A stretch of DNA of 64,000 bases, taken from contig NZ_BPWE01000001.1 in the NCBI RefSeq assembly GCF_020884755.1, positions 310,001 to 374,000 on the forward strand, given 5' to 3'. Shown piece by piece: positions 1 to 64,000 of this stretch (position 1 is its first letter; every line of letters begins with the position of its first letter). Made by a program: the position numbers and the translations under genes. This DNA comes from Bifidobacterium mizhiense. GTDB taxonomy: Bacteria; Actinomycetota; Actinomycetes; Actinomycetales; Bifidobacteriaceae. The notes below the pieces were generated by a model. That model saw only the letters and a list, made by a program, of their open reading frames with translations. It searched no databases and had not been told where the DNA came from.

Positions 1-191
1 TGATCGGCATCGTGGAGTTCACTGCGAAATGGAAATGGCTGAAATACTTCGACTTCGTCGGGTTCGGCGAACAGATTGTCTTGAACACTCTGACGGCCGA
101 TCAGGTCTGGATCTATGCCGGAGTATCCGTGGGCGTGGTCCTGGTGGCTATCTTCGGGTCGGCTCTGATCATATCCAAGCAGGAAATCTAA
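1..191 (+). CDS. C-terminal end of a membrane protein, probably an ABC-2 type permease (partial)
   Basis: An open frame enters from the left edge and ends with TAA at 189-191. It encodes about 62 residues: a short amphipathic stretch rich in Trp and Lys, a loop, one hydrophobic helix (VGVVLVAIFGSALII) and a charged tail SKQEI. A last membrane helix followed by a short charged cytoplasmic tail is typical of ABC-2 family permeases, but the fragment is too short to prove it. Its stop overlaps the end of the convergent glycosyltransferase gene by four bases, so no terminator lies between them. Confidence 0.5.
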   Translation, partial: IGIVEFTAKWKWLKYFDFVGFGEQIVLNTLTADQVWIYAGVSVGVVLVAIFGSALIISKQEI

Positions 192-1360
192 GCCAGGTTA
201 GACTGCACCTGTTCCGGCTCTTGATCGCTGACGGCCTGCACAGCCATATGGGCAAAGGCCCTGACGGAGGTATCCAGAGAATAATGTTCCTTGGCATGTT
301 CGGCGTAGCGTCCGGACCAGACTGCAAGGGCATCAGGATGGTCTATCCACCAGTCGATTTGCTCAGCCAGGGACCGGGCCCTGCCGACCGGGAAGAGCGA
401 GTGCTGCGTCAGGGCGAAGTGTCCTGCGGCACTCAGATCAGACTGGGCGATGATCGGGACTGCGCCGCAGGCCATCCCCTCCAGGACGCTGACGGATTCC
501 AGATCCGCGATGGACGGGTGGACCAGCAGGTCGGCCTGCCTGAGCAGATCGGGCATGGTCGAGTTCTGATGGAATCCAATCGAAACCTTCATGCCGGCCA
601 GCTGCCGGGCGGCTTCCGTTCTCAGGCACCGCTCCATGGGACCTGTACCTGCTATGGTCAAGCTGATCCTGTATTTGTTCCGGCACAAGGCCAGGGCACG
701 GATCAGGGTCAGATGATCCTTTTCCCGAGCCAGCCTGCCGGAGGCCACGACCTGGATCAACCGACCGGATCGCTGCCTCTCGTATCGGTCACCAGGGTTG
801 AACCTGGGCTGGTACCCGTTGGATATGACGTGCAGACGGGCCTTGTACCCATGCGAGCGCAGCAGGTCGGCCGTCAACTGGGTAGGAACGTGGATGTGCC
901 CGACATGGTCGTAGAGCCAGAACCGAAAGAGCCGGTAGATGGCCGCATCTACCCCGGGCAGCCAGCGCAATGGGCCTGCGGAATAAGTGATGTTCTCAGG
1001 CTGAATGTGAAACCCTGCGGTCACCGGTATGCCCATGGACCTGGCCTGTGCCAGGGCGGCCCGGCCGAAGGCGAAGGGCTCATAAATATGGACCAGGTCA
1101 ACACCGGTAAAGGCCCTTCGGAAAAGTTCCGGATCAGCACGAGCGAAGCTCATCTGCTGCCTGGCCGCCACACGGGAGACCAGAGGAATTCGATGCACTC
1201 GCGCCGGATACTCGGTCGATCCAACCCCCACCAAGCGGACCCTATGCCCCAGCGCTTCCAGACCCTGGGCGTATTGGATGGCGGAGTTGGAAGTCCCGTT
1301 GCCCCTGTTGCCAAAGGAGTCCAGAACCAGGGCCAGCGTCAGGCGCTTAGGATCCCTCAT
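188..1360 (-). CDS. Glycosyltransferase family 4 (GT-B fold)
   Basis: 390 residues, a normal length for GT4 enzymes, which transfer a sugar from a nucleotide donor to a lipid or glycan acceptor at the cytoplasmic membrane face. The N-terminal Rossmann half starts with a strand and Gly-rich loop (SFGNRGNGTSN). The donor half begins near residue 225 with SGRLAREKDHLTLIRAL. The signature around residues 286-298 (DLESVSVLEGMACG) supplies the acidic residues, including E294, that contact the nucleotide sugar. ATG at 1360 has GGAAGG just upstream. It has no neighbour that reveals the acceptor; mannosyl or glucosyl transfer to a glycolipid is only a guess. Confidence 0.8.
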   Translation of the reverse strand: MRDPKRLTLALVLDSFGNRGNGTSNSAIQYAQGLEALGHRVRLVGVGSTEYPARVHRIPLVSRVAARQQMSFARADPELFRRAFTGVDLVHIYEPFAFGRAALAQARSMGIPVTAGFHIQPENITYSAGPLRWLPGVDAAIYRLFRFWLYDHVGHIHVPTQLTADLLRSHGYKARLHVISNGYQPRFNPGDRYERQRSGRLIQVVASGRLAREKDHLTLIRALALCRNKYRISLTIAGTGPMERCLRTEAARQLAGMKVSIGFHQNSTMPDLLRQADLLVHPSIADLESVSVLEGMACGAVPIIAQSDLSAAGHFALTQHSLFPVGRARSLAEQIDWWIDHPDALAVWSGRYAEHAKEHYSLDTSVRAFAHMAVQAVSDQEPEQVQSNLA

Positions 1361-1437
1361 CAGCCTTCCCCCTGCTGTTCATCATTAGCAGCTTTGGGTC
1401 GGACCAAAAAAGGGCGACGACCCGATTGCACCCACTA

Positions 1438-2301
1438 TTAGTAGGAGAAGGCCGGGACGGCCGCCCCACGGTAGTAGCGGTTGATGGCATCAGCCACATA
1501 TCGACTGTGGTAGGCGGAAACCAGGGACTTGTAGGCGGGGTCGTTCTTGTCGACCTGCCTGGCCACGATGATGTTGACATAGGGGTGATTGGCTGGCGAT
1601 TTGAGATCGCCGGGCACCTGGTAGATGGCATCCTGGATCTTCATGCCGGCATCCAGGATGAAATTGGTGTTGGTAATGCCGGCCGCATAGTCGGGCAGGA
1701 CCTTGACGATTCCCGGCGGATCGACCTGGTCCAGGACCAGCCCGCGCGGGTTGTCGACGATGTCTTCAGGAACCGGCGTGGTGGCCTTGGGGTCTCGCAG
1801 ACCGATCAGCCCGGCGCTGGCAAGCACCTTCAGGGACCGGCCCAGGTCGATGGGATCACTGGGAATGGCCAGCCGCTCGCCTCGCCCTATCTGGTCGACG
1901 CTCCGGTACTTCTTGGAGTACAGGTTGAGGGGTGAAATGTAGGTGTCGCCGATGGCGGCGAACCGGTATCCGTGCTGCTTGGTCTCCTGCTCCAGAAAGG
2001 CATAATGCTGGAAGGCGTTCAAGTCGATCTCCCCGTTGGCAAGCGCCTGATTGGCGTAACGCCCGTATTGGAAGGAGCGAAGCTTGATTGTTATGCCGGC
2101 CCGGCGCTGGTCCAACTCGTGCTGAACAGCCTTCCAGATCTCCTCATCAGCATCGCCCACCAGGCCGATGCTGATCTCCCGCTGGCCGCGCTCGGGCTGG
2201 TTGACCTTGACATAGGCCACGCCCATCAGGACGGCGACCACCAGGATGACGACCGAGACAGCCGCCAGCTCTCGCTTGGCCCTGGTTCTTCTGGTGCTCA
2301 T
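1438..2301 (-). CDS. metQ: MetQ/NlpA-family methionine-binding protein, second copy
   Basis: 287 residues of the NlpA/MetQ family, which captures methionine (or a related amino acid) outside the membrane and passes it to MetNI. Family motifs include the N-terminal strand ISIGLVGDADEEIWKAV, NAFQHYAFLEQE, YISPLNLYSKKY, the loop IPSDPIDLGRSLKVL and YVNIIVAR. The N-terminus is a basic stretch and one hydrophobic helix with no cysteine, so there is no lipobox. The protein is probably tethered by an uncleaved helix or released by signal peptidase I. AAGGAGG sits just before the ATG. It lies last in the metN-metI-metQ-metQ operon and is clearly paralogous to the next gene upstream. Confidence 0.88.
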   Translation of the reverse strand: MSTRRTRAKRELAAVSVVILVVAVLMGVAYVKVNQPERGQREISIGLVGDADEEIWKAVQHELDQRRAGITIKLRSFQYGRYANQALANGEIDLNAFQHYAFLEQETKQHGYRFAAIGDTYISPLNLYSKKYRSVDQIGRGERLAIPSDPIDLGRSLKVLASAGLIGLRDPKATTPVPEDIVDNPRGLVLDQVDPPGIVKVLPDYAAGITNTNFILDAGMKIQDAIYQVPGDLKSPANHPYVNIIVARQVDKNDPAYKSLVSAYHSRYVADAINRYYRGAAVPAFSY

Positions 2302-2334
2302 ATCCGTCCTCCTTCATTGCTGGAACCTATCGCA

Positions 2335-3216
2335 TCAGGAAACCTTGAATGCCGGCAGGCAGGCGCCCTTGTAGACACGGACGATGGTGTCGGCTACGGG
2401 CTTGGAATGATAGGCGCGCACCACTGCGGCGTAGGTGGGGTTGTCACGCTGATCCTTGGTGGTGACGATGATGTTGATGTATGGCTTGTTGGCCGGGTTC
2501 TGCAGGTCGTAAGGAACCTCGTGGATGGCATCATGCACGCTGCGCCCTGCATCGACCACGAAGTTGGCATTGGTGACCCCGCCCGCATAGTCGGGCAGCA
2601 AGTTGAGGATGCCGGCCGGATCCACCTGCTCGATACTCAGATGCTTGGGATTGTCCACCACATCCTCAGGCAGCGGGTTGGTGGCCTTGGGGTCGCGCAG
2701 CCCGATCAGCTTGGCATCGGCCAGGACCTTCAAGGCCCGGCCCATGTTGGTGGCGTTGTTGGGGATGGCCACCCGGTCGCCGTCCTGGAACTGCGAGGGC
2801 TTGGCATAGCGCTGCGAGTAGAGGTTCATGGGCGAGATGTAGGTATTGCCAAGCACGGCCAGCTGGTAATGGTTGGTCTTTACATCGTCCTCCAGGTAGG
2901 CATAGTGCTGGGCTGCGTTGAAATCCACCTCGCGGTTGGACGTGGCCTGGTTGACGTAGATGGCATCCTGGAAGGGCTTGAGCTCGATCCTGATGTGCTC
3001 ACCCCGCCGATCCAGCTCTGCCTGGACGGCCTTCCAGATCTGATCGTCCGAGCTGCCGATGACGCCGACCTTGACGACCTTGACATCGGCACCCACCTGG
3101 TTCAGACGGACATCGGTACCGACCACCAACGCCAGCAGGAGGACGATGACCAGGCTGAGCGCCGCCAGCTGGATCTTGGCTTTGTTCTTTTTGCCGACGC
3201 GACTACGACCGACCAC
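2335..3216 (-). CDS. metQ: MetQ/NlpA-family methionine-binding protein, first copy
   Basis: 293 residues, same family and fold as the copy downstream (IWKAVQAELDRRG, NAAQHYAYLEDD, YISPMNLYSQRY, IPNNATNMGRALKVL, YINIIVTT). Start is GTG at 3216 with AAAGG upstream; no better ATG lies nearby. The N-terminus is Lys/Arg-rich, followed by one hydrophobic helix, again with no lipobox cysteine. It is 25 bases downstream of metI and 33 bases upstream of the second copy, so one transcript is expected. Two diverged binding proteins served by one MetNI pair suggest a broadened substrate range, for example methionine isomers or oxidised methionine; that is inference. Confidence 0.88.
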   Translation of the reverse strand: MVGRSRVGKKNKAKIQLAALSLVIVLLLALVVGTDVRLNQVGADVKVVKVGVIGSSDDQIWKAVQAELDRRGEHIRIELKPFQDAIYVNQATSNREVDFNAAQHYAYLEDDVKTNHYQLAVLGNTYISPMNLYSQRYAKPSQFQDGDRVAIPNNATNMGRALKVLADAKLIGLRDPKATNPLPEDVVDNPKHLSIEQVDPAGILNLLPDYAGGVTNANFVVDAGRSVHDAIHEVPYDLQNPANKPYINIIVTTKDQRDNPTYAAVVRAYHSKPVADTIVRVYKGACLPAFKVS

Positions 3217-3241
3217 GATAATCTGACCTTTCCCGGGTTGC

Positions 3242-3922
3242 TCAGTGTTCGACGACCTCGGCCAGAAGCCGGCCGAACAGTTCGATCAGGGCGATGAAGA
3301 TGACCAGCACGATGATGGTGGCGATGGTCACGTCATTCATGGACCGCTGGTAGCCCAGACGGATGGCGAAGTCGCCCAGACCTCCGCCGCCCACGATGCC
3401 CACGGTGGCGGTCTCGCCCACCAGGCTGACGATGGTGATGGTGGTCACCCGGATGATGGAGGGGATGCCCTCACGCAGGTAGACGTGCCAGATGATCTGC
3501 CAGGTGGTCATGCCCATGGACTCCGCCGCCTCGACATACCCAGGATCCAGACCGGCAAGGGCCGACTCGATCTGTCGGGAGAAGAAAGGCGTGATGCCCA
3601 CGACCAGGGGGAAGATCGCCCCCTTGGGCCCGATGGCCGTGCCCATGAGCATCCTGGTCACCGGCACCAGGGCCGCCGCCAGAATGATGAAGGGGATGGA
3701 GCGGAAAAGGTCGATCAGCTTGTCCAGGATAGTGAAGACCAGGCCGTTGTGGCGGATGCCGTCACGTCGGCTGATGATCAGCCCCACCCCGATGACCAGG
3801 GCCAGCAGGAAGGAGATCACCCCGGAGACGCCGACCATGACCAGGGTCTGAACCATGCTGCTGAAGAACTCCGGCAGCCGGCTCATGACGTTGGGGAACC
3901 AGGCGGTAAGCAGGGACGTCAT
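3242..3922 (-). CDS. metI: D-methionine ABC transporter permease MetI
   Basis: 226 residues with five to six membrane helices, the usual size for MetI. The ABC permease coupling region reads AAESMGMTTWQIIWHVYLREGIPSI (positions about 130-155), the EAA-type loop that docks on the MetN ATPase. The first residues ([20 protein letters not shown]) match the amphipathic start of the family. The ATG overlaps the metN stop as ATGA, so translation of the two is probably coupled. Imports methionine as a MetN2-MetI2 complex fed by the two binding proteins downstream. Confidence 0.93.
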   Translation of the reverse strand: MTSLLTAWFPNVMSRLPEFFSSMVQTLVMVGVSGVISFLLALVIGVGLIISRRDGIRHNGLVFTILDKLIDLFRSIPFIILAAALVPVTRMLMGTAIGPKGAIFPLVVGITPFFSRQIESALAGLDPGYVEAAESMGMTTWQIIWHVYLREGIPSIIRVTTITIVSLVGETATVGIVGGGGLGDFAIRLGYQRSMNDVTIATIIVLVIFIALIELFGRLLAEVVEH

Positions 3923-4971
3923 GACTTGAGAACCTCGATTCCGATGTTGCGCGAGCGCAGGTATTCCATGGCCTGGCGGATGTTTTCAGCGTCGCCGCCC
4001 ACTGTGACCACCAGACCGCCCAGGGGCGCACCCTCCACCACATCGATATCGCCGAAGATGATGTTGACGTCCAGGTTGTAGCGACGGCTGATGGTGGAGA
4101 CCAGGGCTTCGGAGACCTCCTTGGAGACATAGGACATGCGCATGAGGATCTGCCCCGGCTCCAGGGCCACCAGGGGCGAATCGGCAGCCATCAGATCCTT
4201 GACCTTGTCCAGGTTGGAGGTGGTGGCCACGAAGGATTTGGTCAGCTGGGCCTTGGGATCTGCAAAAACATCGAAGACCCTGCCCTGCTCCACGATGACG
4301 CCCTGGTCGATGACCGCCACCCGGTTGCAGATCTGCCGGATGACCGACATTTCATGGGTGATCATGACCACGGTGATGCCCAGCTGGTCGTGCAGGTCGC
4401 GGAGCAGCTGAAGAATGGAGCGCGTGGTGGTCGGATCCAGTGCGCTGGTGGCCTCGTCGCTGAGCAGGATATCCGGTTCGTTGGCCAGGGCTCGGGCGAT
4501 GGCCACCCGCTGCTGCTGGCCGCCGGAGAGCTCGGCGGGATAGTGGTCGGCCAGCTCGGTCAGCCCTACCAGTTCCAGAAGCTCGGACACCCGGGCCCGT
4601 CGAGATGCACGGTCGCGGCCGCTCCCCCGCAGAGGCAGGCCCACATTGTCGGCCACCGTTCTGGAGGGCATCAGGTTGAAATGCTGGAAGATCATGCCGG
4701 TGCGACGCCTCAGGTCCCTCAGCTCGGCCGGAGCCAGATCCTTGACCTCGCGGCCGCGGACCTTGACGCTGCCCGAGTCGTAATCCTCCAGCCCGTTGAT
4801 GCAGCGGACCAGCGTGGACTTGCCCGCCCCGCTCAGACCAATGATGCCAAAAATATCCCCAGTCTCGACGGTCAGATCAATGTCGGCCAGTGCCGTCTTG
4901 TCTTCGTCGTCGTCGCTGTGATAGGTCTTGGTCAGGTGCTCCATCCGCACCGCCGGTGTCCGCTCGCTCAC
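3919..4971 (-). CDS. metN: Methionine ABC transporter ATP-binding protein MetN
   Basis: About 350 residues from a GTG start at 4971 preceded by a purine-rich GGCGGGAA site. A longer reading from ATG 5052 adds 27 residues with no family resemblance, so I prefer 4971. Walker A is GLSGAGKST, the signature [15 protein letters not shown], and Walker [13 protein letters not shown]. The last hundred residues form the NIL/ACT-like C-terminal domain ([32 protein letters not shown]) that binds methionine and gives trans-inhibition in MetN proteins. First gene of metN-metI-metQ-metQ, divergent from purT across about 135 bases. I see no SAM riboswitch in that gap. Confidence 0.94.
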
Positions 4972-5106
4972 GTTCCCGCCTTCCCTGGTCGACTGCCTGA
5001 CATGGTAATCGTCCCGGCGGCCAGTGGACAAGAAGGCCTCTATAGATGTCATTTATAGGCATGTATCGATAACCCGCCTGCTTGGTCGATGGGTCGGTGG
5101 CAGAAT

Positions 5107-6414
5107 ATGGGTATGAGCGCATCCGGTCAGCAGCGGATTATCAACACCATCAATCCCGGGGAGCGGCCGTTCGGCTCTCCTCTGGGGCCAAGACCTACAC
5201 GAGTCCTTCTCCTAGGAGCCGGCGAACTCGGCCGCGAGATAGCCATCAGTCTGATGCGGCTGGGTGCCTGGGTTGGCGCGGCGGACTCCTACCCTGGCGC
5301 ACCGGCCACCCAGGTGGCCCATGCGGGCTACCAGGTGAAAATGAGCGATCCCCAGGCTTTGGAGGACCTGATCGACAAGGTCCACCCCGATTTGATCGTG
5401 CCTGAAGTGGAGGCCATCGCCACAGACCGCCTGGTCGGTGCCGCGGCCCGGGGCATCCAGGTAGTGCCTGCCGCCCCCCTGGCGGCCATGTGCATGGATC
5501 GCAGGGCCCTGCGCGTCTTCGCCCACGAACAGGCAGGCCTGCCCACTACCCCCTACCGATTCGCCGACTCCCCCGAAGAGCTGGCCAGCGCGGCGGACCA
5601 GGTGGGCTACCCCTGCATGGTCAAACCCCTGATGAGCTCCTCCGGCCACGGACAGACTCTGGTGCGAAGCAGGGAGGGTTTGTCTCAAGCCTGGAATTCG
5701 GCACTGACCCAAGGCCGGGCAGCCACCAGGCACCAGGGCAAGGCCGAGGTCATCGTGGAAGCCCTGGCCCCCCTGGCCCATGAGCTGACGGTTCTGACCG
5801 TGGCCTCCTGCGCCGGCGTGGCCACCTGCACGCCCATCGGCCAGCGTCAGGAGGACGGGGACTACCGCCTCTCCTGGCAACCGGCGGATCTGAATCCTGA
5901 CATCCTGCAGCAGGCCCGGAGCATGGCCACCCGGTTGGTTGAGGCCATGACCTCCCTGGCCCGCCAGAGCGGCGAGACCGGTTGGGGGATCTACGGTGTG
6001 GAGATCTTCGTCCTGCGCGACGGCTCCCTGCTCTTCAACGAGGTGGCGCCGCGCCCCCATGACACCGGCATGGTGACCATGATCTCCCAACGGCTGAGCG
6101 AGTTCGACCTTCACGCCCGGGCCATCCTGGGCATTCCCGTCCACCAGGAGGATCTGGCCCTGAATCTGCCGGAGGGCACCTGCGCGGTCAGCCGACCCAT
6201 CCTGGCCAGAGGCCAGGGACCGGTCAGCTTCCAAGGCCTGCCGCAGGCCCTGGACCACCCTGGCACCGACCTGCGCATCTTCTCCAAGCCCGAAGTGCAT
6301 GGCCTGCGCCGCATGGGCGTGGCCCTGGCCTTGGGGCCGGATCTGCAGACCGCCACCGAACGCGCTGAAGCCGTGGCCAGCGATCTGAAACCGCGGGTGG
6401 GCGCGGGGATGTAA
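5107..6414 (+). CDS. purT: Formate-dependent phosphoribosylglycinamide formyltransferase (GAR transformylase 2)
   Basis: ATP-grasp enzyme that formylates GAR with free formate and ATP, step 3 of purine synthesis. About 435 residues from ATG 5107, with GGTGG six bases upstream; ATG 5113 is nearly as good. Motifs are [20 protein letters not shown] at the N-terminus, [12 protein letters not shown], the ATP-grasp core ([17 protein letters not shown]), the PurT-specific [10 protein letters not shown]-like segment ([15 protein letters not shown]) and [13 protein letters not shown]. These separate it from PurK. It opens the plus-strand purine block. No purN is visible in this window, consistent with a formate-based route. 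A 26-residue insertion-like stretch ([13 protein letters not shown] region) is slightly longer than in E. coli PurT. Confidence 0.93.
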
Positions 6415-6491
6415 CCCGGGCTTGCTATGGTGGTCGTGTCCCAAGCAGTGCAGAAGTTTCCAATTCGCAACAAACTCGAGGAAGGCGAACA

Positions 6492-7244
6492 GTGGAAAAG
6501 TTGGGAATGCGCTATCAAGGCAAGGCCAAGAAACTGTACGAGACGGATGACCCGGACATACTCTGGGTTGAGTACACTGACCAGGCCACCGCGGGGAACG
6601 GGGCCAAGAAGGCCAATATCGAAGGCAAGGCCAGACTGAACAACAGGATCACCACGGTGATATTCTCCCTGCTGGCCCGCCGGGGTATCCCCAGCCACTT
6701 CGTACGCAGCATCTCGGATACCGAACAGCTCAACCGCCGGCTGGACATGTTCCCGCTGGAGATCGTCATGCGCAACCGGGCCGCAGGCTCCTTCGCCCAG
6801 CGGTACGGAGTTGCGGAAGGTACGGCCTTGAAGCAGCCGGTGCTGGAATTCTTCTACAAGTCCGATCCTCTGGATGATCCGTTTATCAACCGGGACGACA
6901 TTCTGGCCCTGGGACTGGCCACCGAGCAGGATCTGGACATCATCGCAGCAAAGACCCGGGAGATCAACGGGGCCCTGACCAGCATCTTCCGCGCCATCAA
7001 CGTGGAGCTGGTGGATTTCAAGATCGAAATGGGCAAGACCGGATCGGGCATCATCCTTCTCGGCGACGAGATCACCCCCGACACCTGCCGGCTCTGGGCC
7101 ATCGGCAACAATCATGACGGCCAGGTCACCCACCTGGACAAGGACATCTTCCGCAGGGACCTGGGCAGCATCATTCCGGCTTATCAAACCATTCTGGATG
7201 GGCTGACCGAATTGGAGGAGCGCGAAAGCCAATCGAACAGCTGA
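6492..7244 (+). CDS. purC: SAICAR synthetase (phosphoribosylaminoimidazole-succinocarboxamide synthase)
   Basis: Joins aspartate to CAIR using ATP, step 8 of purine synthesis. 250 residues starting at GTG 6492, seven bases after GAGGAAGG; an internal ATG at 6507 is a weaker choice because its spacing is too long. Motifs are [13 protein letters not shown], the phosphate-binding [29 protein letters not shown] and LVDFKIEMG with [11 protein letters not shown]. The length is right for the short bacterial form. A strong terminator-like hairpin follows within 10 bases of the stop, so read-through into purL may be limited or regulated. Confidence 0.95.
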
Positions 7245-7252
7245 ATCGGTGG

Positions 7253-7284
7253 ACCCGGAAGCGAGCATATCGCCTCCGGGTTTT
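7253..7284 (+). terminator. Intrinsic terminator or attenuator between purC and purL
   Basis: A perfect 7-bp stem (7253-7259 with 7275-7281) stacks on a 4-bp inner stem (7261-7264 with 7270-7273) across one A-C mismatch, with a GCATA loop, and runs directly into TTTTTC. This is a textbook rho-independent shape lying 9 bases after purC and 40 bases before the purL start codon. It could end the purC message or act as an attenuator for purL. Confidence 0.75.
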
Positions 7285-7323
7285 TCATTGGTCCCCAACC
7301 AGTCCATCGCGAAAGGATCCATT

Positions 7324-10300
7324 GTGCTCTTCCGTGTCTATACCGAGAAAAAGCGGGGCTTCGACCAGGCCGCCGACAGGCTTGCCCAACAGCTGCGTAC
7401 CCTGCCGGGTGTGCATGGGCTGACCGGCCTGCGCATGCTCAACCGCTACGATCTGGAAGGCATCGACGAAGACCTCTTCAAACGCTGCCTGCCCACGGTC
7501 TTCGCCCAGCCCCAGACCGACCTGGTGGCCACCCGACTGGAGCAGGCCCTACGCATGAAGGGCGACGGGGACCTGCCGCCACTGGACTCCCCCATGCTCT
7601 TCGCCGTGGCCCCCTTGCCCGGTCAGTTCGATCAGCGAGCCGACTCCGCGGCCCAGTGTATCCAGCTGATCGGCCAGGGCGCCCGCCCCCTGGTGGCCAC
7701 GGCCACTGTCTATCTGCTCCAGGGCGACCTGAATGCCGAGCAGATTGAAGCCATCCGCAATTACCTGGTCAACCCGGTGGACTCACGGGTGGTAGGGCTG
7801 GAGCAGCCCAAGACCCTGGCCATGCCTGATGACAATCCGGATCCAGTGCCGGTATTGGACGGGTTCCGCGATCTGGAGGATCCTGAACTCGAAGCGCTGA
7901 TTGACAAGCTGGACCTGGCCATGGATCTGCCGGATGTCCGCTTCTGCCAGGACCACTACCGCCAGGAAAAGCGGGATCCTACCCTGACCGAGCTCAAGGT
8001 GATCGACACCTACTGGTCCGACCACTGTCGGCACACCACCTTCAATACCAGGCTGGAGCGGATCGATGCAGACAACCCTCGAGTCCGGGCCACGCTGGAG
8101 CATTACCGGGCCATTCGCGCAGAGCTGGGCCGTCAGGACCGACCTGAATGCCTGATGGACATGGCCACCATCGGAGCCAAGTACCTGCAGAAGCGCGGCA
8201 TCCTGAACGACGTGGACCAGTCCGAGGAGGTCAACGCCTGCACTATCCGGACCAAGGTCGACGTGGACGGCCAGGATGAAGACTGGCTCTTCCTCTTCAA
8301 AAACGAAACACACAACCATCCCACCGAAATCGAGCCCTTCGGTGGTGCAGCCACCTGCATCGGCGGAGCCATCCGTGATCCCCTGTCCGGAAGGGGCTAC
8401 GTCTACCAGGCCATGAGGGTCAGCGGGGCAGCAGATCCCCGTCAACCGCTGGATCAGACCCTGCCCGGCAAGCTGCCCCAGAGCCGGATCGTCCGTCAGG
8501 CAGCCGATGGCTACTCCTCCTATGGCAACCAGATCGGGCTGGCCACCGGGCAGGTTCGGGAAATCTACCACCCCGGCTATGCGGCCAAGCGGATGGAGGT
8601 GGGCGCTGTAGTGGCCGCCACCCCAGCCGACCATGTGATCCGCCGCCAGCCCGCACCCGGCGATCTGATCATCCTGGTGGGCGGAAGGACCGGCCGCGAT
8701 GGAATCGGCGGCGCGACCGGAGCCTCCAAGTCCCAGAACGAAGAAAGTCTGGAACGCTGCGGAGCCGAGGTGCAGAAGGGCGATGCCCCTGAGGAGCGCA
8801 AGCTCCAGCGCCTCTTCCGTCGCCCGGAGGCAGCCAGGCTGATTGAGCGTTGCAACGACTTCGGAGCCGGCGGCGTTGCTGTGGCCGTAGGCGAGCTGGC
8901 GGACGGACTGGACGTGAACCTGGATCGGGTGCCGCTCAAGTACCAAGGGCTGGACGGGACTGAAATCGCCATTTCCGAGAGCCAGGAGCGCATGGCCGTG
9001 GCCCTGGCTGCCGAAGATGCGCCCGCCTTCATCGACTACGCCCGGCAAGAGGACCTTGAGGCCACCGTCATCGCCGAGGTCACCGAAGAACCCCGGCTGC
9101 TGATGACCTGGCGATCAGAGACCATCGTGGATATCCCCCGATCCTTCCTGTCCTCCAACGGCGCCCCTCACAAGGCCGATGCCCAGGTGACGGTTCCTGC
9201 TCCCTACCATGCCCCCTTCGAGGTCCAAGGCAGCCTGGATGCACGCATGAGGGCCCTGCTTGCGGACATCAATGTTTGCTCCCAGCAGGGTCTGGCTGAG
9301 CAGTTTGACTCCACCATCGGTGCAGGCACCGTCCTCATGCCCTTCGGCGGAGCCCGACAGCTGACACCGGCCCAGGCCATGGTGGCCAAGCTGCCCGTGG
9401 ACGGGCACACCACCACCGCCTCGGCCATGGCCTGGGGATTCAACCCCTGGATCAGCAGCCAGGACCCTTACACCGGCGCTTACCTGGCCGTGGTTGAGAG
9501 CCTAGCCAAGCTGGTCGCCTCTGGCTTCAGCCGTTCCCGGGCCCACCTGAGCCTGCAGGAGTACTATCCCAAGCCCGGCGACGACCCCTGGCGCTGGGGC
9601 CTGCCGGTGGCCGGCGTCCTGGGAGCCCTCCAGGCCCAGCTGGATCTTTCCGTGGGTGCCATAGGTGGCAAGGACTCCATGTCCGGCAGCTTCGAGGACC
9701 TGGATGTGCCGCCCACCCTGATCAGCTTCGCCGTGGCCTTGGGACAGGCCAAGGATGCTATCTCCCCCGAATTCAAGGCAGCGGACCGCCAGGTCTATCT
9801 CTTGGCGCCCGATTACCAGGAGGACGGATTGCTGCCCGATCCGGAGAGCCTGCGGACCGTCATGGATCAGGTGGAGACGCTGATCAGCCAGGGCCTGTTG
9901 GATGCTGCAGCCACTCCGGGCTACGGATGCGTCGCCCAAGCCCTGATGGAAATGTGCCTGGGCAACAGGATCGGACTCGATCTGACATCAGACACTGCCA
10001 TATCGGCGCTTTTCCGCCCCGCTTATGGAAGCTTCATCCTGGAGGCCTCAGGTCCGGAGCCCCTGTTCATTCAGGATTCCGGCCTGCATCTGCGCCTCCT
10101 GGGGCACACCCGGGAGGATTACCGCCTGCGCTGCGGCAGCGAGGACCTGGATCTGGCCGAGCTCGAGGAGATCCGCGCCAAAGGTCTGGAATCCGTCTTC
10201 CCATACCGAGGCCAAGGCGACCCGGTGCCGGCCATTGGACGCACCGACCGTGAACCCGGCAGGCCTGCAGCGCGCAGAACCAGGGGGACTGCCAAGACCA

Positions 10301-11103
10301 CACATCCCAGGGTGGTCATGCCCGTCTTCCCCGGCACCAACTGCGAGTTCGACTCCGCACGGGCCTTCCAGTACGCTGGAGCCCAGGTGGATACCGTGGT
10401 CATCCGCAACTTAAATGCCGAGGATGTGACCGAGAGCTCACGCCGCCTGGCCCAGGCCATCCACAGCAGCCAGATACTCATGCTGCCCGGAGGCTTCTCC
10501 GGCGGCGATGAGCCCGACGGTTCGGCCAAACTGGTGGCATCCTTCCTGCGTTCGAACCAGGTTGCCGATGCCCTCCAGGAGCTTTTGCAGGACCGGGACG
10601 GGCTGGTTTTGGGCGTCTGCAACGGCTTCCAGGCGCTGATCAAACTGGGCCTGGTTCCCTATGGCAAAATCGTCACCGGCTCGCCCGAGGATCCCACCCT
10701 GGCCGTCAACGCCATCGGCCGCCATCAGAGCCGTCTGGTCCACACCCGGATCAGCTCCACACGCTCTCCCTGGCTGAGCGCCTGCCGGGTGGGCGATATC
10801 CACACCATGCCCATTAGCCATGGCGAAGGGCGGTTCGTGGCCGAGCCCGGCCTCCTGCGCACCCTGATCGACCGAGGACAGGTGGCCGCCCAGTATGTAG
10901 ATGAGCAGGGCCGTCCCTCCATGGATCCGTTGGTCAACCCTAATGGATCCGAGATGGCCGTCGAGGCCATCACCAGCCCGGACGGCCGGGTGCTGGGCAA
11001 GATGGGCCACACGGAGCGCAGCGGCCCCGACCTGTACCTCAATGTGCCCGGAAAACGTACGCAGCCGCTCTTCCAGTCGGGAGTGGACTACTTTGCCGCC
11101 TAG
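7324..11103 (+). CDS. purL: Phosphoribosylformylglycinamidine synthase, large fused form
   Basis: About 1259 residues, the single-chain PurL with synthetase and glutaminase domains that converts FGAR to FGAM with ATP and glutamine (step 4). Start is GTG 7324, six bases after AAAGGA; the frame stays open 25 codons upstream but passes through the terminator hairpin, so an earlier start is unlikely. N-terminal PurS-like region first (FRVYTEKKRGFDQAADRL). Then TYWSDHCRHTTF, NETHNHPTEIEPFGGAATCIGG and NDFGAGGVAVAVGELADG mark the synthetase. The class I glutaminase end has FPGTNCEFDSARAF, LPGGFSGGDEPDG, the nucleophile Cys in GVCNGFQAL and a His in SHGEGRF. It is followed after 17 bases by purF. 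Confidence 0.96.
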   Translation: MLFRVYTEKKRGFDQAADRLAQQLRTLPGVHGLTGLRMLNRYDLEGIDEDLFKRCLPTVFAQPQTDLVATRLEQALRMKGDGDLPPLDSPMLFAVAPLPGQFDQRADSAAQCIQLIGQGARPLVATATVYLLQGDLNAEQIEAIRNYLVNPVDSRVVGLEQPKTLAMPDDNPDPVPVLDGFRDLEDPELEALIDKLDLAMDLPDVRFCQDHYRQEKRDPTLTELKVIDTYWSDHCRHTTFNTRLERIDADNPRVRATLEHYRAIRAELGRQDRPECLMDMATIGAKYLQKRGILNDVDQSEEVNACTIRTKVDVDGQDEDWLFLFKNETHNHPTEIEPFGGAATCIGGAIRDPLSGRGYVYQAMRVSGAADPRQPLDQTLPGKLPQSRIVRQAADGYSSYGNQIGLATGQVREIYHPGYAAKRMEVGAVVAATPADHVIRRQPAPGDLIILVGGRTGRDGIGGATGASKSQNEESLERCGAEVQKGDAPEERKLQRLFRRPEAARLIERCNDFGAGGVAVAVGELADGLDVNLDRVPLKYQGLDGTEIAISESQERMAVALAAEDAPAFIDYARQEDLEATVIAEVTEEPRLLMTWRSETIVDIPRSFLSSNGAPHKADAQVTVPAPYHAPFEVQGSLDARMRALLADINVCSQQGLAEQFDSTIGAGTVLMPFGGARQLTPAQAMVAKLPVDGHTTTASAMAWGFNPWISSQDPYTGAYLAVVESLAKLVASGFSRSRAHLSLQEYYPKPGDDPWRWGLPVAGVLGALQAQLDLSVGAIGGKDSMSGSFEDLDVPPTLISFAVALGQAKDAISPEFKAADRQVYLLAPDYQEDGLLPDPESLRTVMDQVETLISQGLLDAAATPGYGCVAQALMEMCLGNRIGLDLTSDTAISALFRPAYGSFILEASGPEPLFIQDSGLHLRLLGHTREDYRLRCGSEDLDLAELEEIRAKGLESVFPYRGQGDPVPAIGRTDREPGRPAARRTRGTAKTTHPRVVMPVFPGTNCEFDSARAFQYAGAQVDTVVIRNLNAEDVTESSRRLAQAIHSSQILMLPGGFSGGDEPDGSAKLVASFLRSNQVADALQELLQDRDGLVLGVCNGFQALIKLGLVPYGKIVTGSPEDPTLAVNAIGRHQSRLVHTRISSTRSPWLSACRVGDIHTMPISHGEGRFVAEPGLLRTLIDRGQVAAQYVDEQGRPSMDPLVNPNGSEMAVEAITSPDGRVLGKMGHTERSGPDLYLNVPGKRTQPLFQSGVDYFAA

Positions 11104-11120
11104 GGGAAAGGACGTAGACC

Positions 11121-12638
11121 ATGTCGTTGGAGCTTGAAGGCATCCACGAGGAATGCGGGATCTTCGGGGTCTGGGGCCACCCCGACGCCGCCCGGCTGAC
11201 CTACTTCGGCCTGCACGCCCTGCAGCACCGCGGCCAGGAGGGTGCCGGCATCGTTTCCAACGACCAAGGGCACCTGATCGGGCGGCGAGGTCTGGGTCTG
11301 CTGACTCAGGTCTTTCCTGACGAATCCAGCCTGACACCGCTGACCGGGAACCGGGCTGTTGGTCATGTCCGCTACGCCACGACCGGTTCAGGATCCATCG
11401 AGAACATCCAACCCTTCGTCTTCCGCTTCCATGACGGGGACATAGCCCTGGCCCACAACGGTAATCTGACCAACTGCAACAGCCTCAAGGCACAGCTGGA
11501 GGATCAGGGGGCCATCTTCCATTCCAACTCCGACACCGAGGTGCTCATGCACCTGATCCGGCGCAGCCCTGAAAAGGACTTCATGGCGGCGCTCAAGCAG
11601 GCCCTGCGCCAGGTCCATGGCGGCTTCGCCTACCTGCTAATGACCGAGGACGCCATGATCGGCGCCATGGATCCCAACGGCTTCCGCCCCCTCTCCCTGG
11701 GCCAACTGCCAGGAGGGGCCTATGTCCTGGCCTCTGAGACCTGCGCCCTGGACCTGGTCGGCGCCACGCTGGTGCGGGACATCGGCCCTGGCGAGATCGT
11801 CCGGGTGGACGACTCGGGCTACAGCATCGAGCGCTATACCGATCAGACCTGCCTATCCATCTGCTCCATGGAGTTCATCTACTTCGCCAGGCCCGACTCC
11901 AATATTTATGGGGTCAACGTCCACTCGGCACGCAAGCGGATGGGGGCCAGACTGGCCCGCGAGGCCCCGGTGGATGCCGACATGGTCATCGGGGTGCCCA
12001 ACTCCTCCCTGTCCGCCGCCTCAGGATATGCCGAGGCGGCCGGGCTGCCCAACGAGATGGGGCTGATCAAGAACCAGTATGTGGCACGCACCTTCATCCA
12101 GCCCAGCCAGGCCATGCGTGAACAGGGCGTCAGGATGAAACTGGCGGCTGTACGCGGCGTTGTAGCCGGCAAACGGGTGGTGGTCATCGACGATTCCATC
12201 GTCCGAGGCACCACTTCGCGCAGAATCGTCCGCCTGCTCCGGGAGGCCGGGGCCAGCGAGGTGCACATGCGCATCGCCTCCCCGCCCCTGCGCTACCCCT
12301 GCTACTACGGCATCGACATCCAACGAACCTCCGAGCTGATCGCCGCCAAGAAGTCCGTGGAGCAGATCAGAGAAGCCATTGGAGCCGATTCCCTGGCCTA
12401 TCTGAGCCTGGACGGTCTGGTGGAATCCATCGGCCTGGGCCGTGATGCGCCCTATCAAGGGCTCTGCGTGGCCTACTTCAATGGAGACTACCCAACGCGG
12501 CTTGACGACTACGAACAGGGCTTCCTGGCCTCGCTGACCCCAGAGGACCGGGCCCGGCTGGAAGCTTCCAAGGGATCCTACGGGCTTGACATGCCTGCAG
12601 GCTCGAGGCAGGGAGCCGACCAATCCATTGAACACTAG
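11121..12638 (+). CDS. purF: Amidophosphoribosyltransferase
   Basis: First committed step of purine synthesis: PRPP plus glutamine to phosphoribosylamine. 505 residues. The N-terminal Ntn glutaminase domain starts after an 11-residue leader that would be removed to expose Cys12 (EECGIFGVWGH). LHALQHRGQEGAGI and VGHVRYATTGSGS follow. The C-terminal phosphoribosyltransferase domain has the PRPP loop VVVIDDSIVRGTTSRR and the cysteines typical of the Fe-S or metal-containing type (CSMEFIYFARPDS, YPCYYGID). ATG 11121 has GGGGAAAGG upstream. 17 bases after purL, 38 before purM, so it is part of the same plus-strand block. Confidence 0.96.
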   Translation: MSLELEGIHEECGIFGVWGHPDAARLTYFGLHALQHRGQEGAGIVSNDQGHLIGRRGLGLLTQVFPDESSLTPLTGNRAVGHVRYATTGSGSIENIQPFVFRFHDGDIALAHNGNLTNCNSLKAQLEDQGAIFHSNSDTEVLMHLIRRSPEKDFMAALKQALRQVHGGFAYLLMTEDAMIGAMDPNGFRPLSLGQLPGGAYVLASETCALDLVGATLVRDIGPGEIVRVDDSGYSIERYTDQTCLSICSMEFIYFARPDSNIYGVNVHSARKRMGARLAREAPVDADMVIGVPNSSLSAASGYAEAAGLPNEMGLIKNQYVARTFIQPSQAMREQGVRMKLAAVRGVVAGKRVVVIDDSIVRGTTSRRIVRLLREAGASEVHMRIASPPLRYPCYYGIDIQRTSELIAAKKSVEQIREAIGADSLAYLSLDGLVESIGLGRDAPYQGLCVAYFNGDYPTRLDDYEQGFLASLTPEDRARLEASKGSYGLDMPAGSRQGADQSIEH

Positions 12639-12676
12639 CGAAGAACAGAACAGACAGGGCATAGAAAGGGGCAGCC

Positions 12677-13726
12677 ATGCCGAAGGCATATGAGCAGGCT
12701 GGGGTATCGGTAGAGGCCGGATACGAACTGATCGACAGGATCCGCTCCCACACAGCCAGAACACGTAGGCCGGGCGCCGGCGATATCGGCGGCTTCGGCG
12801 GCGACTTCGACCTGTCTGCACTCAATTACCGCCACCCAGTCCTGGTTTCAGGCACTGACGGCGTGGGCACCAAGCTGATGGTGGCCCGGGAAGCCGGCCG
12901 TCATGACACCATCGGTCAGGACTGCGTGGCCATGTGTGTCAATGACATCATCGCCCAGGGGGCCGAGCCGCTGATCTTTCTGGACTACATCGCCTGCGGG
13001 CACAACGATCCGGCTCTGCTGGAGCAGGTGGTCAAGGGCGTGGCCGACGGCTGTGTCCAGGCTGGAGCCGCCCTGGTAGGCGGGGAGACCGCCGAGATGC
13101 CCGACATGTACCAGCCCGACGAATATGATCTGGCCGGATTCACCGTGGGTGTGGTCGAACGGGAGTCCCTGGTGGATGGTTCGGCCATCAAGGAAGGCGA
13201 CCAGCTGATCGGTCTGCCCTCCTCTGGCGTCCACTCCAACGGCTTCTCCCTGATTCGTCAGGTCCTGCTGGACCAGGGGGGCATGAAGCTGGAGGATCGG
13301 CCCTACCAGCTTGACGGACGAACCCTGGGAGAGGAACTGCTGACCCCCACCCGTATCTACGTCAAGGCCTTGCGCCCGCTCTTCGCCTCTGGCCTGCTCA
13401 GGGGCGCAGCACACATCACCGGCGGCGGCTTCGTGGAGAAGGTGCCGCGAATCCTGCCCGAGGGACTGGCCGCCAGCTTTGACCTGAATGCCTGGAAGGT
13501 GCCGCCCATCTTCACCATGATCGAAGAGATGGGCAGGGTCGACCATCTGGAGATGTACAACATCTTCAACATGGGCATTGGGATGGTTCTGGTGGTTTCC
13601 CCTGACCAGCTGGACCAGGCCCGTGCAGTCCTGGATGAGGAGCAGGAACCCTACGCTCTGATCGGACAGGTGACAGATGCTCAAAACGGCCAGCAGGTCA
13701 TCCTTAACGACAACGGTCGTCAGTAA
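12677..13726 (+). CDS. purM: Phosphoribosylformylglycinamidine cyclo-ligase (AIR synthetase)
   Basis: 349 residues; closes the imidazole ring, FGAM to AIR with ATP (step 5). Motifs are [15 protein letters not shown] at the start, [51 protein letters not shown] and [35 protein letters not shown] and MGIGMVLVV mark the C-terminal half. Homologous to the PurL synthetase fold and of normal length. It starts at ATG 12677 with AAAGGGG before it. Confidence 0.96.
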
Positions 13727-13744
13727 TAGCGAGAGGAGCCCATC

Positions 13745-15016
13745 ATGGCGGACAAGGTACTGGTCATCGGGTCGGGAGCCAGGGAGCACGTTATCGCCAC
13801 CACCCTGCTGTCCGGACCAGGAGTGGATCGGGTCTGGTGCGCCCCGGGCAACCCGGGTATGGAGCCGGACGGCATCAGCCTGCTGCAAGAGGATTCCTCG
13901 CAGCCAGAAAAACTGATCGCTGCAATACGCGAGCTTGGAATCGACTGGGTCTTCGTTGGACCCGAGGCTCCTTTGACGGCTGGATTGGTCGACGAACTAC
14001 AGGCTGCCGGCATTCCAGCCTTTGGACCTACCAAGGCAGCGGCCCGCATCGAGGGATCCAAGGGCTTTGCCAAGGACCTGATGCGCAGGCATGGGATTCC
14101 TACCGCTGACTATGCGGTCTTTCATGACTTGGACAGCGCCAAGTCCTATGTGCACTCGCACGGCGCCCCGGTCGTCATTAAAGCTGACGGGCTGGCAGCC
14201 GGCAAGGGTGTGACGGTGGCCGCCGACCTTGACCAGGCCATACAGGCCCTGGATGACATCTTCATCGATCATAAGTTCGGGCAGGCAGGTGCCCAGGTGG
14301 TCATCGAGGATCAGCTGGTGGGTCAAGAGTGCTCGCTCATGTGTTTCGTCAGGGGCGAGCAGTTCTGGCCTATGCCCCTGTCACAAGACCACAAACCAGC
14401 CTATGACGGGGATCGGGGTCCCAACACCGGCGGCATGGGGGCTTACTCCCCTCTGCCGCAGTTCGGTCCAGAACTGACCCAAAAGGCCTTGGACACCATC
14501 GTGGCCCCCACCGTCCGGGCCTTGGCCCAGGAAGGCAATCCCTTCACCGGTGTCCTATACACGGGATTGATGGTCACCGACAAAGGCCCTCAGGTCGTCG
14601 AATTCAATGCGCGACTGGGTGACCCGGAGACCGAGGTGGTGTTGCCCGCCCTGACCAGCGACCTGGGCACAGCCATCCGCGCGCTGATGGAGGGCGGAGA
14701 GCCACAATTCACCTGGGACGAATCCCACAGCCGCCTGGGTGTGGTCCTGGCAGCCCAGGGCTATCCCGGCAATCCCAAGACCGGTGTGCCTGTGCCCTTG
14801 ATCGCCCCGGAGCAGAACCTCAGAGCCTACTATGCCGGAGTGTCCGGCTCAGCCTCAACTGGTCTGACGTCCTCCTCGGGAAGGACCGCACTGGTGGTGG
14901 CTCAAGGAGACGACCTGGCTCAGGCAGCCCACCGGGTCTATGACCGGCTGGACGGATTGTCGATGCCGGGCCTCTTCTATCGGCACGACATCGGCCACCG
15001 CGGTCTGGATGCCTAA
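13745..15016 (+). CDS. purD: Phosphoribosylamine-glycine ligase (GAR synthetase)
   Basis: 423 residues; ATP-grasp ligase joining glycine to phosphoribosylamine (step 2). Motifs are VLVIGSGAREHVIA, NPGMEPDG, GPEAPLTAGLVD, the ATP-binding VVIKADGLAAGKGVTVA and QECSLMCFV. The signature RGPNTGGMGAYSPLP and the metal-binding FNARLGDPETEVVLP complete it. Start ATG 13745 follows GAGAGGAGCCC. It ends the purine block; its last four bases overlap the end of the convergent LTA-synthase-like gene, so any terminator must lie inside that gene. Confidence 0.95.
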   Translation: MADKVLVIGSGAREHVIATTLLSGPGVDRVWCAPGNPGMEPDGISLLQEDSSQPEKLIAAIRELGIDWVFVGPEAPLTAGLVDELQAAGIPAFGPTKAAARIEGSKGFAKDLMRRHGIPTADYAVFHDLDSAKSYVHSHGAPVVIKADGLAAGKGVTVAADLDQAIQALDDIFIDHKFGQAGAQVVIEDQLVGQECSLMCFVRGEQFWPMPLSQDHKPAYDGDRGPNTGGMGAYSPLPQFGPELTQKALDTIVAPTVRALAQEGNPFTGVLYTGLMVTDKGPQVVEFNARLGDPETEVVLPALTSDLGTAIRALMEGGEPQFTWDESHSRLGVVLAAQGYPGNPKTGVPVPLIAPEQNLRAYYAGVSGSASTGLTSSSGRTALVVAQGDDLAQAAHRVYDRLDGLSMPGLFYRHDIGHRGLDA

Positions 15017-17190
15017 TTAGCCGAGCTGGTCGTGCTCTCGCTGTCCTTATCCTGGGTTTTCTCCTCGAGGCGGGCTTGTTTCTTGGCCTCTTCCTTGGCC
15101 TGACGCTCCATTTCGGCCTTCTGCCGGGCGGCATCCGAGCGGCGGGTAGGCGTGGTGTTGAAGCCAGTCCCCTGCAGGTAGTGCTTGCCGGCCATGATGT
15201 CGTACTGGATCAGCTTGTAGTCGTTCAGGAGCTGTCGAGTGGCCTTGTCGAAGTCTCCGGCATTCATGGGCTGGCCCTGGGCATTCAGATAGTTGGTCTG
15301 CCCTGCCGGTATTCTATTCCAGTCCTGGATCTGGTTGGCCACCGGAGGCTCGATGGCGCTGATCTTGTCGTGTAGCTCGGTCAGGAAGGCCGTAAAGGGC
15401 GAGACCTTGGCATCCATGTGCTCGGCCGCCTGGGCCTGGAAGAAGTTGGGCGAGGAATAGGCACTGTTGCTTACCTGCGTTCCCGAAGCATTCGAAGCTT
15501 TGTTAGACCAGATAAAGTAATCGGTCAGATGCAGGGCCAAAGAGTTGCGCTCGTCCCAGCTCGCCGTGCCATAGATGCCAGGCAGGTGATCCCCGTAGAA
15601 GACCACGGTGACCGGCTTGCTCTGGGAATCGAGGCTGTTCAGGAAATCGGCAGTAGCCTGATCGCTCAGGCTGACCCCCTTGGCGTAGGTGCGTATTGAC
15701 TGCATCTCATCGTCGCCCAGGGGTCTGCTGGGGTCGGATGAACTGACCGAGAAGCCGTTGCCGTCATACCAGTCGTTGTAGGGCATGTGGTTCTGCATGG
15801 TGATGACCTCGACGAACTGGTTGCCCCTGTCGTCGCCCATCTGCTCCAAGGCGGATTCGTAAGCGGAGCGATCCCCCACATACTGGCTGCGGTCGATGCG
15901 GTCCTGGTGGGCTATCTGGTCAGGGCCAGTCAGCGAATAGAAGTGCGAGAAGCCGAACTTCTTGTAGTTCTCGGCCCTGGAATACATGGAGGACTCGTAG
16001 GGGTGGAAGGCCAGGGACCTGGATGGCGTCCCCCAGGCCTGATTGACCGTGGGTATCCAGTTCAGGTGAGGGATGACCTGCTGATAGGGGGAGGTCAGCG
16101 AGGGATCGAAGTTGGCCATGGACAGGCCGGTCATGGCCTGGAACTCCAGATTGGCCGTTCCCCCGCCATAGCCGGAGGAGAGCATGAGCCCGCTGGTGGT
16201 GCCCTCCTTGATGGATCTGATATGAGGCATGGGGTCCTGGTTGAGCGCGACGCCCGGCACCCGTGTGGGATCCGAGAACGACTCGGAGAGGATGTAGACC
16301 AGGCTCGACTCATTCATATAGGACTTACGGTCATGGTTGATGCGGTCCGCCGAAAGCTGATAGCGATGGGCCAGAGACTGCATGGTGGCGCGGCTGTATC
16401 CTGCGGGCTGGTCCATGACCTTGGGCCGCAGCTGCCGGGAGAATGACACGAAGACCCCGTTGCGCTGGGCGTCATAGACCGAGTCCCACATGGAGGGTTT
16501 GTCGCCCATGAACTGCGAGAAACGATAGGCGGGACTGCCGTAGGTGCCCACAGTAGACATGAACACCGCCACCACCAGCACCGGAACAAGAACACCTGCT
16601 GTACGGAGTCCCGCACCCAAAGGCTTGTTGCCAGTGGCCACCGGACGGCCGCGACGGGCATCCATCCGCGTTACCACCCAGCAAAGCACGCCGAGGACGA
16701 TCAGGGCCACGACGCCTAGCCCGATCATGATCAGGGACCGGGCCGGCAGGAAGGAAACCAGGTTGGCCGCATCAGCATGGAGGAAATCCAGGTCCGAGGG
16801 CAGGACGGCCTCATACCGTGCACGCACCTTGAAGCGTTCGATAACCGCTATGACCGCGCAGATGGCCAGGATCAGCCCTGATGCCGCCCAGAAGCGATTG
16901 GTCAGGTAGGTCAGAGCCAGGTAGACCAGGCCCACAGCCAGCATGTTGAGCACCAGGACGAACCGACGCTGGGTCCACATGGCCGAGATGAAGCCCCAGA
17001 ATCCGATCAGCGGGTTGGACAGCTCGACGCGGGAGCTGTTCAGGGAGACCCCCCACTGCAGGATGCCCACCGACAGGAAGTCAATCAGGATGAAGGCGAG
17101 CAGGTAGACCCACCCGCGTACCCGAAGACGTCCGGTCATGTTCTGCATCCAGGATGTCCACCGGCCGGGCTGACGCTTACGATCCTTCAC
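15013..17190 (-). CDS. LTA-synthase-family sulfatase-fold phosphotransferase (polyglycerol-phosphate or similar)
   Basis: 725 residues. Five or so membrane helices occupy the first 220 residues, followed by an extracellular alkaline-phosphatase-superfamily domain. Metal and catalytic landmarks are ILSESFSDPT, the nucleophile Thr345 in GYGGGTANLEFQAMTG, FHPYESSMYSRAENYKKFGF, TMQNHMPY and VVFYGDHLPGIYG. This matches LtaS-like enzymes that move glycerol-phosphate from phosphatidylglycerol onto a glycolipid anchor outside the cell, as for bifidobacterial lipoteichoic acid. A Lys/Glu-rich charged tail (about residues 685-725) is an addition beyond the catalytic domain and may be wall-facing. Monocistronic, convergent with purD. 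Confidence 0.82.
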   Translation of the reverse strand: MKDRKRQPGRWTSWMQNMTGRLRVRGWVYLLAFILIDFLSVGILQWGVSLNSSRVELSNPLIGFWGFISAMWTQRRFVLVLNMLAVGLVYLALTYLTNRFWAASGLILAICAVIAVIERFKVRARYEAVLPSDLDFLHADAANLVSFLPARSLIMIGLGVVALIVLGVLCWVVTRMDARRGRPVATGNKPLGAGLRTAGVLVPVLVVAVFMSTVGTYGSPAYRFSQFMGDKPSMWDSVYDAQRNGVFVSFSRQLRPKVMDQPAGYSRATMQSLAHRYQLSADRINHDRKSYMNESSLVYILSESFSDPTRVPGVALNQDPMPHIRSIKEGTTSGLMLSSGYGGGTANLEFQAMTGLSMANFDPSLTSPYQQVIPHLNWIPTVNQAWGTPSRSLAFHPYESSMYSRAENYKKFGFSHFYSLTGPDQIAHQDRIDRSQYVGDRSAYESALEQMGDDRGNQFVEVITMQNHMPYNDWYDGNGFSVSSSDPSRPLGDDEMQSIRTYAKGVSLSDQATADFLNSLDSQSKPVTVVFYGDHLPGIYGTASWDERNSLALHLTDYFIWSNKASNASGTQVSNSAYSSPNFFQAQAAEHMDAKVSPFTAFLTELHDKISAIEPPVANQIQDWNRIPAGQTNYLNAQGQPMNAGDFDKATRQLLNDYKLIQYDIMAGKHYLQGTGFNTTPTRRSDAARQKAEMERQAKEEAKKQARLEEKTQDKDSESTTSSAN

Positions 17191-17316
17191 CGCATACTCC
17201 TGACTTTGGCGATTGGGCCCACTGGGCCTTTACCCATACCTGTGCCATTGTTCCCATCAAGGACGACAAGCCCCACGAAAACACCCCTTAGCGAACATCA
17301 AGCGCAAGCGGACTCA

Positions 17317-18237
17317 TCAGGCCTTGGCGCCCGGCACCTGCTGGACCAGGGCACTGATCCAATCCTCCAGGTTCCGGTACTTATCGGGGCGCTGCTCGCT
17401 GACCTCGAACACCGGCACATGGGCCTTGCGAGCCTCAGCAGCCAGCTCCTTGGAGGTTCGATTGACTTCTTGGGTGTTGAGGACCAGCATGTCCAAGCGT
17501 CCGGATGCCAGCAAATGACGGAAGGCCACCAGGTCCTCAGGCGAGGGCTCGCTCTCGTTGGCGGCCGCCCGCAGGTACCCCTCTGGGGTCAGATCCTCCA
17601 TGCCCAGATCATGGCAAAGGTAGTAGGCAGCCGATTCCGTGGCCGCGTAGTGCCGTCCCTGGGTGTGCTTGCGCGCATCGGCAATCTGATCGTCCAGCCG
17701 GGCCTGCCGACCCTGCCAGTCCTGGTAGGCCTTGTCGAAGCCAGCCGCTCGGTCTGGACGCAACTGCCTGTAGGCCTCATGCACAGCCTTGGCAGCTGCT
17801 CTCCTGCCCTGGGAGGAAAACCAGAGATGGGGGTTGTCGCCAGTCTTGCGCCCTGATGCCTTGGATACGTCCACCAGCTTGGCCTGCCCGGTTTCCGCGG
17901 CCTTGGCAGCCCAGTCGTCGATGCCGGCCCCGTTGACGATGACCAGATCTGCACGACTGATCCGGGCGATGTCCGCCGTCGTCGGCTCATAGTCGTGGGC
18001 ATCAGTCGAGGTGTTGCTCAGAATGGTATCCACCCGGGCCTGGTCGCCGCCCAGGTCCACAGCCAGGGACTGCCATTGGTTGATGCTGGCCACCACCTGC
18101 AGAGGGGCAGATCCTGTGGACGACGAGGATGATTCGCTCTTGCCGCAACCTGTCAGACAGGTCAGCAGAGTCAGTCCGGCCAGGAGGGCGGCGACCAAGG
18201 TACGGGTCCGGCGGAGGCGTGGGCTGCTGGCATGCAT
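17317..18237 (-). CDS. Zinc/manganese-type ABC substrate-binding lipoprotein (cluster A-I), orphan
   Basis: About 306 residues from ATG 18237, chosen because it puts a basic signal peptide ahead of the lipobox LTGC (Cys31) and has AGGAAGGA upstream; the frame is open 35 codons further but without signal features. Family marks are QVVASINQWQSLAVDLGG, the first metal His in DAHDYEPTTADI and the second in NPHLWFSS. A charged linker RHYAATESAAYYLCHDLG stands where most ZnuA-type proteins have a His-Asp pair, so the third ligand may be Glu rather than His. No permease or ATPase gene is adjacent. A palindromic AT-rich site upstream and a Fur-family gene 4 kb away suggest zinc-responsive control (inference). 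Confidence 0.82.
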   Translation of the reverse strand: MHASSPRLRRTRTLVAALLAGLTLLTCLTGCGKSESSSSSTGSAPLQVVASINQWQSLAVDLGGDQARVDTILSNTSTDAHDYEPTTADIARISRADLVIVNGAGIDDWAAKAAETGQAKLVDVSKASGRKTGDNPHLWFSSQGRRAAAKAVHEAYRQLRPDRAAGFDKAYQDWQGRQARLDDQIADARKHTQGRHYAATESAAYYLCHDLGMEDLTPEGYLRAAANESEPSPEDLVAFRHLLASGRLDMLVLNTQEVNRTSKELAAEARKAHVPVFEVSEQRPDKYRNLEDWISALVQQVPGAKA

Positions 18238-18306
18238 GAATGGGTGGTTCCTTCCTGGCGACGGCACTGGACGGACCTGTCGCCAGGCCCGCCGACCGTT
18301 ACTGAG

Positions 18307-18319
18307 ATTGATTATCAAT
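18307..18319 (-). promoter_or_regulatory. Candidate Zur/Fur-type operator upstream of the metal-binding lipoprotein
   Basis: ATTGAT-T-ATCAAT is a 6-bp inverted repeat with a one-base centre in an AT-rich stretch about 70 bases upstream of the lipoprotein start codon. Its shape resembles Zur/Fur boxes, which centre on an AT-rich palindrome. The site lies between this gene and the divergent esterase gene, so it could affect both. No binding data; the assignment is inference. Confidence 0.4.
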
Positions 18320-18465
18320 AAATCTACCATAGACGAACCCATGACCGGAAGCTATAGAGGCGGTCTGGGCGAGAATGCGAGAATGAATGGCTGTTCAAAT
18401 GGCAGCCGTGCGACCGGACACTCCCTATACTGAACTGCGGATGTATTTTGGTTGGAAGGAATGGT

Positions 18466-19830
18466 ATGGGTGCATGGCTGGCAAAGGTCCATCTGACCCA
18501 GGGGTGGCTGCCTGCGTCAATATTTTCGCTGACGGCCCTGGCCCTGATCGTGCTGGCGCTGACCGGACTGACGCATGGACGCTGGCGGACCCTGCTGCGC
18601 CAAGCGGCCATTGCCCTAGGCATAGGAGGCCTAGGGCTGTTGGCCACCTGGCTGGTCTCCGACGTCTTCATGCTCTTCGGCGTCTCCCTGGGCTGGATGG
18701 TCATCATCAGCGTGGCCTTGGGATTTCTCGCAGTGGGGTTTGCCGTCTGCATCCTGATCACTGCCCGGGGCTGGCGCCGCGTCCTTGCCGCCCTGACCGT
18801 CCTGCTCTGCCTGCTTTCCACCGGGCTTCGAGTGGATATCATCTACGGGGAGTTCACCACTCTGGGGTCCCTGTTCAGCGTCTCCCTCTACCCCGACTAC
18901 AAAGACCATAAGACAGCCAGACCGGCCATGAGCGTGGCACAGTGGCGATCCTTGGCCTCACGGGGCGAACTGCCCTCGCATCCCAGCGTCGGCCGCTCCT
19001 ACAGCATGCGCATCCCCAACAGCCGCTCCCGATTCGCAGCACGGCCAGCTGATATCTACCTGCCGCCTGCCGCCTTGAGCGACAAACCGCCCGCGCTGCC
19101 TGTGTTCGTGCTTCTGGCCGGCCAGCCCGGAAGCCCCGACCGGCTCTTCACCGCCGGAGCCATTCCGGCCATGATGGATGCCTACGCCGCCCAGCACGAC
19201 GGCCTGGCACCAGTGGTGGTCTCCCCCGACCAGAACGGTGCATCCTCTCACAACAGCCTGTGCGTGGACTCCCCCGTCTACGGGAAGGCCGAAACCTACC
19301 TGAGCAGTGACGTCCCCGCCTGGATCCGCGCTGAACTGCCCGTCGCCAGCCAGCCCCGGCAATGGGCCATCGGCGGATTCTCCCAAGGCGGGACCTGCTC
19401 CACCCAGCTTGGGGCACGGCATCCAGACGTCTATGGAAGCATGCTCCCGGCTGATGGGGAGCTGGAACCGACCCAGGGTCGGCAGGAACAGATGATCCGC
19501 GACTACTTCGGCGGCGACCGAAAGCGCTTCCTGGCCCAGGTTCCGGCCAGGGCCATACTGGAGCGGGCGCCATCCCGCCAGCTTCTGTTCACCGCAGCCG
19601 GGTCCAACGATAAAGAGTCCCAGCACAATATGATGGTCATCGCCAAGGCCGCCAACCAGGCTGGCATGAAGGTGCGGGCCGTCATCACCCAGGGATCGGG
19701 CCATGACTGGCATACAGTCAAGACGGCTTGGAAACCCGGGCTGGAGTGGGTGGGCGAAGCCATGGGACTAGGACCCATGTCCCGACCAGTTGAAGATTTC
19801 CCGAACATTATCGAAACACACCTCGGCTGA
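18466..19830 (+). CDS. Membrane-anchored alpha/beta-hydrolase, esterase family (antigen-85-like)
   Basis: About 454 residues from ATG 18466, which has GGAAGGA correctly spaced before it; a TTG six codons upstream is less likely. The first 140 residues form about four membrane helices. The rest is an exported esterase domain: SVGRSYSMRIPNSRSR, PALPVFVLLAGQPGSPD, the nucleophile elbow IGGFSQGGTC (Ser in G-x-S-x-G) and HPDVYGSMLPADGELEP. A probable catalytic His lies in SGHDWHTVK near the C-terminus. Related actinobacterial proteins act on cell-envelope lipids or esters; the substrate here is unknown. It is followed after 54 bases by the MprF-like gene, suggesting a joint envelope role. Confidence 0.75.
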   Translation: MGAWLAKVHLTQGWLPASIFSLTALALIVLALTGLTHGRWRTLLRQAAIALGIGGLGLLATWLVSDVFMLFGVSLGWMVIISVALGFLAVGFAVCILITARGWRRVLAALTVLLCLLSTGLRVDIIYGEFTTLGSLFSVSLYPDYKDHKTARPAMSVAQWRSLASRGELPSHPSVGRSYSMRIPNSRSRFAARPADIYLPPAALSDKPPALPVFVLLAGQPGSPDRLFTAGAIPAMMDAYAAQHDGLAPVVVSPDQNGASSHNSLCVDSPVYGKAETYLSSDVPAWIRAELPVASQPRQWAIGGFSQGGTCSTQLGARHPDVYGSMLPADGELEPTQGRQEQMIRDYFGGDRKRFLAQVPARAILERAPSRQLLFTAAGSNDKESQHNMMVIAKAANQAGMKVRAVITQGSGHDWHTVKTAWKPGLEWVGEAMGLGPMSRPVEDFPNIIETHLG

Positions 19831-19884
19831 ACCGCTGACAGATCAGAGCGTCCAAACCGATAAGCAGAAAGAGCCGCCGCAATC

Positions 19885-22494
19885 ATGGAGACAACAAATA
19901 AAGGATCCGGGCTGATGGAGCCTTCGGCCAAGACCGTGCTTCTGCGGGACCTGACCAGATGGGTCAGACGTCACGCTCTTGCACTGGCTTTCAGCCTTGC
20001 GCTGGTCCTGCTCAACCTGATCAGCTGGCTGCTGATCTGGCTGCTGCGCATCCCCGGCAGGACACGGCTGGGCATGCCGCTGTCAGACCTGATCATTCAC
20101 CAGGTTCCGCATCCGGTCCACGGCCAGGGCCGCCCCTCGCTTCTGATCCAGTTCGCACGGCTGCTGGTATCCTTGGTCATCACCCCTGGCCCCCTGCAAC
20201 TGATCATAGATGTGGCCCTGGTGCTGGTCATGCTGTGCATCGCCGAGACCCGACTGGGTCGCAGGCGCACCGTGCTGGCGTCAGTCATCAGCGCGATAGG
20301 CGGCGCGGCTGTCGGGCTGATCATCTGCACCCTGATCAATGCACTCCAGGACCATTGGGCCTGGTTCATCCGAGTGCCCATGACGCTCAGCCCCATCATC
20401 CTGGTGGTCGGATCCCTGATGGCCTCCATCCCCTTCAGCGACTTCCTATGGCGACGCAGGATCGCCACAATAGGCTACACGGCCTTGATATTGATGGTGC
20501 TGTATACCGGCAACCCCGGCTACTATTGCGCCCTGGCTGCAGCGCTGATCGGCCACTTGACCGGCCACCTCTGGCACGGACCGGTCCAGGACGCCAATCC
20601 GCATGGCCACAGCGGCTCCTATGAGACCCGCCACCTGCTGGGGGCCATTTCCACGGTTCTGGCTCTCGGCCCTCTGGTCACCGTCTCCTCCAGGATCCGC
20701 GCAGGATTCTTCACCCCGCTGGGCATGTTCCTGGGTTCGGACCCTGGCGGCAGCGCTGCCCTGTCCCGCTGCCTGGCCGAGAACAACCAGGCCAGCTGCT
20801 ACGCCCAGTACGGTCTGGTCGCCGGCCGAGCACCCACCGGCGTCTCGTCCCTGATCATGCCCACCCTGGTACTGCTGGTGGTGGCCTGGGGCATCTACCA
20901 TGGCCGCCGGGTTGCCGCTGTCACCGGTCTGGTCCTCAACACCCTGACCATCATCTTGGCCATACTCTATTTCCTGGTCTTCCCCCTGACCATCGGAGAC
21001 GGCCTGCCACGGGTCATTCACCACGGCGCCTTGCCCTCCCTGCTGATCATCACCCTGCCGCCGCTGATTCTCAACTGGTTCCTGGCACGCAACCTGCACA
21101 TCTTCCTGGTACGGACCAAGGCCTCGCGCCTGCAGGTGGGCTGGGCAGCCATCGTCCTGGCCTTCCTGGCCACAGCCATGGGCTATCTGGCCTTCACCGC
21201 CGCAAGCCCCGGATCCTTCCACCCCTGGCCCACCACCGGCAGAGCGCTCTCCCAGCTGCCCGAACTCTATCTGCCCAATGGAGTGGCCTCGCGCTTCCGC
21301 CCAGCCCTGGTCCCACGCACGCCCACCGGGATGATCGTCAGCCATGGGGTGGGGCTGATCTTCTGGCTGGCGGTCCTGGTGGTTCTGCTCTCCTGGATGC
21401 GCAGCTCGGTCATCCAGAACGGCAGCGAGCGCCAGGAGGCCGATCGGCTGGTCGAGTATGGGGGCGAGAGCATGTCCTTCATGACCACCTGGGAGGGCAA
21501 CAGCTACTGGTTCTCGCCCAGCGGCCGGTCGGCCATTGCCTACCGGCTTTTGCACGGCATCGCCCTGACCACCACTGGCCCATTCGGCGACACTGACGAG
21601 TATGCTGACGACCTGGACGAATTCACGCGCTTCTGCAGCGCCCACTCCTGGTCACCGGTCTTCTACAGCGTCCACAAGCCTCAGCGCGATCTGCTCGCAT
21701 CCCGTGGCTGGTCCACCCTGACGGTCGGCTCGGAGATGGTGGTCACCCCCAGCCTTTGGCAGACCAAGGGCAAGAAGTGGCAGGACATTCGCACAGCCAT
21801 CAACAAGGCCAAGCGCGACAAGATCACCGACGTGCTGACCACATTCAACGATGCTTCATGGGATGTCCAGTCGCAGATCGTGGATATCTCCGAACAGTGG
21901 GCCGAACTCAAGGCCCTGCCCGAGATGAAGTTCACCCTGGGCGGCCTGGATGAGCTGAGGGACCCGCGCATGGCCATCCTCTACGCCGTGGACGACCAGG
22001 GCAAGGTGCTGGCCGTGACCAGCTGGATGCCCACCTACCGCCAGGGCCAGGTAATTGGATGGACCCTGGACTTCATGCGGCACAGGACCGACAGTCCCAA
22101 CGGGATCATGGAGTTCCTGATAGCACGGATGGCCGAACGGCTGCGCGACCAGGGGACGGCGGAATTCATGAGCCTATCGGCCGCTCCCCTGGCCGGCATG
22201 GACAGCAGCGAAGACGATGACGATGGTCAGGGCGAAGATCGGACCGCCTTCCTGCAACATGCCCTGCATCTGGTGGCCGACCTGATGGAACCGGCCTATG
22301 GCTTCCGCTCGCTCTTCTTCTTCAAGAAGAAGTTCCAGCCCAGCGAGCACCCGGTCTATATCTGCTATCCCGACCCGGCCCAGCTGGCCCAGATCGGACT
22401 GGCTGTAGTCCAGGCCTACCTGCCCAATCTTAAGGCTTCGCAGGCCTGGGAAGCCATCAAGACCATCATGCCCAAGGGTCGGGAGGATCACTGA
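19885..22494 (+). CDS. Large membrane protein with C-terminal DUF2156 (MprF/LysX-type aminoacyl-lipid transferase-like)
   Basis: 869 residues. Residues 1 to about 510 are a rhomboid-like and MprF-like membrane region with roughly a dozen helices. The C-terminal 330 residues are a DUF2156 GNAT-fold domain (FMTTWEGNSYWFSPSGRSAIAYR, GPFGDTDEYADDLDEF, YSVHKPQRDLL, QDIRTAINKAKRD, RMAERLRDQG, EPAYGFRSLFFFKKKFQP). In MprF this domain transfers Lys or Ala from tRNA to phosphatidylglycerol and the membrane part flips the product, lowering sensitivity to cationic peptides. The substrate cannot be read from sequence. Start could be ATG 19885 or ATG 19915, the latter with AAAGGA upstream. The end overlaps the convergent Fur gene by 29 bases. 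Confidence 0.78.
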   Translation: METTNKGSGLMEPSAKTVLLRDLTRWVRRHALALAFSLALVLLNLISWLLIWLLRIPGRTRLGMPLSDLIIHQVPHPVHGQGRPSLLIQFARLLVSLVITPGPLQLIIDVALVLVMLCIAETRLGRRRTVLASVISAIGGAAVGLIICTLINALQDHWAWFIRVPMTLSPIILVVGSLMASIPFSDFLWRRRIATIGYTALILMVLYTGNPGYYCALAAALIGHLTGHLWHGPVQDANPHGHSGSYETRHLLGAISTVLALGPLVTVSSRIRAGFFTPLGMFLGSDPGGSAALSRCLAENNQASCYAQYGLVAGRAPTGVSSLIMPTLVLLVVAWGIYHGRRVAAVTGLVLNTLTIILAILYFLVFPLTIGDGLPRVIHHGALPSLLIITLPPLILNWFLARNLHIFLVRTKASRLQVGWAAIVLAFLATAMGYLAFTAASPGSFHPWPTTGRALSQLPELYLPNGVASRFRPALVPRTPTGMIVSHGVGLIFWLAVLVVLLSWMRSSVIQNGSERQEADRLVEYGGESMSFMTTWEGNSYWFSPSGRSAIAYRLLHGIALTTTGPFGDTDEYADDLDEFTRFCSAHSWSPVFYSVHKPQRDLLASRGWSTLTVGSEMVVTPSLWQTKGKKWQDIRTAINKAKRDKITDVLTTFNDASWDVQSQIVDISEQWAELKALPEMKFTLGGLDELRDPRMAILYAVDDQGKVLAVTSWMPTYRQGQVIGWTLDFMRHRTDSPNGIMEFLIARMAERLRDQGTAEFMSLSAAPLAGMDSSEDDDDGQGEDRTAFLQHALHLVADLMEPAYGFRSLFFFKKKFQPSEHPVYICYPDPAQLAQIGLAVVQAYLPNLKASQAWEAIKTIMPKGREDH

Positions 22495-22909
22495 CATCCG
22501 CCTGATCGGATCGATCACGACAGCTGCTGCACAGGCCGTAGACCTCCAAGGTGTGCGAGGAGACTGTAAAGCCATGTTCAGCCGCCACGGACTTCAGCCA
22601 GCCATCATCGGGCGGGCTGATTTCGACGGTCCTGCCGCAGCGTTCACAGACCAGATGATGGTGGTGCCTACGCTGGGCCAGGCAGACCCGGTAGAGGCGG
22701 ATGCCTCCATGCTCAATGCAGTCCAGGCTGCCGGACATATGCAGGGAGCCCAGCTGACGATAGACCGTGGCCAAGCCGATTCGTTGGCCTGAATCCTGAA
22801 GAAGCCTGTGCAGCTCCTTGGCTGAGACGAAGTCGTTCTGGGCCTGAAGAACCCTCCAGATGGCGTTCTTCTGCCGCGTCTGGCGGCCGACGGATGAGCC
22901 AGCGTTCAT
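22466..22909 (-). CDS. zur: Fur-family metalloregulator, Zur-like
   Basis: About 147 residues from ATG 22909 (AAGGAG upstream; a GTG at 22921 would be too close). Winged helix at residues 10-75 (AIWRVLQAQNDFVSAKELHRLL, IGLATVYRQLGSLHMSG). The dimer domain holds the His-rich RRHHHHLVCERCGRTVEI and the second Cys pair CSSC near the C-terminus, which form the structural zinc site CxxC...CxxC. The pattern fits Zur better than Fur, but the two are hard to separate by eye. It lies alone between the MprF-like gene and purK. The orphan zinc-type binding protein at 17317 is a plausible target. Confidence 0.82.
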   Translation of the reverse strand: MNAGSSVGRQTRQKNAIWRVLQAQNDFVSAKELHRLLQDSGQRIGLATVYRQLGSLHMSGSLDCIEHGGIRLYRVCLAQRRHHHHLVCERCGRTVEISPPDDGWLKSVAAEHGFTVSSHTLEVYGLCSSCRDRSDQADVSDPPDPWA

Positions 22910-22978
22910 GATTAGACACACTCCTTGGGCTCCACCAAGCCTACATCCGGATTGCCGGGACGGATGTGAGGATTCGGT

Positions 22979-24145
22979 TCAGTCCAGGTCGGACCAGCAG
23001 CCTGTGGCTTCCAGGTCCTGGGCTGTCTGCTCCGGATCGTCGGTCAGCACCGTCAGGTGCCCCATCTTGCGGTCGGTGCGCACTTCGGCCTTGCCGTAAT
23101 CATGCAGGAACCATTCGGGATGCTCACCCAGCAGCTTCCTGACCGGAGTCACATGCTGGCCAAGAACATTGACCATGACTGCCGGGCTGAGCAGGCGAGG
23201 ATTGGGCAGGGGCCACCCGGCGATGCCCCGAACATGGGCATCGAACTGGTCCATGGAGCAGGCCTCGATGGTGTAATGACCGGAGTTATGGGGGCGCGGG
23301 GCCAACTCGTTGACCACCAGACCGCCATCGGGCATGACAAAGAGCTCAAGGGCCAAGGTCCCGGCCAGCTTGAAGCCGTCAGCCAGGGTCAGGGCCATGT
23401 CACGCGCCCGGTCGGCCATCCCAGGGTCCACCTTTGCCGGTGCCAGAGTCATGTGGAGGATGTTGTGACGGTGCTCGTTGCGAACCATGGGGAAGGTCAC
23501 GTAATCCTTCCCGTTGCCTGAAACCAGTATGGATGCCTCGAAGGCAAAGTCCACGAACCCTTCCAGCACGGAGGGCGGGAAGTCCCGACCCTTCACCCGC
23601 GCCTGCAAGGCCTGCAGATCATCCTTTGTGCGCAGGACCGCCTGACCATGGCCGTCATAGCCGCCGGTTCGTGTCTTGAGCACAGCGGGCATTCCGAGCT
23701 CCTTCAGGGCTGCGTCAAGCTGATCAAGGCTGTCAACCTGCCTCCAAGGGGCCGTATCGATGCCATGGCGGTTGATGAAGGTCTTCTCGTGAACGCGGTC
23801 CTGAGTAACCCTGAGCAGGTCGGTCCCCTGAGGGATGGCCACACGGTCCCTCACCTGATCCAGTGCGTCGGCATCCACGTTCTCGAATTCGTAGGTGAGT
23901 ACATCGCTACGTTCGGCAAGTCGCTTGAGGGCCTCGAGGTCGCCATAGTCGGCCGTCTCCTGAAAATCGGCCACCTGGGCCGCAGGAGCATCGGGCGTGG
24001 GATCCAGCACACCGATGCGGAATCCGTGGTAACGGGCACTCAGAGCCATCATCCGTCCCAGCTGGCCGCCGCCCACGATTCCGATGACGGATCCCGGCTC
24101 CAAGTGATCGATTCTTCCCTTGGTTTCCTCAGACAAGCTTGGCAT
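22979..24145 (-). CDS. purK: 5-(carboxyamino)imidazole ribonucleotide synthase (ATPase subunit)
   Basis: About 388 residues from ATG 24145; the frame stays open upstream, but that part overlaps purE in another frame and has no family likeness. ATP-grasp enzyme that carboxylates AIR with bicarbonate and ATP. Motifs are [45 protein letters not shown], the ATP loop [15 protein letters not shown] and the signature [18 protein letters not shown]. The start overlaps the end of purE by 17 bases, so the pair purE-purK is co-translated. This short operon faces away from dxs and is separated from the main purine block by the envelope genes. Confidence 0.95.
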
Positions 24146-24635
24146 TGGAAGCCTCCACGGATCGAGCCAGCTCAGCGCGGTAGTCATCCAGAGCCTGAGC
24201 CAGCCTTGGATCATTGATAGAGAGGATCGAAGCCGCCAACAGACCGGCATTGGTGGCTCCTGATGCGCCTATGGCCGTGGTCGCCACAGGAATGCCGGCA
24301 GGCATCTGCACGATGGACAGGAGTGAATCAACCCCGCTCAGTGCATGGGACTTTACTGGCACCCCGATGACCGGCAGCGTAGTCTGAGCCGCCACCATCC
24401 CAGGCAGATGGGCTGCTCCTCCGGCCCCGGCGATGATGACCCCTATGCCCTGGCTCCGGGCCTGATGCGCGAACTCCGCCATACGCCCGGGTGTGCGATG
24501 GGCGGAGATGACCTCCTTGGTGTAGACGATAGCGAACCGGTCCAGCATCCGACAGGCTTCCTTCATCGTCTCCCAGTCGCTTGATGACCCCATGATCACT
24601 GCGACGCGTGCCCCTTCATGTGTATTGTCAGCCAT
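24129..24635 (-). CDS. purE: 5-(carboxyamino)imidazole ribonucleotide mutase
   Basis: About 168 residues from ATG 24635, five bases after GGAGG; an ATG eight codons earlier has no such site. PurE rearranges N5-CAIR to CAIR with no cofactor. Motifs are [81 protein letters not shown] and [10 protein letters not shown], the class I bacterial form that works with PurK. First gene of the minus-strand purEK pair. Confidence 0.96.
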
Positions 24636-24814
24636 CGGCCCTCCAATGTTCATGCACATCCGATACTACGCAAGGCCGGGGAGAAGCCGACCAATCGTGA
24701 CGGTCCTATGGATGTAAGGGCCGGGCCTGGTGAACATCGCGCTTTCAGCGGCTCCAAACCGCTGTCTCAGATTTAGAATCATTGGATTGCATTACGAAAA
24801 CAGACAGGAGGGTT

Positions 24815-26710
24815 ATGGGCAAGCTTCTGGACAGCATCGACTCCCCAAAGGATCTGAAGGTTCTTTCCTTGGAAGAGCTGAATCGACTGGCCGACGAGAT
24901 CCGTCAGCTGCTGATCAGCTTCTGTCGACGTCACGGCGGCCACCTGGGCTCCAACCTGGCCACCATCGAGCCCATCATCGCCCTGCACTACGTCTTCGAT
25001 ATGCCTCATGACCACCTGATCTTCGACGTCTCCCATCAGGCCTACACCCACAAGATTCTGACCGGTCGGCGCCGGGCCTACACGGACCCGGAGTCCCAGG
25101 AGGATCTTTCCGGATTCACTTCGCCCAAGGAGAGCCCCTACGACGACTTTATGCTGGGGCACACCGGCACCTCCATCGGTCTGGCCTGCGGGATGGCTGC
25201 CCAGCGGGATGCGACCGGAGGCAAGGCCAACATCATCGCCTTCATCGGGGACGGCTCCCTGAGCAGCGGGCCGGCATTCGAGGGGCTGGACTGGGCTGCA
25301 GAACAGGGCGGCAACCTGATCATCGTGGTCAATGACAACGAAATGTCCATCGCTGAAAACCACGGGGGGCTCTACAAGAGCCTGGCGGCCCTGCGTGCCA
25401 GTGGGGGACGCAGCCCGGGCAATCCCTTCTGCGCCCTTGGACTGGACTACCGCTATGTGGAGGAGGGCAACCGAATTGAGGATCTGATCGAGGCCTTCCG
25501 TCAGGTCAAAGACACTGACCATCCGGTGGTGGTTCACATCCACACCCGCAAGGGCCTGGGGCTGGGCCAGGGCAGCCCAGAACAGATCGGCCCGGCCTCC
25601 ATGGATGGGGGTATTGGCGAAAAAGCCCGTATGACCCCCCTGCCCGACCTGCCCGCCGAAGGTCCAGTGGAGGCCAACCACTGGCAGGACGGCTTGGACT
25701 CTCTGGACCGTCTGCCAAACTCACGAAAGACTTACGGAAGAATGGCCATGCAGGCCCTGGAGGCCAGGTTCCCGCAGGAGCCGGGCCTGACGGTCATCTC
25801 CCCCGCTACGCCGCTGTCCAATGGCATCGATCCCGACTTCCGCCAACGGGCCGGAAACCACTACCGGGACGTGGGCATCGCCGAATCCCATGCGATAGCT
25901 TATGCCGCGGGCATCGCCAAGGCCGGAGGCACGCCTGTAGTCGCCACCTCAGCCACCTTCTTCCAGAGGGCCTACGACCAGATCGAGCAGGAGATGGCCT
26001 TGAACGGCAGTGCGGTGACCCTGCTGGTCTTCTCCACCGGAGTGGCCAAAACCGACGCTACACATTCCGGCACAGCCGACATGGTCATGATGCGAGGCAT
26101 CCCCGGACTGACCTGCCTAGCTCCGACCAGCGGGGCCGAGTTTTTGGACATGCTGGCCTGGGCCACGGGTCCGGCCCGGCAGCCGGTGGTCATCAGGGTA
26201 CCCGGCGAGCGCACGCTGGCGACTGAACGCGCAGGCAAGCCGATAGCGGCGTCTGCAGATCCCTCGAAGACCGATGCCGAATGCAGATCGGACGATGCTC
26301 CCTGGGATCGCTATCGCATCCTGCAAGGGGGTAGAACAGTAGCCCTGCTGGCTCTCGGCGATGCCCTGCCGCTGGGCCATGACCTTGCTGATTCTTTGGA
26401 GAAGTCCACGGGGCTGAAACCCACACTGGTGGATCCTCATCGCTATGACCGTTTGGATGAGCAGACCTTGGATGACCTGGCCAGCACCCACTCCCTGGTG
26501 GTCACCATCGAGGACGGCCAGCTGGACGGCGGCTGGGGACAGGCCGTGGCAGCCTACTACGGACCGAGCCAGGTTCGCACCCTGGCCTTCGGAGCGGCCA
26601 AGGAGTTCAATGACCGGATTCCCCAGGCCACCCTGCTGGAAAGGTATGGCATGACCGTTCCTGCAATGAGGCAAGCCATATCGGATGCCCTTGGCGACCA
26701 GGCTTCATAG
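24815..26710 (+). CDS. dxs: 1-deoxy-D-xylulose-5-phosphate synthase-like thiamine-diphosphate enzyme
   Basis: About 631 residues from ATG 24815, two bases after a near-perfect AGGAGGG. The transketolase-fold TPP domain shows HLGSNLATIEPIIALHYVFD, FDVSHQAYTHKILTGRR, GHTGTSIGLACGMA, the GDGSLSSGPAFEGLDWA ThDP motif and NDNEMSIAENHGG. The pyrimidine-binding domain shows YRDVGIAESHAIAYAAGIAKAGG with the catalytic Glu. It resembles the GFTSP-type branch of DXS-like proteins rather than the E. coli type (GGLHPF), so it may be true DXS for isoprenoid, thiamine or pyridoxal synthesis, or a related acyloin-forming enzyme. Divergent from purE; followed by the tRNA-Arg gene. Confidence 0.72.
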   Translation: MGKLLDSIDSPKDLKVLSLEELNRLADEIRQLLISFCRRHGGHLGSNLATIEPIIALHYVFDMPHDHLIFDVSHQAYTHKILTGRRRAYTDPESQEDLSGFTSPKESPYDDFMLGHTGTSIGLACGMAAQRDATGGKANIIAFIGDGSLSSGPAFEGLDWAAEQGGNLIIVVNDNEMSIAENHGGLYKSLAALRASGGRSPGNPFCALGLDYRYVEEGNRIEDLIEAFRQVKDTDHPVVVHIHTRKGLGLGQGSPEQIGPASMDGGIGEKARMTPLPDLPAEGPVEANHWQDGLDSLDRLPNSRKTYGRMAMQALEARFPQEPGLTVISPATPLSNGIDPDFRQRAGNHYRDVGIAESHAIAYAAGIAKAGGTPVVATSATFFQRAYDQIEQEMALNGSAVTLLVFSTGVAKTDATHSGTADMVMMRGIPGLTCLAPTSGAEFLDMLAWATGPARQPVVIRVPGERTLATERAGKPIAASADPSKTDAECRSDDAPWDRYRILQGGRTVALLALGDALPLGHDLADSLEKSTGLKPTLVDPHRYDRLDEQTLDDLASTHSLVVTIEDGQLDGGWGQAVAAYYGPSQVRTLAFGAAKEFNDRIPQATLLERYGMTVPAMRQAISDALGDQAS

Positions 26711-26754
26711 ATCTGACCCGCCGGTGGACCCAGGCGGGTACAATGAAAGGGTTT

Positions 26755-26828
26755 GGCCCCGTAGCTCAGCTGGATAGAGCAACTGACTTCTAATCTGTAG
26801 GTCGAGAGTTCGAATCTCTCCGGGGTCA
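26755..26828 (+). tRNA. tRNA-Arg (anticodon TCT)
   Basis: The 74-base cloverleaf folds with a 7-bp acceptor stem (GGCCCCG with CGGGGTC, one G-U pair), the D stem GCTC/GAGC, anticodon loop CTTCTAA (anticodon TCT, reads AGA) and a 5-bp T stem GAGAG/CTCTC closing TTCGAAT. The CCA end is not encoded. The anticodon stem has a T-T mismatch in the middle pair. The gene sits at the left edge of an AT-richer island with integrase remnants, which is the classical use of tRNA 3' ends as attachment sites. Confidence 0.93.
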
Positions 26829-26839
26829 CTTGGCAAACC

Positions 26840-26867
26840 ACTACTCCTGACAAGGTAGTAGGGGTTT
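26840..26867 (+). terminator. Weak terminator-like hairpin after tRNA-Arg
   Basis: ACTA (26840-26843) can pair with TAGT (26856-26859), and CCT (26846-26848) with AGG (26853-26855), followed by GGGGTTTTAT. The stem is short and bulged, but its position 12 bases after the tRNA and its T tract fit transcript termination. Confidence 0.4.
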
Positions 26868-26900
26868 TATCTTATCTCCAAGAGCACAGACAATTTACAG

Positions 26901-26922
26901 TTTGTGTGCCATTTGTGTGCCA
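26901..26922. repeat. Tandem 11-bp direct repeat next to tRNA-Arg
   Basis: TTTGTGTGCCA occurs twice with no gap (26901-26911 and 26912-26922), 73 bases downstream of the tRNA. Short tandem repeats beside a tRNA attachment site are what arm-type integrase or excisionase binding sites look like. With only an integrase remnant left nearby, this is probably the relic of an attL junction. Confidence 0.5.
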
Positions 26923-26934
26923 CAATCAGCAAAA

Positions 26935-27144
26935 TCACCAGGACACCCTGTACCTGCGCTTGATCTCCCTGACGGTCCGCTCGGTGGCCCCGTACCGGAT
27001 GGCGGCGAGGCCGGTTCTGATCTGCTGGTGCATGGTGGCAAGGCGCACGCGGTCCTGCCGGCTGAGGCCGGCTTGCTGCTCTTGGCCGATGACCTGGTCG
27101 AGCCGCTTGTGCAGGAGGATGGTCAGCCGCTCCCGCTTATCATC
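26935..27144 (-). pseudogene. Remnant of a small mobile-element protein, N-terminus missing
   Basis: An open minus-strand frame of about 69 codons ends with TGA at 26935-26937 and is bounded upstream by TAG (27145-27147), with no plausible start until an internal Met near the middle. It reads like real protein: charged and helical, with segments RLTILLHKRLDQVIGQEQQ, GLSRQDRVRLATMHQQIR and GLAAIRYGATERTVREIKRR. The GC-rich codon use matches the host genome rather than the AT-rich island. I do not recognise a named family; the position beside tRNA-Arg suggests a leftover of an integrated element. Confidence 0.4.
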
Positions 27145-27383
27145 CTAGGCGGGTGTGTAGCCGGGGTGGTTTTGGGAATCTGACTGATGTCATCTGAAGT
27201 GTACATGACTTGGGTAATAGGACAATCGACGTTGGCTATCCGGCGGTGAAACGTCACTTGACGCCATCTCTGTAGTTCCTCTGGGTCCGGCATGTAGCCG
27301 GTGTAAACACGATTTCGGAAAATGAAAACTGCAATAATAAAAAATAGAACCGAAACATGGTCCGATTAAGTAGGGAGGTCCAT

Positions 27384-27740
27384 ATGGGCCAAATGGAAAT
27401 AGAAGCCAGATGTTTATTCCCTGATGCATGGTTGATGAGTGCTTTGGCTCTGACACACGATCAGGTCTCTGCATGGAAAGAGGATGGTCAGCCTTTACCC
27501 GAGAGGGCCTGGAAGGGTCTTCAGTCTCTGATGAGCAGGGGCGGGAACAACACGAGCAAAGACTACACCAGTGATGACCCGTTGAGGTGCACGTACAGCA
27601 AAACTCTCGATTGCATGTTGGACAGAGTGGATAGCAAGACCGCCACCGATCAGATAGGCAGTCGGTCATTCAGGATGAGAATGCCGTTTGGCTGGATCGA
27701 TTATCGTAACAACCAGATGCGATCGACTAAATCACGTTAG
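27384..27740 (+). CDS. Small hypothetical protein in the island, possibly DNA-binding
   Basis: 118 residues starting at ATG 27384 with GGGAGG six to seven bases upstream, which is the main reason to list it. The segment around residues 15-50 (LMSALALTHDQVSAWKEDGQPLPERAWKGLQSLM) could form helices with a Trp-containing turn, as in phage-type HTH proteins, but I cannot place it in a family. The second half is Ser/Thr/Arg-rich and looks degenerate. It lies between two mobile-element remnants, so it may itself be a broken gene. Confidence 0.3.
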   Translation: MGQMEIEARCLFPDAWLMSALALTHDQVSAWKEDGQPLPERAWKGLQSLMSRGGNNTSKDYTSDDPLRCTYSKTLDCMLDRVDSKTATDQIGSRSFRMRMPFGWIDYRNNQMRSTKSR

Positions 27741-27795
27741 CGCTCCATCAGAAGACGACGTAGGTACTATTTGTTCTGATGTAAAATGTTGTGCG

Positions 27796-27981
27796 GACTT
27801 CACCACCCCGCACAGCTTGCGCCGCACCTTTGCCACCCTCTTACAGGAGACCGGCGTACCCGACCACGACATAATCGCCGCAGCAGGATGGGTCGACGAC
27901 ACCACGCTCAACTACTACGACATGCACAACCACGCCATCCAAGGCAAGGCTACCAGCACGCTCAGCCAATATCTCGCATAG
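27796..27981 (+). pseudogene. Tyrosine recombinase (phage integrase), C-terminal fragment
   Basis: About 61 codons ending at TAG 27979-27981 encode the end of a tyrosine recombinase catalytic domain. The H-x-x-R box is TPHSLRRTFATLLQETG. Next comes the segment DHDIIAAAGWVDDTTLNYYDM, with Trp where many family members have His and the catalytic Tyr in NYY, and then a short tail. The upstream part of the gene, including the first catalytic Arg, is not in frame, so the enzyme is dead. It is the clearest evidence that the tRNA-Arg site once received an integrating element. Confidence 0.75.
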
Positions 27982-28006
27982 ATGCGTCAGGCCGTCTGCA
28001 TTAATC

Positions 28007-28019
28007 GGGGGGGGGGGGG
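28007..28019. repeat. Homopolymer of 13 G
   Basis: An uninterrupted run of 13 G lies 25 bases after the integrase remnant and 185 bases before the toxin start. Poly-G tracts drive slipped-strand phase variation in other bifidobacterial loci, but no open frame spans this one, so any effect would be on transcription. A sequencing-length error in the run is also possible. Confidence 0.85.
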
Positions 28020-28204
28020 CACAACAAGGCCAGAGTACCCGGAGAAAAGAGCCCTTCCAACGATCGAATATTAAATGTGGATAACTCATAGTTGCAAAAC
28101 TCAAATCTGCACTGCTGAGCCGCCAAATGATCATATCTCGACAATCCCACTCACACGCATTAAAGTCAGAAGTGTTGATTGGGCGCTACAGGCAAGGAGC
28201 GGGG

Positions 28205-28723
28205 ATGCCAAAGAAAAGGTCAGCAAAGTCATCGCTATGCTACAAGCAGTCATCGAATGAATATCACTTCCATAAGTGCACAACAGCGAACCCCAATAAC
28301 ACTGTTTGTTTCGTTGAAGAAGACTTAAACGCAATGAGTTATAGCCTAGGGCTCACGGATTTCTCCACCTTAATGAACAACGTGAAACTTATTATCGATG
28401 ATGTAAAAAAAGGTTCACTGGTAAAGGAAGACCCCCGTTTTGGTCCATTGGTCAAACCCTGTGCCACGCAACCTGACATTTGGGAGCTACGCTGGGAGAT
28501 ATGGGATCGCCACTTCCGCATGTACTATTCTGAAGATGGTGATCGTATCCCGGAATTTGTGGCACTCTCGTTTACTGAAAAAGCTACGAAAGGCTTATCG
28601 AACGCCCAGATTAAGAATAACCAGAATAACGCGATTGCAACCGCACAACAACGTTTCAATAATTATGGAAGCCTACGGTGGGGTCATGCAGAACAGGGAT
28701 GCCGATACTGTAAATGGAATTAA
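28205..28723 (+). CDS. HigB-like toxin of a predicted toxin-antitoxin-chaperone operon
   Basis: 172 residues from ATG 28205, with AAGGAG upstream. A later ATG (28334) would drop the segment EYHFHKC...CFVEED, which lines up with the start of the family, so I prefer 28205. The core is RelE/HigB (Gp49-like): a helix VKLIIDDVKKGSLVKE, then DIWELRWEIWDRHFRMYYSEDG (residues 91-112), FVALSFTEKATKG and a last helix NNAIATAQQRFNNY. Toxins of this fold cut mRNA on the ribosome. From memory, the order of elements matches M. tuberculosis HigB1 (Rv1955). AT-richer than flanking host genes. Followed after 19 bases by the antitoxin. The last 15 residues (Cys-rich) are unusual. Confidence 0.72.
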   Translation: MPKKRSAKSSLCYKQSSNEYHFHKCTTANPNNTVCFVEEDLNAMSYSLGLTDFSTLMNNVKLIIDDVKKGSLVKEDPRFGPLVKPCATQPDIWELRWEIWDRHFRMYYSEDGDRIPEFVALSFTEKATKGLSNAQIKNNQNNAIATAQQRFNNYGSLRWGHAEQGCRYCKWN

Positions 28724-28742
28724 CGCAGGAAAGGAGGAGATC

Positions 28743-29153
28743 ATGAAATACAAAGATGCGGATCAATACAGTCTCGAAGACAAGCTGGCATATGGGGACG
28801 TTCAGAAAATTTCCGAGTTTAATGCCAGGCACTTTTATGAGATGAAAAAGGCTCTGATCCGTAAAAGACAAAAGCTTTGCTCTCTTGATCGCATCGCTGA
28901 GATACTACACAAGCCTATAGAGCAAGTAGCCGATTTTGAACACTATTATTCCGACCCTACTGTTTCGCAGCTGCAGGAATACGCTTTGGCAGTTATGTGC
29001 GTAGTGGATATTAAAGTTACCGATTTTGATCCTGACAACTCGAGCATGTACAGCAAAATGAGCGTCCCAGTTGATGCGTCAGGGTTAGTCGGCATCACTC
29101 CTAGCGCTAAATCAAGAGATATACCTATAGAAGAGCGTGAGGTTGTCAAATGA
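28743..29153 (+). CDS. HigA-like XRE antitoxin with long C-terminal tail
   Basis: 136 residues; ATG 28743 is preceded by AAGGAGGAG, the strongest ribosome site of the three genes, as expected for excess antitoxin. An XRE-type helix-turn-helix occupies residues 34-90 (MKKALIRKRQKLCSLDRIAEIL, QVADFEHYYSDPTVSQLQEYALAV). Residues 95-136 form a low-complexity, partly hydrophobic tail (MSVPVDASGLVGITPSAKS...EEREVVK). In chaperone-controlled HigA antitoxins such a tail is the chaperone-addiction region that the SecB-like partner must cover. The protein should also repress its own operon. Overlaps the next gene by four bases (ATGA). Confidence 0.75.
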   Translation: MKYKDADQYSLEDKLAYGDVQKISEFNARHFYEMKKALIRKRQKLCSLDRIAEILHKPIEQVADFEHYYSDPTVSQLQEYALAVMCVVDIKVTDFDPDNSSMYSKMSVPVDASGLVGITPSAKSRDIPIEEREVVK

Positions 29154-29584
29154 CTCTGTCTCTGCCAAAAATCAAAGAGATGGATATGCGCAAGGCCATC
29201 GGTGAAGTCAGTCTGATGGTGCCGGTCGATGGCCACATCAACCAAATACGAAATGACTTGAATATTGCTTACAGCATTATCAAAAAGGATGATGAACCCA
29301 GCAATGAACTGAAGGTGACGCTTGAATGCGATATACATACAGACGAAAAGGCAGACCCAGATACTGCTGGCAAGCTTGAGGCGAATGTTGAGATAGTCTA
29401 TCAAGTCGTGCTCAACGATACGTTTAATCCGGCCAACATAGAAGATGTCATGCTTGTTGTTTGGCCGTATCTTAGGTTAGGTGCTTTGCACCAGATGCAG
29501 CTGATTGATTTAGGTTTCGTGGGCGACGAATTGCCCTACGAGGTCTTGCGGAAAAAACCCGAAAATGCAAGTACCCCAGAATAG
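29150..29584 (+). CDS. SecB-like chaperone (TAC component)
   Basis: 144 residues starting inside the antitoxin stop (ATGA), so production is coupled. The fold clues are SecB-like: beta strands NELKVTLECDIHTDEK and KLEANVEIVYQVVLND (residues 52-90), a helix leading to VVWPYLRLGALHQM (103-116), and a terminal strand LIDLGFVGDELPYEVL. SecB proteins carry the same order: a strand that builds the sheet, a [FY]PY[AIL]R-type helix and a hydrophobic strand. No signal peptide. In TAC operons this chaperone binds the antitoxin tail and prevents its degradation. High divergence from E. coli SecB makes this a structural inference; gene order supports it strongly. Confidence 0.65.
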   Translation: MTLSLPKIKEMDMRKAIGEVSLMVPVDGHINQIRNDLNIAYSIIKKDDEPSNELKVTLECDIHTDEKADPDTAGKLEANVEIVYQVVLNDTFNPANIEDVMLVVWPYLRLGALHQMQLIDLGFVGDELPYEVLRKKPENASTPE

Positions 29585-29593
29585 TGTGGACGC

Positions 29594-29640
29594 AAAACTA
29601 TGCCCTCTCTCCGATCTCCCGAAGCGAGGGCATAGTTTTA
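29594..29640 (+). terminator. Perfect 14-bp terminator hairpin after the TAC operon
   Basis: AAAACTATGCCCTC (29594-29607) pairs perfectly with GAGGGCATAGTTTT (29626-29639) around an 18-base loop, nine bases after the SecB-like stop. The A tract on the left and T tract on the right make it usable from both directions. It isolates the three-gene operon from the remnants to its right. Confidence 0.88.
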
Positions 29641-29670
29641 ATGCGATTATTTGCCGCTGGCAGCCTTGTA

Positions 29671-29742
29671 CTAGCTGACACCGATGCAGGCGGCGACCAG
29701 TAGGCCCAAGGTGTTGAGCGTGGTGACGATCACGTCCACATG
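29671..29742 (-). pseudogene. Short remnant of a membrane-protein C-terminus
   Basis: On the minus strand a frame ending in TAG at 29671-29673 encodes about 24 residues with a hydrophobic helix (LNTLGLLVAACIGVS) after VDVIVTT; a stop bounds it upstream. Codon use is host-like. Too short to identify. The rest of 29640-29836 shows nothing else I can support. Confidence 0.25.
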
Positions 29743-29836
29743 CGGCAGGTACCCTCAGATGGGTCTGGCTGGCAGTATGCAGCGTACAAGTATGCTATTC
29801 TTTCTGCTATCGACCAATGATCGCCTGCATGCTCAT

Positions 29837-30286
29837 TCAAAACAGCCCTTGCCTGTAGAGCAAATCGTTGACTTTCTTCAGAGGTGATGGTCTTTTCTGT
29901 AAAACCTGATATTCAAGCGGACGCAGCGTGCCTATATCCAGCAGGTTAACCGTCTTTTCTTCAGACGAAGGTTGATGCTGATTATCAGGCGGCACCGTAG
30001 TGAACCGCAGCAAGCATTGCTCCAAGGTCGGCTCTCTGCCGGATACGGTGAGGAAAGGCTTTTTATAACCATTCTGCCCAAGAAGATCAAGAACGACATC
30101 AGGATCAAACGCCAGAAAATAGACACCATCCAAGAGCTCAGCATCAGCGACAAGAACTTGGGGACTATAGAGGAATGCCGTTCTGAAAATGCCTGCAAAT
30201 CGTTCGAGAAACTCAGGATGCTGCTGAATGGTTCTCTCGCAGATGCTCACGCCGTCAGGACCATCTGACCAGAACTCCGAATTCAC
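29837..30286 (-). pseudogene. Conserved-looking hypothetical protein, probably truncated
   Basis: 149 codons from GTG 30286; the frame stays open about 30 codons further upstream with no good start. The first 95 residues look like true protein (CERTIQQHPEFLERFAGIF, QVLVADAELLDGVYFLAFDP, VVLDLLGQ, REPTLEQCLLRF), alternating helices and hydrophobic strands. The last 50 residues are irregular and Lys/Pro-rich, suggesting the frame has run out of its original gene. Actinobacterial hypothetical proteins with a similar VLVTDAQLLDG-type motif come to mind, with no known function. Isolated on the minus strand inside the decayed island. Confidence 0.4.
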
Positions 30287-30956
30287 CTCCGGGATGCGCT
30301 TTTGATCGCACTTTTGCTTGCTGTTGCATTGATGCCTGACCTGATTCCAATCGTTCAGCTGTTCCTATGAATCGAAATTGGTCAGCATGATGGCATATGG
30401 GCATACGCTCTGACTCATGTCTTTATGCTAGACCTCGTGTTTGTCTGTTCGTTCAGCACATCTCCCCCCCCCTTTAAAGCAGTACAAACAACTAAGCATG
30501 AAAGAAAATGTCAAAAAGACCGATTGCTGATCATTGAGACCCGGAATATTCTACGCCGCTGTTGCCGCTTCCCTTGGAGGTTATCTGCACATGAGCAGAA
30601 ACTCGAATATGCCCGTACCTATAAACAAGAATCTTGCTCACTGACCCTCTTTGCTGCCTGTAAGCGCACGTTCTGCTCTTGCAAATCCTATTCGAGACAC
30701 ATATCAAAGCCACCAGTTGAGAACAAACTCACGTCTATTTGCTTCAACAGCCAACCCTAGGACCAGCCGTTTCCCGTAGATCCACAGAACAATCCGCCGA
30801 CAACGGCGTAGAGAGCACGTCCATGGCTAAATAATCCTTAGCTCAATTTTTTAAGACTTGTCTAAGCGGTTTTCAGTGCCAGGCCCTCCCCTTAATCAAG
30901 CCCTCTCGGAGATATAATGATACATTCCCACAATGGCATCCACAGGAAAGGCAACC
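30287..30956. other. Intergenic stretch, island right flank, no gene supported
   Basis: The stretch has mixed base composition, a run of nine C at 30464-30472 and several short open frames with Cys/Arg-rich, non-protein-like translations. I found no copy of the tRNA-Arg 3' end that would mark the far attachment site. Host-like sequence resumes at about 30930. Confidence 0.5.
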
Positions 30957-31163
30957 ATGAACGATCGGTATCAACCAACAGATCAGCAAGCAGGCGACAA
31001 CCAAGACCCGGCTCAGGAAAACAATAATGACTCTGGCCACAAGGGATACAGCCAGGAGTCTGCCAACAACAACTACGAGTCCGCTTCCCAACAAGGGAAT
31101 CCCTCGACAGCTGCCGATGGCTACCCTGATGCGGATCAGTCCTGGCAGGCTTCAAACGCCTAG
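30957..31163 (+). CDS. Low-complexity N-terminal part of a TM2-domain protein, cut by two stop codons
   Basis: 68 residues from ATG 30957 (AGGAAAGG upstream; an ATG at 30933 lacks a site). The sequence is Gln/Asn/Asp/Ser-rich and disordered, with YxPxDQ-like repeats, the usual cytoplasmic linker of actinobacterial TM2 proteins. It ends at TAG 31161-31163 followed at once by TGA 31164-31166. The same frame then continues open, still Pro/Gln/Tyr/Ser-rich (DPYGQTAYTPQSSG), straight into the TM2 domain at 31281. The simplest reading is one gene broken by nonsense changes. Confidence 0.6.
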   Translation: MNDRYQPTDQQAGDNQDPAQENNNDSGHKGYSQESANNNYESASQQGNPSTAADGYPDADQSWQASNA

Positions 31164-31280
31164 TGAGGTCCACAGGATCCATATGGCCAAACCGCATATA
31201 CTCCTCAATCCAGCGGCACCAGCGGACCGGTCCAAATTGAGCCTTGGCAGCTTCAGACACAATATGTCAGCGGACCCGGC

Positions 31281-31526
31281 ATGTCGAACAAGTCGAAGGT
31301 CACGGCGGCCATTCTGTCTTTCTTCCTAGGCGGCTTCGGCATACACAACTTTTATCTAGACAAGACCGGGCGTGGGGTCGCACAGTTGCTGATCACCATC
31401 TTCGTGCTCTTCATCGGCCCTCTCATCTCCTCGGTCTGGGCCATCGTTGAAGGAACACAGATTCTTGGCTCACATCCAGGTTCGCCTTACCACATGGACG
31501 GCAAGGAACTCCAGCTGCAGGATTAA
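31281..31526 (+). CDS. TM2-domain membrane protein (in frame with the broken upstream segment)
   Basis: 81 residues: basic start MSNKSK, then the TM2 pair of helices VTAAILSFFLGGFGIHNFYLDKTGRGVAQLL and ITIFVLFIGPLISSVWAIVEG, joined by the characteristic G-x-x-x-x-H-x-F-Y turn. The function of TM2 proteins in bacteria is unknown. ATG 31281 has no clear ribosome site, which fits it being the middle of a longer gene that begins at 30957 and is interrupted at 31161-31166. Reinitiation could still yield this piece. Confidence 0.7.
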   Translation: MSNKSKVTAAILSFFLGGFGIHNFYLDKTGRGVAQLLITIFVLFIGPLISSVWAIVEGTQILGSHPGSPYHMDGKELQLQD

Positions 31527-31551
31527 AGACGACAGACGTCGTGTAATCACG

Positions 31552-34209
31552 TCACGACACCCGAAGGATACCATGCGCGCCTTTTTCGGCCAGGCTCATG
31601 ACGTGATTGACTATGGAATAGTCGCCCGGCTGATCGACCTTGAGCTCGACAAATCCGCCTTGGGCCGGCAGCAGAGGAAGGACCTGCGCTCCGGCCGATG
31701 AAGCACCGGCGGAATTTGAACTTGCGCCTCCGCCAATCAGGTAGCGGCCCTCAGTCCAGACCGTATCGAACTGGGTTCCCACAATATGGAAGGACAGCGG
31801 CTGATTTGGGCCAGCATCCAGAGCCCAGATGCGGACCCTTTGCCCCTTCCCCAGCTTGAGCGGGTGGGCGTCATATTGAAAGGCCCGTCCGTTGAAGGTC
31901 ATAATGTCCGGGCTCATGGCTGCCACCTTTTCGGGATCGGCAGTCCCTCCATTGGATCCCAGATAAATTTCAGACTGGACCAGAACATACTCCGCAGCCA
32001 CTGGCGGTAGGGTGCCGTCATCCACGACCACCGCCCCATACATGCCATTGGCTATGTGGTTTGACATGGGATCGCTGCTGCAGTGGTACATCCAAATGCC
32101 GGCCCGATCAGCAGTGAAGGTGTACAAGAGCTCCTTGCCCGGCTCTATGTTGCGCATCATGGTCTGGGGAACGGCCGGCCCGGCATGAAAGTCGATGGAA
32201 TGGCTCATGCTTCCCTTGTTTCTGATGGTGACTTCAAAGGTGTCTCCCACCCGGCCTCTGAGCACCGGACCCTGAGCCAGAGGCCGCGATCCCTCATCCC
32301 GTGGATCGCTCGCGCCATCGAAGCTCCAGACCGTACGCTCGAGCCCTGCCGCCACCTGCTCCTTGCGCTCTTTGACCTCCAACGTGTACTTTCTTGTTCC
32401 CGCCTTCCCCTGATTCTCCAGAGGCGGAAGAGCCGCCTTGGCAGGGTCGCTCTTCTCGGCCTGCGACTTGAGCTTGGCTGCTGACGGGACATGGCCCAGG
32501 GCTGTCTTCCCAGCGGAGGACTGACCTTGTTCGGCAACAATTCCACCTTTGGTTTTGACCTTGAGCTCCATGCCCATCTGGCGATGCCCTGCCAACGAGC
32601 ACCAACCCAGTGTGTCGCCCCCGAGGACCCCCACGTCAACCGAGACGCTCTGGCCTACAGGGACGGATCCCGTGCTCTTGCCGTTGGCGAAAACCAGGTC
32701 GTGCCGCTGATCCCCGGTGTTTTGAAAATCCACAACCAACCGGTCGCCTGCCTTGATGGTGATGACATCCGGCACAAAAGCCATCCCCTTTACCCTGATT
32801 GAGACTCTGCTGGTGTGACCAGTCGACTGAACGCCCTTCGACGATGCCTCCTGAACGCCCCCGGCACCGGGCGCTGCCCCGACCGAAACAACCAGCGTCG
32901 GCCGCAGGGCCATCACGATCACGGCAGCCACCAGGACCAGCACAGTAGCCGAGGTGGCAATCAGGTCCGTCCTCAATGCCAGGGTCCCCGCGCGTTCGTT
33001 TTGCGAGCCCTCGGGCTGACGCCGACGGTAACGCTTGGATGCCAGAACCTGCTTGCCACGAGCAGCCAGATACACCACGGTGAGCATCATGGAGAGAATT
33101 CCCAGAACATTCAGGAGGTTTCCCGCCTTCCACAAGGGCGTGTAGAGCCGGATGGCCCCAAGGAGCCTGATCAGCAAACCAATCTGCATAAGTCCCCAGA
33201 CGCCCCAGAGAAGGGGGTGAAAGGGTAGAGGCCTGCGAATGACCGAAGGAACGATCATGCAGACATGGGCGATAACCATGGTCATGATGAATCCCACAGC
33301 CAGCGCGTGCAGTGCCATATCGCCCCAGTAGGTGCTGGAGTCCAGGGGCGCCACCATCCAGATGAGGGCAGCCAGCAGTCCCCAGGCATAGGCCGACAGC
33401 ATGCAGGTGCCCATGAATCCTGGCAGGCCGCCATGGCGGAAGGTCCCCTTGGCCACGTCGTGACTGGCCATGACCAGGAGGAGCAGACCCAGCGACAACC
33501 CCAGAAGCGGATAACCGACCGTAGGCGCCATGGCTTGGATCGGCAGCATCAGGACTGTCAGGAGGCTCAGACCAAGAATTCCCGATTCAAGACGGATATC
33601 TGAAAAGACCGCCCTGGCCAGCTCCACCCGCTCCCCGACGATGGTCAAAATCAGAAAGAAGAGCCAGGTTGGGGCCAAAACCGAGGCGTCCAATCCTGCA
33701 ACCCAACCAGCGGCACCGACCAGACCCACCAGGGATCCGAGAACCTGTATGAGCACCTCTGCAGAAGGCTGCCGACGCCAGATGGCCAAGTACATGGCCG
33801 TCAGAACCAACATGGACAAAGTCCATGGAATGCCGCCGAAAAGCTCTACCCTGACCCATGCAGGGGCAGCAACGCGGCTTAAAACTATCAGCGACAGCAA
33901 GCAGAGCAGAGACCCTAGCAAGCCCAAGGCAGGAGCGAGAAATCCCCACGTAGGTTTGCTGGATCCGCCGCTGCGGTAGGCCACTGCCCTCTCCAGGCCA
34001 ATAGCAGCGCCCAAAAACCCAAAGACCATGAGCCCGCCGTGCAGATCAGCCAGGGGCACCCTGCCTGAGGGGTGAATCAGATCCGCGCGAATCAGCGCCG
34101 CTACAAGACCAAGCAGTGCAGCCAGACCCGCCCCGATGAGAAGGGCCATCCTGGACCTGGGCACGGCCATTCTGCCTCCGGACTTACGCATCTTCCGGTC
34201 ATCCTGCAT
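31552..34209 (-). CDS. nirK: Membrane-fused copper nitrite reductase (NirK type) with extra cupredoxin domain
   Basis: 885 residues. Residues 1 to about 385 are a membrane domain of around ten helices. After a linker, residues 455-550 form a cupredoxin with a full type-1 copper set: His503, Cys537, His542 and Met545 or Met547. The final 300 residues are a two-domain NirK. Type-1 ligands are His670, Cys710, His718 and Met723 (YHCSSDPMSNHIANGM). Type-2 ligands are His675, His709 and His869. The catalytic Asp673 and His808 are present (SHSIDFHAGP, FHIVG). All residues needed to reduce nitrite to nitric oxide are there, so it should be active outside the membrane, with the extra cupredoxin and membrane part feeding electrons (inference). 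Divergent from the Fe-S-type regulator gene. Confidence 0.85.
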   Translation of the reverse strand: MQDDRKMRKSGGRMAVPRSRMALLIGAGLAALLGLVAALIRADLIHPSGRVPLADLHGGLMVFGFLGAAIGLERAVAYRSGGSSKPTWGFLAPALGLLGSLLCLLSLIVLSRVAAPAWVRVELFGGIPWTLSMLVLTAMYLAIWRRQPSAEVLIQVLGSLVGLVGAAGWVAGLDASVLAPTWLFFLILTIVGERVELARAVFSDIRLESGILGLSLLTVLMLPIQAMAPTVGYPLLGLSLGLLLLVMASHDVAKGTFRHGGLPGFMGTCMLSAYAWGLLAALIWMVAPLDSSTYWGDMALHALAVGFIMTMVIAHVCMIVPSVIRRPLPFHPLLWGVWGLMQIGLLIRLLGAIRLYTPLWKAGNLLNVLGILSMMLTVVYLAARGKQVLASKRYRRRQPEGSQNERAGTLALRTDLIATSATVLVLVAAVIVMALRPTLVVSVGAAPGAGGVQEASSKGVQSTGHTSRVSIRVKGMAFVPDVITIKAGDRLVVDFQNTGDQRHDLVFANGKSTGSVPVGQSVSVDVGVLGGDTLGWCSLAGHRQMGMELKVKTKGGIVAEQGQSSAGKTALGHVPSAAKLKSQAEKSDPAKAALPPLENQGKAGTRKYTLEVKERKEQVAAGLERTVWSFDGASDPRDEGSRPLAQGPVLRGRVGDTFEVTIRNKGSMSHSIDFHAGPAVPQTMMRNIEPGKELLYTFTADRAGIWMYHCSSDPMSNHIANGMYGAVVVDDGTLPPVAAEYVLVQSEIYLGSNGGTADPEKVAAMSPDIMTFNGRAFQYDAHPLKLGKGQRVRIWALDAGPNQPLSFHIVGTQFDTVWTEGRYLIGGGASSNSAGASSAGAQVLPLLPAQGGFVELKVDQPGDYSIVNHVMSLAEKGAHGILRVS

Positions 34210-34237
34210 GAGTCTGTCCGCCTTGTCCTGGGTTGAT

Positions 34238-34261
34238 AATTGATTTGATAGGTATACAATT
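34238..34261. promoter_or_regulatory. Divergent promoter region with AATTG/CAATT inverted repeat
   Basis: The 58-base gap between nirK and the regulator gene is AT-rich. It contains AATTG (34238-34242) and CAATT (34257-34261) as an inverted repeat around TATAC, a possible -10 element. Arm spacing suits a winged-helix dimer, so it is a candidate operator for the adjacent regulator on both genes. Short arms keep confidence low. Confidence 0.3.
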
Positions 34262-34267
34262 TAATCG

Positions 34268-35020
34268 ATGAGTCAGGAAATTCAAGCCCATGAGCAACAG
34301 ATTCGAACCTCCCGCAAGCGCAGACGCGGGGAGCAGATCCGCTCTGCAATCTTGGATTACCTGCATACGGCGGCCGAACAGACCGGTATAGGTGTAACCG
34401 CACAGCTGGTCGGAGCAGCCTTCGGCATCCATCCGACGACTGCTCGTTTCCATCTTGAACGTCTGGTCGAACAGGGCGAGGTAGTCCGTCAGAGAACAGA
34501 CAGCGACAATCAATCAGCCGTGCGAGGCAGGCCTGCTGTCATCTACGCCCCCACGTCCATGAACCGAGCCAGGGAGGATATGATCTCCTCGCTCTGCCTG
34601 GCACTGGAAACTGCCTGTCCCGATACAAGGAGCAGGAATGAGGCCGCCTTGAAAGCAGGGCAGGCATGGGGTCGTACTCTGGCTCGGCAGGACAAGATCA
34701 ATGCAGGAAAAAGCGTGCCATCGAGCATGACGCAGACACTGCTGGATGCTCTGACCACCTTAGGTTTTGCACCGGTGAGAGCGCGGCCGGATTCAGCAAG
34801 TCTGTATCTGACCGCATGCCCCTTTCTGGAAAGCGTCAGCAACCATCCCATTATCTGCAAGATTCATCTAGGAATGATCCAAGGGCTGGCGGACGGCAGC
34901 AATAAGGAGGCCGGGGACAAAAAAGCCAATGTAGTGTTGAAACCCCTGTCATCGCCAAAAGGATGCTTCCTGAAAGTAGCCAAAGCAGACAGTCGATCAA
35001 AAAGGAGAGTAAAGCAATGA
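34268..35020 (+). CDS. Winged-helix regulator with Cys-rich C-terminal domain (SufR-like, putative Fe-S sensor)
   Basis: 250 residues. A basic N-terminus is followed by a winged helix at about 22-95 ([35 protein letters not shown]). The C-terminal domain contains TACPF at 183-187, [12 protein letters not shown] at 196-207 and a third Cys233 in GCFLK. C-x12-C plus a later Cys near a His-rich helix is the layout of SufR-type [4Fe-4S] repressors; here it would suit nitric-oxide or redox sensing for nirK. Fe-S binding is inferred. The stop overlaps the ferredoxin start (ATGA). A weak ribosome site precedes ATG 34268. Confidence 0.68.
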
Positions 35021-35403
35021 CCTACGTGATTGCCCAGCCCTGCGTGGACGTCAAGGACAAGGCCTGCGTGGACGAATGCCCGGTGGACTGCATCTACGAG
35101 GGCCCCAGGAACCTATACATCAACCCAAACGAATGCATCGACTGCGGTGCCTGCGAGCCCGTCTGCCCGGTGGAGGCCATCTTCTATGAAGAGGATCTGC
35201 CAGAGGAATGGACCTGGTTCAAGGATGCCTCCGAAGACTTCTTCGCCCAAGTCGGTGATGCCGGCGGCGCCCAGGCCCAGGGACCCTACGATCACGACCA
35301 TCCACAGGTCGCCGCCCTGCCCCACCAGGATAATTTCGTCTGCATCCAGCCGGAATCGCGCGGCCAGCGCGCGGTCTGGGTCCGCAAGGACCAAATGGAA
35401 TGA
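35017..35403 (+). CDS. Bacterial-type ferredoxin (7Fe or 2[4Fe-4S])
   Basis: About 128 residues from ATG 35017, inside the regulator stop and after AAAGGAG. The first cluster motif is [21 protein letters not shown] and the second [23 protein letters not shown], followed by the acidic helix EEWTWFKDA typical of actinobacterial FdxA ferredoxins, small cytoplasmic electron carriers. The C-terminal extension to about 128 residues is longer than the usual 105-110. Sandwiched by 4-base overlaps with the regulator and the DNA glycosylase, so the three are one translation-coupled unit. Confidence 0.92.
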
Positions 35404-36005
35404 AGGCCGGTTCAAGCCAGGACGATTACCTGGTCTTCCCAGACTTTCTGGACCGCCCTGTGGAGGAGGCAGCCCGTCTGCTTTTGGGCTGCCTGATCAT
35501 CCGGGACTACGAGTCGGAAGGAAAACAGGCCAGGGTACGGATCGTGGAAACCGAAGCCTACGATCAGAATGATCCGGCCAGCCATGCCTACCATGGACAA
35601 TCGGCCCGCAATGCCGCCCTCTTCGGCCCCAGCGGACACATGTATGTCTACTTCACCTATGGAATGCACTACTGCCTGAACATCTCCTGCCAGCAGGACG
35701 GATTCGGTGCCGGCGTGCTGATTCGAGCCTGCCAGCCAGTGCAGGGTCTGGACCTTCTGCGCATCCACAGGCACGGCCGTCATCCGGACCGGGATCTGAC
35801 CAACGGTCCCGCCAAGCTCTGCCAGGCATTGGACATCGACAAGCGCTACTACGGCCACGACCTCAGAAAACCGCCCATCCGTCTGGCAGCCGACGGACTG
35901 GCCCAGGACGAGACCATCACGGCGACGCCACGAATAGGCATATCCCACGCCAAGGAGACTCTGCGAAGGTTCGTCGTCACAGGCAATCCCTACCTGTCTC
36001 GATAA
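35400..36005 (+). CDS. 3-methyladenine DNA glycosylase (AAG/MPG family)
   Basis: 201 residues of the AAG family, which excises alkylated and deaminated purines from DNA. Motifs are [11 protein letters not shown], the active-site [21 protein letters not shown] with the catalytic Glu, [28 protein letters not shown] and [12 protein letters not shown]. It shares the ATGA of the ferredoxin stop. Repair of deaminated purines (hypoxanthine) beside a nitrite-reductase locus makes sense if nitrosative chemistry is the common theme, but this is inference. Convergent with the MFS gene downstream. Confidence 0.92.
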
Positions 36006-36053
36006 GTAAGCGACAATGCTTCACCTCTGGCTCGCACCGGGTAAAAGAGTGGC

Positions 36054-37301
36054 TTATCGCTCAATGAAGCGTGATTCGACACAGCTCTGGAAGCGGACAA
36101 GCGAGAGAATGACGGCAGCCAGCACAGCGATGATCAGCATGCCCATGAAACTGCCGGTCACCGGATCCAGACCAAACGCTGTTGAGAAAGCCTTGAAAAC
36201 CCAGGTGGATGCCGTAAAACCAAGGCTGGTGGTGGCTGAAAAGACCCCCATGACCAGCGGATAGCGCTTGTGCTCAGTCAGATTGGACAGATAGTAGGGG
36301 CAGGTGGCCATATTGATGGCACTGCCCGAACCAATCAGAAATGCCGATAAACAAACCAGCGGGAATGAGCGAGTGGTCAGGAAGAGCAGGGCGCCCAGGG
36401 CCATCAAAAGGAAGGCAACCGGAATGGTCCATTGTCGGCATATCCGCTTGATGCCGTTGATGCTAAGCCCGATCACGACCGAGGAACCCGTGTTGAACAT
36501 CAGGGCCACCCCGGCTGCACTGGTGCCGCCCAAACCATACTTGGCTATGTAGACCGCGAGCTTGTTGTACAGGACGGCGACCAGGAAAATGCTCAGAAAC
36601 CCAATGAGAATGCAGGAAATGGTAGCCCACCAGCATTGTCCACTTTTTTTAGGCGACGATGCCTCAGATCTTACGGCCTTTTCCGACTCCTCTTCGACGG
36701 CGCCGACTCCGGGAACCATGAATATGACCAAGACTAGGGCAGGCAAGGCCAAAAAATAAAGCCAATAGTTGTGCAGCCACCCTCCCTTGGCCAGAACACC
36801 GCCAAGAGCAAGGACCAGCATGGAAGAGCCATCCTGAACAGCCAGGACCAGCCCCATCAGCGCAGCCAACTGCTTCCCGCAGAAGAATCTGGCCGAAAGG
36901 CTGGGGAGAACTGTAGTGGCGATGCCCACACCAAACCCGACAACTAAAGCAAACAAGAGCAGCTGGTTTACGTTGCTGTGCACAAAAAGGGGCATCAAGC
37001 CACCCAGAGCGACACACAGGCAGCTGATGCAGGCAGCGGTTTTGAAACTCATCCGGGTCAAGAGTTGGCCAAATAAAAGAGCTGAAACTATAGCTGCAGA
37101 AGAGCCGATGGAGACCACCGATTCAACGGTTGAGGGATCGGTATGAGGAAAAGATGCTTGGATGGCTGCAACGGAAGGAGAGATGATGGAGTCAAACCGC
37201 GACATGATGGCCAAGGACATAATTCCGACCAGAACCCCAAGATTCCGTCTGGTCAATATCCCTGTGTTCTTGGGCTTAGACGTACCTTGGGCCGGTTCCA
37301 T
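36054..37301 (-). CDS. MFS transporter, 12 helices
   Basis: 415 residues with twelve predicted membrane segments and a cytoplasmic loop of charged residues (about 200-225, EEESEKAVRSEASSPKKS) between the two six-helix halves. MFS marks include SIGSSAAIVSALLFGQLLTRMSFK after helix 2 and GSGSAINMATCPYYLS in the second half. No substrate-specific motif that I recognise. ATG 37301 is preceded by GGGAGG. Next to the anion-permease-like gene in the same orientation, 54 bases apart. Confidence 0.75.
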   Translation of the reverse strand: MEPAQGTSKPKNTGILTRRNLGVLVGIMSLAIMSRFDSIISPSVAAIQASFPHTDPSTVESVVSIGSSAAIVSALLFGQLLTRMSFKTAACISCLCVALGGLMPLFVHSNVNQLLLFALVVGFGVGIATTVLPSLSARFFCGKQLAALMGLVLAVQDGSSMLVLALGGVLAKGGWLHNYWLYFLALPALVLVIFMVPGVGAVEEESEKAVRSEASSPKKSGQCWWATISCILIGFLSIFLVAVLYNKLAVYIAKYGLGGTSAAGVALMFNTGSSVVIGLSINGIKRICRQWTIPVAFLLMALGALLFLTTRSFPLVCLSAFLIGSGSAINMATCPYYLSNLTEHKRYPLVMGVFSATTSLGFTASTWVFKAFSTAFGLDPVTGSFMGMLIIAVLAAVILSLVRFQSCVESRFIER

Positions 37302-37355
37302 CGTTCTTGCCTCCCTTTCAATGTTAGCGGCACCATTTAGTTGATGGAGGGCAGT

Positions 37356-38543
37356 CTACTCCAGCAGCAGGGCCATGCCAACCAAAACAACCAGGAAAAG
37401 CAGATTAAGTGATGTATAGATCTTCAGGTAATCGCCTTTCTTGTCAGGGTACTGCTTGACCACAGCCTTATAGGAGATCAGCGAGGCCATTGAAGCGACC
37501 AGGGTGCCGAGCCCACCCAGGTTGGTACCCAGAATGATCGGACGCCAAGCCGTCGAAAAACCTGAGACTAGGAGGGCTGTAGGCACATTGCTGATGAGCT
37601 GGCTGCACAGGACCGAAGTGATCAGGGGATGGATATTGACCAGGCTGCTGACAAGGTTGTAGAACTGGGGAATCCGCCTGGCGTTACCGATGAAGACGAA
37701 GAAAGCCACGAAGGTCAGCAGCAGACCCCAATCCACATGCAGAAAGACCCGTCTGTCGCAGATCAGGAAGGTCACCACCACCACCAGGACCATGGCCCAC
37801 TGGGGGATCAGCTTGGCCACACCCAGCAGGCAGACAAGAAAGAGGAGGAGATAGAGGGCGATGCGCCATCCGCTGGACTGCTGCATCTCCTTGACCTGAG
37901 GCTGTATTCCCTCCTCTCTGGGCGCTAGTATGCTGCGGCGAATCTCTTGAGCATCCATACCCTCGAACTTGTTCAAATGCTGATTCCTGAAGGCGAACCA
38001 GCAGAACAGGAAGAGCATCAGGGCTGCAACCAGGGCGTAAGGCGCCATAAGGAGGAGGAATTCCCCAGTAGGCATCTCGGAGCGGGCCTTGAGATATAAG
38101 TTGTGGGCATTGCCAATCGGCGTCAGCATGCTGCCCACATTGGCACCCAAGGTCATCAGGGTAGCGATCAGCAGGGCATGGTTTTCCAGACCAGCCATGA
38201 TGAGAACAGCAATTGCAAAAGGTACGAAGGTGACCAGGGCTACATCATTCGTGATGAACATACTGGAGAAGAAAGGCAGAGAAACCAGGACCAGGGCCAG
38301 GCCCCGCACCGAGCGGACATGACTCAGCAGGCTGGCTCCAATGGTATGAAAGACCCCGATGCGCTGAAAACCGCAGACCACCATCATCAGGGAACCTAGC
38401 TGGGTGAGGGTATTGACATGAATGTAGCCCAAATACTGCCGGTCGGGAGGAATGAGGATGCAGGATACGAGAGCGACGACTGCAGCGACGACCAGGACGG
38501 TCTCGTTTTTCAGCAGTCCGATCACCCGATGTTGCATGGTCAC
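37356..38543 (-). CDS. SLC13/ArsB-NhaD-type ion transporter
   Basis: 395 residues, about eleven membrane helices. The family signature NVGSMLTPIGNAHNLYL (around residues 134-150) and the repeat partner QLISNVPTALLVSGF near 320 mark the two re-entrant substrate loops of the ArsB/NhaD and divalent-anion symporter superfamily. Which ion it moves (dicarboxylate, citrate, arsenite or sodium) cannot be read. It lacks the large soluble domains of some members. Same direction as the MFS gene downstream; a small two-gene unit is possible. Confidence 0.75.
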   Translation of the reverse strand: MTMQHRVIGLLKNETVLVVAAVVALVSCILIPPDRQYLGYIHVNTLTQLGSLMMVVCGFQRIGVFHTIGASLLSHVRSVRGLALVLVSLPFFSSMFITNDVALVTFVPFAIAVLIMAGLENHALLIATLMTLGANVGSMLTPIGNAHNLYLKARSEMPTGEFLLLMAPYALVAALMLFLFCWFAFRNQHLNKFEGMDAQEIRRSILAPREEGIQPQVKEMQQSSGWRIALYLLLFLVCLLGVAKLIPQWAMVLVVVVTFLICDRRVFLHVDWGLLLTFVAFFVFIGNARRIPQFYNLVSSLVNIHPLITSVLCSQLISNVPTALLVSGFSTAWRPIILGTNLGGLGTLVASMASLISYKAVVKQYPDKKGDYLKIYTSLNLLFLVVLVGMALLLE

Positions 38544-38734
38544 CTCCGGCGAACGAATTCCTCACTTAGTTTACGCGCGCATCTGCAGCTCACAGGACCT
38601 TGCCAGGCGCTATTTTCCGCTTCTGACCCAACGGTCGGAACACGTGGGCGCTACTGTTTGCTAGCCTGTCTGGCCCCGACTTTTAACCCTGGTCGGATAC
38701 GCTTAAAGTCTGATGCCCATAAATCATGGAAAGA

Positions 38735-38764
38735 GGTTCTGCGAATCAGTGCATTCGCAGAACC
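38735..38764 (-). terminator. Terminator hairpin for the drug-efflux gene
   Basis: GGTTCTGCGAAT (38735-38746) pairs perfectly with ATTCGCAGAACC (38753-38764), six-base loop, 19 bases beyond the minus-strand stop at 38783. On the minus strand it runs into TCTTTCC. The remaining part of the 239-base gap up to 38543 holds no gene that I can support. Confidence 0.75.
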
Positions 38765-38782
38765 CCCTATCAGACCGCAATA

Positions 38783-40219
38783 TTACTTGTCGTTCATTCG
38801 TTCCGGATCTGGAATCAGATAGGACAAGGCCAGGGCAACCAGCACCAGCACGCCACCGCCGATCATGGCCGCCACATAGCCGGTGCGAGCTCCCCCAGAC
38901 ACTGCCAGGCCGCTCATGAAGGCATAAAGGACCGCATAGCTCAGGCCTGAACCCAGGTTGAAGGCTCCGGCGTTGAGCCCCGGCAGATAGCCAGTGTTGT
39001 CCGCAGGAGACAAAACTACGCCCAGCCCGTTGAGCATGATGTTGGCCGTTCCCGCATAAGAGATGCCTAGGATCAGGGAGAGCGCCACCAGACTCCAGAT
39101 GCTGGGAACCAGGCAGACGTAAATGCCAAAGACCAGTCCCAGCACGCTGACCAACTGACCGACCCTCAGAACCTTGAGGTAGCCGAAGCGCGAGGCCAGC
39201 ATCCCGGCCACTGGGCCAAAGACCAGACCGACCAGGGCATATGGGGTCAGCGTCGCGAAGGAGACGATGCTGGCCTTCAAGCCGACGCCGACCTCGCCAT
39301 CCTGGGCCAGGGCCGGAACGATTCCGTTCATGATGGCGAAGACACCAACCATGGTGGTAAGGGTCGTCAGCAGAAGGCCCCAGGTACGCCGCTGCCTCAA
39401 ATAGGTGGTGGTGACCATGGGTGCCGACGTGGTGCTTTCGACTTTCCAGAAGATCATGAAGAAGACCGCAGCAACTAGGATCTCGACGACCACCAGGATC
39501 CAGCGAGCCTGGGCCAGCTTCTCGACCTCATTGATAGCCAGATAGGCAGCCAGGAAGGCGATGCAGAGGAAGACCACACCAGCCCAGTCCATGCGGGGGC
39601 GATCGTCTGCATAGCTCTCACGGGCGAAAACCGCCACTAGGAGGACAGCAATCACCGCAATAGCCACCATGAACCAGAAGACCGAGCGGAAGCCGAAGGT
39701 GCCGGCCAGCCAACCGCCTAGGATAGCATCCACGCCTCCGATGCCGCCGTTGACTGCCGTCAGGACGGCCATAAGTTTGGCGTAGCGGGCCTCATCGGTC
39801 ACCTCGGCGTGCAGCATGATCAGGGTCATGGGCACAACCGGGCCGGCCACCCCCTGAATGACGCGCCCAATCATGAGCACCGTCACATTGGGCGCCAGAG
39901 CAGAAACCACGCATCCCAGCGCCGTCAGGCTCAACATGCCCAACAACACTTTCTTGCGGCCGGCCAGATCGCCCAGTCGAGGCAGGAAGAGGGAGAAGAC
40001 CGCACAGGAGGTGAAGAACACCGTCTGTGTCAGTCCAATGCTGGAGCTGCTGGCATTCAACTCGGTCCCCATGGTCGTCAGAGCCGGCGAGAGCATGGAT
40101 GCGTTAAGCTGGAAGGCGAAGACAGCAGCCATCAGGGCCGTCATCAGAGCGAAGATTGAAGAGGTTGCGGGCTTGTCAGTCTTGGATACGTCTGTGTTCG
40201 AAGTCTTCATTGATCTCAT
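38783..40219 (-). CDS. MFS drug:H+ antiporter, DHA2-type, 14 helices
   Basis: 478 residues with 14 membrane segments. The DHA2 markers are the early LFLPRLGDLAGRKKVLL (loop 2-3 motif A) and GRVIQGVAGPVVPMTLIML, the latter close to motif C-like IGGVDAILGGWLAGTFGFRSVFWF. Members export drugs, antiseptics or metabolites with protons. The ATG at 40219 overlaps the stop of the upstream nucleoside hydrolase (ATGA), so the two genes are co-translated. That coupling hints at nucleoside or base transport, but it is only context. Confidence 0.8.
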   Translation of the reverse strand: MRSMKTSNTDVSKTDKPATSSIFALMTALMAAVFAFQLNASMLSPALTTMGTELNASSSSIGLTQTVFFTSCAVFSLFLPRLGDLAGRKKVLLGMLSLTALGCVVSALAPNVTVLMIGRVIQGVAGPVVPMTLIMLHAEVTDEARYAKLMAVLTAVNGGIGGVDAILGGWLAGTFGFRSVFWFMVAIAVIAVLLVAVFARESYADDRPRMDWAGVVFLCIAFLAAYLAINEVEKLAQARWILVVVEILVAAVFFMIFWKVESTTSAPMVTTTYLRQRRTWGLLLTTLTTMVGVFAIMNGIVPALAQDGEVGVGLKASIVSFATLTPYALVGLVFGPVAGMLASRFGYLKVLRVGQLVSVLGLVFGIYVCLVPSIWSLVALSLILGISYAGTANIMLNGLGVVLSPADNTGYLPGLNAGAFNLGSGLSYAVLYAFMSGLAVSGGARTGYVAAMIGGGVLVLVALALSYLIPDPERMNDK

Positions 40220-41160
40220 CCAATCGCGGCGATGGCCTTGACCACCAGATCCCAGAATCCCTGGAAGTCCAGCTTGACAGCCACCTGGGTGTGACAGTCC
40301 TCGGCAGAAGGCTCCGGACCGCGCAGATCGGCCACGGTCATTCCGCAGGTCAGATCCCCGCGCAGCTCCACATCAATCGGGCAACGACGGGTACTCACAA
40401 TGGACGGGTCGATCAGATAGGCCACAGTGCAGGGGTCATGCACGGGCGGATCCACGAAGTCCTGGTTGTCCTGGTAGGACTTGCGGAAGAAGTCCATCAG
40501 CCCGCTGACAAAGTGGGCCAGATCGGTGCCGATGCCTTCGATGCGCTGCTGAACCTCCGGCGTGCACAGGGCTTGATGAGTCAGATCCAATCCCACCATG
40601 GTGACCGGCCAGGGCTCGTTGAAGACGATATGCGCAGCCTCAGGATCCACCTTGATATTGAATTCAGCGACAGCGCTCCAGTTGCCCACATGGTAGCCAC
40701 CACCCATGAGCACGACCTCACGGACGCGGTCGACAATGCGGGGTTCCTTGCGAACAGCCATAGCGATATTGGTCAGAGGTCCTGTGGGAACCAGGGTCAC
40801 CGTGCCCGGCTCCTCGCGCATGATGGTCTCAATGATCCAATCGACAGCGTGGCCAGGATCCAGCGGCCGGGTAGGCTCGGGAAGCTCGACCCCATCCAGA
40901 CCGGTCTGGCCATGGATGGAGGCGGCGACCTCCTGAGGACGCACCAGGGGCCTATCACATCCGGCGTGGACCGGCACCTGGCGCGCATGAGCCTTTTCCA
41001 AGACGGCCCTAGCATTGTAGGTAACCTTGTCCAGACTTTGGTTGCCGCCAACCGTAGTCACTCCGATCAGGTCGATCCGCGGATTGCCTACTGCCAGAAG
41101 GATAGCCACCGCATCGTCATGACCTGGATCACAGTCCAGGATGATCTTGCGCGTCGTCAT
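40216..41160 (-). CDS. Inosine-uridine-type nucleoside hydrolase
   Basis: 314 residues of the IUNH family, which splits nucleosides to base and ribose using a bound Ca2+. The metal motif is ILDCDPGHDDAVAILLA at residues 7-23, with the second Asp cluster NIKVDPEAAHIVF, and VLMGGGYHVGNW plus VHDPCTVAYLIDPSI near the C-terminus. The GTVTLVPTGPLTNIA segment is also classical. Feeds base salvage. Overlaps the MFS antiporter gene downstream. A 15-bp hairpin sits 27 bases before the start codon. Confidence 0.93.
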   Translation of the reverse strand: MTTRKIILDCDPGHDDAVAILLAVGNPRIDLIGVTTVGGNQSLDKVTYNARAVLEKAHARQVPVHAGCDRPLVRPQEVAASIHGQTGLDGVELPEPTRPLDPGHAVDWIIETIMREEPGTVTLVPTGPLTNIAMAVRKEPRIVDRVREVVLMGGGYHVGNWSAVAEFNIKVDPEAAHIVFNEPWPVTMVGLDLTHQALCTPEVQQRIEGIGTDLAHFVSGLMDFFRKSYQDNQDFVDPPVHDPCTVAYLIDPSIVSTRRCPIDVELRGDLTCGMTVADLRGPEPSAEDCHTQVAVKLDFQGFWDLVVKAIAAIG

Positions 41161-41187
41161 ATACTCGCCTACACCTTTCTCATGAAT

Positions 41188-41221
41188 ATGTCCTGGGCCA
41201 TATGCTTATGGCCCAGGACAT
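41188..41221 (-). terminator. Perfect 15-bp hairpin between the helicase gene and nucleoside hydrolase
   Basis: ATGTCCTGGGCCATA (41188-41202) pairs with TATGGCCCAGGACAT (41207-41221) around a TGCT loop. It most likely ends the minus-strand DUF2075 transcript, 45 bases after its stop. There is no long T tract, and it lies only 27 bases before the next start codon, so it may also affect the hydrolase message. Confidence 0.6.
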
Positions 41222-41266
41222 GATACCCCTGATTAGCATTCAATCGATATAAGCGAGACAGGCTGG

Positions 41267-43420
41267 TCAGTATCGAATGTGAGTGATCCCACCCACTGCC
41301 CAGGCCAGTCGATCACGAAGTTCAGGATCCACTGCGAATAGCCCCAATCCGTGCACTCCTCGTTTGAGCAGCACATTGAACTCATGCCGAAGGTTGTCCA
41401 CAGGATCCATCTCTGGCTCCGACCGGTGATTAGTCGCCAGTGTGTTGCAACTGAGCTTCGGTTCGAACTCGATCTTTCCATTCCTATAAGTGACTGATGG
41501 TCCAATGATGACCCCTGCGTAGTTGAGGTCAAAACCTTGGATGGTAAAGATTGACCCCACCTCATCGATGGTGAAAGGCAACTCGGCCCAAGCAATCCGG
41601 TGATTAGCAGTAGAGTTTCCCTGCTCCTCATATAGTTCGTAATTCCATGGCATGGCGAATTCACCATCCCCGTCTTGACCCTCCTCAGCCCACACCCACT
41701 GGCCTGAATCCCCTTGGCGTAGTACAACCTGCCAGTGACAGGAGGAATCCTGTGGATCCGGGTGTTTCTTGCTACTGTAAGGCCAGTCATAGGTGGCTAG
41801 GAGTCGGCAAAGGCCCAAAGACCCCTCCCCCCTTTGCTCCCTGTCTTTATAACGAATGAACTCCCTTAAATCTTTAGGCGAATCAAAAACCTTGATCTCA
41901 TAAGGGTGCTCCGAAGGGTCCGGATGCAGTAATTCAATGACACCATCCTTGGCTGTCATCCGATCCAGCCAGGCGCAGGTTGCAGGGTCAGCCTGAATGC
42001 GCATCTGTTGATCCAAACGAACATGACTGACCTGGAAGGTATCCTCGTGCGGATGCTGACCGTCCCGTGACTTTTCGCGGATGAGCATGGGTTGCGAGAA
42101 GGCCTTGTCATGCTCAGAACCAGTCAATCCCAGAAGCCGCCTTTCCTGGGCATCCACGAACTGGGACCCGCGCAAGACCTGTTCGGGATCGAAGACCACG
42201 ATGGCTACTTTCGCCCGTCGTAGTATGTCGTAGAGCTGGTTGCTCCCGGAGTAGCTCTGCGACCCTTGCGTCAGCAACAGGTGCGCCTCGTCAATCAGCA
42301 CCACATCTGCCTTGGCATCGACGCTATTCATGGGGTCAGCTGCCCTGCCTGTGGACCGGCCATTTCGATTGGTATGCTTGCTGAACCGGTTAATGAACTG
42401 GACAGCCCCAACCACGCACTGGCCGCGTTTCTTTTGCAATCCCAGTTTCAGAGCCATCTGGTTATAGACATTAGCCTGCTCGGCCTGATTGACAATGATG
42501 TAGGAACGCTGCCTGGCCTTTGACGAATGGTTATCGTCCTTGCCGTTCAAGTTTCCATAGATGCCATATCGCGCACATATTTGATAGAAGAGATGGCTGA
42601 GCAAAACGGTCTTGCCAGTCCCTGACATACCCTGAACGACAATGACCTGGGTATCAGCGTCACCATCAATCTGCACCGGGCCCGTCGACTCCGTGATCGA
42701 GTGGAAACCTTCGCCAGGGTTTTGAATAATCACCGACTCCAACACATGCAGAACTGCCTCTTCAGCTCGCCGTTGTTCGTCGGTAAGTTTGCGGAAGGGC
42801 GAGGCCTTGAACAGGGCAGAGTCCAAGATCGCCTTCTCTTCCGGGAACAGATCGAGCTCCATTTCGTGCAGAGTCTGCCAAGCCTTGGAAAAGATGCTGT
42901 CGAATTCATCGCTGGTGTAATACATGTCCTGAGCGTTAGTTCTACGGTTCATAACCAGCTTGACCGCGTCGACGCTCTGCATATACCCCATCAACCGATT
43001 TTCCATATCCAGAGTCAAGGACTTATTGAAATGGCGGTCACCGATGATGTACTGGCTGACTCTGTCCTGATGATTGCGCATGAATCGCACCAGGCGTTCC
43101 CAATCCGTCCGGGTCCGTGGATCCAGCTCAATGTGCTGCCTGGTTCGAGAACGAATGTCATTGGTTTCCCCGACGTAAACCACATAAGGAGGTCCACCGC
43201 CATGCTTTTTACTGCTGTCCCTTTCATCGGCAGAGACAATATATACAGTGGGATAGCGTAGGAACAGTTCCTCAAGCAGCCTCCCCTCCACCTTACTGCC
43301 CTGATTGCCAACAGCTTTCGTCTGCTTGTACTCTGCAATAGCCTTGGAAAAATCCTCATCACTGAAATCGCCATAGGGCAGCGTCATCACCACGGGCTGC
43401 GGCGCGCTTGATGAATCCAT
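41267..43420 (-). CDS. GIY-YIG nuclease-like domain fused to DUF2075 (Schlafen-type) helicase
   Basis: About 717 residues from ATG 43420; the frame is open 26 codons further but that stretch overlaps the divergent gene and looks non-coding. Residues 58-97 look like a GIY-YIG module (TVYIVS, then YVVYVGETNDIRSRTRQH). A P-loop ATPase of the DUF2075/Schlafen group-3 type follows: Walker A GMSGTGKT at 264-271, LIDEAH at 375-380, IVVFDPEQVLRGSQ, LDQQMRIQ and IFTIQGFDLNYAGVIIGP near the end. Proteins of this class are candidate DNA/RNA helicase-nucleases; a phage-defence role is suspected but not shown. Divergent from a MazG-like gene, 67 bases away. Confidence 0.8.
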   Translation of the reverse strand: MDSSSAPQPVVMTLPYGDFSDEDFSKAIAEYKQTKAVGNQGSKVEGRLLEELFLRYPTVYIVSADERDSSKKHGGGPPYVVYVGETNDIRSRTRQHIELDPRTRTDWERLVRFMRNHQDRVSQYIIGDRHFNKSLTLDMENRLMGYMQSVDAVKLVMNRRTNAQDMYYTSDEFDSIFSKAWQTLHEMELDLFPEEKAILDSALFKASPFRKLTDEQRRAEEAVLHVLESVIIQNPGEGFHSITESTGPVQIDGDADTQVIVVQGMSGTGKTVLLSHLFYQICARYGIYGNLNGKDDNHSSKARQRSYIIVNQAEQANVYNQMALKLGLQKKRGQCVVGAVQFINRFSKHTNRNGRSTGRAADPMNSVDAKADVVLIDEAHLLLTQGSQSYSGSNQLYDILRRAKVAIVVFDPEQVLRGSQFVDAQERRLLGLTGSEHDKAFSQPMLIREKSRDGQHPHEDTFQVSHVRLDQQMRIQADPATCAWLDRMTAKDGVIELLHPDPSEHPYEIKVFDSPKDLREFIRYKDREQRGEGSLGLCRLLATYDWPYSSKKHPDPQDSSCHWQVVLRQGDSGQWVWAEEGQDGDGEFAMPWNYELYEEQGNSTANHRIAWAELPFTIDEVGSIFTIQGFDLNYAGVIIGPSVTYRNGKIEFEPKLSCNTLATNHRSEPEMDPVDNLRHEFNVLLKRGVHGLGLFAVDPELRDRLAWAVGGITHIRY

Positions 43421-43487
43421 GGTTTTCACTATGCCACGAACCCACACCAATCTCATGGCAGGAGGGCCGACTGATAGGCTCGAAATC

Positions 43488-43820
43488 ATGATCAGCAAAG
43501 AAACGGAAACAGCAGTGATGAACTTTGTGCACGAGCGCGACGGGGATCAATTCCACACGCCTGCCAACCTGGCCAAATCAATCTGCATCGAAGCTGCCGA
43601 GCTCTTGGAGTGCTATCAATGGGGGGATGATCCCAGGGACGGAGATGAAGGCCACGTGACCGACGAACTGGCAGACGTGCTCACCTATTGCATCCAGCTG
43701 GCGGATCGGCTGAATCTGGACATGGATCGGATCATCATGGACAAACTGCACAGGACGGCCGACAGATATCCAGTGGCCACTTCGCGCGGATCCAGCCGAA
43801 AATATCGACCCCTGCAGTAG
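43488..43820 (+). CDS. MazG-like nucleotide pyrophosphohydrolase
   Basis: About 110 residues from ATG 43488; upstream in-frame starts exist but lack a ribosome site. All-alpha NTP pyrophosphatase fold: helix FVHERDGDQFHTPANLAKSI, the metal-binding ICIEAAELLECYQW (ExxE) and TDELADVLTYCIQLADRL (ExxD), then KLHRTADRYPV. Such enzymes hydrolyse (d)NTPs to NMP and PPi, with housecleaning or defence (nucleotide depletion) roles. It faces the GIY-YIG/DUF2075 gene across a shared 67-base gap and converges on the HAD hydrolase. Confidence 0.88.
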   Translation: MISKETETAVMNFVHERDGDQFHTPANLAKSICIEAAELLECYQWGDDPRDGDEGHVTDELADVLTYCIQLADRLNLDMDRIIMDKLHRTADRYPVATSRGSSRKYRPLQ

Positions 43821-43830
43821 ACAGATTGAT

Positions 43831-44604
43831 TCAGCAGGTCTGCGCAGCCGGTGACCCCGATTGTTCGAGTCGCTTGGCGATCAATGCTGACAGATCATCC
43901 AAGGTGACTCCAGCATAGCTATCCATGGAAGCGAACTGAGGACCCGAAGAGGTGTCGACCGGGTTGGTGCCGGTATAGGCCACAGTGGTGGCTCCCGATG
44001 CCACAGCAGAAGTGATACCAGTCAGGGTGTCTTCGAAAGCCAAGCAAGAGACCATTTGATCAGGACTTGTGATGCCCAGCAGACCCGCCGCATGCAGATA
44101 AGGAGCGGGATCAGGCTTTTGCGCCAGTCCGTCATCCCCACACACATAGTCGGCAAAAGCCCCGTCAGGAGCCTTGGCGACCACAGCCTGAGCCATGCGG
44201 CGTGGCGAAGTAGTGACCAGAATGGAGGGGATGCCAGCTTCAACTAGGTCTGCCAAGACGTCACGGACCCCTTCAATCCATGGCATGTGACGCTCCTCCA
44301 TGGCAATCACCCCGTCAATCAGCAGATCCGGAATCTGATCCTCTGGAAGGTCAAGACCCCGCTCGCGCATCACCCTTGCTACTTTGGGCAGGGGTTTGCC
44401 CGAAACCTGCCAACCCATGTCAGTATTCCAGTCTCCTCCATGCTTGCGCGCTAGATCTACCTCCGCCTGATGCCAGTAAGGCTCAGAGTCGATCAGGGTT
44501 CCGTCCATATCCCAGAAGACAGCAAGCGGTCGACGACCTTCAACAAAACAGGCTTTGTCAGTCGAACCGGCACGACTTTCTCTCTTTTGACGCTCCTTAT
44601 TCAT
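43831..44604 (-). CDS. HAD-family hydrolase (phosphoglucomutase/phosphatase-like)
   Basis: 257 residues. Motif I FWDMDGTLIDSEPYW (nucleophile Asp then general-acid Asp), motif II VTTSPRR, motif III Lys in AQKPDPAPYLHAA, and motif IV FEDTLTGITSAVASG. A helical cap follows motif I, as in beta-phosphoglucomutase and sugar-phosphate phosphatases. A 25-residue charged N-terminal extension (MNKERQKRESRAGS) precedes the fold and may mean the true start is later. Substrate unknown. It is 80 bases beyond the end of dnaG on the same strand. Confidence 0.85.
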   Translation of the reverse strand: MNKERQKRESRAGSTDKACFVEGRRPLAVFWDMDGTLIDSEPYWHQAEVDLARKHGGDWNTDMGWQVSGKPLPKVARVMRERGLDLPEDQIPDLLIDGVIAMEERHMPWIEGVRDVLADLVEAGIPSILVTTSPRRMAQAVVAKAPDGAFADYVCGDDGLAQKPDPAPYLHAAGLLGITSPDQMVSCLAFEDTLTGITSAVASGATTVAYTGTNPVDTSSGPQFASMDSYAGVTLDDLSALIAKRLEQSGSPAAQTC

Positions 44605-44684
44605 GCATTCACCCTATCGGCAGGGCTTGTCGGCAGTCAAAACGCCAGCAAGGACAGGCAGGATCAACTTACCTGACCACCAGA

Positions 44685-46775
44685 TCACTCGGCGTTGCCG
44701 AAGACCTGGTTGCGCAAGTTGTTACGCTGGGTCTCGTATTGAGTGAGCTGGCCAAGAAGGTCGAACTTCTCCTGACCGTCGGGCAACTGATTCATCTGGT
44801 GCTTGACTGAGGCAATCAGCCGCATGTAAGTGGCATCCAACAGCCTTGCCAACAGCTCGGAGGCATACTGGCGCTCCTCCGGGCTAGGCTGCCTCAACTG
44901 AACATCCGCTTCTTTGGAACCCTCGCCCTGGTCTTCTTTCTTATTGCCTCTCTTGGAGCCCGGTCCTGAGTCCCGCTGTTTATCCTCCTGCTTATCCAAA
45001 TTCAGCGGCAGGGGCATGACGGCCAGCTCATTGATGGCCGACTCCAGCATGGGCCCGCCTGCCTTGGTTAAATTATGCATCCACAGTCCCTGGGGCGTCT
45101 TCCTGTCGGGCAGCCCTCCGGCGGCCTGCACAGCCCGATAGAGTGAGCGGAAAATCGGAACCTCGAAACTGTCTGGGCTCAGCTGGGTGAAGGCATCCGA
45201 TCCGACTGCCCTAGGAATCTGGATGAGCACCCCCATGAACTGCTGCTCGCAGATGAAGACAGCATCATCGATGTGATGATAGCCCTGTCGGAGGGCATCA
45301 TCACGTTGTATCCTGCGGCGTTGCATGGCATCGTCACTGCCCTGGCCCGCACGACCCTCCGTTTCACCCGCGCCGCGGTGAGGAGTGCGGACCGCATAGG
45401 CATCCTGGTCCTTCACATGCAGCTTGCGACGAGCCCTGTTGACCTCCTGGCGCAGCAGATCCAGATCCACGCCGATTTTTCTGGCGGTCTTACGGGTATA
45501 GGCCCCCACCAGGGAGCGGTCCCTGATCTGGGCCAGGATGGGCGCCACGGCCTTAACCGCCCCCATCTGCCCAGTGGTGTACTGGGTATCGAACATGGCC
45601 ACGGCGGTGTCGATGACGAAGTCATACAGCGGTCGGGCATGCTCGACCAGGGAACGCACGGCCTCATCGCCGTAGCGGATACGCAAATCACAGGGATCCA
45701 GATTCTCCCGGGCCACCGCCACGAAGGTCTGCGTCAGAAAGCTCCCGTCAAGGCCGAAGGCATGCAAGGCGGCCTTCTGCCCGGCAGCATCACCGTCGAA
45801 GGTGAAAACCACCCGGGAGCCCTGAACCGGCCCCACCAGCTGAATGGCACCAAGGGCATCGTCGGAGATGAGCCGACGGACGATCTTGGCATGATCCTCG
45901 CCGAAGGCAGTGCCGCAGGTGGCTACAGCTGTGTCGACACCGGCAAGGTGGCAGGCCATGACGTCGGTATAGCCCTCCACGATAACCACCTGCCGCTTTT
46001 TGACGATGGCGTCCTTGGCCAGATCGATGCCGTAGAGCACCTGGTTCTTGCGGTAGAGCTGGGTGTCTGGCGTGTTGATGTACTTGGCGTTGATGCCGTC
46101 GTCCTCGTAGAGCTTGCGAGCGCCGAAACCCAGGGTGCGGCCCGTGGAATCCCTGATAGGCCAGGTGACCCTGCCCCGGAAGTAGTCATAGACCCCCCGC
46201 TGCCCCTTCCTGGCCAGCCCTGCATCCAGCATCTCCTGCTGGGTGAAACCCTTGGTAGACAGATGGCGCACCAGATTGTCCCATCCGCGTGGGGCGTATC
46301 CGCAGCCGAAATGCGCGCTGTCTGCTTGGGAGAAGGTTCTGCCCGCCAAGAGCTTGCGCGCCGCCAGCGCCTCCTTGCTCATGATCTGCGAGACGAAGAA
46401 ACGCTGAGCCTCCTCATTGGCCTCCAGCAACCGGGAACGTTTGGACCCACGGCGCTTGTCCTGACGGGAGTTTTCGTAATGCAGCTCAATCTGGTACTTG
46501 TCTGCCAGAATCTCGACGGCATCGCCGAACTCGACGTTCTCCTCCTGCTCCACGTAGGTAAAGACATCGCCGCCCAGGCCGCAGCCGAAGCAGTGCCAGA
46601 CCCCCATGGAGGGACGCACCGAAAAGGAAGGAGACTTCTCGTCGTGGAACGGGCACAAGCCCATGTATGTGCCGGAACCGGAAGGCTTCAGAGTCACGCT
46701 TTCAGAGACGATCTCATACAGATCGGCCTTGGCTCTGACCTTCTCGATGTCTTCCTTCTTGATCATTCCGGACAT
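44685..46775 (-). CDS. dnaG: DNA primase
   Basis: 696 residues; makes RNA primers for replication. N-terminal CHC2 zinc finger (GLCPFHDEKSPSFSV, WHCFGCGLGGD). The catalytic core has GCGYAPRGWDNL, FRGRVTWPIRDSTGR and AKYINTPDTQLYRK, then the TOPRIM domain VVIVEGYTDV, TCGTAFGEDHAK and FTFDGDAAGQKAA. The C-terminal helicase-binding region is longer than in E. coli (581 residues) and has a charged insert around 600-640 (EDKQRDSGPGSKRGNKKEDQ), common in actinobacteria. ATG 46775. Precedes the HAD gene and follows dgt at a 57-base gap, the usual actinobacterial dgt-dnaG order. Confidence 0.96.
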   Translation of the reverse strand: MSGMIKKEDIEKVRAKADLYEIVSESVTLKPSGSGTYMGLCPFHDEKSPSFSVRPSMGVWHCFGCGLGGDVFTYVEQEENVEFGDAVEILADKYQIELHYENSRQDKRRGSKRSRLLEANEEAQRFFVSQIMSKEALAARKLLAGRTFSQADSAHFGCGYAPRGWDNLVRHLSTKGFTQQEMLDAGLARKGQRGVYDYFRGRVTWPIRDSTGRTLGFGARKLYEDDGINAKYINTPDTQLYRKNQVLYGIDLAKDAIVKKRQVVIVEGYTDVMACHLAGVDTAVATCGTAFGEDHAKIVRRLISDDALGAIQLVGPVQGSRVVFTFDGDAAGQKAALHAFGLDGSFLTQTFVAVARENLDPCDLRIRYGDEAVRSLVEHARPLYDFVIDTAVAMFDTQYTTGQMGAVKAVAPILAQIRDRSLVGAYTRKTARKIGVDLDLLRQEVNRARRKLHVKDQDAYAVRTPHRGAGETEGRAGQGSDDAMQRRRIQRDDALRQGYHHIDDAVFICEQQFMGVLIQIPRAVGSDAFTQLSPDSFEVPIFRSLYRAVQAAGGLPDRKTPQGLWMHNLTKAGGPMLESAINELAVMPLPLNLDKQEDKQRDSGPGSKRGNKKEDQGEGSKEADVQLRQPSPEERQYASELLARLLDATYMRLIASVKHQMNQLPDGQEKFDLLGQLTQYETQRNNLRNQVFGNAE

Positions 46776-46832
46776 GACACCCAGCCTACCGGCCCAGGCC
46801 GATGTGTTGCGCCCGGCGTAAATGCCGCAGGC

Positions 46833-48116
46833 CTAGGGGCAGACCAGGGAATGCAGGGCCAGCGCGGAGCCGTCGGTCAGAGAGGCCACCTGGTCGATGG
46901 CCACCCGCAATCGTTCCCCATCCGAACCTGCCTGACGCCAATCCTCCAGGAAGACATCCTCCAAGGCATCAGAAGGTCCAGGCGAGTCGGCCATCATCAC
47001 CTCAACCAAGTCGGTCACAATCTTCAATTGCTCCTCGTGGAAGGGTTCCTTCTCACGGGGAGCCATGACGAAGTAGACAGCAATCCCCTTCAAGGCCACA
47101 ATCTCATAAGAGGTCCGGGGAGGAATGACCAGCCCAGCCGAGTACCTGGTCAAGGGGCCTTGGCCGTGACGGCTTCGCGTGGCCGCCTCCACGGAGTCGG
47201 CAAAGCGACCAATCAGGTAGCTGGTGGTGTTCTTCAACGTAGCCAGGGCCCGGCGTGAACCGTCAAAGCCCGTCGGCAGCATGCTACGGACGGCCTCCAA
47301 GGCTCGGACCAGCTGGTCGGCATCCCATCGGTCGCCATACCAGGATCGGGCGGCCCGGACCACACCATCAATGATCCTGGGCTCAGCCAGCCGCTCAGGC
47401 GCGAAGGACCCGACCACGATGGCATCCTCTACGTCATGGACGCTGTAGGCGATGTCGTCAGCCAGATCCATGACCTGGCACTCCATAGGCGTGCTGGCCG
47501 GCGGCGCCCCTTGCTTAAGCCAATGGAAGACCTCTTGGTCGTCAGGGTAGACGCAAAACTTGGCGGTCCTCTCCCCCTTGGGATGGGCCGAGGCCTCGGC
47601 CAGGGTCCAGGGATATTTGACCGCAGCATCCAGGGCGGCCCTGGTCAGGTTGACCCCTGCCGAACGTCCGTCCGGGTGGAAGACCTTGGGCTCCAGCCTG
47701 GTCAGCAGTCGAAGGGTCTGCGCATTGCCCTCGAATCCCCCTATATCCGAGGCCAACGAAGACAGAGCACGTTCACCGTTGTGGCCGAAGGGCGGATGAC
47801 CCAGGTCATGGGCCAAGCAGGCACAGTCCACTACGTCGGGGTCGCAGCCCAGCATGGTGCCAATCTGCCGGCCGATCTGGGCCACCTCCAAGGTGTGGGT
47901 CAGCCGTGTACGGGCAAAGTCGTCAGTTCCAGCGACCAGAATCTGCGTCTTGGCCCCCAACCGACGCAGCGCCGAAGAGTGAACCAGGCGCGCCCTATCG
48001 CGTTCAAAGGCGGTCCTGCTGCTGGTCTTTGGGGGCTCTGGGGCCCACCGTTCCTGATCCTGGGCAGAGTAGCCCTCGGCCAGCAGGCGGGATCCGCCCT
48101 CCTCGTCAGTGCCCAT
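46833..48116 (-). CDS. dgt: Deoxyguanosinetriphosphate triphosphohydrolase-like HD protein
   Basis: 427 residues. The HD phosphohydrolase pattern is complete: RLTHTLEVAQIGRQI, CACLAHDLGHPPFGHNGE (HD pair) and DLADDIAYSVHDVEDA. The N-terminal RTAFERDRARLVHSSALRRLGAKTQ is the dNTPase signature that binds substrate and effector. Cleaves dNTPs to deoxynucleoside and triphosphate. Start ATG 48116; 18 bases downstream of ohr, so partly co-transcribed with it. Confidence 0.94.
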   Translation of the reverse strand: MGTDEEGGSRLLAEGYSAQDQERWAPEPPKTSSRTAFERDRARLVHSSALRRLGAKTQILVAGTDDFARTRLTHTLEVAQIGRQIGTMLGCDPDVVDCACLAHDLGHPPFGHNGERALSSLASDIGGFEGNAQTLRLLTRLEPKVFHPDGRSAGVNLTRAALDAAVKYPWTLAEASAHPKGERTAKFCVYPDDQEVFHWLKQGAPPASTPMECQVMDLADDIAYSVHDVEDAIVVGSFAPERLAEPRIIDGVVRAARSWYGDRWDADQLVRALEAVRSMLPTGFDGSRRALATLKNTTSYLIGRFADSVEAATRSRHGQGPLTRYSAGLVIPPRTSYEIVALKGIAVYFVMAPREKEPFHEEQLKIVTDLVEVMMADSPGPSDALEDVFLEDWRQAGSDGERLRVAIDQVASLTDGSALALHSLVCP

Positions 48117-48134
48117 CAGGCGCGCCCGCTCCGT

Positions 48135-48593
48135 TCAGTCCAGATTGTCCACGACCACCACTTCAGTGGGCACATTGCCCGCCGTTGCCTTGGAATAGGG
48201 GCAGAGCTCCTGGGTGCGTTCCACCAGGCGGGTGGCCAGATCACGATCGACGCCGGGCAGGCAGACCTCAATTAGAGCCTTGATGCCGAAGGACTCGCCC
48301 TGGTCGCCAAGGGAGATATGAGTGCGCACCTTGCTCTGGGCCAACTTGGTGGCTGGCACACGCAACTCCTTGCCGGCCAGTCCCATAGCTCCCTGGAAGC
48401 AGGCTCCCCAACCGATGGCGAAGAGCTGCTCGGGGTTGGTGCCCTGGCCCTTGCCCCCCATGGCCTTGGGTGTATCCAGGTCCAGGGAGAGATCGGGCTC
48501 GTGGCTATCCGCATGGCCCTCGCGGCCTCCGGTGATGTCAGCTACGGCTGTGTATGAGATATTGCTGGGTTCATTTCCTGTATATGTAGTCAT
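48135..48593 (-). CDS. Organic hydroperoxide resistance protein, OsmC/Ohr family
   Basis: 152 residues. Reduces organic hydroperoxides with two active-site cysteines, here in GWGACFQGAMG (peroxidatic) and QELCPYSKATAGN (resolving), with the conserved Glu in TNPEQLFAIG region and an Arg near the N-terminal third. Start near YTAVADITGGREGHADS, the Ohr-type strand. A second-copy housekeeping defence against peroxides, useful for an organism meeting oxygen in insect guts. 18 bases ahead of dgt. Confidence 0.93.
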   Translation of the reverse strand: MTTYTGNEPSNISYTAVADITGGREGHADSHEPDLSLDLDTPKAMGGKGQGTNPEQLFAIGWGACFQGAMGLAGKELRVPATKLAQSKVRTHISLGDQGESFGIKALIEVCLPGVDRDLATRLVERTQELCPYSKATAGNVPTEVVVVDNLD

Positions 48594-48663
48594 AACCTCA
48601 TCTCACCACTTATATTGCCCCTTGACAAGGCCCCAAGCCTGGGTTCGACCTGTGATAGTGGTC

Positions 48664-50022
48664 TCAAAGAATGGATTCAGTGGCCATCAGATGCAGGTCG
48701 GCAGGGTCGATCACCTCATGCACGCCCAAGTAGAGCCGTGGAATCCGGCTGCGCAGGCAGGTGAAGATCTCATAGCTGATGGTGTCGGCGGCCCGGGCCC
48801 AGTCGTCAGCGGTTGGCTCGGCCTGATCCTCTCCACTGCCTGGACCGAAGAGAACAACGGTATCGCCTTCGCTCACTCCCAGATCGGAAGCCATGCCCTT
48901 GAGGTCAAGCACGCACTGGTCCATGCAGACCCTGCCAGCGACGCGAACCAACTTGGGCCCTTGACGAGTCATCAGACGGACGGGTCCGCCCCGGTGCTCC
49001 CGGCCCATGGCGCCCTGGCGGTCAAAGCCCGAGGCAGACCGATGGATCCCGTCGGCGTAGCCCAGGGGCATGATGGCCGTGCTGGTGGGCTTCTCCGTCA
49101 AATAGGTGCGCCCGTAGGAGATGCCATGACCGGCCGGCATATCCTTGACAGTGCCTAGCTGGGCCTGGAGGGTCATGGCCGGACGCAGACCGTAATCGGC
49201 CGAAACCCCCATGGAGGGATCGGGCTCATATCCGTACAGGCCGATGCCCGGACGGGTCAGGTCATAGCGTATCCCAGGACGGGTGAGCGTGGCGGCGGTG
49301 TTGGCCAGATGCCGGATCTCAGGTTTCAAACCTGCGGCCGTCATCTTGTCAGAGAACTGCTCAAAGAGGGCGATTTGCTCGTCAGTGGACGACACGAACT
49401 CGTCCACCCCAGGCATGTCGGCTACTGCTAGATGGCTGAAAAGCCCCACGGGCTCCAACAGCCCCTTGGCGGCCAGGCGGGAGAGCTCGCGCAGGGCATC
49501 TCCGAAGGTTTCAGGGGTGAAGCCGTTGCGTCCAAAGCCGGTGTCCACCTTGATATGGACGCGTGCAGGCCTGCCGACCCGATCTGCCGCCTGGGCTGCC
49601 ATGTCCATGGTCTTTAAGGAACCGATGCCCAGATCGATGTCAGTCTGGATCAACTGATCAAAGGGGGCGCAGTTCCCATTGAACATCCAGGACAGAATCC
49701 GGCAACGGTCGGAGCCGATGCCAGCCCGACGCAGGCGCAGAGCCTCGCTGGCCTGGGCGGTGCCCAGCCAGGTTGCCCCGCCGGACAAGGCCGCCAGGGC
49801 GGCAGGAATGAGCCCGTGCCCGTAAGCATCGGCTTTGACCACACCCATGACCGCAGCACCAGGGTTCGTGGAATGAACCAGCTTCACCAGGGTGGCCATA
49901 TTGGCCTTCAGGGTTCGCAAGTCCACGATGATCTGTCCAGGATAGGCCCGAAGAGCTTGCTCGTAGTGCCTTTTGCCCTCGGGCCCGGAGAACCGCCATG
50001 CTGGTGCTGCACTCAATGTCAT
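48664..50022 (-). CDS. alr: Alanine racemase
   Basis: About 452 residues from ATG 50022; the frame is open 61 codons upstream but that part is non-family and overlaps the GNAT gene. PLP enzyme making D-alanine for peptidoglycan. The PLP lysine lies in MGVVKADAYGHGLIPAA, HIKVDTGFGRNG is the second signature, and the catalytic Tyr of the C-terminal half is in GISYGRTYLTE, with MPLGYADGIHRS and GRVCMDQCVLD. An inserted segment (DRQGAMGREHRGGPV) makes it longer than the usual 370-residue form. Confidence 0.92.
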   Translation of the reverse strand: MTLSAAPAWRFSGPEGKRHYEQALRAYPGQIIVDLRTLKANMATLVKLVHSTNPGAAVMGVVKADAYGHGLIPAALAALSGGATWLGTAQASEALRLRRAGIGSDRCRILSWMFNGNCAPFDQLIQTDIDLGIGSLKTMDMAAQAADRVGRPARVHIKVDTGFGRNGFTPETFGDALRELSRLAAKGLLEPVGLFSHLAVADMPGVDEFVSSTDEQIALFEQFSDKMTAAGLKPEIRHLANTAATLTRPGIRYDLTRPGIGLYGYEPDPSMGVSADYGLRPAMTLQAQLGTVKDMPAGHGISYGRTYLTEKPTSTAIMPLGYADGIHRSASGFDRQGAMGREHRGGPVRLMTRQGPKLVRVAGRVCMDQCVLDLKGMASDLGVSEGDTVVLFGPGSGEDQAEPTADDWARAADTISYEIFTCLRSRIPRLYLGVHEVIDPADLHLMATESIL

Positions 50023-50065
50023 GGCTCCATTGTGCGACGGCGCTGCGACGGTCGGCCTCCCCCCC

Positions 50066-50716
50066 TCAGACGGCAACCAAGCGCCTGGCGGCCCTTTCGC
50101 GCCCAGCCAGGTCAAGAGGACGATCGTGCCGCTGGTAAGCCACCCGCACATTCTCGATCTCCTTGTTCTCAGGCATGATGATGTTGCCGCAGCGAGTGAA
50201 GCCATGAGTCTCCAGGATGTGCTGCATGGCGTAGTTCTTCAGTCCCGTATCGGCGCGGATGTTCTCGTACCGGCGCATGCTCCAGTTAAGCAGGTCCCCG
50301 GCGGCATGGCGCCCCAGTCCCGAGGCGGCCACCCGATGGATGGTGGTATAGGGCCGGTCGTCCAGCCAGCTGCCATCGATGACCCGATAATCAGGTTCCG
50401 GATCATGGAAGAGGGCAAAAACGCCGATGATGCGCTCGTGGCTGCCCTTGTGCTCGTCCAACTCAGGTTCAGGGTAGGCAGGATCGTCAGGAATCTGATC
50501 CATGCCAGCCGCATCATCGACCAAGAGCATGGTGTGGCCCCCGGCGATGTCCTCGCGGATGCGTTCGGGCAGGGGGTACTTGTCCCCCCACTGACGGGGG
50601 TTGCCGGTTTCAGCCATCCGTTTTCTGGCATAGGCGTAGACAGGCATGATCGCCTCAAAGTCGTCCATGGTGGCATGACGGATCCAACGTGCAGTTTCCA
50701 TCGTGTAGCTGCTCAC
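50066..50716 (-). CDS. GNAT-family N-acetyltransferase
   Basis: 216 residues from GTG 50716 (AAAGAGG eight bases upstream). N-terminal strand IRHATMDDFEAIMPVYAYARKRM is the usual GNAT start; the acetyl-CoA loop is RVAASGLGRHAAGDLLNW, followed by NIRADTGLKNYAMQHILETHGFTRCG. The C-terminal tail (RPLDLAGRERAARRLVAV) is basic. Substrate unknown; related proteins acetylate ribosomal or small-molecule amines. Ends 43 bases before the alr start codon on the same strand. Confidence 0.85.
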   Translation of the reverse strand: MSSYTMETARWIRHATMDDFEAIMPVYAYARKRMAETGNPRQWGDKYPLPERIREDIAGGHTMLLVDDAAGMDQIPDDPAYPEPELDEHKGSHERIIGVFALFHDPEPDYRVIDGSWLDDRPYTTIHRVAASGLGRHAAGDLLNWSMRRYENIRADTGLKNYAMQHILETHGFTRCGNIIMPENKEIENVRVAYQRHDRPLDLAGRERAARRLVAV

Positions 50717-50847
50717 TGTGGCTACCTCTTTCTCGACCGGTGCGGCAGGGACGAAACCCGCCCCCGCGATTGCCGAAGTACGAGTGTATCCATCAGGAAG
50801 CTGTCACGAAGTGAGTACGCATTGAGCGAATCGGGGAATAGTTCGGG

Positions 50848-51903
50848 CTATTGTGCACTCTCCTGAACCCGGCCTTCCGAGCGCAAACGGCGAGCACGGG
50901 TCAGATTGACCACGCTATGTCGGCTGACCAGACGGGTTGGCATGACCACATGCCGCTGGAACTCCTTGCCCTGGCGTGCATCAAGAATCATTCCCACCGC
51001 CATCCTGGCCATCAAATCAAATGGCTGGTCCACCGTGGTAAGAGCGGGCATCAGATAAGAGGATGGATATACGTTGTCGAATCCGACCACAGACAGATCC
51101 TGCCCGGGCTCCAGCCCACGTTCGCGAGCCGCTCTATAGATATTGACGGCTGTCAAGTCGTTGCAGGCCAGAATCGCAGTCGGACGATGATCGCGGTCCA
51201 GCAGATCACAGGCGGCTTGGTACCCTCTGTCAGGCAAATAATCTCCCTGTTGAACCATACTCGACGGCAGGGTGGCACCAATGGCTGCTAATGCTGCTCG
51301 GTATCCAGCCAGTCTGGCTTGCGCGGATTGCACATTCGCCGGTCCGGCGATGACGCCAATGCACCGGTGCCCGGCATCAAGAAGGCATTTGGCCGCTTGG
51401 TATCCTCCAGTCCAATTGTCTAGCGTTATGCTCATGTCCTCATCGCTTACCAAGTCCACCGGATCGACCGCCACCAGGGGAATGCCCCTTGCCTTGAGCA
51501 CATTCTTGCCCTCCTGGTCTATAGAGGACATCTGGGTGATCACCCCCAGCGGGTTGCGATCAATGATCCCCCTCAGGCATTCCTCGGCACGCCGCTGGTG
51601 ATCAGTCTGTGTCACCGTCAGAGCCAAACCGGCATCCAAAGCCCACTTTGAGGCATAACGTATCATCTCGATAGTGCCATTGTTGGCAATATAATCCACG
51701 ACCAGCTCAATAGTCTGAGCAATTTTCGTGCTGACAAGCGGATGCGCATAGCCCTCATCTGCCAACGCTTTTTCGACCCTTCGGCGGGTTTTTGCCGCCA
51801 CGCCCGGTCGACCGTTGATCACCTTGGAGACGGTCGAAGCAGAGATGCCGAGCTGCTCGGCTATGGCGCCAACGTGCGGATTGCCTGGTTCCTGTCTGGC
51901 CAT
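50848..51903 (-). CDS. LacI-family regulator of the fucose operon (predicted)
   Basis: About 351 residues from ATG 51903. An HTH at residues 8-32 (GAIAEQLGISASTVSKVINGRPG) is followed by the hinge KTRRRVEKALADEGY. The periplasmic-binding-like sugar domain has LVVDYIANNGTIEM, RGIPLVAVDPVDLV, HRCIGVIAGPANVQSAQARLAGYRAAL and AILACNDLTAVNIYRAA. It sits divergent from the fuconate dehydratase gene, 150 bases away, the usual place of a local repressor. The inducer would be L-fucose or a pathway intermediate such as fuconate; this is inference. Confidence 0.85.
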   Translation of the reverse strand: MARQEPGNPHVGAIAEQLGISASTVSKVINGRPGVAAKTRRRVEKALADEGYAHPLVSTKIAQTIELVVDYIANNGTIEMIRYASKWALDAGLALTVTQTDHQRRAEECLRGIIDRNPLGVITQMSSIDQEGKNVLKARGIPLVAVDPVDLVSDEDMSITLDNWTGGYQAAKCLLDAGHRCIGVIAGPANVQSAQARLAGYRAALAAIGATLPSSMVQQGDYLPDRGYQAACDLLDRDHRPTAILACNDLTAVNIYRAARERGLEPGQDLSVVGFDNVYPSSYLMPALTTVDQPFDLMARMAVGMILDARQGKEFQRHVVMPTRLVSRHSVVNLTRARRLRSEGRVQESAQ

Positions 51904-52011
51904 GTGCGTCCTTTCCATTACCCACCAATCGTAACCAAGGAAGCACCGAAACCATCCATGTCGGATTTAGAATTTTTACATCTCTAATTTTCAAATTTCT
52001 ATTTCTACGCC

Positions 52012-52025
52012 TATACTGAGGTATA
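52012..52025. promoter_or_regulatory. Candidate operator/promoter upstream of the fucose operon
   Basis: TATAC (52012-52016) and GTATA (52021-52025) form an inverted repeat around TGAG, 28 bases before the operon start codon and overlapping a plausible -10 (TATACT). The upstream flank is very AT-rich. A LacI-type dimer could bind here, but the repeat is short and lacks the CG centre common in that family. Confidence 0.35.
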
Positions 52026-52053
52026 CGTTCACAAGATTGGCAAAGGAGCCACG

Positions 52054-53337
52054 ATGAGTACTATCACTGCGGTGAAAACGTATGACTTTCGTTTTCCCAC
52101 TTCTCTGACCCTTTCAGGGTCGGATGCCATGAACAAGGACCCCGACTATTCGGCCGCCTATGTGGAAATACACACCTCGGCTGACGACGGCATCAAAGGT
52201 TGTGGCCTGGTCTTCACCATCGGACGAGGCAACGATGTTGTTTGCAGAGCCATCGATTCCATAGGAGAGACTCTGCGTGGCCTGGAGGTTGAACGTCTGC
52301 TGGACAGCATGGGCCTGGCCTGGGACCTATTGGTCCATGACTCACAGCTGCGCTGGTTGGGGCCCGAAAAGGGAGTCGAGCACATGGCCATCGGGGCATT
52401 GCTGAGCGCCCTTTGGGACATGAAAGCCAAAAGGGCGAGAAAACCCTTGTGGTTGCTGCTGGCTGAAATGGATCCTGAGGATCTTGTCAGCACATTGGAC
52501 TTTCGATATCTGTCTGACGCCCTGCGCCCCGAGGAGGCCATAGACATCCTCAAGGATGGGCAATCCGGCAAGCAGGAGCGCATCGAGGACATTCGCCAGC
52601 ACGGGTACCCCGGTTATTCGACAGCACCAGGCTGGCTTGGCTATAGCGACGAAAAAATGGTGGAGATCGCTAAACGGGAGACGCAGGAAAAGGGCTTTAA
52701 GCAGATCAAGCTCAAGGTAGGCCAGAACCTCGATGATGACATACGCCGCCTGGGACTGGCCAGGGATGCCATCGGTCCCGACGTCCGCCTGGCCGTCGAC
52801 GCTAATCAGGTCTGGGATGTCCCGCAAGCCATTGATTGGATCAACCATTTCCATGACTTCGACCTGGCATGGGTCGAAGAGCCTACCAGCCCCGACGACA
52901 TCATCGGCCACGCAACCATTGCCAGAGCCATTAATCCCATACCCGTGGCAACCGGCGAACAGATGCAGAACCGCATCATGTTCAAGCAGTTCCTGCAGGC
53001 TAATGCCTTCGGCATCATGCAGATCGACGCCACCAGAGTGGCGGGCCCCCAGGAGATAGTTCTGGAATACCTGCTGGCTCGCAAGTTCCATAAGATAGTC
53101 TGCCCACACGCCGGCGGAGTCGGATTGTGCGAGATGGTCTGCCACTTCGCTATGTTCGACTACGCAGCCGTCTCATGCACTACACAGGGCCGAATGATCG
53201 AATACGTGGACAATCAGCACGAATATTTCGTGAACCCCGTGCATATCAGCCAAGGCATGTATCAGGCACCGACCGCTCCCGGCAATGGAGCCGAAATGAC
53301 CGTGGAAACCGCACAGCGCTACCTGCACCAGGAGTGA
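52054..53337 (+). CDS. L-fuconate dehydratase
   Basis: 427 residues, the usual length of fuconate dehydratases of the enolase (mandelate-racemase) superfamily. Dehydrates L-fuconate to 2-keto-3-deoxy-L-fuconate with Mg2+. Signature N-terminus DFRFPTSLTLSGSDAMN (substrate loop), DYSAAYVEIHT, then barrel motifs with the Lys pair IKLKVGQ, metal Asp/Glu ligands VDANQVWDV, WVEEPTSPDDI and ATGEQMQNR, and the catalytic CPHAGGVGLCE (His). AAAGGAG lies just before ATG 52054. First gene of the operon. Confidence 0.92.
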   Translation: MSTITAVKTYDFRFPTSLTLSGSDAMNKDPDYSAAYVEIHTSADDGIKGCGLVFTIGRGNDVVCRAIDSIGETLRGLEVERLLDSMGLAWDLLVHDSQLRWLGPEKGVEHMAIGALLSALWDMKAKRARKPLWLLLAEMDPEDLVSTLDFRYLSDALRPEEAIDILKDGQSGKQERIEDIRQHGYPGYSTAPGWLGYSDEKMVEIAKRETQEKGFKQIKLKVGQNLDDDIRRLGLARDAIGPDVRLAVDANQVWDVPQAIDWINHFHDFDLAWVEEPTSPDDIIGHATIARAINPIPVATGEQMQNRIMFKQFLQANAFGIMQIDATRVAGPQEIVLEYLLARKFHKIVCPHAGGVGLCEMVCHFAMFDYAAVSCTTQGRMIEYVDNQHEYFVNPVHISQGMYQAPTAPGNGAEMTVETAQRYLHQE

Positions 53338-53420
53338 GAGCGGCCCCCACCTCAATCAAAATCCGGTCCAATCACTGGACCTCTAACAAATCATCCATCC
53401 ATATAGACAAAGGAGTTCTC

Positions 53421-54212
53421 ATGGATCTGCATCTCAAGAACAAGGTATTCATCATCACCGGCGGCTTCAAGGGCATCGGCAGGGGCATCACTCTACAACT
53501 GGCCCAGGAGGGTGCCATAACCGCAGTCATAGACCGTGACGAGTCAGCCAGGGACCAGTTCTGCAAAGACATCGAGGCCTATACCGATACCTACCGGACC
53601 TTCATTTTGGATCTGAACGACACCGACGGCATAGCACCCATTGTGGAGCAGGTACACCAGGAATTCGGCCATATCGATGGCATAGTCAACAACGCTGGAG
53701 TCAACGACAACAAGGCTTTGGAAACTACTGACTGGCGGGAGTTCGAGCGTTCCGTACATGGCAACCTCACCCACTACTACGAACTCATGCACGCCTCTTG
53801 TGCTTACCTGAAGGAAAGCCACGGATCTGTCATCAACATCACCTCCAAAACCGCGGTGACCGGTCAGGGCAAGACCAGCGCCTATGCGGCAGCCAAGGGC
53901 GGGGTCCTGGGCCTGACCAGAGAATGGGCAGCGGCATTGGTGCATGATGACGTACGAGTGAACGCCATCGTGGTCTCGGAATGCTGGACCCCGCTCTATG
54001 CCGACTGGATCAAGACCTTTGGCGATGAAAAGGCCCAGCAAGCCCGTCTGTCGGTCATCACAGACAAGATTCCTCTGGAGCATCGCATGACCACACCCGA
54101 GGAGATCGGGAACACCGCCACTTTCCTGCTCTCTGATCGCGCATCACACACCACCGGCCAATGGGTGTTCGTCGATGGCGGATACGTCCATCTGGACCGG
54201 GCACTGAATTGA
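53421..54212 (+). CDS. SDR-family L-fucose dehydrogenase
   Basis: 263 residues from ATG 53421, after AAAGGAG; the longer reading upstream is not protein-like. Classical short-chain dehydrogenase: NAD(P) loop TGGFKGIGRG, VNNAGVND, catalytic Ser in INITSKTAV and YAAAKGG (Tyr, Lys). The position after fuconate dehydratase and before the fucose symporter supports oxidation of L-fucose to L-fucono-1,5-lactone, as in other bifidobacterial fucose operons. Substrate is from context. The C-terminal LDRALN follows the family's GGYVH end. Confidence 0.88.
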   Translation: MDLHLKNKVFIITGGFKGIGRGITLQLAQEGAITAVIDRDESARDQFCKDIEAYTDTYRTFILDLNDTDGIAPIVEQVHQEFGHIDGIVNNAGVNDNKALETTDWREFERSVHGNLTHYYELMHASCAYLKESHGSVINITSKTAVTGQGKTSAYAAAKGGVLGLTREWAAALVHDDVRVNAIVVSECWTPLYADWIKTFGDEKAQQARLSVITDKIPLEHRMTTPEEIGNTATFLLSDRASHTTGQWVFVDGGYVHLDRALN

Positions 54213-54220
54213 GCTCTGCC

Positions 54221-55489
54221 ATGGAAAATACAAATACACGAAACAAGGGCGGATCCAAGGCCACTGTCGCCATAACCCTGGTCATCGGACTCTTCTTCAT
54301 TTGGGGATTGACCATGAATCTGGTCAACGCCCTCAACAGCCCATTCAGCAACTACATGGAGCTGAACAGCACCCAGGCATCGCTGCTGCAGGTGGCCTAC
54401 TATGGAGCCTACTTCGTCATGGCCATCCCAGCCGGAATCATCTCCAAGCGCTTCGGCTACAAGGGCGGGGTCATCTCCGGACTGATACTGTTCGCGGTTG
54501 GAGCATTCATCGTAGTGCCGGCCACAAATATGGCCAGCTACGGGCTCTTCTTATTCGCCATGTTCGTGGTAGCGTTGGGTGCCTCCTCTCTGGAGACCAA
54601 CTGCAACCCTTACGTCACCAAGCTGGGCGACGAAAAAGGAGAATCCTTCAGACTCAATCTGGCACAGAGCTTCAACGGCGTCGGCAACGTGGTAGGGCCT
54701 CTGATTTTGGGCAGAGTCCTGTCCAAAACCCTGACCCCAAAAGAGCCGGGCTTTGAGCAAGCCAAGGTCAAGTTCCTGTCTGATACCAGAATGATCTATA
54801 TCGTCATCGGCATCGTCCTGCTGCTGGTGTTAGCTGTCTTCATCGTCTTCAAACTGCCAACACCACCCGGCGATGACGAGCAGGAAGGGAAAACTGGCAC
54901 CGGTTCCGGCACCTCAAGTCTGTTGAAACGCCCTTACTTCGTACTGGGCGTGATCGCCGAGTTCATCTTTATCGGCTTGCAGGTGGCAGGCATGGCCATG
55001 TTCTCCGCTTATGCTCTCAAACACTGGGGCGCCGGCATCACCGCCGGTCTGGCTGCCACACTGTTGGCCTTGCTGTCGCTGCTGTTCACCCTTGGACGGT
55101 TCCTGACCACTCCGTTAATGACCAAATTCGATGCCGGCAAGATACTGGGCATCTACATGTGCGTCACAGCCGTGCTGATGGTTCTGGTATTCCTAGGTCT
55201 GGGACGATTCTCGGTCATCTGCTTCCTGGTTGCCTATCTGTTCATATCGATCGGCTACCCCACCATCTTCTCGCTGACGCTCAAGGGCATCAGGGGCAAC
55301 GACGCCAAGACCGGCTCTTCGGCGCTGGTCATGAGTATCGTCGGAGCAGCCCTGATCCCGCTGCTGCTGGGTGCCATTCAGGATGCCATGGGCATCGAAA
55401 TCGCCATGCTGGTGACCGTGCCCGGATTCCTCTACATCGCCTGGTATGCCTTCCGCGGGTGCCGCATAGGTCTTAAGCAGGGAGCCTGA
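54221..55489 (+). CDS. fucP: L-fucose:H+ symporter
   Basis: About 422 residues from ATG 54221, nine bases after the dehydrogenase stop. Twelve membrane segments of the FHS subfamily of MFS. Landmarks: FFIWGLTMNLVNALNSPF near the start (proton/sugar residues), QVAYYGAYFVMAIPAGII, RFGYKGGVISGLILFAVGAF and ALGASSLETNCNPYVT. A charged loop links the halves (PTPPGDDEQEGK). Imports L-fucose for the enzymes encoded around it. Confidence 0.93.
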   Translation: MENTNTRNKGGSKATVAITLVIGLFFIWGLTMNLVNALNSPFSNYMELNSTQASLLQVAYYGAYFVMAIPAGIISKRFGYKGGVISGLILFAVGAFIVVPATNMASYGLFLFAMFVVALGASSLETNCNPYVTKLGDEKGESFRLNLAQSFNGVGNVVGPLILGRVLSKTLTPKEPGFEQAKVKFLSDTRMIYIVIGIVLLLVLAVFIVFKLPTPPGDDEQEGKTGTGSGTSSLLKRPYFVLGVIAEFIFIGLQVAGMAMFSAYALKHWGAGITAGLAATLLALLSLLFTLGRFLTTPLMTKFDAGKILGIYMCVTAVLMVLVFLGLGRFSVICFLVAYLFISIGYPTIFSLTLKGIRGNDAKTGSSALVMSIVGAALIPLLLGAIQDAMGIEIAMLVTVPGFLYIAWYAFRGCRIGLKQGA

Positions 55490-55490
55490 C

Positions 55491-56288
55491 ATGACACGAC
55501 AACTACAGGTCATCGATGCTCACTTCCATATGTGGGATCTTGCGCGGCAGCATCTGCCTTGGCTGGACGGAATGCCCTCACTGAACCGGAGCTTTCCCCT
55601 TCACGAGCTGGAAAGGGAATACGAGCAGCTGGGAGTGGAATTTCTGGGCGGAGTCTATGTGGAAGTAGACTCGGACGACCCCCTATTAGAGGATCGCTTG
55701 GTCTATGAGAACGATGACCCCAAAATCCTTGCCCGAATGCTCCGAGCCCAGGTAGGGCCCTATATGAGAGTGCCCATCAACGCTACGGGCATCAGAGAGC
55801 CGCTGCATACTGACTCTGCCCCTCGCGGCCGTTGCATGGAACCCTCCTTCATCGCTGGGCTCCGCGCCATGGCTGATAAGGGCCTGCCCTTTGAGCTATG
55901 CAACCGGGGGGTAGAACTGCCGGACATGGCTCAGGCTTTCTCTCAGGTTCCTTCCCTGACTGTCATCATGGACCATCTGGGCAACATGCCCGACTTGTCG
56001 CCAGCCTGCAGAAAGGCCATGCAGGCCATGGCGGCCCTGCCGCACTGTTATATCAAGGTGTCAGGCGACTTGCCGGTCGATCGCGACATCGTCACCTTCG
56101 TCAGGGACACATTTCCCCCGGATAGGATCCTCTATGCCTCCAACTGGCCGGTCGTCACCGTGCACTCCTCACTCAGGGAACACTGGCAACTGATGCTGGA
56201 CATCTTTGGCCCTGATGAGGACTTCTTCAAGCACAATGCCATGAGGGCCTATGGGATCGATGCCGATATGCTTACTGTGGAAGGGTGA
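55491..56288 (+). CDS. L-fuconolactone hydrolase (amidohydrolase-2 family)
   Basis: 265 residues. TIM-barrel amidohydrolase with the metal motif IDAHFHMWD at the N-terminus, the later barrel histidine in IMDHLGNMP and the metal Asp region in ASNWPVV. Converts L-fuconolactone to L-fuconate. One base separates it from the symporter stop, and its last bases overlap the aldolase start (GTGA). Similar to eukaryotic and bacterial lactonases of the COG3618 group. Confidence 0.88.
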   Translation: MTRQLQVIDAHFHMWDLARQHLPWLDGMPSLNRSFPLHELEREYEQLGVEFLGGVYVEVDSDDPLLEDRLVYENDDPKILARMLRAQVGPYMRVPINATGIREPLHTDSAPRGRCMEPSFIAGLRAMADKGLPFELCNRGVELPDMAQAFSQVPSLTVIMDHLGNMPDLSPACRKAMQAMAALPHCYIKVSGDLPVDRDIVTFVRDTFPPDRILYASNWPVVTVHSSLREHWQLMLDIFGPDEDFFKHNAMRAYGIDADMLTVEG

Positions 56289-57190
56289 ACATGAGCACAT
56301 CATCAGCCAAATTCGAGGGAATATTCTGTCCGTCGATTACCATCAGCGACGATCAAGGAGTCATCGACACCGACCTGTGGGGACGACATCTGGACCATCT
56401 GATCCAGGCTGGCATTAATGGAGTGCTCCTGTTCGGAAGCATCGGCGAGTTCTATGCCTATGATCTCCAAGAGAAGCGCTCAGCCCTGCAATTCGCCGTC
56501 GACCATATACGGGGGCGCATGAAGGTATTCGTCGGAGTAGGCGACACTGACATGGACCGGGTTATGGATCTGACCAAGTTTGCCGGACAAATCGGCGCCG
56601 ATGCCGTGGTGGCTGTCAGCCCCTATTATTTCGGCCCTTCGGAACCGACTGCTTACAGGTATTTCACCAGCATCGCTCACGCCTCGACTGTGCCGGTGAT
56701 CCTCTACAATTTCCCTGCTCGTACAGGCAACGACTGCTCCCCGGAGTTGGTCGCTAAACTGGCCCAAGAATGTCCAAACATCGTTGGCATCAAAGACACC
56801 GTGGACACAATCAGCCACACACGCCGAGTCGTATCGGCAGTCAGACGTGTCAGCCCAGAGTTCTCGGTGTTCTCCGGATTCGACGAATACTATATGGTCA
56901 ATCGCATCTGCGGAGGCAACGGTGTTTTATCGGGCCTGACCAACGTGGAACCGGAAACCTTCGTGGCCATGCATCAGGCCTATCAAGAGGGTGATTACCA
57001 GACTGCGCTCGACAAGGCCCGACGCATCAACCACCTGATGGCGATTTACGACACTGCGGATTTGTTCGTGTCGGCCATCAAGGGAGCTGTGCGACTGCAG
57101 GGTCTGCCCATCAGCACACGCATCCGCGAACCAGCCATGCAGATCGATGACGATCAGATGAAACAGATCGAAACCATACTGCGTAGTTGA
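56285..57190 (+). CDS. 2-keto-3-deoxy-L-fuconate aldolase (DapA-family)
   Basis: 301 residues. Class I aldolase of the dihydrodipicolinate-synthase family. The N-terminal GIFCPSITISDDQGVIDTD is followed by LLFGSIGEFYAYD (the G-S/T-T/I-G-E motif), Tyr in ILYNFPARTG and the Schiff-base Lys in IVGIKDTVDTI. Splits 2-keto-3-deoxy-L-fuconate to pyruvate and L-lactaldehyde, ending the pathway; the reaction is inferred from operon context. GTG 56285 overlaps the lactonase stop; ATG 56291 is an alternative. Followed by a strong terminator. Confidence 0.88.
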   Translation: MNMSTSSAKFEGIFCPSITISDDQGVIDTDLWGRHLDHLIQAGINGVLLFGSIGEFYAYDLQEKRSALQFAVDHIRGRMKVFVGVGDTDMDRVMDLTKFAGQIGADAVVAVSPYYFGPSEPTAYRYFTSIAHASTVPVILYNFPARTGNDCSPELVAKLAQECPNIVGIKDTVDTISHTRRVVSAVRRVSPEFSVFSGFDEYYMVNRICGGNGVLSGLTNVEPETFVAMHQAYQEGDYQTALDKARRINHLMAIYDTADLFVSAIKGAVRLQGLPISTRIREPAMQIDDDQMKQIETILRS

Positions 57191-57209
57191 GCTTTCGTCT
57201 GTTACATCG

Positions 57210-57253
57210 AACTGGGCCTGAGGAAAGGCACCCACCCTTCCTCAGGCCCAGTT
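57210..57253. terminator. Bidirectional 16-bp terminator between fucose operon and luxS
   Basis: AACTGGGCCTGAGGAA (57210-57225) pairs perfectly with TTCCTCAGGCCCAGTT (57238-57253) around a 12-base loop. It lies between the converging aldolase and luxS genes, 20 and 17 bases from their stops, and is followed by TGTTT on the plus side, so it can end both transcripts. Confidence 0.88.
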
Positions 57254-57269
57254 GTTTGTCTGTCAGCGA

Positions 57270-57752
57270 TCAGACCAGCTTGCGCTCATAAGGATCGGAG
57301 CTGATGCCGGCAGCCACGATGTCGCGGCTCCACTGCTTGGCCGAGAAGAGCGAATGGTCGCGATAGTTGCCGCAGGAGGTGATCTCGGTGCCGGGCACGT
57401 CGTCCCAGGTGGCCTTTTCGGCGATGAACTCCAGCGACTCCTTCAGGGCCTTGGCCACATCCTCGGTCGAATGACGGCCCCAGGCAAGCAGGTGGAAGCC
57501 CGTCCGGCAACCGAAGGGCGAGCAGTCGATGTATCCGGGGATGCGCTCGCGCAGGAGCACGGCGATGGTGTGCTCGATGGTATGCAGCCCAGCAGTTGGA
57601 ATGGCGTTCTGATTGGGCTGGACCAGACGGAGATCATAGTTGGAGATGATGTCTCCCTGGGGCCCCTTCTCCTCGTCGATCAGTCGAACGTAGGGCGCCT
57701 TGACCTTGGTGTGATCCAGCTGGAAGCTCTCTACAATAGGTTTGTCAGCCAT
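57270..57752 (-). CDS. luxS: S-ribosylhomocysteine lyase
   Basis: 160 residues; cleaves S-ribosylhomocysteine to homocysteine and the AI-2 precursor DPD. Metal-site motif [13 protein letters not shown] (His-x3-His) and the third ligand Cys in [13 protein letters not shown]. The catalytic Cys lies in [16 protein letters not shown]-terminal [16 protein letters not shown] is the family start. ATG 57752 follows AGGAAAGG. 78 bases from recQ in the same direction; together they form the bifidobacterial recQ-luxS pair. Confidence 0.97.
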
Positions 57753-57830
57753 TGTTATTTCCTTTCCTGTCGGGCGCCCGGTATGAAAGGCAACCTTGAT
57801 GAAGTCGTGTATGTCTCATGGTAGGCCGAC

Positions 57831-59834
57831 CTACCTATCAGATTCGGCAGTTCCCCTGACCACATCCACCCCTCTTTTGGCCGAAAACTCGGAGATGACA
57901 CCCATGAACTGGGGTCCATACTGCTCCAGCTTATGCTGTCCCACCCCATTGACGGCCAGGAAGGTGGCCTCATCGGCGGGCCGAAGGCGACACATATCCC
58001 GCAGTGCCTTGTCGGAAAAGACAATGTAGGGAGGCTTGCCAATCTTGCGGGCTATGCTGGTCCGCAGATCGCGCAGCTTCTGGAAAAGTTCCTCATCCTC
58101 TGGGTTGGCATCGCTTGCACCGGCCTGATCGAGACCGTCATTGTCGACCGTCGAAGAAGACCCGCCGCCGAAGACCTTGCCTGAGGCACGTGGGCGTTCC
58201 GTCCGCTTGATTTCATAGTGAAAGTCCGGACTGACCGTCTGCGCGGCCTTGGGTCCGAAATGGACCATGGGCAGCCGCCCTTCGGTAATGTACAGATACC
58301 CGTCCGAGGCCATCTGGTTGAGCACGTCGCGGATTCGCGCCTCTGGAACCTGGTCCAGAGCCCCGTAGCTGGGGCACCGATCCAACCCTCGCCGAAGAAG
58401 GTCCTGCGAGCGTGAACCCCGGAGGATCTGGGCAATCTTGCCGGAACCGAATCCCTGGTTCACATCATGCACGCACCTGCTGATGGCACGGGCCACATCG
58501 CTGACATCGATGGTCTTAAAGGTGCTCAGACAGTTGGAACAGTTCTGGCAGCCACCGCTGCCCGTGTCGGGATGCCCGACCGGGACGGATTTGCCCTTGT
58601 CGGCCTCGGCAGGAGAAAGGCCCGCGGCAGCCTGGTCCACCTCCTCGCCGAAGTACCGCAGCATGTACTGGTGAAGGCAACCCGTGGTTCGACAGTAGCC
58701 AATCATGACATTGAGCAGACGCCGGTGTTCGGCTCTGACCGCTTCAGCCTGCTCACCGGTCAATCTGTCGTTGCCGTTGTCCATGTCCAAGAGGCGCCTG
58801 CGGGTGACGATGTCGCTCTCGTTCCACAGCAGCGAGCAGCGGGCGGGCTCGCCGTCGCGTCCAGCTCTGCCGGCCTCCTGGTAGTAGGCCTCGATGCTCT
58901 CAGGCATGTTGTGATGGATGACATAGCGCACGTTGGACTTGTCGATGCCCATGCCGAAGGCGTTGGTGGCCACAACCACCTGCACCTTGTCGTTGACGAA
59001 GTCCCGTTGCGCCTGCTCCCTGTCCTGGGCATCCATCCCAGCGTGGTAGCTGACAGCGCTTACACCGGCCTTGGTCAGGTCATCGGCCAGGGCCTCGGTC
59101 TCCTTGCGAGTGGCACAGTAGACGATGCCTGAGTCATCGCCATGCTTCAGGGCGTACTGGACCACCCAGCGATTTTTGTATTTGCTCTCCAGCTTGATCA
59201 CGTCGAAGAAGAGGTTGGGCCTGTCGAAACCCGTCACCGCTACGTAAGGGTCGTCCAGGCCCAGCATGTATACGATGTCACGTCGAACCTTCTCGGTCGC
59301 CGTAGCGGTGAAGGCTGCCACCGTGGGCCGGTTGGGCAGGAATCTGATGAAATCGCCGATGCCCAAGTAGGCAGGGCGGAAGTCCTGACCCCACTGGGAT
59401 ACGCAGTGGGCTTCGTCCACAGCCAGCAGGGAGATCCTCGTATGCTGGGCGAACTCCCTGAATCTGGGGGCATCCAGCCGTTCCGGAGCCACGTAGAGGA
59501 TTTTGCTGCGTCCCTGGGCAGCCTGAGCCAGGGCCAGGGACTGCTCATCCATGTCCTGGGTGGAATTGACGAACGAAGCCGGGATCCCTGCATCCTCCAA
59601 CCCGTCCACCTGGTCCTTCATCAGGGAAACCAAGGGAGAGATGACGATGGTCAGACCGTCCAGAAGTGTGGCAGGAATCTGATAGCAGATTGACTTGCCG
59701 GCACCGGTCGGCATAACACCCAGGCAGTCTCGCCCATTCAGGATGGTCCTGACCAGATCCTCCTGACCCGGGCGAAAGGACTCATATCCGAAATACCGCT
59801 TCAGCGCCTGCCCTGCATCCTGGATGTCCACCAT
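57831..59834 (-). CDS. recQ: ATP-dependent DNA helicase RecQ
   Basis: About 667 residues from ATG 59834; the frame is open 20 codons upstream without homology. Helicase motifs: FRPGQEDLV, Walker A MPTGAGKSICYQ, LVSLMKDQ, DEAHCVSQWGQDFRP, FTATATEKVR and RAGRDGEPARC. The RecQ-C zinc domain has CRTTGCLHQYMLRYFGEE with CQNCSNC, and the winged helix follows. An HRDC domain ends the protein (FQKLRDLRTSIARKIGKPPYIVFSDKALRDMC). Resolves aberrant DNA structures during repair and replication. It is upstream of luxS on the same strand. Confidence 0.95.
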   Translation of the reverse strand: MVDIQDAGQALKRYFGYESFRPGQEDLVRTILNGRDCLGVMPTGAGKSICYQIPATLLDGLTIVISPLVSLMKDQVDGLEDAGIPASFVNSTQDMDEQSLALAQAAQGRSKILYVAPERLDAPRFREFAQHTRISLLAVDEAHCVSQWGQDFRPAYLGIGDFIRFLPNRPTVAAFTATATEKVRRDIVYMLGLDDPYVAVTGFDRPNLFFDVIKLESKYKNRWVVQYALKHGDDSGIVYCATRKETEALADDLTKAGVSAVSYHAGMDAQDREQAQRDFVNDKVQVVVATNAFGMGIDKSNVRYVIHHNMPESIEAYYQEAGRAGRDGEPARCSLLWNESDIVTRRRLLDMDNGNDRLTGEQAEAVRAEHRRLLNVMIGYCRTTGCLHQYMLRYFGEEVDQAAAGLSPAEADKGKSVPVGHPDTGSGGCQNCSNCLSTFKTIDVSDVARAISRCVHDVNQGFGSGKIAQILRGSRSQDLLRRGLDRCPSYGALDQVPEARIRDVLNQMASDGYLYITEGRLPMVHFGPKAAQTVSPDFHYEIKRTERPRASGKVFGGGSSSTVDNDGLDQAGASDANPEDEELFQKLRDLRTSIARKIGKPPYIVFSDKALRDMCRLRPADEATFLAVNGVGQHKLEQYGPQFMGVISEFSAKRGVDVVRGTAESDR

Positions 59835-59924
59835 GATTCCCCAGTCTATTGCCCCGGCAGGAGTCAAGCAGTGGGCGAACGACCATGTGGTCAATCGTCG
59901 CTGGAATTCTTAGCCATCCTGCCA

Positions 59925-60887
59925 CTAACCCAGAATGCTGAGCCCCTGGATAGCTGGTAGCTGCCGACGGCTGGTGAGCCAGTAGCTGAACAGGATGCAT
60001 ATGGCGGAGAAGACTAATGTGAAGACCACTTGGGGCCAGAGTAAATACACGGTGACGTATCCCCATAAATCAACATTCATGAAGGGGCTTAAGGTCTTGT
60101 ACATCCAATGGCCGCGCATAAGGTTGATCATCTGAACCGCCGTTTGCTGCCACCCCCAGAAATTCCAGCCGGAAATCGAATGCCAGAAACCAACACAGAT
60201 CAACAGCCCTACCAGCAGCAGACATCTGCCTTTTCGATCAAGACGGGCAGCCAGGTCACCCAGCACCTGGCCAAGCAGAACGAAGGCTATCTGCACCATA
60301 AAGACATGCAGCGCCAGAGCCAGCCAACGGGACGGCTGCTGAGCATACGACTGGTTAAAACATGACACGCTCCAGGGATCAAGAGTCAGTCTCCAAGGCG
60401 AACAGCCCTGCACGAGAAACCTTTGGTAGCTTTCCGTAAAGGGCATCCATCCTATTTGGCCTAGGCTGCTGATAATCGCGACCACGATCATGAAAGTGGT
60501 TGTCGCCAGGGCCATGACCACATTGGAGATGATCTGGGTCCATGCGATTGTAGAACGAGTCACAGCGTTGGAGATCAGGGGCCGGAAAGTCGTCAGTGAG
60601 CAGACGAAGGCGGTGGCCATGAGCACCATTTCGGTGAACAGACCGGTGAACCCGGAGCTCAAGGGGATGAACCCCATAACACCCAGAGTGAGGACGAGAG
60701 CCCAAATCAAAAAGACGATCAGCCTCGGCATCACCTGTACGCGCAGAGCCATCCGGGTCTGCACCGCAGGCGACAGGAAACTCTTGATTCGGGCCCACCC
60801 TTCAGCTGGTCCAGCACCCAGGTCGGGGCTTTCTGGCCCCAGCTTGGTCTTCGTCCGCACTACCCCCGCAACTTGCGTGTTATTCAT
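59925..60887 (-). CDS. ABC transporter membrane subunit (YtrC/D-like)
   Basis: 320 residues with six or seven membrane helices after a 45-residue soluble start. Marks include VMPRLIVFLIWALVLTLGVMGFIPL and VTRSTIAWTQIISNVVMALATTTFM, and a large outward loop with Cys (QGCSPWRLTLDPWSVSCFNQS). It has no ABC signature of importers. It overlaps the ATPase gene by four bases and completes a regulator-ATPase-permease operon of the YtrA type; such systems export or sense cell-envelope-active compounds. Substrate unknown. Confidence 0.72.
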   Translation of the reverse strand: MNNTQVAGVVRTKTKLGPESPDLGAGPAEGWARIKSFLSPAVQTRMALRVQVMPRLIVFLIWALVLTLGVMGFIPLSSGFTGLFTEMVLMATAFVCSLTTFRPLISNAVTRSTIAWTQIISNVVMALATTTFMIVVAIISSLGQIGWMPFTESYQRFLVQGCSPWRLTLDPWSVSCFNQSYAQQPSRWLALALHVFMVQIAFVLLGQVLGDLAARLDRKGRCLLLVGLLICVGFWHSISGWNFWGWQQTAVQMINLMRGHWMYKTLSPFMNVDLWGYVTVYLLWPQVVFTLVFSAICILFSYWLTSRRQLPAIQGLSILG

Positions 60888-61744
60888 TGTGCCGCTCCTT
60901 CCGTTATCTGGACGAAGTAGGTCTGCAGATCCATGGGGGCGACAATAAGCCCCTTGGGCTGCTCGTCGGACACTGGCCCCTCGAAGCTGACGCGCAGCAG
61001 GTCGCCGATGCGCTGCCTGCTCAGCGGCTGTGGGTCGCCCTGGGCAAGGTAGCCCTCCACGTCACGCGGACGGCCAGTGACAGTGATCCCCAGGGCTGAC
61101 AGATCATCCACGCTGAAAGATCGCAGGACCCGCCCCTGGTCGATGATCGTGGCGCGGGAGATGAGCTGGCTGACCTCGTTGATGATATGGGTGGCGATGA
61201 TCATGGTCGGTCCGCGCTGCTGATAGGCCTCCAGAACGAAGGAGTAGATCTTCTCCCTGGCCGCCGCATCCATTCCTGTTGTCGGTTCATCCAGAATGAG
61301 GTATTCCACAGGCAGGCAGAGTCCGATGACGTCCTTGACCACCTGACGCTGCCCCATGGAGAGGGAAGCAAAAGTGTCAGTCAGCCTCAATGCGAAGCTC
61401 TTAAGAATACGCTCAGCCAAGTGCCAGTCGAAATCACCGTAAAACCCCTCGGCCATGGCGAATGCTTGTCTAATGTGTCGTCGGGATGGATAGGGCCAGG
61501 TTTCGTTGACCAAGGCCACGCGGCGAGCGATTCTTGAGTCGCTGACCAGATCGCTTCCATCCAGGTGGACCAGCCCCTGGTCAGGAAGTGTCCTACCCGT
61601 CATCAGATTGCACAGGGTGGACTTGCCGGCTCCGTTCCGCCCGAAGAGTCCGTATATATTGCCAGGCTCAAAGCAGAGTGAGATCTCATCCAGGGCCTTC
61701 AGCTTTCCGTACGATTTGTCCACCTTGGAAACTGTCAGACTCAT
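60884..61744 (-). CDS. ABC transporter ATP-binding protein (YtrB-like)
   Basis: 286 residues: Walker A LFGRNGAGKSTLC, Q-loop region ALVNETWPYPS, a weak signature SMGQRQVVKDVIGL (LSGGQ replaced by LSMGQ) and Walker B YLILDEPTTGMDAAAR with the switch His in IIATHIINE. The replaced signature is frequent in YtrB-like ATPases. C-terminal 70 residues (TVTGRPRDVEGYLAQG) form an extra domain. ATG 61744 overlaps the regulator stop and its own stop overlaps the permease start, so all three are co-translated. Confidence 0.88.
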   Translation of the reverse strand: MSLTVSKVDKSYGKLKALDEISLCFEPGNIYGLFGRNGAGKSTLCNLMTGRTLPDQGLVHLDGSDLVSDSRIARRVALVNETWPYPSRRHIRQAFAMAEGFYGDFDWHLAERILKSFALRLTDTFASLSMGQRQVVKDVIGLCLPVEYLILDEPTTGMDAAAREKIYSFVLEAYQQRGPTMIIATHIINEVSQLISRATIIDQGRVLRSFSVDDLSALGITVTGRPRDVEGYLAQGDPQPLSRQRIGDLLRVSFEGPVSDEQPKGLIVAPMDLQTYFVQITEGAAQ

Positions 61745-62106
61745 TGGTAGACCCTTTCTATGATGGCGTCCAAGTCCTCACGGGATACGTCCAGAGCCTT
61801 GGCTTCTTCGACCAGATCCTGGAACCTTCCGTTCAGGAGTTCCCTCCTGCGACGCTCACGAACGCTCCGGCCCGCACCGACAGTGACAAACATGCCCAGC
61901 CCCCGCCGTTTCTCCAGAAGGCCCCGGTCGACCAGCAGGTTCATCCCCTTGAGGACTGTGGCCGGGTTGATCTGGTAGGCAGTCGAGATTTCCGTGGTGC
62001 TGGGAATCCTTTCACCATCGGCGACCAGTCCCTCGGCTATGGCTTCGGTCAACCGGTCTGCCACCTTCACGAAAACGGGCCGACCATCTGGTATTTCGAT
62101 CGCCAT
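61741..62106 (-). CDS. GntR-family regulator, YtrA subfamily
   Basis: 121 residues. Winged helix PVFVKVADRLTEAIAEGLVADGERIPSTTEISTAYQINPATVLKGMNLLVDRGLLEKRRGLGMFV in short: PSTTEIS-TAYQINPATVLKGM is the recognition region. A short C-terminal helical domain (ERRRRELLNGRFQDLVEEAKAL) replaces the ligand domain of other GntR proteins, which defines YtrA. It represses its own ABC operon until an envelope stress signal arrives (family knowledge). A perfect 20-bp palindrome lies 66 bases upstream of its start. Confidence 0.9.
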   Translation of the reverse strand: MAIEIPDGRPVFVKVADRLTEAIAEGLVADGERIPSTTEISTAYQINPATVLKGMNLLVDRGLLEKRRGLGMFVTVGAGRSVRERRRRELLNGRFQDLVEEAKALDVSREDLDAIIERVYQ

Positions 62107-62171
62107 CGTTTGACCGCCTTGTCTGCCTTGATTCGGGGCGTCGAATTAGGATCTGCATTACTGTTTATTAC

Positions 62172-62191
62172 TTAGTTACTTGAGTAACTAA
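62172..62191. promoter_or_regulatory. Perfect 20-bp operator palindrome for the YtrA-type regulator
   Basis: TTAGTTACT (62172-62180) and AGTAACTAA (62183-62191) are exact inverted repeats around TG, 66 bases upstream of the regulator start codon. GntR/YtrA operators commonly have this length and symmetry. The region 62192-62351 contains no other gene or clear signal. Confidence 0.7.
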
Positions 62192-62351
62192 CCAACAGTC
62201 TACGATTTGCTCTACCAACCGTCAAATCAGGTGCAGTCTTTAACCGTCCGTTTCTCTGCACAGATGCTCTCGCTGCCCTCCTTCATTCCGTCAAGGACGG
62301 GCATGCACTCATGTAATTTTGCTTGGCCAGAATGCCGATGAGCACCGGTAC

Positions 62352-63200
62352 CTATAGGGTCGCAGCTGCCAGTAGCTGACGAGTATAAGACTGACTGGGG
62401 TGATCGAGGATGGCTTTCACAGGCCCCTCCTCCACCACCTTTCCTTGACTGAGCACCATGACCCTGTCCGCGATGTGCTGAACCACGCCCAAATCATGGG
62501 AGATGATGATCATGGACATGCCATTTGACGGATTGCTCTGCTTTCTGGACTGGGCCATGATGGACTGAAGGGTATGAAGAATCCCAACGCGTGCTGAAAC
62601 GTCAATGGCGCTCATGGGCTCATCGGCCAAGAGTATCCGGGGCTTGACAACAAGGGCTCGGGCTATGGCCGCCCGCTGAGCCTGGCCTCCGGACAGATCG
62701 GAGGGATAAGCCGTCATGATCCTGCCTGGATCAAGCTGAACCTCTGACAAGACCTTGGCCACCTGATCAGCAGAGCCCGTCCCACCCTGACGACGATGCC
62801 ATAGGTGCCCGCTTCCCCTGCGCCTGGCAGCCAGAAGAGGTTCAGCAACCGATCGACCGATAGTCCAGCGCGGGTCGAGGGAGGCAAAAGGGTTCTGAAA
62901 GACCAGAGCAGAGTCCCGGGCAAGCTCCTTGGCGGCCGGGGAACCATGCAGAACTGGTCTGCCCTCATATGCCACCTGCCCGGCATCAGGCCTCAACTGA
63001 CCAAGGAGCATATGGGAAAGCGTGGTCTTCCCTGAGCCGGACTCCCCTATGATCGCCAAGCACTCCCCCGGCAGGAGGGAAACATCGATGCCGTCAACTG
63101 CAGCTTCTCGAGCCGTTCCACTGTCCCTGGAGGCATAGACCTTGGTCAGGCCCTCCCCGATCAGGATCGGATCGGCATGTGCACTGTCAGTCGTCCTCAT
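62352..63200 (-). CDS. Peptide/nickel-type ABC ATPase, DppF/OppF-like
   Basis: About 282 residues from ATG 63200, five bases after GGAGG; an earlier ATG (63212) lacks a site. Walker A IGESGSGKTTLSHMLLG, signature DLSGGQAQRAAIARAL, Walker B ILLADEPMSAIDVSARVG, with SLDPRWTIGRSVAEPL as in OppF. The C-terminal peptide-transporter extension is short. Start overlaps the end of the next gene by 14 bases. Together the two ATPases form the motor of a peptide or metal-peptide importer whose permeases must lie beyond the right edge. Confidence 0.88.
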   Translation of the reverse strand: MRTTDSAHADPILIGEGLTKVYASRDSGTAREAAVDGIDVSLLPGECLAIIGESGSGKTTLSHMLLGQLRPDAGQVAYEGRPVLHGSPAAKELARDSALVFQNPFASLDPRWTIGRSVAEPLLAARRRGSGHLWHRRQGGTGSADQVAKVLSEVQLDPGRIMTAYPSDLSGGQAQRAAIARALVVKPRILLADEPMSAIDVSARVGILHTLQSIMAQSRKQSNPSNGMSMIIISHDLGVVQHIADRVMVLSQGKVVEEGPVKAILDHPSQSYTRQLLAAATL

Positions 63201-63981
63201 GCTTGCCTCCATCTGTGCTCAGCGTCAACTCTCTGGCCGCTCGCACCAGGGTCCTGCCCTGTGTGCTGGATGGGCTGCGCAGAATGCTCTGCGTCTGTCC
63301 GCTTTCCACCACTCGCCCTGCATCGAGGATGTAGCAGTAATCGGCAACCCGGGCCAGGACTGAGAAATCATGGGTGATGAACAGCAGGGAGGCCCCGCTC
63401 TGGTCGACCAAGGAGACCAACAGGTCCACAATCTGCCGCTGGGTTATGGCATCCAGGGCCGTGGTCGGCTCGTCTGCCAGAATCAGTCTGGGCTTGGTGA
63501 CCAGGGCTGTGGCTATGGCCGCCCGCTGCTGCTGGCCCCCGGACAGCTCATGCGGATAGGATCCAGCCAGATCCGCATCCAACCCGACCTGGGCCAATAT
63601 CTCCATGACCCGTCTGCGCCGTTCCTGAACGCTCAAGCGATAGTGGCGGCGAAGAGGAAGCTCAACCTGGCTGTAGATTTTCTTGACCGGGTTCAAGGCC
63701 GTGGAAGGATTCTGAAAGATCATGCCTATCCGGGAACCGCGCAGATCCGCCAAGGACCGGTCATCGGAACCGAGAATCTGAAGCCCGTCCACCAGAATGG
63801 ATCCCGAAAGGGAGGCCGTCAGCGGTGCTGTGCCCAGAACGCAGCGGGCGATCATCGACTTTCCGGAGCCTGAGGAGCCGATCAGGCCGACCCGTTGGCC
63901 GTCCCCGACTTTGAGGTCCACCTGGTCGAGAATGGTGCGGCCATTGATAGACAGGCTCAGGCCGTCAATATTCAGCGACAT
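63187..63981 (-). CDS. Peptide/nickel-type ABC ATPase, DppD/OppD-like
   Basis: 264 residues: Walker [35 protein letters not shown], signature [19 protein letters not shown], Walker [17 protein letters not shown] and switch [11 protein letters not shown]. The Met-Ala-Arg-Cys after Walker A matches OppD (SMIARAILG). It lacks the full OppD C-terminal Fe-S/oligopeptide tail, so it is shorter than most. ATG 63981 follows GAGGGAGG. The 19 bases beyond it to the window end are too short to identify the upstream gene. Confidence 0.88.
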
Positions 63982-64000
63982 GATTGGCCTCCCTCGCCTG

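What the first reader, a model, noticed from the sequence alone, without database searches (positions are those of the whole stretch)
28205..29584. Candidate tripartite toxin-antitoxin-chaperone (TAC) operon in a Bifidobacterium
Three tightly packed plus-strand genes (19-base gap, then a 4-base ATGA overlap) encode a RelE/HigB-like toxin, an XRE HigA-like antitoxin with a 40-residue tail, and a protein with SecB-like strand-helix-strand order (VVWPYLR helix). The same order and overlap typify HigBA-SecB TAC systems such as M. tuberculosis Rv1955-Rv1957. What is seen: gene order, HTH, toxin core and SecB-like pattern. What is inferred: chaperone dependence. The operon is AT-richer than its surroundings, has its own perfect terminator and sits in a decayed island, so it is the only intact part, consistent with addiction. 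I am not aware of a described TAC in bifidobacteria. The divergence of the third gene is what makes it novel.
Basis: partly seen in the sequence, partly recalled or inferred. Interest (0 to 1): 0.82.

Follow-up and report, generated by a model that had tools for sequence, protein, structure and literature searches.

The report
Prophage toxin-antitoxin-chaperone operon in bifidobacteria
A leftover piece of a virus in what looks like a bee-type bifidobacterium still carries an intact three-gene poison, antidote and chaperone set of a kind best known from the tuberculosis bacterium, possibly a switch that reacts to other viruses.

The parts
26755..26829 (+). tRNA-Arg (TCT); its last 52 bases (26778-26829) are the probable phage attachment core
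   Evidence: ARAGORN; BigBern1 match starts at 26778; 50-52 bases of this 3' end repeat at the far end of 40-44 kb insertions in G150 and G144
26830..30866 (.). prophage remnant island (4,037 bp) in place of 133 bp of the empty site
   Evidence: breakpoints read against L033 of G137; the homologue of window 31000 starts about 266 bp after the tRNA in G137 and G128, 4.2 kb after it in the window
26830..27182 (-). left-end phage gene remnant
   Evidence: 82% DNA identity to BigBern1 over 26778-27182, where BigBern1 has a 91-aa minus-strand gene
27688..27981 (+). C-terminal fragment of a tyrosine recombinase
   Evidence: PF00589 E=2.2e-7; residues 33-96 are 81% identical to BigBern1's second recombinase
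28030..28207 (+). conserved leader upstream of the operon, probably promoter/operator
   Evidence: 149 of 178 nt identical, no gaps, to prophage L009; no coding signal in six frames and no RNA-folding excess; found in 1 of 189 family genomes, the own one
28205..28723 (+). toxin, 172 aa, Gp49/HigB-like core with added N- and C-terminal ends
28743..29153 (+). antitoxin, 136 aa, XRE-type with C-terminal tail
29150..29584 (+). SecB-like chaperone, 144 aa
29594..29639 (+). hairpin that probably ends transcription
   Evidence: dG -29.3, z -5.6; lies partly in a stretch (29602-29749) 81% identical to L009; not listed by the terminator scan
29680..29749 (-). holin gene remnant
   Evidence: DNA match 29602-29749 to L009 and 29589-29749 to BigBern1, where the minus-strand gene is PF16938 Phage_holin_Dp1

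Best explanation
A HigBA-SecB-type toxin-antitoxin-chaperone operon, carried as cargo by a BigBern1-like prophage and retained after that prophage decayed. Shown: gene order and its conservation, SecB-like predicted fold of gene 3, conserved HigB-type catalytic positions, prophage origin, excess of synonymous change in all three genes. Inferred: gene 1 cleaves mRNA on the ribosome. Gene 2 binds and blocks it, and binds the operon's own leader. The gene 2 tail needs the gene 3 chaperone, without which it is degraded. A phage structural protein that captures the chaperone would free the toxin, so the operon acts as a superinfection switch (and, as a side effect, an addiction unit). The confidence given is for the TAC identity and prophage origin; for the phage-triggered step I would give about 0.5.
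Against: Window proteins alone match no SecB or HTH family, and the toxin's Gp49 match is E=0.008, below the curated cut-off. Foldseek TM-scores of the SecB hits are only 0.38-0.51. The profile of the seven bifidobacterial/prophage third proteins alone finds nothing in the PDB, and hhalign of it against the five others matches only 14 columns around WPYLR. Profile A4 finds none of the PF02556-type SecB loci L020-L028. The toxin model is poor (pLDDT 57) and matches no fold. Catalytic positions were matched by spacing, not by alignment to Rv1955. The mycobacterial tail motif (W-x-R...Y) is absent from the window antitoxin (motif from PMC6377645, passages). No expression or toxicity data.
Confidence: 0.8

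Rival explanations
1. A plain two-gene HigBA pair; gene 3 is an unrelated phage protein of beta-sheet fold that merely follows it.
For: Gene 3 alone matches no SecB profile; its best Pfam hit is a sub-threshold phage tail domain (E=0.023; 0.001 for L009).
Against: Gene 3 follows the pair in all 12 loci, also in other families of the order; SecB fold and Rv1957 profile match; pN below pS.
Confidence: 0.08
2. A TAC operon kept only as an addiction unit: the decayed prophage could not lose it because loss of the antitoxin side kills the cell; no role against phages.
For: The only recognisable intact genes in an otherwise decayed remnant. The toxin is absent from the 26 other genomes of the genus, and in the two whose site I read (G137, G128) the whole island is absent.
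Against: Prophages at the same site carry other cargo in the slot, including a Cas8e-HTH fusion, as one would expect of a slot for phage-phage conflict; a known TAC senses a phage protein (PMC11618068).
Confidence: 0.3
3. A solitary XRE regulator with a modified, non-toxic RelE-like partner: a regulatory switch rather than a toxin system.
For: Toxin family match is weak and its model poor.
Against: Catalytic positions kept in 11 of 11.
Confidence: 0.07

Closest known systems
Mycobacterium tuberculosis TAC, Rv1955-Rv1957 (HigB1-HigA1-SecB-TA)
   Same: Toxin-antitoxin-chaperone order; catalytic positions with the same E-2-R-9-R spacing; pooled third-protein profile finds Rv1957 first and the model shares its fold.
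   Different: Toxin is 172 aa with added N- and C-terminal ends; antitoxin tail lacks the W-x-R...Y motif; chaperone is 144 aa with 10-13% identity in the Foldseek alignments; carried in a prophage remnant.
CmdTAC / PD-T4-9 of E. coli (toxin-antitoxin-chaperone defence)
   Same: Three parts with a SecB-like chaperone; weak PADLOC match of three relatives' chaperones to PD-T4-9_C. That PD-T4-9 is CmdTAC is recalled.
   Different: CmdT is an ADP-ribosyltransferase (PMC11618068); the toxin here is Gp49/HigB-like.
Two-gene gp49-HTH (HigBA) modules, e.g. L016-L018
   Same: Toxin core and XRE antitoxin match profiles A5 and A6.
   Different: Toxin 116-120 aa without the added ends; no chaperone gene.
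Bifidobacterium phage BigBern1 (MT006237)
   Same: Attachment core, left-end gene, second recombinase fragment and holin fragment match.
   Different: No match to the toxin (E<=0.001) or chaperone (E<=0.01) in the phage collection, BigBern1 included.

Membership tests
TAC (toxin-antitoxin-chaperone) systems | toxin, antitoxin and SecB-like chaperone genes in one operon | tested here: met
   same order in 11 other loci
TAC (toxin-antitoxin-chaperone) systems | third protein homologous to or folded like SecB | tested here: met
TAC (toxin-antitoxin-chaperone) systems | toxin of a type II ribonuclease family (HigB/gp49) | tested here: inconclusive
   PF05973 sub-threshold, E=0.008 in the window; 4 of 11 members match at E<=1, best 6e-5; catalytic positions kept; model poor
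TAC (toxin-antitoxin-chaperone) systems | DNA-binding (XRE-type) antitoxin | tested here: met
   HTH_3 in 8 of 12 family members, HigA3 and HipB among PDB hits of the family profile; the window protein alone matches no HTH model
TAC (toxin-antitoxin-chaperone) systems | C-terminal chaperone-addiction tail on the antitoxin | tested here: inconclusive
   tails of 44-65 aa in 12 of 12; tryptophan in 8 of 12 but not in the window; such tails are reported to show no significant similarity among TACs (PMC5105189, passages)
TAC (toxin-antitoxin-chaperone) systems | antitoxin stability depends on the chaperone | not testable with these tools
   needs expression experiments
Canonical SecB (PF02556) | match to the PF02556 profile | tested here: not met
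   window protein none; 2 of 12 members match at E<=1, best E=0.002, below the cut-off in the two scored
Canonical SecB (PF02556) | tetramer that delivers proteins to SecA | not tested
   no multimer prediction made
BigBern1-like prophage at tRNA-Arg | insertion at the tRNA 3' end with phage genes and an empty site in relatives | tested here: met
BigBern1-like prophage at tRNA-Arg | right-hand copy of the attachment core | tested here: not met
   no direct repeat of it reported in 26700-36000; 133 bp of the empty site are missing there, so it is a decayed remnant rather than a prophage

The most novel reading that the evidence does not exclude
The cargo is a phage-against-phage alarm. Prophages of bee bifidobacteria swap whole TAC alleles as units in a fixed slot beside the lysis genes. 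Each chaperone is tuned to capture structural proteins of competing phages, and the toxin's added Cys/His-bearing ends, not seen in the two-gene relatives examined here, form a metal- or redox-sensitive clasp.
Probability: 0.2. Interest if true: 0.75.

Novelty: new variant of a known kind. Interest (0 to 1): 0.52.

Why it matters
It puts chaperone-controlled toxin-antitoxin systems into bifidobacteria and their prophages, where a 2025 review of toxin-antitoxin systems in the genus does not use the words SecB or 'tripartite' in its main text (PMC12724246). It shows a TAC family that the standard profiles miss. It offers a non-pathogen setting, with a sequenced integrase-bearing phage of the same attachment site, to test whether TAC chaperones sense phage structural proteins.

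Tried and rejected
Single-protein searches of Pfam, NCBIfam, PHROGs, PADLOC and PDB gave nothing firm. The gene 3 single-protein scan of genome contigs found no relative; gene 3 and antitoxin alignments were too divergent to scan with. The L012 toxin scan of viral contigs found none. No match to the toxin or chaperone in 50,697 phage and 72,556 plasmid records. The leader as a structured RNA or hidden ORF was rejected: folding z between -0.23 and 0.54 on both strands of both sequences, no frame with a synonymous excess; Rfam gave only the tRNA and a sub-threshold hit on its other strand. More alleles in the slot were sought with two leader patterns: only the L009 contig. The toxin fold could not be confirmed: poor model, best Foldseek E 3.5. 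A PF02556 SecB elsewhere in the genome: none.

Rows dropped: the L006 toxin was left out of alignments A1 and A5 because its gene is broken. L007 and L008 are the same places as L002 and L004 (contig lengths). L010, L019 and L071 repeat the window or L009. G135 (L081) shares the lysis region but not the tRNA site, so its cargo is not counted in the slot. Loci L020-L028 (PF02556 matches in 7 of 296 phylum genomes, 4 over the cut-off) were not put in alignments; L020, L021, L022, L024 and L025 were read as ORF lists, and all nine were searched with the profiles.

Full report
What is there. Three plus-strand genes lie at 28205-28723 (172 aa), 28743-29153 (136 aa) and 29150-29584 (144 aa), with a 19-base gap and an ATGA overlap. 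The windows over the operon are 0.44-0.46 G+C, against 0.57-0.67 over 20.0-26.7 kb. None of the three window proteins alone reaches a curated cut-off in Pfam or NCBIfam; PHROGs gives E 0.025 at best (a toxin family, for gene 1), PADLOC nothing, and phmmer against the PDB only weak matches with E of 0.85 or more. The toxin's best Pfam hit is Gp49 (PF05973), E=0.008.

Relatives. In 189 genomes of the window's family the toxin is found in 6, the window's own included; the other 5 belong to one other genus. Two of these five are Bifidobacterium sp. ESL0763 and B. oedipodis, so I take the family to be Bifidobacteriaceae. One viral contig (L009, IMG/VR) carries a 50% identical toxin. In 396 genomes of the order, five more besides the own genome match a toxin profile, four of them weakly (E 1e-7 to 3e-5). 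In all 11 loci the toxin, or in L006 the remnant of it, is followed by a homologous second gene and a third gene of 134-153 aa. In the phylum sample (396 genomes) three others match the toxin core only. These have a short toxin (116-120 aa) and an HTH gene, and 0 of 3 match the third-protein profile. So the extended toxin and the third gene go together in what was examined.

The toxin. Across 11 toxins E94, R105, Y107, E110, K126 and W159 are invariant and position 96 is R or K. [quoted passage not shown] R to K is 21 here and 18 there. I did not align to Rv1955 itself, and the toxin profile finds nothing in the PDB. In the six bifidobacterial/prophage toxins C12, H23, C25, C35, H161, C166 and C169 are all kept; C12 is in 11 of 11, H161, C166 and C169 in 7 of 11. 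A metal site built from the two ends is a guess. The toxin model is too poor to judge (pLDDT 57).

The antitoxin. Eight of 12 family members match HTH_3, the window's own none; the family profile finds HigA3 and HipB among 18 PDB hits. All 12 have a tail of 44-65 residues. A tryptophan, part of the mycobacterial chaperone-binding motif (PMC6377645, passages), is in 8 of 12 tails but not in the window's. Such tails are reported to share no significant similarity between TACs (PMC5105189, passages).

Setting. The tRNA-Arg at 26755-26829 is an attachment site. Bifidobacterium phage BigBern1 of B. asteroides matches 26778-27182 at 82%. In the genus, 27 of 27 genomes match the query made of the tRNA and the 3' end of the gene before it, 13 of them over its full length. 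In G137 and G128 the homologue of window 31000 starts about 266 bp after the tRNA, against 4.2 kb here. Reading the junctions places the island at 26830-30866, with 133 bp of the empty site gone. In G144 and G150 the same tRNA is followed at about 40 and 44 kb by a 52- or 50-bp repeat of its 3' end; G126 shows a 45-bp repeat at 43 kb. L009 shares a holin-lysin region with BigBern1 (83.5% over 1.9 kb), and this region is found nearly whole in G135, G144, G150 and G126, in part in G140, and as a 102-bp fragment in the own genome. Between the left-end gene and the holin the cargo differs: TAC in the window; a second recombinase and a 122-aa gene among others in BigBern1; a 366-aa gene and a ClpP-like protease in G144; a 190-aa gene in G150; a Cas8e-HTH fusion and smaller genes in G126. 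L009 has the TAC directly before its holin. In the window the TAC lies between a recombinase fragment and a holin fragment, both BigBern1-like.

Evolution. Between window and L009 the leader is 149 of 178 nt identical without gaps and the downstream hairpin-holin part 81%, yet the three genes are only 62-68% identical in DNA and 46-51% in protein, with pS 0.69-0.82 and pN 0.31-0.34. The low pN/pS says that all three proteins, gene 3 included, were under selection. The similar and much higher divergence of the three genes than of both flanks suggests that the trio was exchanged as a unit in a fixed slot. That is an inference from two alleles; two further pattern scans found no third.

How it probably works. 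By analogy with established TACs: the toxin cuts mRNA in the ribosome, the antitoxin blocks it and represses the operon, the chaperone protects the antitoxin's tail. The genome has no PF02556 match that could stand in. In CmdTAC newly made capsid protein takes the chaperone, the antitoxin is degraded and the toxin freed (PMC11618068, abstract and passages); a HigBAC module is reported to be activated by the lambda major tail protein (PMC11980606, passage). A prophage-borne TAC next to the lysis genes fits exclusion of other phages; retention in the decayed remnant fits addiction or continued use. Neither was tested.

Known or new. TACs are known, and TAC chaperones absent from PF02556 are known (PMC4257090, section 12 read; 'Bifidobacteri' does not occur in its main text or in that of PMC5105189). 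A 2025 review of toxin-antitoxin systems in Bifidobacterium has no 'SecB' and no 'tripartite' in its main text, though it lists a few HigBA pairs (PMC12724246, outline and passages seen). A search for Bifidobacteri with toxin-antitoxin-chaperone gave 0 papers; Bifidobacterium with toxin-antitoxin and SecB gave 5, of which only the listing and abstract openings were seen. Supplements and most subscription papers were not searched. I file it as a divergent TAC variant. The host's genus was not named by any tool; a B. asteroides-like bifidobacterium is inferred from the BigBern1 match and the family's named members.

Noticed in passing
L080 (G126) 604-3150, minus strand: A prophage-slot gene encodes a protein whose residues 94-534 are Cse1/Cas8e (PF09481 E=3e-55; PADLOC Cas8e) with a C-terminal HTH (PF13384): an HTH-fused Cas8e in a prophage at the same tRNA-Arg, near a small gene with weak HTH and Aca2-like matches. 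Other cas genes were not looked for beyond the 4.8 kb fetched.
   Followed up: partly
window 28007-28019: A run of 13 G about 185 bases upstream of the toxin start; in L009 the same place is interrupted. It could slip and vary expression, or be a sequencing weak spot.
   Followed up: no
window 28030-28207 and L009: Leader and downstream flank are far better conserved than the three genes between them, as if the trio were swapped as a unit.
   Followed up: partly
L078 (G144) 2001-2960, minus strand: ClpP-like SDH-type serine protease (PF01972 E=8e-12) as prophage cargo in the same slot.
   Followed up: no
window 29837-30286, minus strand: A 149-aa ORF in the island with no Pfam match and no match in the six phage/prophage stretches compared; its origin is unknown.
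   Followed up: partly
L006 (G088): In this relative the toxin gene appears as separate frames (broken) while antitoxin and chaperone genes are open, as expected if the poison is lost first.
   Followed up: no
L022: In another family of the phylum a PF02556 SecB gene follows an MqsA-like gene (judged by eye from the ORF list), a different TAC type.
   Followed up: no
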